Positions 1 through 64,000 of a stretch of DNA of 64,000 nt are shown here, piece after piece (position 1 is the first letter of the stretch; each line of letters opens with the position of its first letter). The translations under genes and the position numbers were made by a program. Source of the DNA: Sialis fuliginosa (Eukaryota; Arthropoda; Insecta; Megaloptera; Sialidae); assembly GCA_961205875.1 (NCBI GenBank), contig OY540813.1, positions 17,765,001 to 17,829,000 of the forward strand. The letters are read 5' to 3'. The notes below the pieces were generated by a model. It was given only the letters and a program-made list of their open reading frames with translations, did no database searches and was not told the DNA's origin.

Positions 1-3000
1 AATATCATTACACCAACTTGTGAGAGTCCATCTAAAGTTAAAGAAACAACTCCATATGATCCACTAATAACTCAATTAAGCGAAATGGGATTTACAAAGA
101 AAAGCGTAGAAATTGCAATAAAAGCTATTGGTAAATAAATCTTGTGATTTAAATTTATTATTATTATTTCAGTATTTCTTGAAATATAAAATGATTACTA
201 TGTTATAATATTTATAATGACTTTATTTTCAAGGATTGGTCTCAGATATTACTATAAATCCAGAAAGACTTGTTGCATGGCTTTTAGAGCATCCGGAACA
301 GCAAGTTCTTTCTGATTCGGAATCAAACAGCTCTTTTGATGCTGTATCAGATACAAATTCATTCTCTGATTCCGAGGAAATATCTGCTATTGATGGGGTT
401 TGTATATACTTATACAAGTAACATTTTTTATATTTTGACATATAATTAATTTTACAGACTGATGGAATAGGCAATACTTATCTACAACGATTTGATTTCT
501 TGACAAATGATGAATATGCTTTATATGTTAGAGACAATGTTGCTGTGGGAATGTTGGTCAGATGTTGTAGGGCACATGAAGGAGTAGCGCATGGAGATAT
601 TGGTCGCGTGGTTAAAATTGACCGAGAAGGTTTACATGATCTTAATTTACAAGTAAGATATAAAGATATTTTCTTATAAAATATTTTGATTACAGTTATT
701 AATTTAATTAAATTTTAGGTGGATTGGCAACATAAAGGATGTACTTATTGGGTAAGATTTATTCATGTAGAATTGCTCGGTTTTCCACCGTCATTACCGA
801 GTCCACCGACAATCAAACTTGGAGATAGAGTTAAAGTTAAAGCTGGTATCGCAGTTCCAAAATATAAGTGGGGTTATGTTACACATGAAAGCGTTGGTAT
901 TGTAACAGGTAATATTATAATATATCATGTTAATTATGAATATCATAATCAAATCGATGTTTTCTTTATAGGAATTTCAACAAACGAACGAGATGTTACT
1001 GTAGATTTTCCTAAACAATCTAATTGGACGGGATTGTTGAGTGAAATGGAACTTGTACCTGGAACTCATGATGGTATTCATTGTGCTGCGTGTAATGTTC
1101 TTCCTATAGTCGGCCCAAAGTTTGTTTGTAAGACATGTAAGAATTATAATCTGTGTGAAAATTGTTTCTATACAAAAAAATCTCACAAACATTCTTTCTA
1201 CCGAGTAGTAGAACCAGGTCAGTATTTCAATGAAATAAATTATATAAATATTTTCAAGTAAATGCAAAATTATTAAGAACAGCTTACATTTCTTTAGGTG
1301 CCCCGGCTGTGTTTGCTGGGAAACCTGGGCGTTATCACCGTCAAGATCCAGGTAATGCCGATGCGACATATTTGATAGAAGATTGGAACTCTTGTGTTAA
1401 ACGTTTAACTGCATCTTCACGAGAAAACTGGCTTCATTGCTTAACGGATGGATCTACAGGTTGTTGGCTCAGTTGTGGCACTCAAGGAAAACATTGGCTA
1501 CGTTTAGAAATGCAACCAAACATTCTTGTACATTCATTGTTTATGGCAATTGATCCAGCTGACAGTAGTTATATGCCATCATTGGTTGTTATTAGCGGAG
1601 GTGATTCGTTTAGTATTATGAATGAATTAAATGTTATTAATATCAGAAAGACAGATATGATTGTTACTTTGTTAAAAGATATTAAGGAGGTAATTTATAA
1701 AAAAATTATTTATTTATTTATAAAAATATTATGTTATCTTTATGACTTTTATTTTTTATTTCAGTATTATCCTTGCATTGAAATTTCAATAAAGCAATGC
1801 TGGAATGGAGGAATTGATTGCAAAATACATGGATTGACAATTGTGGGTAGACGTAATCAACCAACATATAATTTACATAGTTCAGCTGCTTTCTTGGCTT
1901 CAGATTGGGATCAATCTTACGAACAAATTTTACCATATACAGGTACAGTTGTTTTCTCATTGTCATTTTTTTTTATAACCTAATAAAAAATTTTTTTTTC
2001 TACGTTTAGTTCAAAATTCTGTGGATACAAGACAATCACCAGAACAAGTACATGGTTGTCAAGTTTATGTGTGGGGTTTAAATGATAAAGATCAACTTGG
2101 CGGAATGAAAGGATCTAAAGTGAAATTACCAGTTTTATCGGACGTTTTAAGTCAGTTACGGCCTATCCATATATCTGGAGGTTCTAAATCATTGTTTGTG
2201 GTTTCCCAAGAAGGAAAGGTAAAAAAAGTAATAAAAAATCATATAAAGAAATTGTTAACTGCAACTGTTTTACGAATTTAGATTTTAAATAAAAGATAAA
2301 TAATAAATGTTTTCTCTTGAATATAGTTGTACGCTTGCGGTGAAGGTACAAATGGAAGATTAGGCCTTGGTCATAATAACAATGTTTCTCTACCGAGACC
2401 AATTCCGTTTCTCAGTCAATATGTGATCAAGAAAGTCGCTGTACATTCTGGTGGGAAATATGCAATGGCATTAACAATGGACGGGAAGGTATTCTCATGG
2501 GGAGAAGGTGAAGATGGAAAGCTAGGACATGGAAACAGACTCAGTTTAGATAAACCGCGTTTAATTGAAGCACTGAGATCTAAACGTATACGAGATATAG
2601 CTTGTGGAAGTTCTCATTCCGCAGCAATTACAAGTGCTGGAGAACTGTACACGTGGGGACTCGGTGAATATGGTAGATTAGGTCACGGAGACAGTGTGAC
2701 ACAGTTAAAACCTAAATTGGTATTTAAATTAATATTTGTCGATTGTCTATAAACTAATTTGTATTTGCATTTATAGGTCAAATCTTTGTTAGGACACAGA
2801 ATAGTTCAAGTTGCGTGTGGTAGTCGTGATGCACAAACTCTAGCATTGTCAGATGAGGGTCTTGTATTTTCTTGGGGCGATGGTGATTTTGGTAAACTGG
2901 GTAGAGGTGGTTCGGAAGGATGCAATGTTCCTCATAACATTGAACGTTTAAATAACTTAGGTATTATATTGATAATATTGTATTTAAAACATGTTTAATA

Positions 3001-6000
3001 TTGGTATTGTTACAGAAGTTACACAAATTGAATGTGGAGCCCAGTTTTCATTAGCTCTTACTAAATCTGGTGAGATATGGACGTGGGGAAAAGGAGATTA
3101 TTTCAGACTGGGACATGGATCAGATCAACACATTCGAAAACCAACAGTTATAGAATCTTTAAAAGATAAAAAAATTGTTCACGTAGCTGTTGGAGCTTTA
3201 CATTGTTTAGCTGTTACGGATGTCGGTCAGGTAATAGATTCATGTAATTTTTAAATCACTATACTACCTGCATATCAGAAAACAAAATTATATAACATGT
3301 TTAAATGTTGTTCATATTGTTAAGCAAAGGAATTTAAAAGAATATTAAAAACTAAGGTGAAACATTATTTGTTAGGTGTTTGCGTGGGGAGATAATGATC
3401 ACGGACAACAAGGTAATGGTACTACGGTTGTAAATCGTACACCATCATTGGTCCATGGATTAGAAGATGTTAAAATAACTCGTGTCGCCTGTGGAAGTTC
3501 ACATTCTATAGCTTGGACGAATGGTGACAGTCAAGTAACATCAAAACATGAACCTGTTACCTTTGAAACAGCTAAAGATCCATTAGGAGCTCATTTACTA
3601 GGTATTTTTTATTATTTCAATACCATCATATAACTTTATCTAATGTATATTTTTTGATTTATATAGGATTATATAATTCTGAAAAAGATACAGAAGAAAC
3701 TACATCCAATAAATTTACACCACGTCAATCTTTAACCAGTTTGGTTATGTCTCTGGAATCTCTTGCAGCAAAACAACATGCTTTGACTCATTTATTGAAT
3801 GCAGCTCATATTCTGATACTGCGTTCTTGTATTGTCAGATCTTTATGTAGTCACATGGATACAGCTTCATTGATGGATGTGCCCCAACCCATTTCTTCAC
3901 CGACCATTGTGAACGAGACAACACCAGTGGTTAATAATACACCAGTTGTTGATAAATTACAACTAGATATTGCGCAAGGTGGTGGTGAAGCTCCTGTTTC
4001 TATTACTGAAGTCATAGGAATGAATGTAGGATTCATAAATATCTTGTATACATTTGTGCATGTGTTTTATATTGAATATTCTATTTGTAGAGCCCTCATT
4101 TGAGTCCAGATAATGACGAGTGTCCTTTAGCTATTTTGCAATCAATGACTGCTAGCAGTTGTTCAACTAGTTTTTCATCACGTCAGTCAAAAATGTCCAC
4201 TAGTGCCTTGTCAGTTATTGCTGCTACCCTCACATCTAATGCTGAAGTGAGTATATAAATTAATATTAATATTTTTATTTTACTAGCCAACATTATTGTA
4301 TAGGTTGTTGGTGAATCTACGCCCGCAGGCCTTGATGAATTCACATCACTGTTGACTGAAAACGATGCGAGGTTATTGGTTGATTTGTTAAAACTTGCTG
4401 TTGTTAATCGTATAGAATGTGATGTTGCAAAGAAGACTTTATCAACTATTCTAATTGGTGAGATATAATGAATAAAATAGAAAAAAATGTGTAATTCAAT
4501 ATTATTTTTATTTATAGCATTAGGAAGTTCTAATTCAGTTATTGGTAATATGTTATTGGAGTTATGTATAACTGAACTTGAAGATGCAGCTTCAAACTCT
4601 CAAGCTTTTGATACAAGTCCTCATCCTATTGTACAAGAAACTAGTCATCCATATATAGATGGTATTACATTAACAGGTATGTTTTAAAATAATATATTTA
4701 ACATATTTATAATGCAATTTATCACATTCATACAAATAGACAAAAATGAAAATTGGAGCTAAAAAATAAATAAAAGTTTATTGATATTTAGTATATTTTA
4801 TATTATTTTTAACAGAATTATGAGTACTCACTTATGTACCCAAAATACTCGAACCAGAGCAAAAAATAATTTATCCGCTTGATAAAAATATATATGTAAT
4901 GAATGCAATATTGTTAATTTTATTTATTTTTATCAGGTCATGTGAAAATACCAGGAGCTGATGCATTAAGGATTGAATTTGATATACATTGTTCAACAGA
5001 AAAAAGACATGATCCCCTAATTCTTATGGATGGATCAGGGAAAATTTTATTTAATAAGTCCGGGCGTGATTGGTCTGATTGGTCAGCTCTAGTGAGAATT
5101 CCAGGTAAATAATAATAATCTAGTAATGAGATGATATAATAAAAATAAAATGATATCTGTTTTTAGGAGATGAACTTCGATGGACTTTTACAAGTGACAG
5201 TTCAGTTAATGGTTGGGGTTGGAGGTTCACAGTTTATGGAGAGATGCCTTTGACAGATCCTTCTACACGCAGTTCTGATCGTGCAATGCTCAGCAAACCT
5301 AATGTAGAGCTTGTCGTCTGTCTTCTAGATCACAAACTATTACAGCTTCTTGATCAAAACCTTGTTGCTCGTTTAGCTGCTTCATTAGCAGCATGCTCAC
5401 AACTTAATGTTTTAAGTAAGTAGTTTTGAAAAATAATAATAGTAACTTGATTTTAAAATTCATTTTTACTATTTTTTTTCATTTTAAATTTTATTTTGCT
5501 AATATTTTTTTATTATATTTATTAATAAAATCGTTATTAAAAAAGATAATAATCAATATAACAAAGATAACTATGATATAGTGGAATATTCTTTGTACAT
5601 AAATGAAATAAAATGTTGATTTATATATTTTGTAATTAACGTTTATACTTATTTTTAAGCTCCGTCCCATAGAATGTGGTCATTACGTATGCTTCACAAA
5701 CTGTTAACACCTGATAAAGATGATAGGTGTATAGTTTCTGCAACTGATGGTATTTTGGCAGCTTTGTTGAATGAACTTCCGACTGCGTTGTTACGTCAGT
5801 ATGAATATGAAGATCCTTGTGTAAGATGCGGCATGTATTTGATGCATTCAGATTTCTTTAAGGTGATTGTATATATTATTAATAATTTATCAGTTTATCG
5901 TAAGATTATTTAGTGATGATTTATGGTAGTTAATTTATGTAAACGCATGTTATACTGTTAAAGTTTTAAGTGTGCTTTTATAATTCAAAGTAACTGACAC

Positions 6001-9000
6001 CATAATTTTTTATGCAAGCGTCTTTTTACACCAAAAGCTAATAATCATTCCACAAACTGTTGATTTTATAATTTTACTTTTCAAAATTCATCTATTGACT
6101 GATAAATAATACAACTTTCTCATATTTTTTCAACTATTTTGTGAAGTTAGTTATTGTAGCTTTTAAACAGCTGAAATGAGTATACTGTAGTTTTTTTTAA
6201 AAATAAGTTTAGTACTAGCTAATTTATTTAAAAATTAAAGAAAAAAGTTTAAATTTATTTATTTTTTAATTGATTATTTTTTAGGAACTTGTATCATTGG
6301 CATGTGATCTAGAAGTAAATAAGTTACCAGGAATAGCAGATAGTTTTAAATGGGCTTGGTTCAGACGTTATTGTTTAGCTTCTAAAGTAGCTGATTCATT
6401 GATAAAACGTACCACGTTACCTAAACAGTTCTGTGTAGATGTGCGTAAAAAGATCTCAGAAATATCTCCACGATCTGATAGCTCAGAAATGTGGCAACAC
6501 GAACGACATGATGTATTTAGAAAAGAACATGATGAACAATTACTCACTTGGTTAAATAGGTATGTTCAATAAATATTTATAGCAAAGTATTGCTTATAGA
6601 GGTAATGTAAGGTGAAATTTTTACTATTGTAATTGCATTTAAAAAATATTGTAGGCGTCCAGAAGATTGGAAATTATCATGGGGTGGTTCGGGCACTATA
6701 TATGTTTGGGGTCATAATCACCGCAATCAACTAGGTGGAGTTGAAGGAGCTAAAGTAAAATTACCTGTACCTTGTGAAGCTTTCACTAGTATTAGACCTG
6801 TTCAGTTGATTGGTGGTGAACAAACAATATTTGCTGTTACAGCAGATGGAAAAGTTTATGCTTCAGGTAAATTATTGCAAATTTAATTACCATGAACATA
6901 TTAATATTAATTATAAATTCTATGTAAAGGTCATGGAAATGGTGGAAGGTTGGGCGTTGGTAGTACAGATCAAGTGCCTGTTCCAACTTTATTAGAGTCA
7001 ATTGAACATCTTTTCATAAAGAAAGTTGCTGTAAATGCTGGTGGGAAACATGCTCTTGCTTTGACAGCTGATGGCGATGTGTATTCTTGGGGTGAAGGAG
7101 ACGATGGAAAATTAGGACATGGCAGCAAAAGGTATTTTAATTAATGATAATATAAATGCAATTGTTGATTATTGTAATTATTCAGTTGCTGCTTGAAACC
7201 AAAGCTGATAGAACGTTTACAAGGACAAGAAATTATAGACATTGCTTGTGGTGGAGCTCATTCTGCAGCAATAAACTCATCTGGACAATTGTTTACATGG
7301 GGTAAAGGACGTTATGGAAGGTTGGGACATGGTGATAGTGAAGATCAACTGGAACCTAAATTGGTAAATTTAAATAATTGTTGTCAAAAATGGTTCAATA
7401 ATAAAAAGTGTTTTAATATTAATTTCTTGTGTAGGTGGAGGCACTGTTGGGATTCCGTGTAATTGATGTAGCATGTGGGTCAGGCGATGCCCAAACATTG
7501 TGTATTACAGATGATGATAATGTTTGGTCATGGGGAGATGGAGACTACGGTAAACTTGGTCGTGGTGGATCCGAAGGATGTAAAATACCAATGAAAATTG
7601 AAAGCCTTGCAGGATTAGGTGTGATAAAAGTTGAGTGTGGATCGCAGTTTTCAGTTGCTCTTACAAGATCAGGAAGTGTTTATACATGGTATGTTAATTT
7701 ATTCTATGGAAACATTTTTTTATTTAATTTAAATTATTTTATTAAGGGGGAAAGGTGACTATCATCGACTCGGTCACGGTACTGATGATCATATGCGACG
7801 ACCACGTAAAGTAGCCGCTTTGCAAGGGCGTAGAATAATAATGATAGCTACGGGTTCGCTTCATTGTGTCGCATGCTGTGATCAAGGAGATGTATTTACA
7901 TGGGGTGACAATGATGAAGGGCAATTGGGAGATGGAACTACAAATGCTATACAGCAACCACGTCTAGTCATGGCATTGCAGGTATTATTTAAAAAAACAC
8001 ATATTAATACAAATGTAGACTTTAAATCTGTTGATCAAAATATTTTGTTTTGTTTGTTTTATGATGAATTTATAGATATTAATAGTTATGCATTTTTTAT
8101 TTATCAATTTTTTTAGGGTAAAGAAATAACAAGAGTTGCCTGTGGTTCAGCGCATACAATTGCCTGGTCAACATCTGAACGCTCGACTAATAGTTCAAAT
8201 GTTCGTTTACCAGTGGTCGCTCCTCTTGAGTATGATCTTTTACAAGATATCACTCCATCAGTGCTACACGACAGACTTGTTTTACTTCATCACTTCTCAG
8301 AATTGATCTGCCCGTGTATAGCAATGTTCCCAATAACTGGACAAGGTTCATTGAGTGAATTACGAAGTATCCTTGTATATTCTGTAAGTAAAATTATTAT
8401 TCAAATAAAAAAATAAATGTACAAATGAAGACTAAAGAAAGAGATTTTGAATTGTTTTTATTTCTTTTTAATAGGTAAAAGACAATACCTTTAGAAAAGT
8501 TATACAATCGACTATGGTTCGAGATAAACAACATGGACCTGTAATAGAACTGAACAGAATACAAGTTAAACGGTCAAGATCACGAGGAGGTCTTGCAGGA
8601 GTGGACGGGATGAAATCTGTGTTTGGTCAAATGGTCAGCAAACTTCCATTACTGACTCATGAAGCTTTGTCACTACCTCATAGAGTTTGGAAAGTGAAGT
8701 TTGTGGGAGAAAGTGTTGATGATTGTGGAGGGGGGTACAGCGAAAGTATTGCAGAAATGTGTGATGAATTACAGAATGGAAGCGTGCCTTTACTTGTTAC
8801 AACACCCAATGGAAGAGATGAGGCTGGAACTAATCGAGATTGTTTCTTATTGAATCCTAGAGCGAACTCTATACTGCATTTAAATATGTTTAGATTTCTG
8901 GGTGTTCTTATTGGTATTGCAATTAGAACAGGATCTCCCTTGAGTTTATCATTAGCCGAACCTGTTTGGAGACAGTTAGCAGGAATGCCTTTAAATCCGG

Positions 9001-9934
9001 CTGATTTAACTGAAGTCGATAGAGATTATGTTCCAGGATTATTATGTATTCGTGATATGGATGAAAAATTATTTACCAGTTTGGAAATGCCATTTAGCAC
9101 ACCATCTGCTTGTGGAAGAGATGTTCCTCTAAGTAGTAAATATAAGAAAATCTCTCCAGAAAACAGACACGAATATGTTCGTTTGGCATTGGACTTTAGA
9201 CTTCATGAGTTTGATGAACAAGTCAAAGCAGTAAGAGATGGAATGTCTAAAGTTATACCAGTTCCATTATTATCTTTATTCAGTGCTTACGAATTGGAAA
9301 CAATGGTTTGTGGATCACCAGATATTTCTTTAAATTTGTTGAAGTTAGTAGCTACATATAAAGGTATGTTTTAAATATTTTCTACTTTATTGTATTGAAG
9401 AAATTCATAAATGTATATTTTTTTTAGGTGTTGATGCTGGCGCTCCTTTAGTTCAATGGTTTTGGGATGTTATGGAAGAATTATCTCAGCAGGAACGTTC
9501 ATTATTCCTTAGATTTGTTTGGGGACGAACAAGATTACCTCGAACAATTGCTGATTTCCGTGGAAGAGATTTTGTGCTTCAAGTTTTAGATAAATATTCA
9601 CCACCAGATCATTTTCTTCCAGAAAGTTATACTTGTTTCTTTTTGTTAAAAATACCAAGATATTCTTGTAAGGTATGTAAAATAAAAAAAGTAAATTTGC
9701 AGTCTGCCAATATTATCAGAAATAATAATCGTACCATATTCTTTTTAGTTGGTACTGCGAGAAAAATTAAAATATGCAATACATTTTTGTAAGTCAATCG
9801 ATACAGATGAGTATGCAAGACTCCCGTTACAAAGTGATGCTACAGCTGGAGCGACATCAAGTATTTCGGACGTTGACAGTGATCGAGAAATGGATAGTAT
9901 TGCTAGTCATGACGCCAATTTCCCAATGGCTTAA
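1..9934 (+). CDS. HERC2: HERC2 E3 ubiquitin ligase, C-terminal half (5' truncated by window)
   Basis: HECT-type E3 ubiquitin ligase of the HERC2 family, known in nuclear DNA-damage signalling and protein quality control. I place 29 exons: 1-130, 234-397, 458-652, 719-908, 972-1217, 1298-1689, 1765-1942, 2010-2218, 2327-2719, 2777-2960, 3016-3230, 3376-3601, 3667-4025, 4091-4246, 4304-4457, 4518-4676, 4937-5104, 5167-5415, 5660-5862, 6285-6559, 6655-6866, 6930-7131, 7186-7363, 7435-7688, 7747-7981, 8117-8383, 8475-9363, 9428-9672, 9749-9934. They sum to 7113 bases, in frame from base 1 (2370 residues plus stop). Domain order: UBA-like (residues ~18-60), CPH/MIB-type (~115-190), ZZ zinc finger with paired Cys (~264-305), DOC/APC10 (~310-490), RCC1 propeller RLD2 (~505-890), a linker with a beta-sandwich-like part ending [10 protein letters not shown] (~1185-1270), RLD3 (~1485-1865), HECT (~1950-2320). 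The catalytic Cys is in SYTCFFLL (Cys2297, codon 9634-9636). Full-length family members are about 4800 residues, so roughly half is here. No frameshift or stop was seen. Identity is very secure; exon ends were read by eye. Confidence 0.97.
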
Positions 9935-10020
9935 ATTAATTTGAAAAAAGACCAATAATTTTAAAATATTTATTTGTATATTTGAATCTCAGTTCATTGT
10001 TGTTTTATTGTTCACATTAT

Positions 10021-10026
10021 ATTAAA
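10021..10026 (+). promoter_or_regulatory. Candidate HERC2 polyadenylation signal (ATTAAA)
   Basis: An ATTAAA hexamer lies 87 bases after the HERC2 stop codon. It is the first poly(A)-signal-like hexamer I noticed downstream. The base composition makes chance hexamers common, so this is weak. Confidence 0.3.
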
Positions 10027-10783
10027 AAAAAAACTTTACAATCAAAGTTTATTAAAATAATTCCAATTATTTGCGGCTTGTAAAATTTGAGATAATTTTT
10101 GCAGTTTAATCTCTTAGATAAAAATATTATTTATAAGATATACAAAGTATCTATAAATGTCGTATAATAACCAAATTTTTGACTTTAGTAATAGTAGTAT
10201 GAATTGTATGTTTTTAAAATTTAATTCGTACATTAAAGAAAGAACCAGCCTATATAACGATATGTACGATTGCACCCTAAGTTACGACTTATTAACTTAC
10301 ATTGCTTCACATTTACGTACACTTTCGATTATCATCAATCCCCTAAGTTGCGATGTTTGCTTAAAAGTGACATGAATCTGTTGTCCGATTGGCTTTGAAT
10401 ATATAAAATAACAGTGCTTTGACCAGCAGATATTTTTTGAATTGGCATGCGTGTGAAACCGAAGGTGACGTAAGTTTGCAGTATTACTGTATATTGTTAA
10501 TAAACAAAGTAACAGGGAATTGTTTAAAAACATCTAGTTTTTTTTTGTATTTATGCATTTTTTAAAACTTTTATGGATATTTTATGATTCTTTGCTTATG
10601 AATTTTCTGTTAAATTCATGTTTTTCTTTATAGTAGTTCAATGTTTCTAACTTATTCCACTGTTCATCTTCAGATTGATGCTTAAAAATTAATACTTAAA
10701 TATATCAAAAATGTTGATCTACAATAAAGTACAACGTGAATATATAATTTTATAAATGACATTGCATTTAGTTATAGACAGAG

Positions 10784-11023
10784 CAGTAGCGTAGCGTGGG
10801 GTGTGGGGCACCGGGTAGTATTTTGCTAGTGGTGGCAAATTTTGAAAAAAAATTTATTAAATATATATAAACATAAAATTATTACTAAAAAAAGTTGTAA
10901 TTTAGTGGATTAGAGATAACAATGAAAAAAAGGTCATGAAAGGTGCAATATTGTGGATTGGAGGCAGCAAATTAGAGGTAACAATAAAAAAAGAGAGCAG
11001 CAGAAATCGATGCTACGCTACTG
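10784..11023. mobile_element. hAT-like non-autonomous element (MITE), 240 bp, intact TSD
   Basis: The left end reads CAGTAGCGTAGCGT and the right end, read in reverse complement, CAGTAGCGTAGCAT. The flanks 10776-10783 and 11024-11031 are both AGACAGAG, a perfect 8-bp target site duplication. Eight-bp duplications and CAG...CTG ends are typical of hAT transposons. The interior has no coding capacity, so movement would need a transposase in trans. Confidence 0.85.
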
Positions 11024-11074
11024 AGACAGAGAGCTGGTGATGTTTTACCCCAAATAATTTCTTAATAAAAAAAA

Positions 11075-11710
11075 TTTATGGGTATGTCTGTATACATCCC
11101 TACTAACTTTGGAAATTCATGAGTCTGGTACCCCCACCACTCTTAAGAGTAGAACATTTGGCAACGTTGTAATTTCCAGACGCCTGTCATTACAGTATAA
11201 TGTATATAATATTATAATATAATAGTAGTGACGTTAAATATATTAAATAATAACAAATTGATTATTTAATCAGGCCTGCACAACATACGGCCTACAAAGA
11301 CTTTGTTGAAAATTCATATTGTTATAAATTAAAAATACTATTCCCTAGCTTGTATATAAATAATATAAATACTTATTTCATTTTAAAATAATTAAATAAT
11401 ATTATTATTTTCTTAATAGCTTTCCCCCTGTCCTATTTTCTTTTGACCTGCACAAGTTTTTCATAAAGTATTACATTTTGAGTTGTGCAGGCCTGAACTA
11501 AATAATTTTTTATTTATAATATTTTATAAATATGTATTCAATTCATTTTGTATTACAAAATAATCATAATTTGAATTTCATAAATAACAGGAGTCTAAGT
11601 TACAATGTTGCCAAATGTTTCTATTCAATTTTACCCCATTAAATTTGGCAACATAATTTTCAGACTCCTTTAAACGTCTAAGTAAGTAGGGACGTATACA
11701 ACACAGATAC
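11075..11710. repeat. Long imperfect fold-back element with a nested inverted repeat
   Basis: The left arm (GTATACATCCCTACTAACTT from about 11084, then CATTTGGCAACGTTGTAA near 11155) matches the reverse complement of the right arm (about 11555-11700, with AAGTAAGTAGGGACGTATAC). Inside, CAGGCCTGCACAAC at 11271-11284 pairs exactly with GTTGTGCAGGCCTG at 11482-11495, apparently a second element nested in the first. The right arm has its own hairpin (11590-11670, GGAGTCT/AGACTCC). No coding capacity. Confidence 0.7.
11255..11515. mobile_element. Nested small inverted-repeat element
   Basis: The arms, about 25 bp each, run ATTATTTAATCAGGCCTGCA at about 11262 and its near-perfect inverse ending near 11510, with the 14-bp core CAGGCCTGCACAAC identical. 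The spacer is AT-rich. It sits between the arms of the larger fold-back element, so it probably inserted later. Family unknown. Confidence 0.55.
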
Positions 11711-14287
11711 CTACAGAAAAACAATTTATTATAAATAACTTACAATTAGAGTAAAAGGAAAAAAACTTCACCAGATCTAGACTATTATTATATTTAAACT
11801 GCAGAACCATGAAGGTTGTATTAAATGACATTAAATATCTTTTAAAGCATATCAAGTAGATGCTTTATTTGTTTTCAAGAATTTCAAGTAGTATTATTTG
11901 GGACTTGAGAGATGTTAGAAATAGTATTAAAAACATTTTACAAACATTATAAATAATTAAATTTATTTAGGTATCTATTATAAAAATAATTTAAATTAAA
12001 TCAAATGTTTGACTAATTGTTATGTTAGAAGTAAGTATCTTTAGTTGAAAAGTCAGGGAATTTGATAGAAATCTCACAGGTGGTATTAATGAAGGTAATT
12101 TACTTTTAACATTGAGAGTAGAGCATTATTACTAGAATAGTGATTAATTAAGCAATGTAATTACATGTTTTACATTCAAGTCCCTGCATTTTAAGTATTG
12201 GTTTTATTATTTACTTTATTTAATAAATGATCTGTGATTAGAGCATTGGGCTTTAAAAAGAGGACCAGATACTTACGAAGCAACTATTCTTTTGTTTTTC
12301 AATTAATTTGGTTTTGACAACACATTTTTGAAATTTGCATCAATATGATAACTAAAGTTATTTTTTTATAAATTTATTTACATCATTTTCCAAATTAATC
12401 AGTGTTTTGTTTGTATTTTGTATGAAATGTATGGTCCTCTTAGCTTCATAGTATTTAAATGCACTGCAAAATGGTTAACGCTAAATAATATTGTAATATG
12501 TTTATCGGAAATATAAATTATCACATATTTCATATAAATGTGAATAGATCGAGTTATATAACTGTCTCCATGAAATAACTTTAAAACAATATTACTTCTT
12601 ATTAATATATTTAAAAATATATAAATTGAAAATAACACAATAATGGTTTTATATGAGCCGAATAATAAACAAAAATTAGCTGTTTCAGCAAAAAAAAATA
12701 TATTTAAAAATAATTTTGCACTAAAAATATCACTTTTTTTGTTTTTTACATTCCAATACCATTTTAATGTGTCAACTTTTCTATATTATAAAGATCTCTT
12801 GTAATAATTTGGAAGGTGTTTTATTATTACAATTTTGTTGTAAATATTGGTGCTTTAATACTAATATAACTGTTTATTTATGTTTTTTATTGATAATACT
12901 GAAACATTTTTATACGTGTGTGCAATATAGAATAAATTAAAAGCATTTATCATTTTCTGTATTTACATTTTCCTTTAACTGACAATGAATGACCATCTTA
13001 TCCAAGATTTTTCCATCTTTTAATATGAAAAATATTATATAATTTGTCAGAAAATTCTTATTATTTAAAACTTAAAAAATTAAACTTAATGTTTTGGTAC
13101 CGCATTCGGCCAAAATTGAATATTTGGCTCTGAAACCGATTTTAAATGAAAGATCAACAAAAAACGAAAAAAATGAGCCCTATAACATGCATAATAAGGG
13201 ACATTTTGAAAAATAAGGTACTATCGAAAAAAGTCTAATTTCGGTCGATTTCAAAAGTTTAAAAAATCGTAATTCGGCCAAAAAAGGGGGCGGAGGGAAA
13301 AGATTTTGGGAAACGTGTTTTTTTGATATGTACTTTGAGAAAAAAAATTGGGAGTAAAATCGGTGACATACGTGCGCCTTGTTTTTTAAAAAACTACTGG
13401 AAATGCTCATATATATATTCCACCACTTGAATTATTTTAAACTTTTTTCATCAGTGAGTTTTACATCAACATATTGTTACTATTTACTATGTAGAACTGA
13501 TCATGTATTACAATGTTTGAATTGCAATGCCGCATTGTAAAACGGTAGTTTTTCTACTTTACGCACGCATGTTATCTCTCACAAACGAACCGAAAACTGA
13601 CTTAAATATATAAAGCTCTTCGACAGTTTTTTACTCTGATATATACGTTTTTATTTTGTAAAATTCACAAACTGTTTCAGTTTTTGTAAATTATACAATT
13701 TAACGTTGCAACGCGACACCGTGTCCCGTGCCACTTTAACCTGTTTTTTGCAAATAATTAAAAAAGCAATAAAATTTTTCTCAAACAAAAATTAAAGTTA
13801 ATCAAACCGACAGTTTATTCTACTATTAATTTTAACTGAATCAGCGCCTTTTATGATAAAAAATTAAATCTTACCTCCACCACTGGTCACTGGCCAATTT
13901 AAGATAATTTTCAAATTAAAAATATAATATTAAAACATAACGTTTATTAAAATAAAAATTCCAACAAAAACATAAATAAATTTTCAATAACATTAAAATA
14001 TTTACATAAAAATGTACATTACATAAAAATAACCACAAACTTAAATTACTATTTATTTATATAATTTGATATGCATGAAAAATGGAAACATGTATAAAAT
14101 AGGTATAAAATATCGATGTAAATACATATATCGTAGTAAAATCAACAAAATATGTTTTTACAACAATCGGTAAATATGATCAATTGAAGAATTATGTTAT
14201 GTAATCACAAACGAATATACATATATATTTAATTATATATTAGTCTCGCATTATTATACACAAAAGACAAACATTATAATTTCTACT

Positions 14288-14407
14288 CAGGGACGTCTGT
14301 AGAAAATTTTCCTAGGGGGGCAAAGCTTGTAGACAAATAATTACACTAGTAAACTTTTATTCAATTTTAGGTTTTTACACAGTGCCCTGTCTCTGTAGAC
14401 GCCCGTG
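14288..14407. mobile_element. Small hAT-like MITE, degraded
   Basis: The left end CAGGGACGTCTGTAGA matches the inverted right end CACGGGCGTCTACAGA. The flanking octamers (14280-14287 and 14408-14415) agree at five of eight positions, consistent with an old, diverged 8-bp duplication. Length is about 120 bp, with a poly-G/poly-C rich interior and no coding capacity. Confidence 0.5.
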
Positions 14408-15549
14408 ATTCCGCTATATTTAATTTAAGAGGTAGTAAATAATCAGTAACAGTGAGAAACGTGATAAATGATACAAATGACTTTTATACAATAATATGAA
14501 ATATGAATTTATCAAAGAGCTGGAAAAATTAAATTATACAAAATATGTATTGTATAAATTCAAATAAAAAAATTAACTAACCTAATGTAAATATCTTATT
14601 TAAAAATATTACTGCATGGTACTACAGTAGAAGACCGCTCATCTAAAAAAGACATGAATTTTTTTGTTGAAATATGATTTAAATTTTATTATTTCGGATA
14701 AAAGGCCTAATACTGTATTTTAACTTATTCCTATTTTTAAATCATAGAAGGAACTAGTAGCTGCAATCTTTTCTATTTTCATCGTTTGGTAGTAGGTGTA
14801 AAAAAATTTTAACATATTTTTCAATTTTTTTGGATAACACGTTTTTTAATTTTTAGTTACAATAAAAAATAATCTAAATATATTATTACTAGAATATCGG
14901 AATTATAAAGCTTTATACTGTTTAAAATAGTGATGTTAACTTAATCGAATTTCTATATTATTATACGATAAAAATTAGATTGTCTTCAAATTATGTAAAT
15001 TTAATTTTATCTACTACGAATAGTACGAAAATTAAAATATCTAAAATGTAATTTGATAAATATGCAGCAGTGAATGGAAGATAGCAGCGACAGCGGAACA
15101 TTCTTACTTCAGAGGATACCAAATTAGTACCTAATTAAAATACAAATTAATGTATTTTATAATATTATTTTGCATTGCCCTTTGTGTCCCTCCCAGTTCA
15201 GCCGCCACGTTTAATACAAATAAATAAACTTAAAATTATAAATTTTGAAAATATCTGTAACACGGTTTATCAACAGAATTAATCTAAAATGATGACCTAT
15301 TTACGTAATTTAGAGACCATCTACATTACAAAAACTGTCGTCGACCATCTTTCCTATATTTAAAATTATTTGTGATCTTAAAATAACGTATCACATATTC
15401 ATATTCAGCACAATCTTCTTCTGAAGAAACCTGGCTATATTATTATTTGATTCGATGTTTTAGTTGAACCAACTTTTCCATCACTATTTTAAAATATCAC
15501 AACGATTGGAAACGATGCGGACGTTATCCTTGCCGAGGATAATCGAACA

Positions 15550-18500
15550 TCAATCGACGACTTCTGCCCAAGGATGATCTATCTGGCCGTACTGAATGCC
15601 GCCAAGTGTTTCTAGGAATCTTTTGTATAATGGCTCTCTCTGTTCCAATGTTGGAATAAACAGAAGCTCGTTGAGGTATTCTATTGAGTCGATGGGACTC
15701 ACTATGCAGGCTGTACCAGCTCCGAATATTTCTAGTAACTAAAAAAAATACATATTACTTATATTAGTTGGGTATAGCGAACGAATTTAGTAAATAGCGG
15801 TTGTATGATATGTAAGGCCTTAGGCAAGTTAGAAAAGACTAGGCCCTCTACAAATTTGAACTCAGATTTTTCATTTGTGTAAAATAACATAAACGGAGAC
15901 ATTATTATCACCGTATCGCCCTTGAAAATCTGTTATATGATATGTGATTTAATACAAGTAGCATTTTAGCACTGTCGAAATGGCACGGCGGGCGTTTAAA
16001 AAACGCTTTGCTGGCATGTAAGATCTTTCTGTACTATTGAATTCAACCAGACTGGCATTTAAGAAAAAACGGTGTCCGTCGAGCGCTGGAAATCTGTTCA
16101 TTTGGATTTTATGCAAATGATACAGTAACGGTATCAGCTTTAAGCTGGCATTTAACAAAAACGGATTTCCAAATGAAAGAGATTTCCAGTGCTCGACGGA
16201 AAATAATTTTATTTTAAGGTGGGATTAATTTTATTACTATATTGTTATTACTATTAATAAAATGCAAAAAATAATTAGGGGTAAATATTCCCATTACCAC
16301 TCTGGATTTGCTCTTTTAACACATTGATTAAAATTTTTATAAATGAGTTTGATAAATAATCTGGAATTGATAATAGATAATGGAAAATTACGGTACAAAA
16401 TACATTGGAAAAATGTTCATCTGTTTATGTGTCTGGAATATACAAACTCATGTTGTGTTTATCTCATGTAGAAGTTCACGAAAACATTAAAAACAAATGT
16501 GATTATTATTATACAAATAACAGTACTTACTCTATTTTTATTAAGTAAATAAACGATATCCGCCATGTTTATTGCCCGTTCGGATACTTTGAATTCACCC
16601 CATTGTTTGGCTAGTTGTAAAATCGAGTGACGAGTGATTCCAGGTAATATAAGACCGTTCAAAGGAGGTGTAATTAATTCTTTTTCTGAAAATAAAAAAT
16701 GAATTGTATATCTTAAGATTCACGAAAAAAAAGTTATAGAGTGTAGACTGTAGAGTTTACAGCAAAATTATAAATTGCGTTTTTTTTGCTACGAGAGTAT
16801 ATGTAATTTTTCAAAGGCTCTTAGTCATTACTTATGCCGCTTCAAAATGTGTGGAATTTTATTCATAACTTCAGAGAAGGTCTATTAATTATGTAAGGTT
16901 TTGGAGGTGGGTGGGAGACAAGTACCGTAAAACTTTACGAATCTTAGATGTACAACATATTATTATAAGTAATACAAAAGTTGTGAGGAATTAAAAGTTA
17001 CATGCTTTAAGATACTAAAATATAAGGTGTTCTATTTAAAAAAGTTTAGTTTTTACTAAATTGACATTTGCAGTTTTTTAACGGTCTATCCAAAATTAAG
17101 TCCAAAATGAATTTTCAAAATCTGTAGTTAAATTTTCCAAAAAGATTATTTATCTTATTAATCCCTCAATGTTTTTCAAAAATATTGTACCACGTAGAAA
17201 TAAATGGGTCATTACATTCAAAAAATGTTATTTATCATTATCATACACCTTTTTGACTATATATATTTTTTTATAATTATAAAAGGAGGAAGTTTAAAGA
17301 GTATAAAGACGGAATGAGATAAATGTATTTTATTAAAAGCATTTCCATTCTTATAATTTAAGTCAGTGATGTTCAACATTTAACTTATCTTGAGCTACAT
17401 TTGAAAATAAAAAATATGAATACACACATAAGGTACTGGCACTAGTCTTATCCCCTTTAAGAGCAAGGTATACGGTTTTTTGGGATTGATAGACTTCTTT
17501 TTGTAATTCTCATCAATTCATGTTACTAATAAATAATAATAAAACTATAAAATAATAATAAATAAATCAAGTACCTCTTTATTAAATCAATTTAATTACC
17601 AAAATCCGCAAACATAGTTTTATTTTATTTTTTTATTTTACCCTTTTAGTTTGTTTATGTTTTTTTTTCTCCAATAATGGATTAAGTAAAACCAGTAATG
17701 GGCACTCAGTGATGGACACTTGCTAATGATTTCAAAATGATAAGTACAAAGACATAAATAGTTAAATTGTAAACAATGTAAAGCAGATTCTATGATAATA
17801 CATATAATATTTAATTAATACATATATTACACTATCACATACCTCCATTATCGTTGACGCAGAAAACAAATATATTCATCGTCCCGACTTCCGTAAGTTG
17901 GTGATCGTCTCCATACAACCAGACAGGCTGTTGTAAACCCCGGCGCGACGCTTCGCTTTGTACGCGAATTGTAGGCCCGTAGTTGGAACCCATCTTCCTG
18001 TCACCGCAACCGCCAGCCCACGCGCGTGTGTACCGTGGATCGGCGAGCAGAGACACCGCTTTCACACCCTTTGCGAAGTATGAGCCCACTGGACATACGA
18101 TCGTGTAGAGGAGAGCGGATTCTGATGACGCTACTCCTAGAGTTCCCTGAGGAGAAATATCAAATGTACTTATTCATTTTAAAATAACAAAATTGCTCGC
18201 TCTAAATTCTTTATGAAAACAAACCGTGGGTTCGACCCTTGAGGTCCACACAACCAACTTCCCAACATGAAATGACTATAAATACATGAATACTGATTAT
18301 TTATTGTTTCCATATAGTTTTATGTGAATATTAATGGAATTTGTCAGAAATAAAATTCACCTTTGTATTATGAATATTAGTTTTCTAATATTCTAATGTC
18401 AATAATATAATATACACATTTTTTGAATAATTAATCTGACAATTTAAATTTAATTGCATTTGTTTTAAAGGTAACATGAATTAGTAGACGTATTTATTAG

Positions 18501-21500
18501 TATTTAAAATTCAAATTTGGAGGGTGGTTTTCACCCCTGCAATGGCTATTTAGCACGTATAACAAAAAAAAATACTGAAATCCAATAAAAAAAATTTTTT
18601 TACCCACACAAACTTTTACACTCTTCGTTATCCCCATAGGGGTTGAATTTCGAAAAATCCTTTCTTTCAGATCATATTTACGTCAAGACTCTTCGATTGG
18701 CATTCCAGCGAAGTGAATAACATTTCTTATTTGCGAGATTTCGTGCACGTAAAAAATAACACGCACGTACGTACATACACACTACGCAAACATACATCTA
18801 GTGTAAATATACTATAGTGACCTTGAAACATAAAAATATCTTGACATTTTTGATTTTGATTTTCGGACCGAAAATTTTCCTGTTGGGAAGTTAATAACAT
18901 GCAAATATATTATTAAAAAACATAAACAATTTTCTAATACATTTGAAAAATTTGGTTTAAGTAGATCTTTTTTCATTTCTATTCCTCAATTGTTTGTATT
19001 TAATTCACTTACGTCTATTCCAATCAATGTAGGCCTGATGTATAAACTTGCGTTTTGCGCGTGAGGTACCCATTCTTGGTCGATGGAGACGAGTCTGCAG
19101 AGAAGTTTTGCAAGCTCCACCCCGTCAAATGTGGGTAACCCGGAGCGGACTGCCGAGGCATTCATCCTCTCCATGTTCAGCAGTGGCCGGAAAAGTCGTA
19201 TCCTTCCGTCGCAACCTCTGTACGCTTTCATTCCCTCGAATAACTGTAATATATTAAATGTCTGTTAAAACAAAGGATAAAAAATGTAACGAAAAAATAC
19301 CCGAAAACAGAATAAACTTTAATATAAATGTAAAAAATGTGTGCGTTTTTTAACGCTATTCTCAGAAAGATCTGAACCGATTTAGATTAAACTTTTATCA
19401 ATGTATTATTTATGATCTCCTGAGTAATCAAATTGTATGAATAACGTTAAATCGAATTTTTATGTAATTCGTAAAAATGTTATATTTAATATATAATTAT
19501 TATTTTTTAAAGTTAGTTAATTAATTTTTATAGCAAACAAATTATACTATTATTAAGATGGTAAGGTATACAAATTCAAAAATCGATAAAAAAGTTTTAG
19601 TTTATTAATATCTTATTTAAAAACAAATCGTTTAATATTTTATTTGCCATTAAATTTTTTTAAAGGTACCTACTAGAATTTGTTTTATTTTTATTTCTGT
19701 TATTTTATTGTTTTTATTCATTAATACCATAAAGTATAAAATATAGGTACGTAATTAATTTTTGATTGAAGTTATTGGAAAATATTTTACTATTTTTAAA
19801 TGAAATATATACTTATTATATAATATAATTGCAGAGTATGCTATTTAAAAAAATTAACATAATAATATGTTAATAGAATTTCGGAGTATCCGTGATAACC
19901 AACTAATTTTAATAAATAATCAATATTTCATACATAGTACCTACGTCCTTGATTTTTTATTAGATTTCGTAAATCATTATAAAAAAATATACATTTGAAG
20001 TATATATCAACTATATTGAGAAAGCGGAATTTAGGAAATCGCCCCCATCCCACAAAAAAGCTAACAGATTTTATTTTTTTACACATAAGGCATTCCTTAT
20101 GAACTTTTAACGATAAAAAAATATATCTTTTTTTTATAAAACGGACGGTTGTCACTCGGGGTTAATTGGTGAACCCAGGACCTATTCTTGCAAGTTTTAT
20201 ATTGATATTAATAAAAAAATATTTCATTCCGGGACAGTGCCGGGTTTAAAAAGTGGAGGTCCTTGGGCAACGATCCATATTGTCATTATACATATTAGCA
20301 AATAAGGTACTGGCACCAGTTATGACCGCTATAAGAGCAAGGTTTACTGGTTTTGTGATAGATGGGCTACTTTTTTGTAATTCTCTCGAACTCATGTTAC
20401 TAATAAAACAACTAACTCTTTATTTAATCAATTTAATTATCAAAGTCCGCAAATATAGTTTGTTTTTTAAATTATAGCCTTTTATTTTGTTTATGTTTTT
20501 TCTCCAGTAATGGATAAGTACTACGACACAAAAGATATAAAAGAAGGAATCGTCTTTGAAACAATGTAAATCAGTTGCTATGATAATATATAATATCAAT
20601 ATAATAAATTATAATTATAAATTATATTGACCGATTGTACATAGATTAATATTCAGAAATGATTGTAATCAAATATCAACAAATATTTTTAATTCAGTAC
20701 ATTTAATTTAAAAATAGCGATTACTGGGGTCATATCCAAGATTGGTGTCTATACCTTATATAAAAACTGTTTTGTAAAGAGGGTCTCAAGGCCTATAGTT
20801 TGCATTATGGTAGAAATGACTTTCTATGTATACATATAGGTAATCGGATAATTGTTTAGTAGATAATAATATAAATAATTAATATTATATAACATGGTTA
20901 TCAATTATAAGTTATAACTAACTTTCAAAATTATTAAATAGTTATAGTATCATAACTGAGGTGCTTATATTTATTATATTTTTATAATTTAAAAAAATAT
21001 TTAGTGGCCTAGTTTTGAAATTAAGTTCAATGTAATAATGCGATAATATTCAAAAATATTTATATTTATGCGCAGAAACATTTATGAAGTATTAACATAA
21101 AATGTATTTTTGTAATTTAACAACAAACAGTTAAACATGTGATAAAAGTGTTGATGAACTTTCTATAAAGTTTATCTTGGAAGCTTTAACAATGAAGGAC
21201 GATTGCAGAAAAAAAAGAAACGCCCATCTAGCTGTAGATTGACGTTAGCGAAATAAAAATTATCAAAAAAAAAAACATGAATAATGTATTTGCCATGACA
21301 TTCAAATGTCAACAGATAATTATTTTAAAAAAATACTTCTTAAAGAATATAATGTATGTGTATTTTATTTTATTTCAATAAATTATTTTTGATATGTACC
21401 TATTATCTTGTCAGGAATATAAATTGTTTTCATTATTTTGTTATCAGGTCATTATTTTGAAAAAATGATAAAAGTATTTATAATTTATTTAGATAATTAT

Positions 21501-24500
21501 TATTATAATTGTGTTAGACATAACATTTTTTGATAAAATTGAACATTTAAAATAAAATACAAGTATGTAGGTTAAGCTAGGTAATACATATAATTAACTA
21601 TTTACAACTAGGGACTTCACGTCACAAACCCTAATCGCGCAATATTTAGATACTCTTTACAAATGTGTATAATGTATAAATACAGTATGTATCAGGATAA
21701 ATGTAATAAGAGGTGTAATGAATAATTTTTTTTCGAACAAACTAGGCTATATTTTTCAAAATATGAAAAAAAATCCACTAAGAAAGTTTGATTAGAATAC
21801 AATTTTAAACCCTCTACCGAATTTCAGAGCATTAAAAAACAATAGTTAATAGAGACACATTATTATTTAGTTATTATTTATTTGTACATGAACACGGGCC
21901 ACCAAATTCAGAGAGTTTACGGGCTGCAGCCCTCCCGCGCCAAATATTTCACCGAGTTCTAAAAGCCGTGTATGTATATTCGAAAATAACATTTATTTAG
22001 ATATACATATTTGTATTTTGTTTAATGAATTTACAAAAATGAACAAACAAATAAATTAACTTTAGGTATTATAAAATGCTACAACAAAACTTAACTAAAA
22101 AATAAAATATTTTTTATAAGAAATTTGGTATCTTTTGAGAGAAATTATTTATACTTTATACTTCTATAATTTTTAATGTTTAAAATAATATGTGTTTTAT
22201 ATTGTTAATTGTTTGTTGTAAAAGTAAAAAAAGTATACATAATATTAAAAATATCGCAAAAGGTGAGTAAGATATATCGTGAATCGTTATTAAACTTCAA
22301 ATAAATATTGTAGTTTTTTTTTTTACATATGTATATACCCAACTAGCTGGGCCCGCACGGCTTCGCTCGCGTGGACTACGGAATAATTGTTTAGGATTTA
22401 AAAAATATATAGTTGAATTAAGTACAAACACGATTAGTTATTATTGTAATAAAAACCAAACAACACTTAAATTACCTACCTACTAAGCGAATCAGAACAA
22501 AAAGTAAAAATAATTTTTGTTCTATTTAAAAAAAGTTAATTATTGAAAACAAAATAAACAATTGACAATCAAAAGAATACCGGCCTGTTCCCTTCCCTCT
22601 GCCCTGCGCTTCTAGTTGGTACGTTCTATCGCCATACACGGGTCACCATCGCACGAATAATATTTTCCCGTATAACATATATTTCGATATTTTCTGAACT
22701 ATACGACCAAATTGGATGCTGTAAAGGGCAAATTATATCTACATTAAGTACTTATGACGATGAAATCATTTATTTCGATAAGGATTAATGTTTTGCATGT
22801 CATAAGTCCACGTAAACAGAACCCAAATATTTTATGTTTTCTTTGTAACATAAAATCAGTCATTGTGGCTTAAATATAAAAGTTAGACATATGGTGTCGC
22901 GGACTTAATTGTAGAACTTTTGATTCTACACAATTCTTTAATACATTATTTTGTTCTATATTGAACGGTTTAGGCAGCATATTACAAAACAGCGCGCCGG
23001 CGGCAAAATTTTTTCCGACTTGATTTACTAATATCGTCACTGCTTAGTTCTTATGTTACCTAACATAAAAAAATATAGCCTATAACCTGGCCAGAGAACG
23101 TACCTATGAATTAAAAAAAAAACACGTAAATCGGATAAGTGGTTCTCGAGTGATAAGCGCACGAACGGACAGACAGACAGACAGAGAGACGTTGAGCTTT
23201 ATATATATTAAGGATGGTTTCTTCGTGAAGGTTTTTTCACTTTACACGATCATTATTTTGACTAAAGTCAATGTTTTTAAAAACCTTTTGTTCGCGAAGA
23301 AGGTATACAGATACTCATTATAGAAAAACAGAATCTTGTTGATTTCAGATGATGCAATTCGGAGAAATCTTGCTCACCGTTATACAGTGCTTTTCGGAGA
23401 GTAGCCCTTACTGATTTATTTTTCAATATCCCTTAACCAAAAAATACTTTAAGTTTTAATAGTTGTAAAAAAATCTTGTTTAGATTAAAAAGAAAAATCC
23501 TAAAAATCTATTTTTTCACTAGACAAAGACCTCTTAAAAAATCAGCTGTTAGTTGTAAGGCCGCATGTTTGACATCACTGCCCTTTAGTACTGGTCTAAA
23601 CCCGGAATCAATTTAACATCACGGAACTTTCCCTAGTTAATGAAAATAATTAATAATACGAGTAGCAAAAGCTTTTCATTTTAAATATATTTTACGCTTA
23701 TTAAGTCGCTTTAAAACAAATTTAACTTTCTTGAAGACATTGATCTTATAAAATTATTGAATCTAAAAAACCGCATAAATTAAATTAATTAAAACAGTTT
23801 TATGATATTTAAAAGTTGTTATATAAATGTTTTTTATAACTGACACACCTCCTTATTTTATTTACTGTTAGTATGATAGTAAAATACATTCCTTGAATTT
23901 ACAGAAGTTCCTCATATGTATTTTTAAATGCACCGAGAATATGCTAACCGAAATTACTTTTCTAGAGATATAAGTACATGAAATATGTACTTAAAATAAT
24001 TAGTGGAATTGAACTTATGGTATTATCAATACTGTGATAAAACTATTCATATTTAAAGTACATTTAATTATAATACGAATATTTTTTTTGTATGATAAAA
24101 TATATCGCAGTTGACATTGGTTTAATAATATGACCACTTCTACAATTTTACGTCAATAACTTTTGTCGCTAATGGCAATTAAGTGTTATTATATAATATT
24201 ATTAATTTTGTAAATATTGACACTGAATTTACCTCAACGGCATAATGTAAGACTTTAGCTGCAGGATGTAATGTTATATTTTCGAACGGTACAATCTCAG
24301 GTTTTTGCCATCCACCTAAAGATTTGTGGTAATATATCTTGAGCATATGATCTGTGAAAAATTTCCCGAACTGCAGATCTGCGACGTCAGGCTTGGCCCT
24401 CAGCTGGCCCGGTCCGGCCAACGTGACTTCAAGCTCCTCGTACTGGAAGAAACGAAAGAAAAACTAGTTAAATAGTTGTTGTGTAAGTTTATTAATATAT

Positions 24501-27500
24501 TCTTATGGTCTGTACAGGTTTGGCATATTTTAAATACCTGCCGATTATTTTTTCTACTTGGTTTCTAGCTTTCACTTGGAAAAAGACATACAGGGTGTCC
24601 TTGTTATGTATTGGTTCGTTTTTATAACAAAAAACTATGCTTTATGAGCATGTTTCAGTTGAAAAAATAGCGAAAGGTATTATAAACGGGCAAAGACACG
24701 AAACTGGTAGATAGAGAAAAAAATTACTGCGCATTATTTTTAGCGGTATGGTTTGAAACAATGTTTTTAAATAATTTATGTATATACATATTTAAGTTTT
24801 AAGAATACAATTGCATTTGTTCATGTTTTATTTATTTTCTCAATCAGCGTGTTGTTTAAGGTTTGTTTTTATGACGCAATTAAAATAAAACATCTATGAA
24901 AATATAGAGTATTCATTAAACGTGACTATTTTTCCACGACCTTCCGTCAGAAACTAGAGTTAATATTTATTTGTCTAGATATCATTGTTGGTACTTCCTT
25001 TAACTTATTGATTAACATTCAGAAAAATTATTAACATGTATTAAATATTAATGATGATACCATTAGAATATGAATAAATAATATGAATAATATTTATTCA
25101 TATCCTAACGGTATGAATAAATATTATTTATTTTAATAACAGTAATAATTAGCATTATACTCATTTTCCACTGTACAGAATAGTTAGTGACCATCTAGTA
25201 ATACAAATGGTATATTTTTGTAAGTGATCTATTTTTAATGAAATACAAAATACCCATATTTGAAGTTTTAATACATTTTAAAATATAACTTTGAACCTTT
25301 AGAATATTTAAGATATTCAAAGTTTAACAACTGTTGGTTTAAAGCAGTGATTTCCAAATTATGCCTCGAAAACCATACTTCAATAAATCGGCCAAATACA
25401 TGTTGGGCACGCACATGATAGGGTTTCGTAGTCATTCTCACTACGATTTATAAAAAAGAACTATTCCAAAATGTTTCATAAACTATTTTTGCTATAGTGT
25501 TCGTACTAATAAAAACTACATATATTTTTATAATCACATTTAAAAGCAAATATATCGTGACTGAAGGGTTAAAATCAAGAAGTCCTAATACATTTTTTGT
25601 TGAATTTTAGAAGCCCTATCTAAAGACACCCGACTCAATAGGGTAAGTGAAAAAAATGTGAGTACACTTTTCAGTCTATGGAAGGGGGTCAAAATATTTT
25701 TGACAGTGTTCGTTATAATTTTCAGTGAAAGTACTTTTATTTTATCAAAAGCTACATTCTGGAATTTTTTCAGATTTTTTACAACGATAGTTTAGAAAAT
25801 AGAGGTGGGGGAGGAGACGCTCTGATAACGACTTACATATATTATATATGTATATAACTATCAGGAAATGTTTTAATTGCTATGAAATAGCAACATCAAA
25901 ATGTAACAAAATCACTTACTTGGAAGGAACGTTGCATATTGACATACGCCTCTTCGATCCTGTATTCTGGATCTGGATCGAAAGTTTTAGTGGCGATATC
26001 ATTAGCTGGCGCAAACACTCTGGGTTTTCGTGGAGGCTGTGCGGGTAACGGCCGGTGCTGAAGCTCTTCGGCATCCAACAACGGCGGTAGTTCCTGCACA
26101 GCAGCGCGCGCGTGGCATAGTCTTACCGCCGCGCGTAGTTTGTGCTGATGTTCTAGAAGCCATCGGCAGTCGAACTGGAAATGATAAAATTGCTTTAGAG
26201 AAATACTTCTGACAGTGATAATTACCTAAAATAAAATGAGATAATTAAAATTTTGTGATGGGAAGCTTTAAAATTGTTAGATATGTACTTAACAAGAAGA
26301 GTTTTATTATTAATTGAAGCGTTTACACAAATATCGTATTTTTTGTTGTTTTAAAATAATATGTCTTCAGAAACATAAAAAATATATTTTATATTATTTA
26401 TATAAAAAATTATATATACAAGATATTGGTAGGTCTTCATAGAGACTTATTGGTTCAGAAACTTGTAGAACTCCGGACAACAAATATATGAATTTTTGAA
26501 AGTTATGAAAAAAAATTATAACTTTTTTTGCGCTTTAATTGTAAATACAAATCTTGCATAATAAGGGTTCTTATAACACATCGTTCATTCTTTTTCAAAT
26601 TTGGACCAAATTTCGCTAGTTTCTTTTATAAAATTATATTTTAGTCTCTATTATCTGAGAACATAGATCTTCGCGCCTTTGTTTCAATATTAAATGTATA
26701 TACTTAAATAATAACACACTATTTTGCTCAAATTATATTTTTATTGTTAATCAATAACCGTATATATGTATGTAAAATCTAAAACTTTGCATGTGATGAG
26801 ACGAAACTAGGTATAAGTATATCTTGTCTTACTTCGATATTATAACTGATAAAATCTCGTCTCGTTTATGTAACCAAAACCAAGACTGAGTAAAGTCTTT
26901 TGCGTATAATTTATAATTTTCTTTAATTAAAAATATATATTTTATATATTTAAACGGCGTGAAACCCTAATAAAATCTGCAAATGCAGTATTTGGCTTAC
27001 AATTAGAGTTAATTACAAATTATGTATGTATTTTAGTTTCAGTATTTTTGTTTTGTCACCAGTCAAACAAATTCGATCATCTTGATTGGTTGTGTATCGC
27101 TAATCGGTAATGAATGAACAATTGTTATTGTTCATTTGTTAATTTAACTTTAGTTATAAGTACATTCTAATAATATTTTTATACTTATCATATCTCGCAA
27201 CTAGTACACCTATGTATACCTACTCATAAAATTTTTATTTTTATCAAGTACTAAGAAAACACTTTAATTAATCTTGTGATTTAATTTAAGGTATTTTATC
27301 TGAATTACATGTAGATATGAAGCTGACATTGATTTTTTCATATATTTATATTATATAATATTATAATTGGTATAACAAATAAAGAGTTATGTAATATCTT
27401 CTATGTTGATTCTTTATTTGAGATTATTTAAAGTTAGTATATTCTTGAGCTTTGAATTTTGAATAAGTAAAACATGGTGGATTTACAGAATTGGGGCCAC

Positions 27501-30500
27501 GTGTGCCAACTGATTTCGGGTCCTTGTAACCTCTCTGGAAAAAAACTTTTTTTAGTCGCTTTCAACTATCGAACATTTTGTTATATAGATAGAATTCCTT
27601 GTGGAGATCCGAAACGGCCGCTTTCACTACCTTTGCGGAAATTCGCAATAGGCATGATGCCTAATTTTTAAAAACTATTTTATAATGATCTTACGTCTCT
27701 CTTATTTCCAAAAAAATGATTATTTCTGCAGAAAATAAAGGTTTAATCACAAAAATTGGCCCTTTTAAAACTAATTTTTAATTTGACGCCAAAACGCTCG
27801 CAAGTGTCATGGCGCATTTTTGACGTCACGCCTATGTAAACACTCCTTGTCAACTATAATAAATCCTTATTCCATCGCTAATATTTCTCGGTTTTTCTTT
27901 TGGTAATACAAAACTGAGCAAATTGATAATTTAAAACCACAAAATAATTTATAAACAGTGCAGATATTAATAAAACAAAAATGACGTTTACGTAGCCGTG
28001 ACGTCATCTACTCTGACTGGTGTTTTATCAAACATGGCGGATTGCTGTATTTTGCGTTTTTATTTTAACAAAAATTATATTAATCTCGTTTTTAATATAA
28101 AAATAAATACATTTTTTAGAATCATTTTAACTTATTTCATTATTTAAAATCATAATTTCAGTGATACTTTGTTACTGGCATCATGTCTATTATATTAATC
28201 GTATTAATTGCCATATGGTTTTTTTCTTATTATTATTGAAATTTGATATAAAGGTTTACTTAAAACAGTAGAGAAAATAAATGCTTTTATATAATAATAA
28301 TAGTATTTAGAAAAACAATAATATTAAGATAATATTGTTTTCGATGTAAATGAAAGGTACTCGTTTTTTATGTTAAATTTTTCGTACTATTACGCGTTAC
28401 TATTATACAAGTGGCGATTGATAAAAAAAATTTTCATCACACCTGACACTTAAAAATTATTAATATGAAGATAAAAACTATCTAAGTATGACATGATACA
28501 AATTATAGTTATTTTTATTGGAAATGTGACGATGATTTTTTTGTCAATGCCATACGTGATAACATTATTTATTTTATCTTTGGAAGGCGTGTCACCAGGT
28601 AAATCAGGTGATTGTCTAAAATCAGTGTATGGAAATAAGATAAACGTTCTTATTTTAAAATAATTGAAAAGGTCATTGTTCAATTAAGCACATATACTGT
28701 ATCCATCATGGCCACTACATCTTATCTCAAGCTCCCGTGCCAGGATTTTCGGCGGGCATCCTCCTGATAAATCTAATTTTGCTGACGAACAAAAAAAATC
28801 CTGTTGACTCGATTGTAAAACATCAATTTATAAAAAAAGTTTATAAAAGGTACACAGCATTTTATAAACAAATATTTATTATATATCATAAGTAATTGAT
28901 GTAGGTATACATACTACATACTATCCCAAAACATATCATATCATTTGTTTACTTATTAATTAAATAACAAAACAAATATATCTATAACTATAACTACTTG
29001 TTTTTCTCCAACACGAGCCAGGTATTTGTATGACGAATTAAGAAAATAAGTAATATAACAGAGTAAGGAAGCATTACCTTGAGGGTATCTAGATATTACA
29101 GAGTTTTCTTATCATGAAGAGATGTTGACCTCAAATATATAACAATACTGTTTTGGACGTCACATTTTCTATGTCATGCAGTACTATTTATGTTAGATTG
29201 AGTTATGATATTTTTTTATTGCAATAAAACATCGTGGTTATCTTTTTGATGTACGAAATTACGCACAATTTTTTTTATTATTTATTACATACGTATACGT
29301 TTATGTTGATATATCAACATAAATTATAATGTATGTATGTTTTTCACATCTTACCATAAAATAAACGTTATATTATTATATTCGATAAAATTTTAACTTA
29401 AGCCTATATGGCGTTGGTTAAAAATCAATTAAGTATGTATAATAAGCTCATCAATTGATTATTGAAACGTGAATTAAATTTTTTTAATAAAAAAAATATT
29501 TTTGGTACTAAAAAACAATATTAATATGACGACAATTAAAAAGGTCCTCGATATTTGACATTTTTTTTTACTGGCTTTTTTAAGTAATTTTTTGTAGTTT
29601 TTTTTTAGAGCTCACTTTCCAAAGTGTCTTTGAATAAACGAAACAACCTAGATGGTGCAAGTGATGAAAGCCAAAACAGAAGCGAAATAAGCAATTGAAA
29701 ACCGCTAAACCGACATAGTCTCGAAAAAAAGTCGGAAGTTACGTTGACGTTTGCATGTAGTAAAACAACGTATCTTGGCCATTTTCTATCCGATTAACTT
29801 GAAATTTTAACAGTAACTATTTAGATAGATTTTACATCGTAGTACACACGGTTTTTACGATTGGTTAACAATTATGGTTTTTATAAACAATTTGAGGACA
29901 TATTTTTCGTCAAAAACGCGATTTTTTGTTCAAAGTGATACAAAATTTGTAAAAATCGATATTTTTAAATAATCTTGTGTACTTCGATGGAAAAACTCAT
30001 ATAAATAACGAGAAATGTTTTTTTTTGTTCTGGATGTTGATCCATGGAAGTTTTGTTTTCAGTAGTGGAGCACATATCAAAAAAGATGCACTAATAATCA
30101 GTGTAGCAACGTTACCATTTTGTTTTATATTTCATTAAAATAATATCTTTTTGGATGTTTTGTGACATGTACAATAAACCCCCAAAATTTCATTTAATTG
30201 GTTTTTTTGTTATTCTAAAAAATATTCATAAAAATCATTTTCTGAAGTCAAGATTAAATGTAACCCCTTAGATAAATAATTAAAACTTTGTAAAGTCATG
30301 AATTTGAACAAATAATAAAGTTGAAAACAACACGTGTACTTATTTTAGCGAGAAATTAGGTTTTTCAAACAAAAACATAATATACGAGAACAAACAATGA
30401 TGTTACGATATTAATTCAATGAAAATTACTATTTAAAAATTAGAAATGTGATTCAATCTTTGTAAGATGTTTATTTTACAAATGATTACTTATCTTTGTT

Positions 30501-33500
30501 TTGTTATTCAAGAAGAAGTTAATAAAAAAAATATATATTAATAATAATAACATTTAATTAGATTTACGTATGTGTAAATAAGAAAGTATAGATCCGTATA
30601 ATAAATATCAATCTACAAGGAGTACAAAATGTCCAGATATCTCAAAATTTTGATAGGTTTGTAAATTTTAAAATTTTCCAAAAAGGTATTTAAAACTGTT
30701 TTGTGATTTAATGATTAAATAAAGAAAAATAATAATAATAAACAAGCATAAAGAAACGAACTTATAAAAAATAATGATAAGAATAATAAGTTTAATAATA
30801 TAAATAATTTATATATTGTCTATTTAAATTGAAAAAAAATCTATTTTCCAAGAATTTAATTTTTGTTAGGTATATATGTATATAATCCTTAGTGTTTTGT
30901 AGCAAAATCATAAAAAGGAACTTACGGAATTAACACTGTCTGTCTGTCTGTCTGTCACAGTCTTCTAATTACTGAATTGTTTGACCTAAAAAGCTAAGAA
31001 ATGGCATAATAATGACATAAATATTTGGTGGACCAATAATAGATCTGGGCTATACAATTTTAATTTTAAGTTTTTGGCGATTTTAAGGAGGGTAGTAAAT
31101 CAAATCAAAATATATGAAAACTTAAAATGTTAACATTTTGTTATTATTAAAATCTTTGTTTATCAAATTAATAAAATCGTAGAAATAGTTTACTTTCTGT
31201 CCATATCTCCGAAAGTAATAATGAGAAAAATCTGAAAAATTTTGGGAGTACGTATAATGATGTCAAGATCTAAAGAAAATTATCAGCTCAACACACAAAA
31301 AATATAGTGGGCTGATTTGGTTTAATTTTGTATTTTTCCGGTTTACCGTTTAGCAATACTGGCACGACTAAGTTTTGAGAAATTTTTATTAATACTAAAT
31401 TTCTTAATCCCCTTTTTATTGTCTTGTAAGGATTGTGAAAGAACATAAAATATGTTAAAAATAAAATCAATATACATATGTATCGACATTCAAATTTCTA
31501 CAGAGGTAGGTCAGAATTGTTTTGATAACAACTATTAGGTATAATATTTATATTTAAAATTCCAATTTCATTTCCAGTTTTTAATCATGATAAGAACAAT
31601 AGATTCTTAAAGTTAGTAGGTAGTAGGTTGTAAATATTTTTAAGACAATTGAAAACATTTCATTTTTAAAATTACTGGTAATTTTGATATATTTTATGAT
31701 ATTTACTTATTAATATTTGAGTATTTTCTATTATACTCCATGTACTGACAGACGGTGGTTTTGTGCATGTAAGTAGGTCCTTTAATTTTCGAAAACTTAA
31801 AAACGGAAAAATAATATTTGATGAGATGAATCATTAAAATGACGAAAGAAAATAAAAAAAAACGAGGAGAGGAACTTTAAAGCTTGATGTTTATAAACGC
31901 TATAAAAACTATAAAAATTTTTTTGGATTGTTTTGATTATTGTATTAATAAATATCATTTTTTATAATTTAAACATTAACAAGAGAATCAACACAAAATT
32001 GTTGATACTGATTTGAAATCGCGCAGAATTCCAAATCTATTTATTAAGGGGCGGACTAGATTAATATCTTTGAGCTGGGCTTGATAAACAAAACATTATT
32101 TTTTAGACCTATGCAAAATTCTATGTTTACGTAATCATAATACGATTTTAGTATAAAAATAAAAATATATAAACAATCAACCAAATAATTTATTATTGTA
32201 ACGTCCGATATTTTAATGGCTAACAGTAAATAAATCAAAACCAGTTCGAACTGGTTTTCGCATGAACTGTTTACAAATTATTATAATCCATTTAATGCCA
32301 ATCAAATAAACATCATAATATGTTCACTTATCACAAGTAATATTTTTATCATTCATATTAAATGATTGTTGGTATCAACAAAGTTCTATTTTCTTCTGGA
32401 AACTGTTTTCTTTCGAAACGGAAAGAAAAAAAAGGGTGTGTCATGTTTTTGTTTACACGCGTTTTGATATTTCATAGAGAAATTAAAAAAAAATGTGAAG
32501 AGAGAGAGGTAGCACGATTGGCGTAGCCAGGATTTTGTTCAGAAGGGGGGAGGGAATTTTTTTTAAACCGATTTAGTCACCGTGTTTTGCCTAGGATCCC
32601 GAAGTAAATGGGGGAGGGGTGGGGGGCTCGAACAGTCAATAGTTAAAAGTTTTATAAAGAAAAATTTAATAAAAAATCTTTTCAATGAGCCTCAAATTTT
32701 TGGCGCCTCGAAACGTGTAAGTACGGCTCTGATAAATAGCCATTAATTTAAACAAAATTTGGGTAAATTTTCCTTTTTGATTTTCATTAACTCGATAAAT
32801 CAATTTTTCGGTGTGTTCTTGATTATTAAATTATCGAATTGCAATAATAAATAAGTTTTCTAGACTTATCGAGGAATTGTAAAAAGGCTATAAAAAAATC
32901 ATTTTCATTATTTATTATATCTATAGATAAGTGCGAAAAAAGTAACAATGAAAAGTCGTTCTTTTTTTCATTTCTTCAACCCTTATTTCGTATTTTATTA
33001 GTTTTTATACTTATGTTATTTTTGGAATACATTATTAGAAAATATGAAAATTAACGAAACCGTATGATATTATATTATTATTTTTAATGTTTATTAAATT
33101 GATTATTTCTTTAATTTTTTTTAGTTTTATATACGTAATTTTTTTTTACTCCTGCCCCGCCCCTAGATAACATAACTGTGACGTATTTTCTCGGAGGAAA
33201 CTAAACTTGTTGACCTGTAATACTAATTTCAAAAATGTGTTGGTATGTAAGTAATTAAATAAACGTATTTTTTAAAACATAAAACATTATCTCTCAATGC
33301 TTTTGTGATGTAATTCATCAAAATAAGGTAATAACAAAATTAAATAATATTATTCGTTTTTCTGAATTTTTATTAAATTTTTATCATGTATGAACTTTTG
33401 GGCAGTTATTAATTAATTTTAATGCGTCTTTAATTTGCAATGATGTCAGTTAAAAAATATATTTACTTACATAATAATATATTTTTAGAATAATATTTGT

Positions 33501-36500
33501 TTTGCCTCTTGTACTCTATGCATACCTATTTTATTTGTATTGTATTTTAGCATAACTGTTTAATACCTTAAATGAAAGTAAAATTACGGCGGATGTTTTT
33601 AACTTTTGATTTTTACGAATTTTAAATTACAATTTTCAATGATTAATATTTAAAACGAAATTATATTTTGATTTATTGATAAACCTATAAAAAAATTGGT
33701 ATGGATATACATTTTTTTGAAGACAGAAAAAAATTTGAATAGATATATAATAATTTAGGGAGCACTAATCTAAAAAAAAATCCGAAAAATGCTGGAGCTA
33801 ATTTGCATTTACCGCAATATTATGAACTGCTGTATTTTTTTCATTGACGTATGTTTTGTCTATCGTAGGAAAACCTGTTTTTATTTGTTTATTTATTTAC
33901 ATATTAAGTATAGGTAGGTACTATATTTTGTATTTAGATATTCTTCATTTTATTTGCATATAATACTTGTATTGTGTTGATAGCAGGACATTCTTGTAAA
34001 TTTAAATAATGCGAATAATTAAAATCAATTGTATGTCTGAGATAGTTGAAAAACTGAACCGTTCGGCAATCGAAGTTTTTGTATAGTTGTTTATTTGTTA
34101 TTTGAAATTTTGCTTCCTCGTCATATCCTAAGGATAGGAGGAAGCTATGTGTTCATTTCTTAAACTAGAAAAAAATATCTGTCATGGGAGCCACGGGACT
34201 TTCTTATACATACCCAATCCTGACAGTGAACAGAGCACGTAATTTTTATTTTATTAAAACATATTTCTGACAAACTAATAAAATATAGAATAAAATGAAT
34301 GGGACATAAACTATAGATTTCTTCTCTGTTATGAACCATTTAATTATAATAAAATTTTTTTTCAATAATTTGTTTTTTCGAAAAAATAAATAGAACATAA
34401 ATTATAAATAAAATTTTATATAGGTACTTTTTTAACTTGACCATTTTTCTTTGTTTCAAAATAATTCGAAAAATTTAAAAATCGACGTCAGTAAACATCG
34501 ATACCCGGTTGAAAGATCGTTTTCAAAAATATGAGGTTTTCTTTCCAGATAAAAATTAATCTTAAAAATAAGACAGACACACATCAAGGCGAAAATAGTC
34601 AGAATGGATTCAAGGAATGTCAAATGGATAATTCCCTTTTGTAAATTTATTACCATACTTCGGAAACATCGTGAGTGACTTCTTTCTGATGAGTCTAACA
34701 ACTTTTTTATTTTCGGCTGCACTTTCGAAAATGCCCCATTTTTAAGAATTTTCACAAATAAAAAGTTGTCACACTCGTCAGAAAGAAGTCACTCACGAAG
34801 TTTCAGAAGTATGGTCATTTTACAAAAGGGTCCAGGTACTGAAGACTATTGGGTATAAGAAAGTAAAAATAGTCTCTGATTTAAATATTTTCATCTTCCA
34901 ATAAATACTTTTTGTTCAATCGAATGGATTTAATAAAACTTGGTTTGTTAGTTGGTTCCATATAAAAATCATCAAAATCAAATGGAGGGTTGAGGGGGCG
35001 TTATCCAAAATTTTTGTTTTTTCAAAATATCTCAAGATTAAAGTATTATTTTCTAGGTCTTAGAAAGATACCTATGTAAATATGTACATTTCCCTTTGCA
35101 GAATTTAACAAATGTTTTTTTTACATCTTCTACGATTAAAATATCGATTTTATTAAATGTTTGTTTTATGTTATTAAATAGTGATCATTTTATTTATTTC
35201 AAAATAACATTAAATGTCGCATTATCTTATTGATAAAAACGGAATGACGCACGAACAATTATAAAAATTCCCTCAAAAATGAAAACATTTCAGCACTTAA
35301 ATAGGAATTGGGAGTGTCACGTGATTTTTAGAGCCATAAAGTTTATTTCAAACAACATTATGAAACAAGTAAATATTTTTATTGCAGGATTATTTTATGA
35401 TTATATTTAATTATAATATGGAGGATTAGGGAAAATGTTTTTATATATAAGTGGAAAGTGGAATGAATATATATTTTTATAGAAAAGGTTAATATATATA
35501 TTTATCTACCTAATCTGAAATCCTTACAATGATTAAATTGAATTGCAACATATTGTTAAATAATATGTTAATACTTATATAATTTTAAAATCCATCGTAT
35601 TAATCATTTTAAGTCATTTGAAAATTGTTTTCTAACAGGACTTGAGCCTAAGGCCTCCATGACATAGCGCTTATTAGGAATCCTACGTAATTAAAACATT
35701 AAACTTGTTTTTCAATAATTTTGTTTAAAATAAAAATATGAATTAATGCGTTTAAATAAAATAATGGTAGTTGAAATTTGGAATGTATGTATTATTAATT
35801 TATTATTCATTATTGTAAATTTATAATTAAAAAAAAAATTTTTTTATTCAACATTTTGATTTTAACAAACACAATACTTGGGCTCTTGATTATTACGGGT
35901 TCTTCCGGCTAACGTGAATGAATTTAAACATAAAAGAAGAGAGTAAATACCTAAATCTTATAAATATGATAAAAAAGATAAATTATATAATAAACCACTT
36001 AAAATATATTTCTAAAGCGCGCGTGTCGACATTAATATTTATCAAGCATAGTGCTTTAAAATTAAAAATACTAAATATTTTTAGTGATAAAAATATTTGT
36101 AATATGTAAATTTTAATGATGCTATTAAATTATATAACCTTTGCCATACTTGACCTAAGATCTAGTGTAATCTAGTTTTCATTTGCAGACATAAAAATCC
36201 CTGTCATTATTAAACAAAAAAAAAATCATAACCAGTTTGGTTTGCTATTAAATAGGTTACAGGATCAATAAATATATACCTTTATATTAATAAAGTTCTA
36301 TTGGGTGCACGTGTCATAAATAATACATTTTTTTAGAGTCATAATTATTATGATATTTATTTAAAAATATAAAATTTTTGAACTCTTAGATACAATTTAC
36401 TTATATAGGTAGATATTATTTACTTTCATATTTATTAAATTAAATATATTGACGGTTAAAAAAACCATCCATCAGAGGTATGCATAAGTGCAAAAAATGT

Positions 36501-39500
36501 ACTTAAGTATCTAAAAAGTACAATTATTTTACAAAAATATGTATGTAAGTACAAGTACATTGCCAAAAAATATATTTAAGTACAAATACCATTACTTATC
36601 TTTTACAATAATACTTAAGTACATTTATAACAGTACTTAAATAATTAAAAGAGTACTTTAATAACATTTATAAGTATTTAATCAATTACATTTCTAAATA
36701 CAAAAACAATCTGTAAATCTCTGCATAAAACCTAAATAAATTTATAACGACAACTAAATTTAGATAATTACCTATACAATTATCTAACGGAAACTATCGA
36801 AATTTTGTCCAAATCGGCCCTGTAGTTAACAAAAATGACGATGCGTTATAACAACCCTTATTATAATTTCAATATATAAATATAAAATATATAAATCTGA
36901 CTTTTTTTATAATTTCGAATTGAGATCTGATGATTTAAGAATTTTCATTTAAACACTTCAATTAACTGTTAATGTTTGGTTGTATTTCAATAAATAATTA
37001 TTGTATTAATCCACATCTGTGTATTAGTTATATATATTTATTTAGTTATTTTCTACTTCTCATTGATTTAAAAATTTATGTTTTGCACACAGAGGAAATT
37101 ATTTTACATTTATTGAAAGGTTATCTTATTTGTTTTCAATTTAAAAAAATTGTGAGGTTAGTAGAACGTTTAATAATTCATTTAATTTAATAATATCATT
37201 AATAATATAATAAAATATTATCAGAAAAGTGAATTAAAGGACGTATTTTAGCTAATTAATGATTTAAATTTATATTAACAATATATCTTATTATGTTTAA
37301 TAATATTATTATATTACAGTACAGAGACGTAAAAACGGCACCAGAATTACAGGGTGGTATTGAAGCGGTACGAGCTGTTCAACAATATCTGATGTTTATG
37401 TACAAAGTAAAATCGAATGATTAACCAACCGTGGTCTATTAAAAAAAGGGGGCTGACGGGATCTTAGCTTGGAAGCAAAAAAAAAGTTTCTTAGCAGGAG
37501 GGGGCCTATAAAAAATCTTAGCCCGGGGGCCCGTGATAAAGCGTCATAACGCGTCGCAACGTCAGGACAACATATTATAAATTTTTGTTATTTCCTATAT
37601 TTCTGACGGGATTTTTGCACAATTGCGCCACAAATGCCAAAAAACAGATGTGTTGCGCGATTTCAAATTCCGAATTTTTCAAAAAGAAGATAATTATAAA
37701 GGGTTCTAAAAGCTTTATAGCTGCACGTCTGATTATGCAAACGGTTTAATTTATTTTTTATATATGTACCTATATATTTTTATATTTTATAATGCAACGA
37801 TATGCAATATGTGTACAATATACATACACTGGGAGCGTTCATACAGATGGATTAACAAGTGTTCTAACGTAACTACGAAAATATGTGTAACACTAATAGA
37901 TGGTACTGATCACCCGCCATAACATATCAACAGTTTAAATCTTTAAATTGTTATCTTGATGGTCATTTTCATCAATTTATATCTTTTTCAATGTGTGGAA
38001 GTAATTTTGGTACGTTCTCGAAAATATTTTAAAAACAGTATCAAATTGTGTTATTTTGAATGGATTAGTGTTATTTTATACATATAACAGTTACATTTAT
38101 TTATTTGTAATGTTGATTTCGTTTTTCAATCTTTTCAAAACATACAATTTTATAAAATTTTTACCCAGGGAGTAAGTAAAAAAATATACGGGAAGGTGGG
38201 TCTATCTTCAACACAACAATAACTCTGAACTGGAAGCATGGTAGTAATAACACGAATACTGAAAAATACGTTAGTTAATTACCTATGAAACTGACTCATT
38301 GTGGTTGCTCTAGTTACGTTACTTTGGAAGTTATGCGATAATCTTTGTTTGTATAAGTACTACTATGAGGGAAGTTCTTAAACATCCTGTAGTTCAGAGG
38401 GTGTTGAAGATAGACCTCATCTTCCCGTACAATTTTTTACTTACAATGAGCCAAAGAATCAGATCTTAAAATATCTGTATCCCAAACCACACCACCCTGT
38501 ATATTCAGTCATCATAATCTATATTTATAATTTTTATTTTGAGGTTTAATTTATTTTATAATTTTTTTCCCGAGGTTTAATATTTTTCGTTCTGAGTTAT
38601 ATTAAAATTATTTTTAAGATGTATGAATAATATTACGTTACTGTGCTTCGAACTTACTTTTTTTTATATATGTATTATTCCTCCCCGACACGTGTATTAA
38701 GGGTGATTTAATACAGTTTTCAAATTTTTTTCAAAACATGAAATTCATACTTAGTAATGACAATTTCTATCAAATAATGTTATATGTTGTTATATTATGT
38801 ACAAAGAACCAAACTTCCATTGAAAACAACTTTTGTTTTGGTTTTTTAATGTTTTTATAGATAACATTTTATTAAAAATGTATGAACCCTCCCTAATTAT
38901 TTTAAAAATGTAATGTAAAAAAGATATTTTATCAACTGCTGATACCTTTTTTTCTTCGTTACTGTAGTTTTATTAAAGAACTATCTAATTAAAGTAATTT
39001 TGAATTGAAGGATTACACTTATCACCAAACACGCTTAAGATATTAAATGAACATTTAATTAATTACGCAAAATAATATTCAGTAGAATATAAATTTTTCA
39101 TTATTCGATTTTTTTAATATTTAAATGTTACGGAAAATAAGATAATAATTTGTGGTCATATTTCCTCATTAATGATAAACATCATGTCAGCAAATAAAGA
39201 AAACGTAATCAGGTTTTCGATTATCTGATTACTTTTTTCAGCTTAATTAAAATATTTATCATTTTCCATTATAACATTTTTTTTTCAATATGATTTATTA
39301 TTTAAAAATGTACAATCTAGGAATTATCTTATTTTATTCATTTAAACCCAATTAAAGTTATATAAGATTGCAATAACGAAAATTTAAAACAAGCAATTTT
39401 TCGTTTAATTTAATTTTATCTGACATATTAATACATCATTAATTTTATTTAAAAATCACATGTCTTACATATACATACATATACATAACATAATCTAAAA

Positions 39501-40850
39501 CAGATAACCCAAAAAGCATTGCATTACTTCAACGAAAAGATAAGTATTATAAGTAAATTATATTCAACAGAAGAAGACCAAAAAACAAATCTTACTGAAC
39601 CGTAAAAATTATCTCAAATTTAGAAACTATATTTATAATATTTTGTTGTTAAAGCCATCGATAAAACGTGAACTACTGATCCCAATTCTGAGATAAACTG
39701 TTGGTTAACAATTTATTTGCTGTATTGGAAATGTAACATTTACATAAATTACATTATATTTCATATATCAATCCATTATCATTCATACATGAACTGGTAG
39801 GTCACTTTACTGAAAATGTAATACAGTATTACAGAAAAATGTGCAAATAATATATTTATACCTACAATGTTAAAAAGTGCTATAAAAAATTGATTTATTT
39901 CAGCTTTATGGTTTAATTTGAAAATAAGAATACTTTTACTATTAAAAATACCAATTTAATTTTCCTTTGTAAAGGTTGAATCATACCTTTCCCTTATTTA
40001 AATAATTTACGAGAAAAACTACTTTATCTACTATTAGAGTAAATTATTTAATTAGTATGATTAGGGTTGTTCAAAGATATTTAATCATCATGGGCTTCTA
40101 ACTGCGATGTGGTGGAGCATAACTGCAGCCCAATGGTCAGGCTTAGGTCTGAGTAGGGAAATAAATTAGGTGTTAAAATCTTTGCTTAGTTTTGAAACTG
40201 CTAGTTAAAAAATTTGCATATAAATCAGTGTAAATAAGTACTGATTGTATAAGTAAGTTTATTTGAATAAATAAAATAGCATTCAGTACGATAATTTACA
40301 TGTACAGTATGTTATATAGGATATTTTTCATACACTTATTTACATATATGTACTTCTATATATACAGGATATTGTTAAATGACAAAATCAAAGTTGTATT
40401 TTAAACTATTATAACAATACACAATTTACTAACTAAGTACTTACGTACCTAATTAAAAAAATCATATAATAATTAATAAATCGAGGTATTGGTGTATACA
40501 TATGTAATTATTCAGTTAAACGATAATTCTGAAGGTGGGGGACAGGATTATATTTAAAAAATGATAGCGTCTGTACTTTAAAATTATATTATATTAATTT
40601 TACATTAAATTATGCGAGACGGGGAGGGGGGGGGGGGGTAGAATATATGTATACGTTTTTTTAAATCACTATTGTTGATAAAGAACATGTGAAATAAATT
40701 ACTTTACAATTTTTTAAAATTATATTTTTCTCAAAAGTTAAAAAAATGACGCTCTCTTGAATTTAGTGCACACTGTCAAAATATAAACAATTTTACTATG
40801 AAAAAAATAATACTTACTTTATTTCTGAATAATTTTATAGATCCAGCCAT
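15550..40850 (-). CDS. BCAT: Branched-chain-amino-acid aminotransferase, complete, 7 coding exons
   Basis: PLP-dependent fold-type IV aminotransferase that interconverts Leu/Ile/Val with their 2-oxo acids, using 2-oxoglutarate/glutamate. Coding exons in transcript order: 40850-40818 (ATG), 26174-25920, 24442-24233, 19243-19013, 18146-17843, 16685-16531, 15738-15550. Total 1377 bases, 458 residues, with GT-AG junctions keeping frame. Family motifs: HYAVE followed by [10 protein letters not shown] (residues ~162-176), [10 protein letters not shown] (~232-241), [16 protein letters not shown] with the PLP lysine at about residue 294 (codon 17996-17994), [10 protein letters not shown] (~330), [10 protein letters not shown] (~354) and [11 protein letters not shown] (~401). 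The first ~96 residues are long for the family; the basic, Arg-rich start ([11 protein letters not shown]...) could be a mitochondrial presequence, which is inference. Intron 1 is 14.6 kb. An acceptor-like TTTTTAATCTAG just before GTTACAACTGAAATGG suggests another intron in the 5' UTR. It converges on HERC2 and diverges from SDHAF2. Confidence 0.95.
16076..16199. repeat. Hairpin element in BCAT intron 6
   Basis: CCGTCGAGCGCTGGAAATCT at 16076 pairs with a right arm ending AGTGCTCGACGG at 16199. Arms are about 36 nt with few mismatches and a loop of about 50 nt. The motif GGCATTTAA(G/C)AAAAACGG also recurs directly at about 16054 and 16147. The whole patch (about 15960-16200) is GC-richer than its surroundings and reads like a short inverted-repeat transposon relic. 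Confidence 0.6.
17427..17820 (+). repeat. Interspersed repeat copy A in BCAT intron 5
   Basis: It begins AAGGTACTGGCACTAGTCTT and ends with CAATGTAAAGCAGATTCTAT and following AT-rich bases. It aligns in the same orientation, with substitutions and small gaps, to 20303-20620. Shared stretches include GAGCAAGGT, TTTTTGTAATTCTC, CATGTTACTAATAAA and AATCAATTTAATTA. No coding capacity. It ends just before the exon carrying the catalytic lysine. Confidence 0.7.
20303..20620 (+). repeat. Interspersed repeat copy B in BCAT intron 3
   Basis: Second copy of the repeat at 17427-17820, same orientation, starting AAGGTACTGGCACCAGTTAT and ending near CAATGTAAATCAGTTGCTAT. The two copies bracket BCAT exons 4 and 5. 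Divergence is visible throughout, so the pair is not recent. Confidence 0.7.
22341..23215 (+). mobile_element. Degenerate non-LTR-type repeat ending in a (GACA)n tail
   Basis: The left end contains AACTAGCTGGGCCCGCACGG and GCTTCGCTCGCGTGG. The right end contains AAATCGGATAAGTGGTTCTC, then (GACA)n at about 23167-23184, then AGCTTTATATATATTAAGGA. The 'ATCGGxxxAGTGGTTCTCGAG ... (GACA)n' tail resembles the 3' end of insect non-LTR retrotransposons or their SINEs, from general knowledge. No open frame survives. It lies in BCAT intron 3. Confidence 0.5.
25056..25115. repeat. 25-bp-arm palindromic hairpin in BCAT intron 2
   Basis: GATACCATTAGAATATGAAT (from 25056) pairs with the inverse of the segment ending ATATCCTAACGGTATG at 25115. 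Arms are about 25 bp with three mismatches around a 10-nt AT-only loop. It could be a transposon tip remnant or simply an AT-rich cruciform; nothing shows that it is expressed. Confidence 0.55.
30936..30957. repeat. (GTCT)n microsatellite
   Basis: Five tandem TGTC units read directly. The neighbouring sequence continues as a transposon-like low-copy region. Confidence 0.8.
34633..34830. mobile_element. Inverted-repeat hairpin element with ~75-bp arms
   Basis: The left arm, about 34633-34712, contains CGTGAGTGACTTCTTTCTGA. Its inverse forms the right arm, about 34757-34830, containing TCAGAAAGAAGTCACTCACG. Arms match with roughly ten differences around a 45-nt centre. No coding capacity. It is a fold-back or MITE-like relic; target duplications were not identified. 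Confidence 0.7.
36473..36660. repeat. AAGTAC-word cluster, possible hAT-like end
   Basis: The words AAGTAC, CTTAAGTA and AGTACTT recur about ten times in this interval, starting after CAGAGGTATGCATAAGTGCA. CAGAGGTGTGCAAAAGTA-like starts are seen at hAT-type element ends. A matching right end was not found, so the element may be truncated. Confidence 0.35.
37350..38499. mobile_element. Possible TIR DNA element, about 1.15 kb, TA flanks
   Basis: CAGGGTGGT at 37350 and its inverse ACCACCCTG ending at 38499 are both flanked by TA, the duplication expected for mariner-like transposons. Inside, an inverted repeat (38162-38245 against 38380-38455) shares TACGGGAAG and GTCTATCTTCAACAC. The outer ends match for only nine bases, so the outer boundary is tentative while the inner repeat is clear. 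Confidence 0.4.
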
Positions 40851-42045
40851 TTCAGTTGTAACCTAGATTAAAAATTAAAAATGAATTTAGACCACACAAC
40901 ACGTAACAACAATTAAACCACAATATTAGAAATATCACTTGAAACACAAAAGCACTATTTTTCCAAAATATTTTTTATAAGAATCTCAGACAACGTAGTA
41001 TTGTATTTAATTATTTATAATTAAGTTACTTATATTTTTCGTAGCCAGTGATCGTTGAAAGAAACTGGTTTCTTAACGTTGTCTTCTTTCAGAGTACGAA
41101 TTCGAAATGGCAATATATATACTCATGTGTACCACCCTTATAAGCAACAAGTATTTTCCGAGTTTATCATTTCTTATACAAAATAAGAACATGTAATCTT
41201 ATTTTCGTAGAGATAATAAATATTTCAGGGTCGGAGTATGTTACTGTACATTAATTTTTTGTGTTTTCCATATTAACTCTAATCTTGATATATTTACGTA
41301 AATATTGAAAATGCGAATAAACTTTGTGTATTTCATTATAATAATTTACAGTACCGGTCTTAGCTTTTGTCAGAAGGTTGCAATTTGTTTCTCACTAAAC
41401 TAATAATTTAGCGGTGCATTTAAAAAGACCCATTTAAAATACATGAAAAAAAAAACAAAAAAAAAAATATATATTTTTCAAAAGGTTTGGTTTAATTTTG
41501 TTGTAAATTTTTAATATTGATATTTAACTAAAGAAAAGTTAACAATATTATTATAAGAATTAAATATTTTTCGTATATACATTCAAAAGGTTTGATATAA
41601 TTTTGTTGTAAATTTTTAATATTGGTATGTAACTAAAGAAAAGTTAACAATATTATTATAAGAATTAAAAGTAAGTGGTCACAGTTACAAAAAAATACAA
41701 TAATATTTTTATCATTAATATTATATCTAATCGTAATTTTTTAAAATAAAAGAATTAATTTCTTTAATCCGGTTCTGTGAAATGATAATATTTGCAAAAA
41801 TCAAAGTAAATATTATTATAAAGTTTTAATGTATTTTTGTAGCTATAAGAAAGTTTAATTATAAAATGATATCAAATTTAAATTTTCATTGTTTCATAAA
41901 TATTTAACATGTCGATAATACAGCGTTCTACTTGTAAGGTGAATAAAGAGACCTCTATTGAAAATTACTTCAATTTCGAGGTAAAAATAAAAAATATTTA
42001 GAGAAAATTTAAAAAATTAAATTATATAAAGAAAATCAAACGAAG
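40851..42045. promoter_or_regulatory. Divergent BCAT/SDHAF2 intergenic (shared promoter region)
   Basis: The two start codons lie 1195 bp apart on opposite strands, so this stretch must contain both promoters and 5' UTRs. It holds a tandem duplication (41477-41669) and, on the plus strand, a 30-codon reading frame at 41909-42001 upstream of the SDHAF2 start. No TATA box is convincing for either gene. Confidence 0.5.
41477..41669. repeat. Two-unit tandem duplication, 105-bp period
   Basis: Units 41477-41573 and 41582-41669 share TTCAAAAGGTTTG, then TAATTTTGTTGTAAATTTTT, then AAAGAAAAGTTAACAATATT, with only a few substitutions. The first unit ends in a short unique spacer. It lies in the BCAT/SDHAF2 promoter interval. 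Confidence 0.85.
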
Positions 42046-42768
42046 ATGTCACGATTCAGAATTATAAGTTATTTTTCTTCAAAAATTTTCTATCCAGTAA
42101 GTGTGTTACTGTTTATATTGATTGTATTTATAAATGTCACTAATTTAACCTTGCTTTATTTTATAGATTCGAGTACAAATTGTTAATCGATCATTATCTA
42201 CCTCAGTTTGCTGTAAACAAAATACAACTATTATTGATCGAGAAGATGACCCTTCAATCATCGTACCAGTATATAAACCAAAAGAAGGCGAGTCATTCAA
42301 AATAAAAAAAGCTCGGTAAATAACTACTAACTTCTTGCACTACAAGTATTTTTGATACTCATATTTTATGTTATTGTTTTAGAGTATTATATCAGTCTCG
42401 TAAACGTGGAATGCTTGAGAATGGTATATTATTAAGTACTTTTGCAGCCGAGTATCTTGACAAAATGAATGAACATCAATTGGACTTGTATGATAAGTAG
42501 GTTCTTTTTAAAATACAATTCATGTAAACAGTAACCAGCCACATTATTAAATTAAATTAAAGTTAATTTATTGACAAATTTTACATTTACAAATTATTTT
42601 AACAGGTTGATAAATCTCCCTTCTAATGATTGGGATATATACAATTGGGCTATAGGAGCTAAACCAACACCTGATGACTATAATAATGAAATTATGGAGT
42701 TATTAAAGAAACATACACAGAACACAGACCGAACTTTACGATTAAGGCAACCTGATTTGTATGAGTAA
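42046..42768 (+). CDS. SDHAF2: Succinate dehydrogenase assembly factor 2, mitochondrial; complete
   Basis: SDHAF2/SdhE-family protein that promotes covalent FAD attachment to the succinate dehydrogenase flavoprotein in the mitochondrial matrix. Four exons: 42046-42096, 42167-42315, 42383-42496, 42606-42768. Total 477 bases, 158 residues, typical family length. Splice phases: the first junction falls between codons and the next two within codons; all have GT and AG. The N-terminal ~30 residues are rich in Ser, Arg and aromatic residues without acids ([17 protein letters not shown]...), fitting a mitochondrial presequence. The family core follows: [20 protein letters not shown] (~68-87) with the conserved Arg-Gly pair, then [20 protein letters not shown] (~104-123). 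The start was chosen because it is the in-frame ATG that gives the presequence. A consensus AATAAA follows at 42994-42999. Confidence 0.96.
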
Positions 42769-42993
42769 GATAATGTTATACTTTATATCTAATAATGTTT
42801 TTTGTATGATTTGTATTAATAGATGTAGACAAATGTATATTAAAAAGAAAATATAAAATTTTTGAAGTATGTATAAATTTTAAATGATATTTGAATTACC
42901 AGATTTATTTAATTGAAAGAAAATTTACATTAAATTTTCTATAAAAAGGTGTATTTTAATGTACAGTACAATCTCTCTTAAAGTATACTCTAA

Positions 42994-42999
42994 AATAAA
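42994..42999 (+). promoter_or_regulatory. Candidate SDHAF2 polyadenylation signal (AATAAA)
   Basis: Canonical AATAAA 226 bases after the SDHAF2 stop codon, the best candidate 3' end for this short gene. Confidence 0.45.
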
Positions 43000-44276
43000 G
43001 CTATTGGTCTCTTTTCACCATTATAAACTAGTTGATATTGAATTTTGAATTGTGTTTGTAAAAATAATATGTAACTTACATAAGTTTAAATCTTTAAATG
43101 AAAATATATTGAAATATAAATGATAAATAGTTCAACTTTAATTTGTTTAATTTGATGTTGAATGAATTTTCATCAAGTAAATACTTGAATGTGGGGTTAG
43201 AAGAGAAATCTACTTTAAAGAGGTTGTCAGATTCCAAATGTATACATTAAGCCCTGATATGTTGTACTGTATATAAATTATGAAAATTCCTTATTATTTT
43301 TCAAAAAGATGTTATAAAGTATATCATGAATAATATAAATGTTCAACAACGTTGTTTAATATAATATGATAATATCTTAAATAGTGTTAATTGTTGCACA
43401 TGCGTTTAAAGAGTTGCCTATATAAAGTATTTTATAACAGCTCTTTATATTTTACATACATATTTGATTTACGCCTTTGTAATTAGTATTTAAAACTCGG
43501 AATGTATGTATATAAAATGATTTAATTTCGTTTTTTGTGAACACTTATTATGGACGATTTTTTTTTTAGAAGAACAAAAACAGTGTAGGTAGTATATAAT
43601 TAATTTATTGCGTAAAATAATATTTTATTGTGTTTCAAAATCAACTAAATCCAATAAAAATAGCTGGCAAATTTCATTTATCAAAAATAAAATATTTAAC
43701 TTGCTCATAGAGGCGTAGCTAGGGGTTGGTGAATCCGGCCCCCGTCTGGGGTGCAGGGTCTAGGGGTGATTTCCCAGGGACGCAACAAGCCCAAGCTAAG
43801 TTTCTGCATGCTGACAATTTCTTTACTAAAAGTAATAATTTAAATAATAGTAATTAATTAACCATTTGGATAACAGTTGAATGGAAAATATTAATAAGTA
43901 TTTTATTTTACAAATAGGAGATTACCTTACATCTAGATCCGCTCTTGTCTTATTTTTAATTCGACCATCGTATCTATTGCATAGGTAATTAAACAAAATA
44001 CATGCATAATTAATTTAAAAAAAATACATGTATTCCACAAAGAAAATACATGATTTTGCTAGAAAATAAATATTGTAAATGCAATCATATAAATCACATA
44101 TTTGGGTAGTGGCCAAAAATCTAACATCTTACATAAACTACAGAATAAAAATAACCCAGTGCTGCAGTACATAAAAATAACAATACAATTTACAATAGAA
44201 AAAATCTTATAGAAACAAATTCTGAAAGATATTTTAATAAGGTGAAAAAAACTTTTACTATTACAAAGTTGATGAG

Positions 44277-44405
44277 CAGGACCGTAATTAGAGGCTCTGG
44301 GGCAGCGAGTGTTCAAGAAGCCTTTATTTCCCAACATTCGTTTGTTCGGAGACACCCTATGCTCGGGGGCCCCGGGGCATTGCTCCGGTGGTAGTTACGG
44401 CCCTG
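44277..44405. mobile_element. hAT-like MITE, 129 bp, near-perfect 8-bp TSD
   Basis: The left end CAGGACCGTAATTA mirrors the inverted right end CAGGGCCGTAACTA. Flanks 44269-44276 (TTGATGAG) and 44406-44413 (TTGGTGAG) match at seven of eight positions. GC content is far above the surroundings, with a GGGGGCCCCGGGGC patch. No coding capacity. Confidence 0.75.
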
Positions 44406-46149
44406 TTGGTGAGTATAATGTATACACATAATCTGCGGTGACCAGCAGAAGATTTTACTTAGATTTATAGTTTTTAATTGTGTACTACCACAAATTAACA
44501 AATTGAAAAAGAAAAAAAACTCCGACTACATGTGCGAAAAACACACGTTAAAGTGAAAAACTAAACGTAGTTTTTAAATTTATAGAAAATTGGTACAATA
44601 TTAATCTTCCTGTGCAACAATGAAAATTCTTTGTACATGTTAAATGTTACTAATCAATCGCTTGATGAAATAACGTGATATAATGATATCCATCCTAAAT
44701 AATATATAGAATTCTAGGAACTAATGTTTTTGAACAGTGAAAATTCCAGCTAAATCGGTTCAGTGTAGTTTTTGAGTTTTCACGGAACAAATAGAGAAGC
44801 TAAAATTCTAAAAAAATCGAAATTACATTGCATGTAAAACGATGCAAAGCCCATAATGTACACACAGAGTCTACATATTCATACTTAAAATGAGGTAAAA
44901 GAGCTTGTTGATAATTAAAAAGTGAGATGAGGACTAAAAAAGGTCTTTAAAATCATCATTGGTGCGCAAAAGTGAGTTAAAGGAGGCATCAAAAATAATC
45001 TGATAATAAAAAATAGTATTAAAATTCCAGGGGGCGCTTTTTTCATTTTTCGCTGGGGGTGGATCGACCTTTAACTATGCCACTGTGTGTACACGATTTG
45101 ACACCTCGCAGATAGCGTTAACTCTCTGCAAATTAGCTTTGCTTTCGAGTAAATTCTTTGTATTACCGAGCATGAAACATGAATCGTTCAGACAGTGTTA
45201 TGGGGAAGAGGGATACGAGGGGTGAAGATCGAGGATGACACTCCATGTACAAAAAAAGATTTACTTTTTACACCCTAGGCGGGTCTCACATGTGATCTTT
45301 TAACAACTCCAAAAAAGTAATTGGGCTCTATTTGTAGGATGTCACTCTTTATATAAACTTTCAACGATATAAAAAATCAATTGGCTCTAATATACACATA
45401 CAACCCCCTCAAAGTTTTAAATAACTAAAAAGGGATTATAGCTTATTACTTGACATATAACACGGATGACCCCCCTTGACCCACCCATTCCAGCAACGCC
45501 ACTGGTGCCGGATAATGATGGTAGAAGTTCAGGCTGGTAAATCTTCTATAGTCTTACGTATACGGATTCAAAGGGTTGATATGATTTGTTAAAAAAACAC
45601 CGTACTTTTGTTTTATTATAGTTTAATGAATGTTATGTCAGTAAGCATAGACGCGCGTATTAATGCAAAGATAAATATATTTCAATACGAAGATAAAAAG
45701 ATAAATTGTTATTCATATAAGTATACTCCATCAAAATTCAAATCAAATTTTTATATTTACATTTTAAAACAATAGGTATTAACTCTCTGTATACACATGG
45801 TACATTATTATAAGTAATTGATATTTGATTAATTATTTATATACAAAAGCAATGAGATTCTCAGTCGGTGATTTATGTAATGTACCGGTATGAATCAAGC
45901 AAGCTTCCCACTTGTTATACCATTTCTGGTGTGGAGAGTTCTAGAACAGGTTTTGCGAAATTTGGTTTATTCCATGATAAAACATATTGTTGAAATCTAA
46001 TTTTAATAATATATTTTAAGTATTATTTATTGACATACATACATAAATATTTGTGTTTCGGTTAATTTTTATATATAAAATACTTATAATTTTTATTTTA
46101 TAAATTTGAATCGCTCTGAAATTGAAATAGATATAGGTACAGTTTAAGG

Positions 46150-46605
46150 TATATAAAGAAAAGGTAGTCTCAATAGCTCATTGACCAATAAACGTTTGCG
46201 CGGGAATTACGTCATCACGGGGATATATTCAATTGTTATAAATGTATAATTAATACAGTAAAAATAGAATTTTCGAACACAAAAATTCCTTTATCAACGA
46301 AAATTGGTATATATAGAGATAGTTTTGATACCTACACTTTAAGAGGGGGTGAAAAGGGCAAAACACTGTTTTTATACGAATAATTTCAAAATGGCAACTG
46401 CACTCATCGGTTTCTTAAAATGTAGGTATCAAACTATTGTATACCAATTTTCGTTGATAAAGGAATTATTGTGTTCGAAAAATCTATATTTACTATATTA
46501 ATTATATACATTTATAACATTTAAATATATCCCCGTGATGACGTAGTCCCGCGCAAACTCTGATTGGTCAAGGAGCTATTGAGACTACCTTGTCTTTATA
46601 AACTT
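46150..46605. mobile_element. Fold-back MITE with ~175-bp arms
   Basis: The left arm (AAGGTAGTCTCAATAGCTC at 46161 to about 46340) and the right arm (about 46421-46591, ending GAGCTATTGAGACTACCTT) are near-perfect inverses. Both carry GCGCGGGA, CGTCATCACGGGGATATAT and CCTTTATCAACGAAAATTGG in the same order. Similarity continues weakly outward into TATAAAGA. The centre is about 80 nt. A transcript through it would form a long hairpin. No coding capacity. Confidence 0.85.
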
Positions 46606-47356
46606 TGGGAACGTGAAAGAAATCAATTACGCCTCAAATTGTGCAGTTCTAAAATTTCTTTGAAATACCCTTGATATTTTCTATGTGATTGTTCCTGTAT
46701 CGAGGTGTTTTGGGACGCAAAATTTGAAGTTTTTATTTATTCATTTTATTCATGGAATACATGTATAAATAATTAAAAATATACAGATAATTATTCTGTT
46801 TCTAAGTCGAATTATACTATAAATATTTTAACACATTAAAAAATATTCACTATGTGTGAAATAAAAAATGGTGAAGTAATACTCTTCACAGATAAATTTA
46901 AATAAGACATTACCAATGTTTTGGCAAGATTTTGTGAATTCTTTTGAACACCGTGTAACTACTAATTCTAAATCATTACATTGTAGTATCCTGTGCCATG
47001 GTAATGTCAAAAATAATTCTTAATTGTCTTTTTTTTGGCTTCTAAACAGGTAGCTTAAAAAACAGTGGAGTAATTAAAGAAATTACCCGTAACCGAAATA
47101 TATTTTAAAACGTTAAATTATATTTTAATTTTTAAATAATTACTATTGAATAAGATAAATAAATAATATAATGGTACTCATGAGTATAAAAATCAAATAC
47201 ATAAACATAGCGTGTTGACAATGATAGCAAAATTTACCCCTCCTATTCCCCTCAAGATTTTTTTTCTTAATAATAATTATTACATTAAAATATTAAATGA
47301 GATATTAAGTATTTGATTGTTCTAAGGTACTGACGGGTTGGGAGTTAAGCTTATCT

Positions 47357-47562
47357 TAAGGCCTCTATACACCACCCAATCTGCAGGGCCGATTTGTCGG
47401 GAGGAAGAGTGGGGGTACTGCAGATTGGGTTGTGTATAGGCAAATCGGGCCGATTATTTCGCGAAAAGTCGGCCCGATTTGCCTATAGAACGACCCTATC
47501 TGCAGTACACCAACTCTACCTACCGACAAATCGACCATGTAGATTGAGTGTTGAGGTCTTTA
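47357..47562. mobile_element. Short fold-back element with ~95-bp arms
   Basis: The left arm contains CTGCAGATTGGG and TATAGGCAAATCGGGCCGA. The right arm contains TCGGCCCGATTTGCCTATAG, then CTATCTGCAGTACACCAACT. The inner 20 bp match exactly around a 17-nt centre (ATTATTTCGCGAAAAGT); the outer halves are diverged but colinear to GGCCTC/GAGGTC. GC-rich relative to flanks and noncoding. Confidence 0.85.
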
Positions 47563-48236
47563 TATTATAATTTGAATTTTACATTTGAGAAAAAATGTAA
47601 GAATATCATTTAAATAATATAATTTTATTGTGCACTGAAAATATGTTTAAATACAAATTATACGTGCTAGGTACCTACTGCATATACTACAAAATTATTC
47701 CTTGTTCTCCCTAAGGAATGGTGCAGTCTCACCATCTGTACCATGGATGATACGCCACTGGGTATTAAATGCTTTTTTATATGGATTGTTTTGTTGCAAG
47801 AAAAATACCACTTCTTTATAAGTGATTAAATTATTTCAACAATGGTTTCGGTATATATATGTTATAAATTCTCTAAAGTATACTAGCATAGTTTTATCAA
47901 TTAACATTCAATATTAATGTTATCAACATCAAGTTATTCTCAATTCTACAGTCATTCACAATTTCTAAGAAGCACGTGTGGTTTGATGTAGTCAATACAT
48001 AATAAGTAATTGTTTGTGTTTAGTATAAAATAAATACAATAGCTGATGTGTTATCAGATAATAAAAGCCAATACTTATGTGTTATTAAATATAATGCTAG
48101 GAACGTTATAAGAGGCGAGGCAATAAGTAACTACATCCGACAGACAAAAGATCCAAGATGGATTAATTTGAAAAAAGAAACAAAATTATCAATAAATATT
48201 TATTGGGCGTAAATATAATTTAAATTATTTTACATG

Positions 48237-48241
48237 TATAG
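48237..48241. repeat. Target site duplication (left), TATAG
   Basis: TATAG immediately outside the left LTR, identical to the five bases at 53699-53703. A 5-bp duplication fits BEL/Pao insertion. Confidence 0.95.
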
Positions 48242-48857
48242 TGTATTTTGTCGTCATAACTTATTTTAAAATATTCATAATATGGTGAGGTAGGTTTTTA
48301 AAATAAGATACGACTGATATTTCTAATTAAAGAATTATCACTAATTTATTAGGTATCGGTAAAGAAATACAATTTTTAAATATAATATAATATAAACGAA
48401 TATCTCGGCGAGATCTTTTCGAAGTATATGGTTTGAGTTTTGGTTTAATACTGGTAATTTTAAATAATTTTTGAAACATAGAAAATAGAGGAAAGGGTGG
48501 TAATATCAATTGGTTGGTACAAAAATAAAATAGGTGGTGACAACTAGTATCACTGATTGGTTTGAACTATAGATGGGGTGTGGTCTGGTGATTCCCAACT
48601 CAGGTCATCTTAAGACAAAATACGGTCATGAGAATGGGAAATTCCAAGAAAAAAGATTATCTGGGTTTTTACAAATTGTTACGGCCTGCACATGTGCAAG
48701 CCATAAAAGCGGTGAATTTGTCTTCTCAAAGCAAGATACATTTAACATTATATGGATTTTAAAAATATTTATGAAATTGTAAATTTATTTTGTATACTTT
48801 AAAATAAAATAATTTTAGAAGGATTGTAAAAATAAATGTATATCATACTTCGAAACA
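48242..48857 (-). repeat. Long terminal repeat, 3' LTR of the element (left)
   Basis: 616 bp, TGTATTTTGTCGTC to CTTCGAAACA in plus-strand reading, same sequence as 53083-53698 by eye. Two short reading frames inside (60 and 69 codons) recur in both LTRs and are not genes. Confidence 0.95.
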
Positions 48858-48867
48858 TCCTCCCCCC
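48858..48867 (-). other. Polypurine tract of the BEL/Pao element
   Basis: On the element's strand the ten bases next to the 3' LTR read GGGGGGAGGA, the purine run expected to prime plus-strand DNA synthesis. Confidence 0.85.
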
Positions 48868-48932
48868 GTTGAGCGAAAGTTTTCGATCAACAAATTCATA
48901 CAACTTATATTAAACTTATGATTATAGAGTTT

Positions 48933-51900
48933 TTACATTTTGTTATCATAAATTTGAACAGGTAAAATAGTTAATTTTTTAATGTTTCTTATAAATGTGG
49001 TAGTTGCAGTTTTAACAGATACAGTGCGTATTACACCGTCACTTCCTGGGAAACACTCAATGATACGTCCTAACGCACATTGAGTTGGTGGTGTGTTGTC
49101 ATCACGAAGTAATACGATGGCGCCCTCTTGTATGTTAGGATTGTCTGTTGTCCATTTGGTTCTGATCGTCAATTCATTGAGATATTCTCGACTCCAGCGT
49201 TTCCAAAAATGTTGTTTCACTTTCTGGATATGTTCCCAAGTTGAGAACAAATTGGTGGGTGTTGCGTTGTGATCTCGTCCATGTAGGTTGGTCAGAGAAT
49301 CACCAATTAAAAAATGGCCAGGGGTTAAGACTATGGGATCATTGGGGTCCGAGGATAGAGGTGTCAAGGGTCGGGAATTTAAGATGGATTCTATCTCAAC
49401 GATCAGTGCATTGAATTGTTCATAGGTGAAGGGTAAATAACGTCCGGCGACATATTTTAGGTGTTTTTTAAGAGACTTCATACAAACGAATACAGTTACA
49501 TAAGCCTTAATGCTTGATTTATTGCGTAATTTCTTCTCTTTTAATACGAAGGGACCACAATAGTCCACTCCAACGTGGTTGAAAGGTTGTGCTTGATTAA
49601 CACGCGCTTGAGGTAAATTTCCCATTAAATATTTGGTTGGTTGTGGTTTGATTTTATGACAAGTGACACAATTTTTTACGACTTTCCAAACTTGGCTCCT
49701 TCCATCAATTGTCCAAAATCTTCGTCGTAAACAATATAAGGTCTGTTGAACACCGGAATGTAAATGCATTTTATGTTCATTTCCGATTAACAGTTGAGTA
49801 ATGTGGTGATTTTTCGGTAAAATTACTGGATGTTTAGAATCATAAGGTAGATTAGATAATGATAATCTACCCCCTACTCTCAATAGTCCATAATTATCAA
49901 AAAAAGGGTGCAATTTTATCAATGGAGATGTTGACTTTAATGATGAATTTTGATTAATAGCCTTTATTTCAGCATTAGATATTTGAAATTGTACTAATTT
50001 TATCACACGGTTTAAGGTACTTTTTAATTCGTTTACAGTCAATGGCCCCTTTAATTTCCTTTGTGTGGTGAAACGATAGTAATAACTGAGTGTCCTTATT
50101 AACTTTCCTATTGAAGAAAATCTTTTAAGAATCATTTCGTTTTCTGTTGCAATTGATGTAAATGAACAGATAGCTGCTCGTTGTTCAGGTAAAATCTCTA
50201 TAGGTGACAATACAGTATGAGGCCACTGGTTTTTAGATTTCGTTAACCAACTAGGTCCTGATCTCCATAAATTTGACGAAATAGATTCTTCGGGTAATAC
50301 TCCTCTCGATACTAGATCTGCAGGATTGTCTCTTGTTCTCACGTGAAACCATTGGTGAATATCTGCTACTCGGTTGGAAACAAAGGTCTTTAATTGCTGA
50401 GGTGTTGATCTAAGCCAATGTAACACAATCATTGAACCAGACCAATAAAATGTTTGATTAATTTTTAATGGTATGGCCTTAATAACATAATCGGTTACCG
50501 ATGCTAAAAGTTGTGCACCGCATAATTCTAAACGAGGTATGGTTTGCGTTTTTAACGGTGCGACTCTGGATTTAGCGCATAACAATTGAATTTTAACATG
50601 GTTTTGTGCATCGGCGATTCTTAGGTATATACAGGCACCATACGCCTTTTCGCTGGCGTCAGAGAATCCGTGAATTTGAATATTTTTTACATTCTGTGTA
50701 ATAATTGTTCTTGGAAATGATAGATTGTTAAGAGTTTGTAGTTGATTGTAATAATTTTGCCATTTTGTGTGCATTTCAATTGGACGTGACTCGTCCCAAT
50801 GTAGTTTCAAGCTCCATAATTGTTGAATCATAATTTTCGCGACGATGATAACAGGTGCTAATAAACCTAATGGATCAAATATTTTTGTGGTTACGGAGAG
50901 TATATGTCGTTTTTGGTTTGTTGCTTCTGCTTGACTGGTTGCTCCGGTAAGAACATCATCAACATAGAAATCATTTTTTATAGCTTGTGCAGCCCTTGTA
51001 TATTCTTGGTCTTCATCATCGGCTAACTGGTGAAGACATCTAACAGCGAGGTAGGAGGCCGCTGCTAGATCGAAGGTAACGGTATTTAATTCATACTCTT
51101 GAAGTTTTTTATTCTCATCTCTCCATGATATTCTTTGAAATTTACGGTCTTCTTTACGCACTAAGAATTGTCGGTACATTTTCTCGATATCGCCTGTCAA
51201 GATGATGGGGTATTTTCTGAAACGTATTAATAACGAAAACAAATCTGTTTGAATCGTTGGGCCGGTAAATAAGGTATCATTAAGGGAAATGCCTGACGTG
51301 GTTTTTGTAGAGCCATCAAATACGACTCGTACCTTGGTGGTCATATTGGACTCCTTCATTACTGCGTGGTGAGGTAGATAATAGTTGGATGGATCAGCTG
51401 TTGCGTTGTTGACTGGAGACATATAGCCTAGATCTAGATATTCTTTTAATACATCACTATATTTTTTCTGAAGAATTGCATCGCGATCGAGTCGTCTTTC
51501 GGTGTTTTCAAGGCGTTTCAACGCTGAATGATATGATTCTCCTAGTTTTGTTTTATGACAGTTGAATGGTAGTGCTACTACATATCTTCCTTCTTGGTCT
51601 CTGGTAACATTTTTGCGAAAATGGTCTTCACATTGTTCTTTTTCGTTGGAATATTTCCTTTCTGATGGACATTCTTCTAATTCCCAAAACTTGCTTAGAT
51701 CAAATTCTAATGAGGTGGTAACATGACAGGTGCGTCGTTTATTCGTATGGTCGGTTAAGGGGGCGGCGCCACCTATAATCCATCCTAATAAGGTTTTTTG
51801 TAAAAACAACTCTTGGTGAAAGCTTGGGTCTGCCAATGTGATATTAGCGGGTATATTGGTGATACTGCGGTTTATCGGTTGGTTCGGTACTGCTGGTGAA

Positions 51901-52802
51901 ATAGTTTTTGAACTCTGGGATTCATATGATGTAATGTCGACACAATTAGCGCGTTTATCAAGAAATCTGAGTAAATCCTTGTAAGATGGTGATTCATCAT
52001 TTTTTAATGTTAATTCGCACTGCCAAATTGTATTTGAATTCACTTTTGATAATATTAAATCTATGAGGGGAATGTCCCAACTGGATACAGGAGCCTTTAA
52101 GTTTTCTAATGATCGAATATGTGGTTTAAAGGTTTCGACTAAATTATTTACCGCTGCTAGATTGTCCCTTTGTAATCGTGGGTATTCGCGCATTATTGCC
52201 CAGTGGCGTCGAGACATCTGACGAGTTGACTCGTATTTCTCCTTTAATAGGTCAATAGCTACTTCATAGTTTTCATTCGTTGTTTCTAGGGACTCAATGA
52301 CAGTTGCTGCTTTTCCTACAATTACTGACCGGAGATAATGGAGTTTCTTCACTGGTAGGAGATCCTCTTCATCCATTAATTTTGAAAAACGATTGTAAAA
52401 CGAGGTCCATTTTTCGGTAGTTCCATCAAAGATAGGTACTTGTATCGGTGGTAAAGTTATGGTAGTATTATTACGATGTATTCTTTCGGTGACTGGTCGT
52501 TCATCATTTTTATTTTTTAGTGTGTTTTTTGCGAGTAATTTTAAAACTCGACCCGTTTCGTGATTGTAAATTTCAAGATATTCTATTCGGCGTGCGCACT
52601 CTGAATCATCTAACTCTTCTAATTGATCTTGAATATCTTCAAATTTTTCAAAGGCTTTTAACATTGTGTTGTATGCTGATTTAACTTGATAGATGTCAAC
52701 ATTTTCAGGATTAGCTTCACATGTATTTAAAGTATTTCTGAGGATCGTGATGGTGCTCATTATATGACCGCGTTTCTTCATTAATTTGGGAAGAGTAGCC
52801 AT
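48933..52802 (-). CDS. BEL/Pao Gag-Pol polyprotein, single ORF with apparent internal losses
   Basis: 1289 codons, no stop or frameshift. Residues ~115-290 are a DUF1759 Gag region (PPIQVPIFDGTTEKWTSFYN). At ~310-345 the text jumps to LADPSFHQ and then LQKTLLGWIIGG; the CCHC knuckles and aspartic protease expected here are not seen. Reverse transcriptase spans ~430-630, with VRVVFDGS and YVDD (613-616, bases 50966-50955), then passes directly into KRHILS...IFDPLGLLAP, skipping a stretch usually about 80-100 residues long. RNase H spans ~710-830: Asp715 in GFSDAS is present, but WSGSMIVLHW has Gly789 where the family has a catalytic Asp. The integrase His/Cys region is present (~1010-1070), with GVDYCGPF as the first core Asp, but the frame then jumps near residue 1108 to a segment that normally follows the catalytic Glu. 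It ends with a typical C-terminal Pao region (LTPGHFLIGD). Family comparison is from memory; the frame itself is read directly. Confidence 0.9.
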   Translation of the reverse strand: MATLPKLMKKRGHIMSTITILRNTLNTCEANPENVDIYQVKSAYNTMLKAFEKFEDIQDQLEELDDSECARRIEYLEIYNHETGRVLKLLAKNTLKNKNDERPVTERIHRNNTTITLPPIQVPIFDGTTEKWTSFYNRFSKLMDEEDLLPVKKLHYLRSVIVGKAATVIESLETTNENYEVAIDLLKEKYESTRQMSRRHWAIMREYPRLQRDNLAAVNNLVETFKPHIRSLENLKAPVSSWDIPLIDLILSKVNSNTIWQCELTLKNDESPSYKDLLRFLDKRANCVDITSYESQSSKTISPAVPNQPINRSITNIPANITLADPSFHQELFLQKTLLGWIIGGAAPLTDHTNKRRTCHVTTSLEFDLSKFWELEECPSERKYSNEKEQCEDHFRKNVTRDQEGRYVVALPFNCHKTKLGESYHSALKRLENTERRLDRDAILQKKYSDVLKEYLDLGYMSPVNNATADPSNYYLPHHAVMKESNMTTKVRVVFDGSTKTTSGISLNDTLFTGPTIQTDLFSLLIRFRKYPIILTGDIEKMYRQFLVRKEDRKFQRISWRDENKKLQEYELNTVTFDLAAASYLAVRCLHQLADDEDQEYTRAAQAIKNDFYVDDVLTGATSQAEATNQKRHILSVTTKIFDPLGLLAPVIIVAKIMIQQLWSLKLHWDESRPIEMHTKWQNYYNQLQTLNNLSFPRTIITQNVKNIQIHGFSDASEKAYGACIYLRIADAQNHVKIQLLCAKSRVAPLKTQTIPRLELCGAQLLASVTDYVIKAIPLKINQTFYWSGSMIVLHWLRSTPQQLKTFVSNRVADIHQWFHVRTRDNPADLVSRGVLPEESISSNLWRSGPSWLTKSKNQWPHTVLSPIEILPEQRAAICSFTSIATENEMILKRFSSIGKLIRTLSYYYRFTTQRKLKGPLTVNELKSTLNRVIKLVQFQISNAEIKAINQNSSLKSTSPLIKLHPFFDNYGLLRVGGRLSLSNLPYDSKHPVILPKNHHITQLLIGNEHKMHLHSGVQQTLYCLRRRFWTIDGRSQVWKVVKNCVTCHKIKPQPTKYLMGNLPQARVNQAQPFNHVGVDYCGPFVLKEKKLRNKSSIKAYVTVFVCMKSLKKHLKYVAGRYLPFTYEQFNALIVEIESILNSRPLTPLSSDPNDPIVLTPGHFLIGDSLTNLHGRDHNATPTNLFSTWEHIQKVKQHFWKRWSREYLNELTIRTKWTTDNPNIQEGAIVLLRDDNTPPTQCALGRIIECFPGSDGVIRTVSVKTATTTFIRNIKKLTILPVQIYDNKM

Positions 52803-53063
52803 AATGATAAAGGTATAGGTATTGTATTTCGATTAAGGTGTGGGTAAATGGATTGTATAGATATATAAGGTACACTGGCCGAAATAATGGTGAATAATCT
52901 GAACCAACCTACCTTAATCAGCTTAGGTGAATTTCTCTGGGTGTTGATCGTGGAGACTTTGGGTGATGCGCCTTGGCCTGGTGAAAATTTCTGTTTCCTC
53001 GGTGTGGTAAATTTTCTTTGTTATTAGCACATCACTCACATAACACTCACGAACGTTAGCACA

Positions 53064-53081
53064 ATCCGGCTCGAAGGACCA
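53064..53081 (-). other. Primer binding site of the BEL/Pao element
   Basis: On the element's strand, one base inside the 5' LTR, the sequence reads TGGTCCTTCGAGCCGGAT. The TGG start matches the CCA end of a tRNA. I could not assign the tRNA species from sequence alone. Confidence 0.75.
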
Positions 53082-53082
53082 A

Positions 53083-53698
53083 TGTATTTTGTCGTCATAA
53101 CTTATTTTAAAATATTCATAATATGGTGAGGTAGGTTTTTAAAATAAGATACGACTGATATTTCTAATTAAAGAATTATCACTAATTTATTAGGTATCGG
53201 TAAAGAAATACAATTTTTAAATATAATATAATATAAACGAATATCTCGGCGAGATCTTTTCGAAGTATATGGTTTGAGTTTTGGTTTAATACTGGTAATT
53301 TTAAATAATTTTTGAAACATAGAAAATAGAGGAAAGGGTGGTAATATCAATTGGTTGGTACAAAAATAAAATAGGTGGTGACAACTAGTATCACTGATTG
53401 GTTTGAACTATAGATGGGGTGTGGTCTGGTGATTCCCAACTCAGGTCATCTTAAGACAAAATACGGTCATGAGAATGGGAAATTCCAAGAAAAAAGATTA
53501 TCTGGGTTTTTACAAATTGTTACGGCCTGCACATGTGCAAGCCATAAAAGCGGTGAATTTGTCTTCTCAAAGCAAGATACATTTAACATTATATGGATTT
53601 TAAAAATATTTATGAAATTGTAAATTTATTTTGTATACTTTAAAATAAAATAATTTTAGAAGGATTGTAAAAATAAATGTATATCATACTTCGAAACA
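53083..53698 (-). repeat. Long terminal repeat, 5' LTR of the element (right)
   Basis: 616 bp, same length and, by eye, same sequence as 48242-48857. It should contain the element's promoter, as the 5' LTR for minus-strand transcription. A 280-bp untranslated leader separates it from the polyprotein ATG at 52802. Confidence 0.95.
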
Positions 53699-53703
53699 TA
53701 TAG
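53699..53703. repeat. Target site duplication (right), TATAG
   Basis: Identical to 48237-48241. Confidence 0.95.
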
Positions 53704-53738
53704 TAAAATACTACTTTATGATTTTGGGTTTTTAATTT

Positions 53739-54360
53739 TTAATCACCTTGAGTTGCATAAAGCAAAATTAATCACAATTCGTTAATCAGTTGTTTTAAAC
53801 CCATTAATATGTCAATTCTAACAAATAATCACGGTTATGATATATTTTATAAGGTAAACATTTTTTTTTGAATGCAGAAAATTCTACCAAGAATACATAC
53901 TAATGGCAAATGACATCTCTCAAGAAGGATACTGGCTCTCCTTTTGACCTTATCACATATCTATGATATATTAATGAACTATCTAGAATCCATAAAAGTA
54001 AATTTGTAAAAATTCCAATTGTGTGATTTCTTATTTTCTGTGTACCCACATCCAGACCAAACTGTTCGTCTTCAACCTCCCTATCCGTCGTTCCAAAAAT
54101 CCAATGTGATGTTTATAGAAACGGAAAAAAAGACGAAAAACAGAAATTGAAAGGACGAAAAGAAAACAGATAAAATCAAAATGTTCTGGCTGAGGGGCTA
54201 TGCCCGATGGCCAATTAAAAAAGGGTAAAAAATTATCATATTTAGTGAATTGTTCATTTTCAAATTGAGATTAAATTTAGAATTAACATTAATCATGGTT
54301 TGAAAACAACTGATTAACTAACTGTGGTTAATTTTGCTTTATGTAACCCGAGGTCAGCCA
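53739..54360. mobile_element. Non-autonomous TIR element, ~620 bp, next to the BEL/Pao copy
   Basis: The left arm, about 53739-53812, has GCATAAAGCAAAATTAATCA and GTTAATCAGTTGTTTT. The right arm, about 54285-54358, is its inverse, with AAAACAACTGATTAAC and TTAATTTTGCTTTATGTAA. Arms are about 70 bp with roughly fifteen differences. The 470-bp interior has no reading frame of note. It lies only 36 bp from the retrotransposon end. Confidence 0.75.
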
Positions 54361-55854
54361 CTAAAAAAATGTATTGAATACATGATTTTTGTTGATAACT
54401 GGCCGAAATAGAAATTAAAAATCCTGAATGGCGTAGTTATATTAGAAAACTGAGGAAGTCTAATAAAAAATCATTGCAATAATTTTTTAAAAATATTCCA
54501 CTACTTATACGTAATAGTATATAAATAATTTTCTATTAATGATGATTCTGTATAGAAAATTCATGTTGAATTTGAGAAAAAAACAACTGAATTGTAATAA
54601 ACAAAAAAACTTGTTGTTAGATATATACATAAAAATAATATACCTAATATAATATATGACTCGCATGTATTTGTACATATAACCGATATGAACAGAGATT
54701 TTAATGACCGTATTTGTCCTTCCGATACTCTCGTATTTACATTTCGATCTATCGGTGTAAGAAACACGTGGGAGTGCGGCTACGTCACACACCCACCCAC
54801 GGTTTACACATACACAGCTACCTACACGTAATAAACACTCGTGATTACCAGTAAATAAAGTTTTTTTTTGTTGATTTTAGTATTTTAGATAATAGAATTA
54901 TTATAGTAATTATCGATTTACCTGTCTCTTTAAATTTATAGATAATTTAATTATAAAATAAATTTTGCTTACATTGACTTTTAAGATTGAGGACAGCATT
55001 AAAAATATATATGTATAAGTATATTAAAATTAAAAAAATAGCTACTAAAGTGTAGAAAATAGTATTTTACAAAAATTATGCTATCTTTTCTAGTGTATAG
55101 TAAGGTATTTAAATTTTTTTTATTATTTTTACGCGTGAATAGCTCGTTGAAATTTATTTTTTCAAAATTTCTCAGAGCAATATTTTGTAGTGAATTAAGT
55201 GCTCAATTCATAAATCCAGTAATTTTAAAATTTAATTATCTATAAAATGCTGCTGTGAGAAATTAAAATAAACACATTTTCAATGAGCTATTTTACGCAT
55301 AAGTAAAAAAGTAATTTTTCCCATGTTAATCAAATGGGAAAAAGACTCGGTTTGCGCCATTCACAGGTTTGATCTACGAGTCTGAAATTTTGGGACAATT
55401 AACTTTTGATCCAAAGCTAAAACATAGGCTAATAGGACCGAAAAAAAACATCCTAGTGTACAGTGTATACAAAGCAATATTGATTTTATAGATCGCTGAT
55501 TTCTATCTTAGCGTGAGTGCATGCTGACTAAATTATTAACAAATACCACACAACTGTCATTTAAATTTGATACCCTGCAGAAAAGGTTTGGTCTATATAA
55601 GACCTAATTCCTTATAATACCAGATATCAATCTATTAAAAATAAAAGTTTTAATTTAATTTTTCTTTCTTTTTAAGTTTTTAATTAATTTGTTTATTTCT
55701 TATATTTTTGGGCTATAAAGAGGGGATGCTTTAGAAACCACTGTTTATATCATGTCTAGAGTATATAATTTAACCTCTTTTCTTTGGAATTAAACAGTTA
55801 CTTTATGTACTAAATATTTCTTTTGTATTTCTAGAATTTCTAGAAACATTCCAC

Positions 55855-56110
55855 TGTTTACGTCACGCAATACGCCGACTTTTGTTGTGTGTTATTATAG
55901 CAACAATCGATGCATTTTTTTAGATATTGGATGTACATTGTACATTTTAGTTAGCTACCTATTATGATGTATGTACGTACGAGTATTTGTGAACATTCTT
56001 GTAGAGGAATCTCGATCGACATGACTTCCCGTGTTTGAGTCACGGGTGACGTCATAGTATTGCAGCGACGGTTTTTATTAACACGTTATTTGCGTGTGTA
56101 TTGTCTGTGT
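55855..56110. promoter_or_regulatory. CRE-rich GC-elevated patch, candidate regulatory DNA
   Basis: Contains TTTACGTCACG near 55860 and GGGTGACGTCATAG near 56046, the latter holding a perfect palindromic CRE (TGACGTCA), plus GTCACGGGTGAC and several CGAT words. This is unusual in an otherwise AT-only flank. No transcript or gene can be attached to it from the sequence. Confidence 0.3.
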
Positions 56111-57544
56111 GTGTGTAGCATGCTGTTTATTTAAAAAATATAATTCATATACAATATTTATATGTATTTGTTTATTTCTTTTTATATATTAAACTAGATT
56201 AGCTGATTGGAACTTGGAGTAAAAATCGAAATGAATTAGATATTATCATTATACTGGATTGCTAACTAATTATAGTAATCAGTGCCGTTACCAAAAGTAT
56301 TTTCCGAGGGGGAAGGGCACTTTAATCAATTTCATCAACATTCAACACCAATATAGATCAGGTCTAGACTACGATGAGATTGGTATAAAATGGTATACAA
56401 CAAAATTTTCATTTAGTTTCAAATTGTAAACACGAAAAACATAATATACATCCTATTTATGTTATTAGACTTATTTAAAAACTATTTTTACCCACGTTAT
56501 AGTTTAGTTATAATTTAATCCAGTGGGGGAGGGAGACAACCTCTATGTCGTCTATGTTATAAGTATAGGATTAAGAAGTTGTATTTTCATTAAAAATTTT
56601 TTTAGATGTTTGATTCGAAAATATAATACTTATTAATAAAAAAATAAAAATAAATAAAGTAATTGTCTATTAATGGCTTAGAGAAATACCAAGCTACATT
56701 TGTTGTAATGCATAATAATAAACTCTATTGGGAATGATCAATGATTAATAAATGATTAATAATGCTTTGTTGTAATTAAAATAACTATTTGTATAATTCT
56801 AAAGATACAAAAATATTTTGTTATAGTCTCGTAAAAAATATTTTTTACGGGGTCTCTAAATAAGTATCGTAAGATGACATAAAATTTGAAAATACGGTAC
56901 TGTACCTACCATAACTATTATAAATTTTCCTTAAAACTATAAAAATTGATTTATTAAAATTTCTTTGAATACATGCTAATTACGTTAAAGTAGTTAATTT
57001 AACTCAATAATTGTTATTTGAAGTTTATTAAATGAATGAAGATATTTTCATAGTCATGCAATAATATTTTAACCAAAAAGTACAACATACAATGTTTACA
57101 TTTAGACATAATGAACGGTTTTATTTATTCTTTTTTAATTTTCAGCCATTTTTTTGAGTTCTACATTAAAACAAGTAAATATTTATCAATTTTGTGTGCA
57201 TTACATATATGTTATATGTTTAATATGTTAACCAAATTGATGTAATTTTTATTTAAAAAATGTATTTTGAGATGTTTACTTCGAAAAGAATGCTTGTCCA
57301 TTTATTTTTAAAATAAAATACATGTAGTATTTATATATAACATCGTATTAAGAAATAATAATTGGCAGTTTAAGTGCCAATAAACAAGAAGACATTTTTT
57401 TATAAGTGAAGAGATTGTTTACCTACTTCATAATATTTAAAAAACATTAAATTAATTTTCATCACATTTTTAGAACAATTTTTTTAAATGTTATTTATTT
57501 TTGAGTATTTAGTCCACTCAAATTAGAAAATTCCCACATGTGAC

Positions 57545-58054
57545 AAATGAACTTAATATTCGCATCGATTATTTTAGCGCCAATCGATGGCAAATGATGC
57601 CCTTAATAAAATATCAAAAATGCAAGTCTGTAAGCCCCCGAGAAATACACAAAAAAAATTAGTGCCGGTTATGCTTAAATTGTCGATGCAGCGAAAACGA
57701 TGTAAGAAAAAATGAACAGGTTCAATTTTACAGATAAGAAAATTTACTATAAGAAAGGTACTTTGATATATATCTAAAATTAACAATTCAGGAGTGAGGT
57801 CGTTCAAAACTCGAGACCAAAATGTCGTAATTTGCCTCGATTATCTATAAAGCTTAATGTCGGTCTTCATAGGAAATTTTCTCATCTGTAAAATTGACTA
57901 TGTTCATTCTGCATCGACGATTTAAGCATAACCAGTACTCACTTGTTTTTTTTTCGTGTATTTCTCGGGAGCCTACAGCCTTGATATTTTATTATGGGCA
58001 TTATATACCATCGATTAGCGCTAAAACAATCGAGGCGAATATTAATTCCATTTG
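57545..58054. mobile_element. Fold-back element with ~190-bp arms
   Basis: The left arm (about 57545-57755) starts with AATATTCGCATCGATTATTT and the right arm (about 57867-58054) is its inverse. Both contain TTAGCGC, AATAAAATATCAA, GAGAAATACAC, GGTTATGCTTAAAT and AATTTTACAGAT in matching order. The left arm carries an extra block of about 25 bp (near 57693-57717). The outer edges mirror as CAAATG/CATTTG. Noncoding; the 77-codon minus-strand frame in the left arm is incidental. Confidence 0.85.
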
Positions 58055-58369
58055 AAAATCTAATTTGATTGGTCTAATTACCAAGTTTACGGATTAAAAT
58101 TTCAGAATGGGATATACGCATATACTTAGTTCTACCTTTGAAATTGTACAGTTACTTTGCTATTGTCTTTATATTAAACTAATACTGTATATTTTCACAC
58201 ACACACACACAGCACATTGAATTAAATATCTATAAGTACCTATAGTTTAAATTCTCATTACTTAATTTCATATGTCTAAAATACAGCGCGTATTTCATCA
58301 AAATTCGTAATAAACTTACTCATGAAAACAATCATGAATGAAACATAATTATAATAATTTGTGAGCCAT

Positions 58370-58620
58370 TGCCGCCTTCACCTGAGATGACACATCGGCG
58401 TGGCACGCTAGAAAACACGTGCGGGCCGCACAGCCGAGGGATACCCACATGTGATCCCGTAGGACAACTCATATAACCAAAATAGAATATGTATGTTCAG
58501 TATGTGCGTGGAGACGCCAGAATTCTGTGTTGGCGTTTCACTGCTGAATGATCTAGAAACATCGGTGATCGCCAATTGGCGGACTGTTGTTGAGGATTTC
58601 TCAGCGTGAGTGGTTTGAAC
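58370..58620 (+). promoter_or_regulatory. Candidate promoter / noncoding first exon
   Basis: GC-rich island with CACGTG-type words (AACACGTGCGGG, CCCACATGTG), an arthropod-initiator-like TTCAGT at about 58497, and TTTCTCAGC followed by a consensus donor GTGAGT at about 58606. This layout fits a TSS plus a short untranslated exon reading right. No downstream exon lies in the window, so it is speculative. Confidence 0.3.
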
Positions 58621-59842
58621 ATAAACTTAAAATGTACTCGTATACATGAAGACGTAATGAAATAATTTTATATGGAATTTAAAACAGATGTTTAGATGAC
58701 AAAGCGATTCCTCAAAATAGAATTGTAGATTTAGTTTTCAGGAAATTAATGTTTAATTTAGTTACAACTAAATCAAAAAATTAAAGTTAGTTGTTTTAGA
58801 ATGACTGATTTTACTTTTTGTATTTTTCCTTCTTCGCTCATACGTTAGATTGGTTTTTGGAATATATCTACGATGTGTCCTTGGTTTACCCTACATATAT
58901 ATATATACTGATAGTAAGAATTTTGACAGTCCGATTCGATTTCTGATTCATTGTAGTAGCCAAATCTCACTCACAGTTGTATTTTCTGATTTTATCAATC
59001 AATATCATTAAATATATCTACTTCATTTTGTTATATTATGTTCAATTTTAATTATATTTTTTATGCTTACTAAAAATAATACCAGGGGTCATTTTAGTGT
59101 ACAGTTGAAGCTTGTTTCTGCAGTTCCAAAAATGGAAACTGCAGTTGTAAAAGCTAATTTCTGTAGTTGTAAAGCAAAAAAGCAAAAAAAAGATATTTGC
59201 ATTTGAATTTTTGAATAAATCACGTCACCGTCAGTCTCGCTAAAAATGGAAACTCTGTTATAACTCTTACTGGAATATCTCTAGTTTACCTTAGAAACAT
59301 CGATTAAGATGTATAAGTCTCCTTCAGAAATTTTTTTAAATCACTTCTGAAGAAGATTGGTAAGAGTCTGAACATAAAAATATGTATCAGGCTGGATATT
59401 TCGTTAATATACATACATATTAACGTATGCATATGTCCAATAATTTACAGCATTTACAGAAGCTGTGTTTCTAGCTAAAAATCAATCTTTTTTTGAAAAT
59501 TAAAAAAAAGTTAACATCCGTTTCCGGTTGTTGGATATCTTTCAGAATAGGATGTTTTGTATCGAGGCTTATAGATCCAAAATATAAAATTTTACCTTCT
59601 ATGTTTTGTCGTTTTTAATTTACACTGTCTACAGGTAGACAGATAGACATAATGTAGAAAACACTCAAAATGGATTAAGTGAAGGTGGGATTTATTCAAT
59701 ATATTATATATAATTTTCAAATTAAAATTCAAGGTTTATTTTCAAATATTATTTAAAATAGATATCAATTATATTATTTATGTTCAATAGATTTTAACTT
59801 ATTTATTCTACATATTAAGTGTATGGGAAGATATGTTATGAT

Positions 59843-60132
59843 TAGAGATTGGAAAAATATTTGTTATTTTCAATGAAATAGTTACTAGTTGAATTTTTTT
59901 TCGGAAAATAGTTGATAAATAGTTTTTTATACGATTTAATAATAATTAATGCAAACGAAACAGTAAAAAGTGTCACAAATAGTTTAAAAATAATTGGAAA
60001 GGTAGTTGCAAATAGTTGATTTCAAATTGTGTTCAATCAAACCAGTTTTCTGAAAACGGTGGAGATATGTAATAAAAATTACAATAAATGCATTTTTACG
60101 CAATAGTTGAAAAACTATTTTTCCAATTTCTA
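59843..60132. mobile_element. hAT-like MITE, 290 bp, perfect 8-bp TSD
   Basis: The left end TAGAGATTGGAAAAATA mirrors the inverted right end TAGAAATTGGAAAAATA. Flanks 59835-59842 and 60133-60140 are both GTTATGAT. The interior repeats AATAGTTG/ATAGTT words and has no coding capacity. The 8-bp duplication points to an hAT-type transposase acting in trans. Confidence 0.85.
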
Positions 60133-61063
60133 GTTATGATATACTTCAAAAATGCTAGAAGTGAAGATGTTTAAATTACAAGAATTCAGCGCGGTATAGT
60201 GGAGGGCATTTCGGAGAAATTTGGATGATATTGTATCATGGCTATTATATTATAATTATCTCGAAAAATGATTAAATAGTTTAAAAAAAATAACATATTA
60301 TATATATATTATTTTTGTTTTGTTTACTAATTTACTTAATACCTTTTTGTATTTTTGATTAGAGTTAGAGCATTTTTAGATATATGAGAAGCATTTAAGG
60401 AGATATTTTTTGAGCTATAAAAAGTTTTGTTTCCAACGCTGCCATACTACCTAGGTACTTTTAAAGTCACGTTCACAATAATTGAATTGATTTTTTATTT
60501 TTTCTATTTTAACGTAAAAAGATTCATAATTTCGAAAAACCAAATGGAAAGCATTTTGCAGTCATTTGGTCATTTGGGAGCAATTGATTGACTATAAGAA
60601 TCATCTTGAAGAAAGATTAGTTTTTGAGAAATACCATATACCTAACTACAATCGTAAATATCATGTTACAATTTACAATAACAAAACAAAATATCTAACA
60701 ATAAGTTTTATGTTTTATATTTAGTGTTCGTAACTTTTAAAGTGAACAATTTGCTGCACGAAAATCTAATTTTAAACGTCTTGAATATGCCAACTACAAA
60801 GATATCATATCAAAAACTACAAACTTGCACCCATTACATCAAATTATTTATTCCATATAAAAAGAAGAAGTAACATGTTTAGTCATAGTCTCACAAACAA
60901 CTACTGCCATTTGATTGACAAACAAACAAACAAAAAACCAACAAATTGCTAATGTAAACGGTGTGAATTCAGCAACGTACGGTCGTATAAACTGTTACAG
61001 ACGTCGCGTGATTCACCAACCCCCCAGTAGGGGGTTGAAGGTGACCCATTTACAAACACATAC

Positions 61064-61081
61064 ATACACACACACACACAT
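61064..61081. repeat. (CA)n microsatellite
   Basis: Tandem ACACAC read directly, in a region of mixed CATACA words. Confidence 0.75.
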
Positions 61082-61622
61082 ACTCGTCCCGGAAGTTGGC
61101 CGGTTCAATCAGTTGTGACGTTGATGGAAAGGGTTAACGAGGTTGAAAAAGGACGGATGGGGTATATTGACATTTATGTACATTAATCTAGAATCTAGAG
61201 CATACTGCCGATTAGAGTACTTTAAATTGGTTAATAATTGGATCACAATCATAGGATAATGTGTTTATGTTGAGCTAACCGTAATAAAGTGATTATACTT
61301 TGGCGAAAAATTTGATACTAGATGTTAAAGTACGTAGAGTGAAATTAGAGTTTCCTTAAAAATGTATACCTATATATAGTATTGTGGTCATGGGCTGGAT
61401 TTCCAATTAGATTATAAAGGTTGCAGTCAGTTATGGTGGTTGGGGGTTATAGCTAGAACAGAAGTTAAAAAATTTTGGAAAAAAACGAAAAAAGGTTACT
61501 ATAATAATGTGACAGCTTTTTTTGCTCTTCATACATAAATCGTATAAAAATACGTAACAACAAAGTGTTTAATTAAGATTACATTTGGTTCGGTTAGAAG
61601 TAAAACAAATCTTCCTCTTACA

Positions 61623-61829
61623 CAAGCGTGGGTCCAGGGGGGGGGGGGGGGTCATGGGGGACATGACCCCCCATACTTCAAAAATTAATGCAAATTAAAT
61701 AGAAAAATGCTTATTAAATATACTAAAGTAACTTTTTTGTCAATGTCACAGTCCATGACCCCCATCCCCCCCCAATTGTCATTTCTCAAACCAAGACCCC
61801 CCAAATAGTAAACTTAGATCCGCGTCTTG
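61623..61829. mobile_element. Small TIR element with poly-G/poly-C stems
   Basis: The left end CAAGCGTGGGTCCAGG resembles the inverted right end CAAGACGCGGATCTAAG. Flanking octamers agree at five of eight positions. Inside, GGGGGGTCATG pairs with CATGACCCCCC, and a 15-base G run starts at about 61637. No coding capacity. Confidence 0.45.
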
Positions 61830-62949
61830 CATTAACATAAAACACAATCATCTCTTGGTTGTGGAGAGGGGAGGGGGCTTTAGCAAAGTACACCAAAATA
61901 AAGCGTTTTTCCATAATCATAAAATTCAAAATTTCATGTCTTTGGCGTATCTGCGATACCCCATCACTGGTATAAAAATTATAAGCTAAACTCGCTTAAC
62001 AAAACCATAGTTGCGTCTTTACATAAAACGATTTTTTAGATTTGATCTATACTTTTTTAACTGACGTGTTTAACTTATGTATAAAAGATCCTCATATTTG
62101 TTGTAGTCTAGGGTTCTGAGTTACGTATATCTGTGCCTGATTTTTTGGTTATGTGTATATACATTGAGTGCGGGGTCCAGCACATAGTACAAGGATTTAT
62201 TCTAATAGCTAAAAAAAGCTATCCAAAATTTTATTATTTCTGATAAGTACCTACTTATTAATGAGAAAATATATGGTAGATGGGGGAAGGGTAAACCTCT
62301 GGTAGAACTATGATTCAATAGAGTCATGATTTTACTTTACTCCTTCGGCCTTGATCCTGAAAATATTGTAAATCTAAAAATAGAAAATACGTCCATAAAA
62401 CTTTATAACAAGTTTATTCATATTAAAGCTACTTAAAAACAAATGACTAATACCTGCAGCAATTCTGTTTACAATTGAACACATGAGAGAGAATACTATT
62501 ACAACAGTCAACAGCTTCAGATAAGCCGATTCGACAGACATGCCACGTGGGCAGACTACGTCGTCAATATAATAATCTCTTTCTCTGACACCCATTCCCT
62601 TATTTGGATTCTTTCGTTCGGATATACACACACACATAATACACACACGGTGGGTACCTATGCATTTTTAAATAAAGAGTAGGTATTTGTTATTTAATTT
62701 ATTGACCTTCGATTGACACTGTCAAAGAATCTGACTGAATTTTTATTAAGGTGATATACGATGCATGATAGAAATGGTAAGTATATCTATACATAAATAT
62801 ATTGTAATAGGTATGGGTCCCCACGTCAGGATTTTTTGTCACCCCCAATGCTGTTTAATAAAAAAATATACAGTATAAAAAATACCCAAAAAAGAAATTT
62901 TTCAAAATAAAATTCAAAAATTTAGAAAAAACATCTGCCAAGTAAATGC

Positions 62950-63105
62950 ACAGTGCTTCCTCGTGCTAAATTCACCAAATGTAGTTAATTATTGATAAGT
63001 TTCATTAATATCGGTTCAGTGGTTCATGAGTTATGCGTGTGACAAGGATTCAGGGGACAGACAGACAGACACATAGACACACAGATAGATACGGAACGAA
63101 AAGTA
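62950..63105 (+). mobile_element. Non-LTR-like 3' tail remnant with (GACA)n
   Basis: AATATCGGTTCAGTGGTTCA, then TGAGTTATGCGTG, then (GACA)n at about 63055-63070 and CACA/GATA words. This matches the tail design seen at 23115-23215 and, more weakly, at about 44755. It is read as a retroelement relic by general resemblance. Confidence 0.45.
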
Positions 63106-63278
63106 TTTGTTTTGACCTGAAACGGAAAGTTCAATTCAAAATTTTTGAAATCGGAGAACTTTTTTTTTGTCTCAAACGATCACAAAGCTTCTCGTATCTT
63201 CGATATTGCGAGGAAGCAATTTTTCATTAAAATGGGAAATATCCTTTGAAGTTTGACATTTAAAAACGCTATAAAAAC

Positions 63279-63518
63279 ATGGGTTCGTTACAAAATATTA
63301 TATATTTATTTAAAAATCTAAGAAAATGTATATTTTTTAATGACAACGCACATCTGAAGTGTTCTTATAAAAATCTTACTCAAGCTATTGAGAATAATCC
63401 AGAATGTATAACAGCTCTTCAAAACCACGTAGAATTCAGACGATGTCTTTCAAACAACTTCAGTAGAGTAAAAAAAACATATATTGAAGACAAATTAGTT
63501 ATTATTTTTAACTATTAA
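63279..63518 (+). CDS. Orphan 79-codon reading frame, function unknown
   Basis: ATG-started frame of 79 residues beginning MGSLQNIIYLFKNLRKC and ending VIIFNY. It has mixed polar/hydrophobic composition with an Asn/Cys-rich middle, no signal peptide and no motif I recognise. Codon makeup is less lopsided than neighbouring AT noise, which is why it is listed. It could be a piece of a gene running past 64000, a transposon fragment, or chance. The sequence just upstream looks like transposon debris. Confidence 0.2.
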   Translation: MGSLQNIIYLFKNLRKCIFFNDNAHLKCSYKNLTQAIENNPECITALQNHVEFRRCLSNNFSRVKKTYIEDKLVIIFNY

Positions 63519-63848
63519 CTATATTAAAACTAGATTGGATAATATCACGAGAAGCTGTCAGAAGAGGAAGAAATCCAGCTGACAAGAAATCTATTTATAA
63601 AAAAAAACAAAAACTACATATATTAAACTGTTCATAATAAGACCAATAAAATTGAGGAGAGTAAATAATTAATAAATATATACATTATTATAAAAATATA
63701 ATAGTAGTGAATCGAAAGCTTGCGTTTTCCTCTTCTTTAATAAATTTTGACGTTTAAACAAACAAGTTTGTTCTTATATACATTATTATACATATATACT
63801 CATTTCTATAATTTGTCGACCACTGATATAGTGTAGACATTTACATCA

Positions 63849-64000
63849 CAGGCGCACCCAAGGGAGGGGAAGTTAGGGGTTACCCCCCCCCTCGAATTTG
63901 TCAATATACATTATTTAACTTAACAATTTAAATAAAAATTACATATAGGTAACTACAAAATAAATGTTAACCTCTCCTGAATTTTTTTTGAGTGCGTCAC
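63849..64000. mobile_element. Small TIR element reaching the window end
   Basis: The left end CAGGCGCACCCAAGGGAGGGG-like sequence (from about 63849) is mirrored by GAGTGCGTCAC at the very end of the window. The interior is C-rich, then AT-rich. It is probably another hAT-like MITE; the right flank lies outside. Confidence 0.4.

What the first reader, a model, noticed from the sequence alone, without database searches (positions are those of the whole stretch)
48242..53698. Very young BEL/Pao insertion with a gutted but uninterrupted polyprotein
Seen: two 616-bp LTRs that read as identical, a perfect TATAG duplication, PBS and polypurine tract in place, and a 1289-codon frame without stops. 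Family knowledge: BEL/Pao Pol has a CCHC/protease block, a full reverse transcriptase and an integrase D,D,E core. Here the protease block (~residue 310-345), a piece after YVDD (~627) and the stretch holding the last two integrase acids (~1108) appear absent, all without loss of frame. Inference: a non-autonomous, recently mobilised derivative that may still make a shortened Gag-containing protein and depend on a full-length relative.
Basis: partly seen in the sequence, partly recalled or inferred. Interest (0 to 1): 0.75.

Follow-up and report, generated by a model that had tools for sequence, protein, structure and literature searches.

The report
Gutted open-frame BEL/Pao retrotransposon family
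A jumping gene in this animal genome has lost essential parts of its own enzymes by clean in-frame deletions, yet it has recently copied itself and kept an open reading frame, and other families in the same genome look alike, which suggests elements that keep their own coat protein and borrow enzymes.

Summary
The element (48242-53698, minus strand) has two identical 616-bp LTRs, a TATAG duplication, PBS, PPT and one 1289-codon frame. Aligned with 11 full-length BEL/Pao frames of the same genome, it lacks the zinc knuckles and protease, the RT region after YVDD, six RNase H residues and the integrase block with the second D and the E. It is not an assembly accident: six copies with different flanks and target duplications share the PR, thumb and IN junctions, and five of six LTR pairs are identical. 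No full-length copy of this family was found; the other 133 of 140 Pol matches are at most 50% identical. At least three other families in this genome are gutted differently, lack an intact integrase core and keep one frame from Gag to the C-terminus. In one of them Gag is under purifying selection, the Pol remnant drifts near neutrality and no stop has arisen. In the window's family the Gag signal is not significant and Pol shows no purifying selection. Best reading: non-autonomous elements that keep Gag and borrow Pol.

The parts
53083..53698 (-). 5' LTR, 616 bp, TG...CA ends
   Evidence: identical to the 3' LTR
48242..48857 (-). 3' LTR, 616 bp
48237..48241 (.). target-site duplication TATAG, left copy
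53699..53703 (.). target-site duplication TATAG, right copy
53063..53081 (-). primer binding site TGGTCCTTCGAGCCGGATT, one spacer T after the LTR; tRNA-Tyr-like by recall, tRNA not confirmed
48858..48867 (-). polypurine tract GGGGGGAGGA
48933..52802 (-). single open frame, 1289 codons
52023..52430 (-). Gag region with DUF1759 (residues 125-260)
   Evidence: Pfam E 8.7e-30
51902..51903 (-). junction after residue 300: about 218 residues with zinc knuckles and protease active site absent
   Evidence: present in all six copies
51803..51816 (-). junctions after residues 329/333: 27 residues absent, including the second protease motif (LLGAD-like)
50955..50966 (-). RT YVDD motif, present (residues 613-616)
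   Evidence: RVT_1 weak match below the curated cut-off, profile 63-172 of 205
50915..50916 (-). junction after residue 629: about 74 residues (RT thumb region) absent
50433..50912 (-). Peptidase_A17 Pao domain (residues 631-790), complete
   Evidence: Pfam E 4.2e-57, profile 2-162 of 162
50436..50438 (-). RNase H carboxylate replaced: WSGS in W, C2, C4, C10; WSDS in C1, C12
50351..50352 (-). six residues absent after 817; C12 and C10 have the six, with 10-nt direct repeats CAGATATTCA bounding the 18 nt
49641..49802 (-). integrase zinc-binding domain H2C2, present
   Evidence: Pfam E 2e-08
49563..49565 (-). first integrase D (residue 1080), present
49478..49479 (-). junction after residue 1108: 95 residues with second D (DNG) and E (HFGGLWE) absent
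48963..49241 (-). C-terminal DUF5641
   Evidence: Pfam E 1.1e-35

Best explanation
This is one of six young copies of a non-autonomous BEL/Pao family that arose by serial in-frame internal deletions. Shown: intact LTRs, PBS and PPT; shared deletions; recent insertion of every copy; no full-length copy of the family found. Inferred: its RNA is packaged and copied by reverse transcriptase, and inserted by integrase, from other BEL/Pao families of this genome, some of which have the same PBS core. Inferred, mainly from the sister case L070: the element gains by making its own Gag, and elements whose deletions keep the frame open are the ones that amplify, either because Gag works on its own RNA or because an early stop would destabilise the RNA that is also the genome.
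For: Six copies with six different 5-bp duplications; LTR pairs differ at 1 of 3693 positions in all. PR, thumb and IN junctions shared by six of six. Copies differ from each other at 0.5-1.5% in the LTR (15 pairs), so several source lineages moved. Gag, Pol and C-terminal searches find no full-length copy of the family. Three more gutted families have one open frame from Gag to C-terminus, with frames over 1000 aa in 3 of 3, 5 of 5 and 7 of 9 Gag-matched copies (families grouped by eye). In the L070 family (4 of its 5 copies read): Gag 13 N/16 S against 20.1/7.4 expected under neutrality (P 0.001), NC+PR 32/24 against 39.2/14.3 (P 0.0015), Pol remnant 73/29 against 72.1/25.7 (P 0.25), with no stop against 6.3 expected (P 0.0012). 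W family plus L070 family, Gag against Pol remnant N/S: CMH odds ratio 0.31, P 0.0015. Full-length elements with the same PBS core exist, e.g. L060.
Against: In the window's own family the Pol remnant shows no purifying selection; amino-acid changes are even in excess (64 N, 10 S, 3 counted nonsense; expected 53.3, 18.1, 5.6; 99.8% of simulations had no more N than observed). Gag gives only a non-significant hint (12 N/6 S; Fisher P 0.073). One copy is frameshifted in Gag (C2, near codon 91) and one in Pol (C10, near codon 823), C12 has two stops (codons 1203 and 1242) and C1 a 1-nt insertion near codon 1274. Seven indels separate the copies within the frame, four of them in frame: not significant. 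This Gag lacks the zinc knuckles. Helpers would have to act across families at most 50% identical in Pol and 39% in Gag, and the full-length relatives were not tested for competence: simple motif scans miss YVDD or DSG-type motifs in several. No expression or mobilisation data.
Confidence: 0.62

Rival explanations
1. Passive passenger: all proteins, Gag included, come in trans; the frame is open only because the deletions are recent and happened to be in frame.
For: Pairwise dN/dS between copies near 1 (0.55-2.5 over 15 pairs); nonsense and frameshift changes already present.
Against: Five missing blocks all in frame (chance about 0.004 if independent, but this copy was picked because its frame is open). 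Repetition in three further families, with selection on Gag and no stops in one.
Confidence: 0.25
2. A full-length autonomous element of this same family exists but is absent from this assembly (lost, polymorphic, or in unassembled sequence) and drove the copies.
For: All six copies are young; older LTR relics at 85% and 78% show that these LTRs had a longer history.
Against: No such copy among the scored matches in 392 Mb. All six copies share the same large deletions, so the deleted form itself has been the source.
Confidence: 0.25
3. Assembly collapse or chimera.
For: Identical LTRs can be an assembly artefact in principle.
Against: Six loci on six contigs with different flanks and duplications share the junctions; five of them differ from the window copy at 3 to 48 of about 4220 internal positions.
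Confidence: 0.01
4. The gutted polyprotein acts as a poison or restriction factor on intact relatives, for element or host.
For: An enzyme-dead Gag-Pol fusion could co-assemble with intact particles (general knowledge).
Against: Pol remnant shows no purifying selection in the two families tested; the copies sit at unrelated sites.
Confidence: 0.03

Closest known systems
IAP I-delta-1 subtype of mouse (PMC6466679, passages read)
   Same: Internal deletion joins gag to pol in an open fusion frame; [quoted passage not shown]
   Different: A retrovirus-like element with one 1.9-kb deletion and full-length relatives of its own family; here five separate blocks are absent in a BEL/Pao element with no full-length family member found
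Pol-less Athila elements of Arabidopsis (PMC2410132, passages read)
   Same: Young non-autonomous families whose Gag (or Gag and Env) ORF is under purifying selection and which are thought to be moved by other families
   Different: Plant elements that lack pol sequences; here Pol is kept as an in-frame mosaic
TR-GAG elements of plants (PMC8704663, passages read)
   Same: Non-autonomous LTR elements with one Gag ORF; one was shown to transpose
   Different: Gag only; the example read has a similar potentially autonomous relative
Bovine ERVK[2-1-LTR] D-type elements (PMC10924933, passages read)
   Same: Shortened defective elements dominate new insertions, driven by competent ones
   Different: D-type elements have no intact ORFs
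Full-length BEL/Pao elements of the same genome, e.g. L053, L060, L066
   Same: Same domain order and LTR architecture, aligned through A17 and the C-terminus; L060 has the same PBS core
   Different: Carry the zinc-knuckle/protease block, the thumb block and the whole integrase core; the closest (L053) is 41% identical to the window's frame

Membership tests
BEL/Pao (Belpaoviridae) by descent | Pao-type Peptidase_A17 after RT | tested here: met
   Pfam E 4.2e-57
BEL/Pao (Belpaoviridae) by descent | Gag DUF1759 and C-terminal DUF5641, aligning with the full-length BEL/Pao relatives of this genome | tested here: met
   E 8.7e-30 and 1.1e-35; aligned to relatives
BEL/Pao (Belpaoviridae) by descent | LTRs, PBS, PPT, short target duplication | tested here: met
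BEL/Pao (Belpaoviridae) by descent | PBS matching tRNA-Arg or tRNA-Gly (PMC8742986, whole text read) | tested here: inconclusive
   PBS looks tRNA-Tyr-like by recall; one tRNA pattern gave no match, a looser one did not complete, and the two fetched stretches were PBS-like with no tRNA gene found; L060 and L063 here have the same or a similar PBS
Autonomous BEL/Pao element | zinc knuckles and D[S/T]G-type protease with its second motif | tested here: not met
Autonomous BEL/Pao element | complete RT including the region after YVDD | tested here: not met
   about 74 residues absent
Autonomous BEL/Pao element | integrase D,D,E | tested here: not met
   only the first D; four D-D-E spacings exist by chance but place the E inside DUF5641
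Non-autonomous LTR element with own Gag (works like) | Gag ORF kept | tested here: met
   frame runs through Gag in 5 of 6 copies; frames from the Gag start are 1289, 1278, 1239, 1320, 886 and, in C2, 94 codons
Non-autonomous LTR element with own Gag (works like) | Gag under purifying selection | tested here: inconclusive
   this family 12 N/6 S, Fisher P 0.073; met in the L070 family
Non-autonomous LTR element with own Gag (works like) | moved in trans by helper proteins | not testable with these tools
   needs experiment or population data

The most novel reading that the evidence does not exclude
In one animal genome several BEL/Pao families have converged on the same state: integrase core broken, other enzymes cut to different degrees, Gag kept, and one frame held open across a Pol remnant whose amino acids drift freely. 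What is selected after Gag is then not a protein but translation to the end, for example so that the RNA, which is also the genome, escapes decay of transcripts with early stops.
Probability: 0.25. Interest if true: 0.72.

Novelty: new variant of a known kind. Interest (0 to 1): 0.52.

Why it matters
Non-autonomous LTR elements with their own Gag are described in plants and, as a gag-pol fusion, in mouse. Here the pattern appears in BEL/Pao and recurs in several families of one genome, so it can be tested statistically rather than told as an anecdote. It makes an open question testable: why defective retroelements that spread so often keep a reading frame. The families differ in what they lost, which offers an order of dispensability: in the four open-frame gutted families seen the integrase core is broken and Gag is kept (Gag was one of the search queries, so its retention is not an independent count).

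Tried and rejected
BEL/Pao relatives in public viral contigs: three scans found none. In bacterial/archaeal genomes 24 stretches matched a C-terminal motif pattern (I estimated about 22 by chance in reasoning, not in a call) and none of the 24 encodes a relative by tblastn. Solved structures: nothing relevant. Alternative positions for D,D,E: spacing matches exist but fall in DUF5641. Spliced-RNA origin of the deletions: no obvious splice signature at the shared junctions, judged by eye in reasoning only; one segregating deletion lies between 10-nt direct repeats, which fits template slippage. Old LTR relics as full-length partner: no internal sequence in the 9.9 kb fetched around each of two. 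Selection in the 1095/1464 family (L069, L075, L052): too few changes, 20 N/3 S. Full-length control pair L053/L054: 9 N/5 S, too few, so there is no full-length yardstick for the N/S tests. tRNA identity: not settled.

Counting notes. One search counts three nonsense events in C12; one search shows two real stops, the third being a composite of two changes in one codon. Likewise the count of 2 nonsense for the L070 family comes from composite codons: the frames taken have no internal stop. L054 and L055 (alike to L053; L055's longest frame is 1130 aa, without Gag) were fetched but left out of the multiple alignments: 13 of 15 regions were used, 11 of them as full-length. In one search six gutted frames (W, L052, L061, L069, L070, L071) were compared with those 11. 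The 15 regions were picked by hand from the matches.

Papers: searches. I saw no description of in-frame gutted BEL/Pao families in these listings or in the passages read; that covers only this library and these words. Also read: PMC554778 and PMC3087523 (passages), PMC3118150 (outline with abstract, and a term search that found nothing), PMC3286476 (passages).
Full report
The element. Between 48242 and 53698 the window holds a complete LTR retrotransposon on the minus strand. The two LTRs are 616 bp and identical; the flanks carry the duplication TATAG. The PBS (TGGTCCTTCGAGCCGGATT) follows the 5' LTR after one base, and the polypurine tract GGGGGGAGGA abuts the 3' LTR. One frame of 1289 codons (52802 to 48933) is open where about 87 stops would be expected from base composition; the other two frames of that strand hold 113 and 95. 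Pfam, given pieces, finds Gag DUF1759, a weak RVT_1 match that stops at profile position 172 of 205, a complete Peptidase_A17 domain beginning where RVT_1 ends, the integrase zinc domain and DUF5641, and no protease or integrase-core family.

What is missing. The source genome is held (392 Mb in 20 contigs) and is rich in BEL/Pao elements. I fetched 15 regions with relatives and aligned 13 of their frames with the window's frame. Against all 11 full-length ones the window's element lacks a median of 218 residues after residue 300 (zinc knuckles and protease active site), 27 residues after 329/333 (second protease motif), 74 after 629 (the RT region after YVDD), six after 817 (RNase H) and 95 after 1108 (integrase, with the second D and the E). 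Pfam recognises DUF1758 and rve in L053 and rve in L060 and L066, all below its curated cut-offs; it missed the protease in L066. Its silence on the window's frame is therefore supporting evidence, and the alignment is what counts. Full-length here means that all blocks are present; competence of the relatives was not tested, and simple motif scans vary among them.

Copies. An LTR search gave 18 matches, 12 of them in six pairs spaced 4822-4953 bp apart. All six elements have different 5-bp duplications; their LTR pairs differ at 1 of 3693 positions in total. The residues at the PR, thumb and IN junctions are the same in six of six apart from single substitutions nearby. Internally the other five differ from the window copy at 3, 24, 46, 46 and 48 of 4204-4225 positions; the LTRs of different copies differ by 0.5-1.5%. 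Each insertion is thus young, but the copies come from several source lineages. For this insertion alone zero differences in 616 bp bounds LTR divergence at 0.49% (95%); with a recalled insect rate near 3e-9 per site and generation that is under about 0.8 million generations. The characters are reticulate: C4 is closer to W than C1 is, yet has the 93-nt duplication of C12 and C10 (86 of 93 positions match the neighbouring unit, tested in C4); the RNase H D survives in C1 and C12 only, the 18 nt in C12 and C10 only, and an AA insertion in the PBS occurs in C2 and C10 only. Recombination between co-packaged RNAs would explain this (inference). The 18-nt block is bounded by 10-nt direct repeats, as expected for template slippage.

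No full-length partner found. With the A17 piece, 140 places match; seven rows belong to the six copies and none of the other 133 exceeds 50% identity. With the Gag piece, nine of 143 rows belong to the six copies and none of the other 134 exceeds 39%. Older LTR relics (85% and 78%) have no internal sequence within the 9.9 kb fetched around each. The tool scores only its best candidates, so these counts are lower bounds.

Is the frame under selection? In the window's family 95 distinct changes fall in the frame: 76 amino-acid changes, 16 silent, 3 counted as nonsense. With the same base spectrum placed at random one expects 66.1, 21.8 and 7.1. A check shows two real stops, both in C12 at codons 1203 and 1242; the third counted event is a composite of two changes in one codon. 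The Pol part (64/10/3 against 53.3/18.1/5.6) shows no purifying selection; amino-acid changes are if anything in excess (99.8% of simulations had no more), and codons 901-1289 hold no silent change at all (27 amino-acid and 3 counted nonsense changes). I cannot explain that excess. Gag (12/6/0 against 12.9/3.6/1.5) gives a hint at most (Gag against Pol, Fisher P 0.073). From the Gag start the frames are 1289 (W), 1278 (C1), 1239 (C12), 1320 (C4), 886 (C10) and 94 (C2) codons. C2 is frameshifted in a run of A and C10 in an AG repeat, so sequencing slips are possible; C1 has a 1-nt insertion near codon 1274. Of seven indels separating the copies within the frame, four are in frame, which is not significant (my arithmetic). 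So this family alone does not prove that the shortened protein matters.

The pattern recurs. The Gag, A17, integrase-core and C-terminal searches show further families with short but open frames. Grouped by eye: (a) 1464/1095 aa, three copies; (b) 1118-1133 aa, five copies; (c) 1511 aa, nine Gag-matched copies of which seven have frames over 1000 aa. In all three one frame runs from Gag into the C-terminal domain and the integrase core is broken: (a) matches only core positions 95-137 of 138, (b) about 20-77, (c) none. Alignment of representatives shows different deletions: L052 and L069 lack the zinc domain and most of the core, L069 also 367 conserved columns, mostly RT; L070 lacks several blocks of RT, RNase H and integrase; L061 lacks only the core and part of the C-terminus. 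Two more multi-copy families (1094 and 1197 aa) also have a missing or cut integrase core, but their frames were not seen to reach the C-terminal domain (of the 1197 family no copy was read). Families were noticed partly because their frames are open and with Gag as a query, so the share of open ones and the retention of Gag are not unbiased estimates.

A stronger test. Family (b) is divergent enough. Four of its five copies were read (L070, L072, L073, L074); all five have open frames. Pairwise dN/dS is 0.08-0.30 in Gag, 0.23-0.73 in NC plus protease, and 0.58-0.68 in the Pol remnant. By distinct changes against neutral placement: Gag 13 N/16 S (expected 20.1/7.4, P 0.001), NC+PR 32/24 (39.2/14.3, P 0.0015), Pol remnant 73/29 (72.1/25.7, P 0.25). 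The remnant has taken 104 changes without a stop where 6.3 would be expected (P 0.0012). Gag is selected, the Pol remnant's residues nearly not, but its frame is. Pooling both families, Gag is more constrained than the Pol remnant (CMH P 0.0015). A full-length yardstick is missing: the only pair at hand, L053/L054, has 14 changes.

Mechanism. Steps shown: complete cis-acting ends, loss of essential enzyme parts, repeated recent insertion of the deleted form. Steps inferred: RT and integrase come from other BEL/Pao families, some of which have the same PBS core (66 sites in the genome, none for the pattern read backwards; L060); Gag made from the element's own RNA helps that RNA, as the gag-pol fusion of IAP I-delta-1 is reported to do in cis (PMC6466679); and an open frame protects the RNA or lets Gag translation finish normally. 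The window's family has also lost zinc knuckles and protease, so its Gag would need co-assembly with a helper Gag. The plain rival, a passenger carried wholly in trans, remains possible for this family.

Verdict. The finding is real and its interpretation holds, with the correction that no same-family partner was found. Against known Gag-bearing non-autonomous elements (Athila, TR-GAG, IAP I-delta-1) it is a new variant: BEL/Pao, in-frame mosaic Pol, several families in one genome. The organism was not identified by name; 'animal' rests on the BEL/Pao element and a HERC2-like gene.

Noticed in passing
window 719-9792, + strand: HERC2-like gene fragments: ZZ, Cul7/CPH, RCC1 and HECT matches; the gene name is my reading.
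   Followed up: partly
window 17838-18173, - strand: Exon-like open stretch with a class IV aminotransferase match below the curated cut-off.
   Followed up: no
window 53745-53809 and 54290-54354: 65-nt inverted repeat arms, 85% complementary, 480 nt apart, just right of the element; MITE-like, not examined.
   Followed up: no
L061; G000 C8, C12, C4, C9, C11, C6: A multi-copy BEL/Pao family with frames near 1511 aa that lacks the integrase core in frame while CCHC motifs and the upstream Pol blocks remain.
   Followed up: partly
window family, codons 901-1289: No silent change in this stretch against 27 amino-acid changes; unexplained excess.
   Followed up: partly
L035 and L039, PBS: An AA insertion inside the PBS in copies C2 and C10, which are not each other's closest relatives.
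   Followed up: no
W versus C2: LTRs differ at 3 of 616 positions, but the internal part at only 3 of 4224.
   Followed up: no
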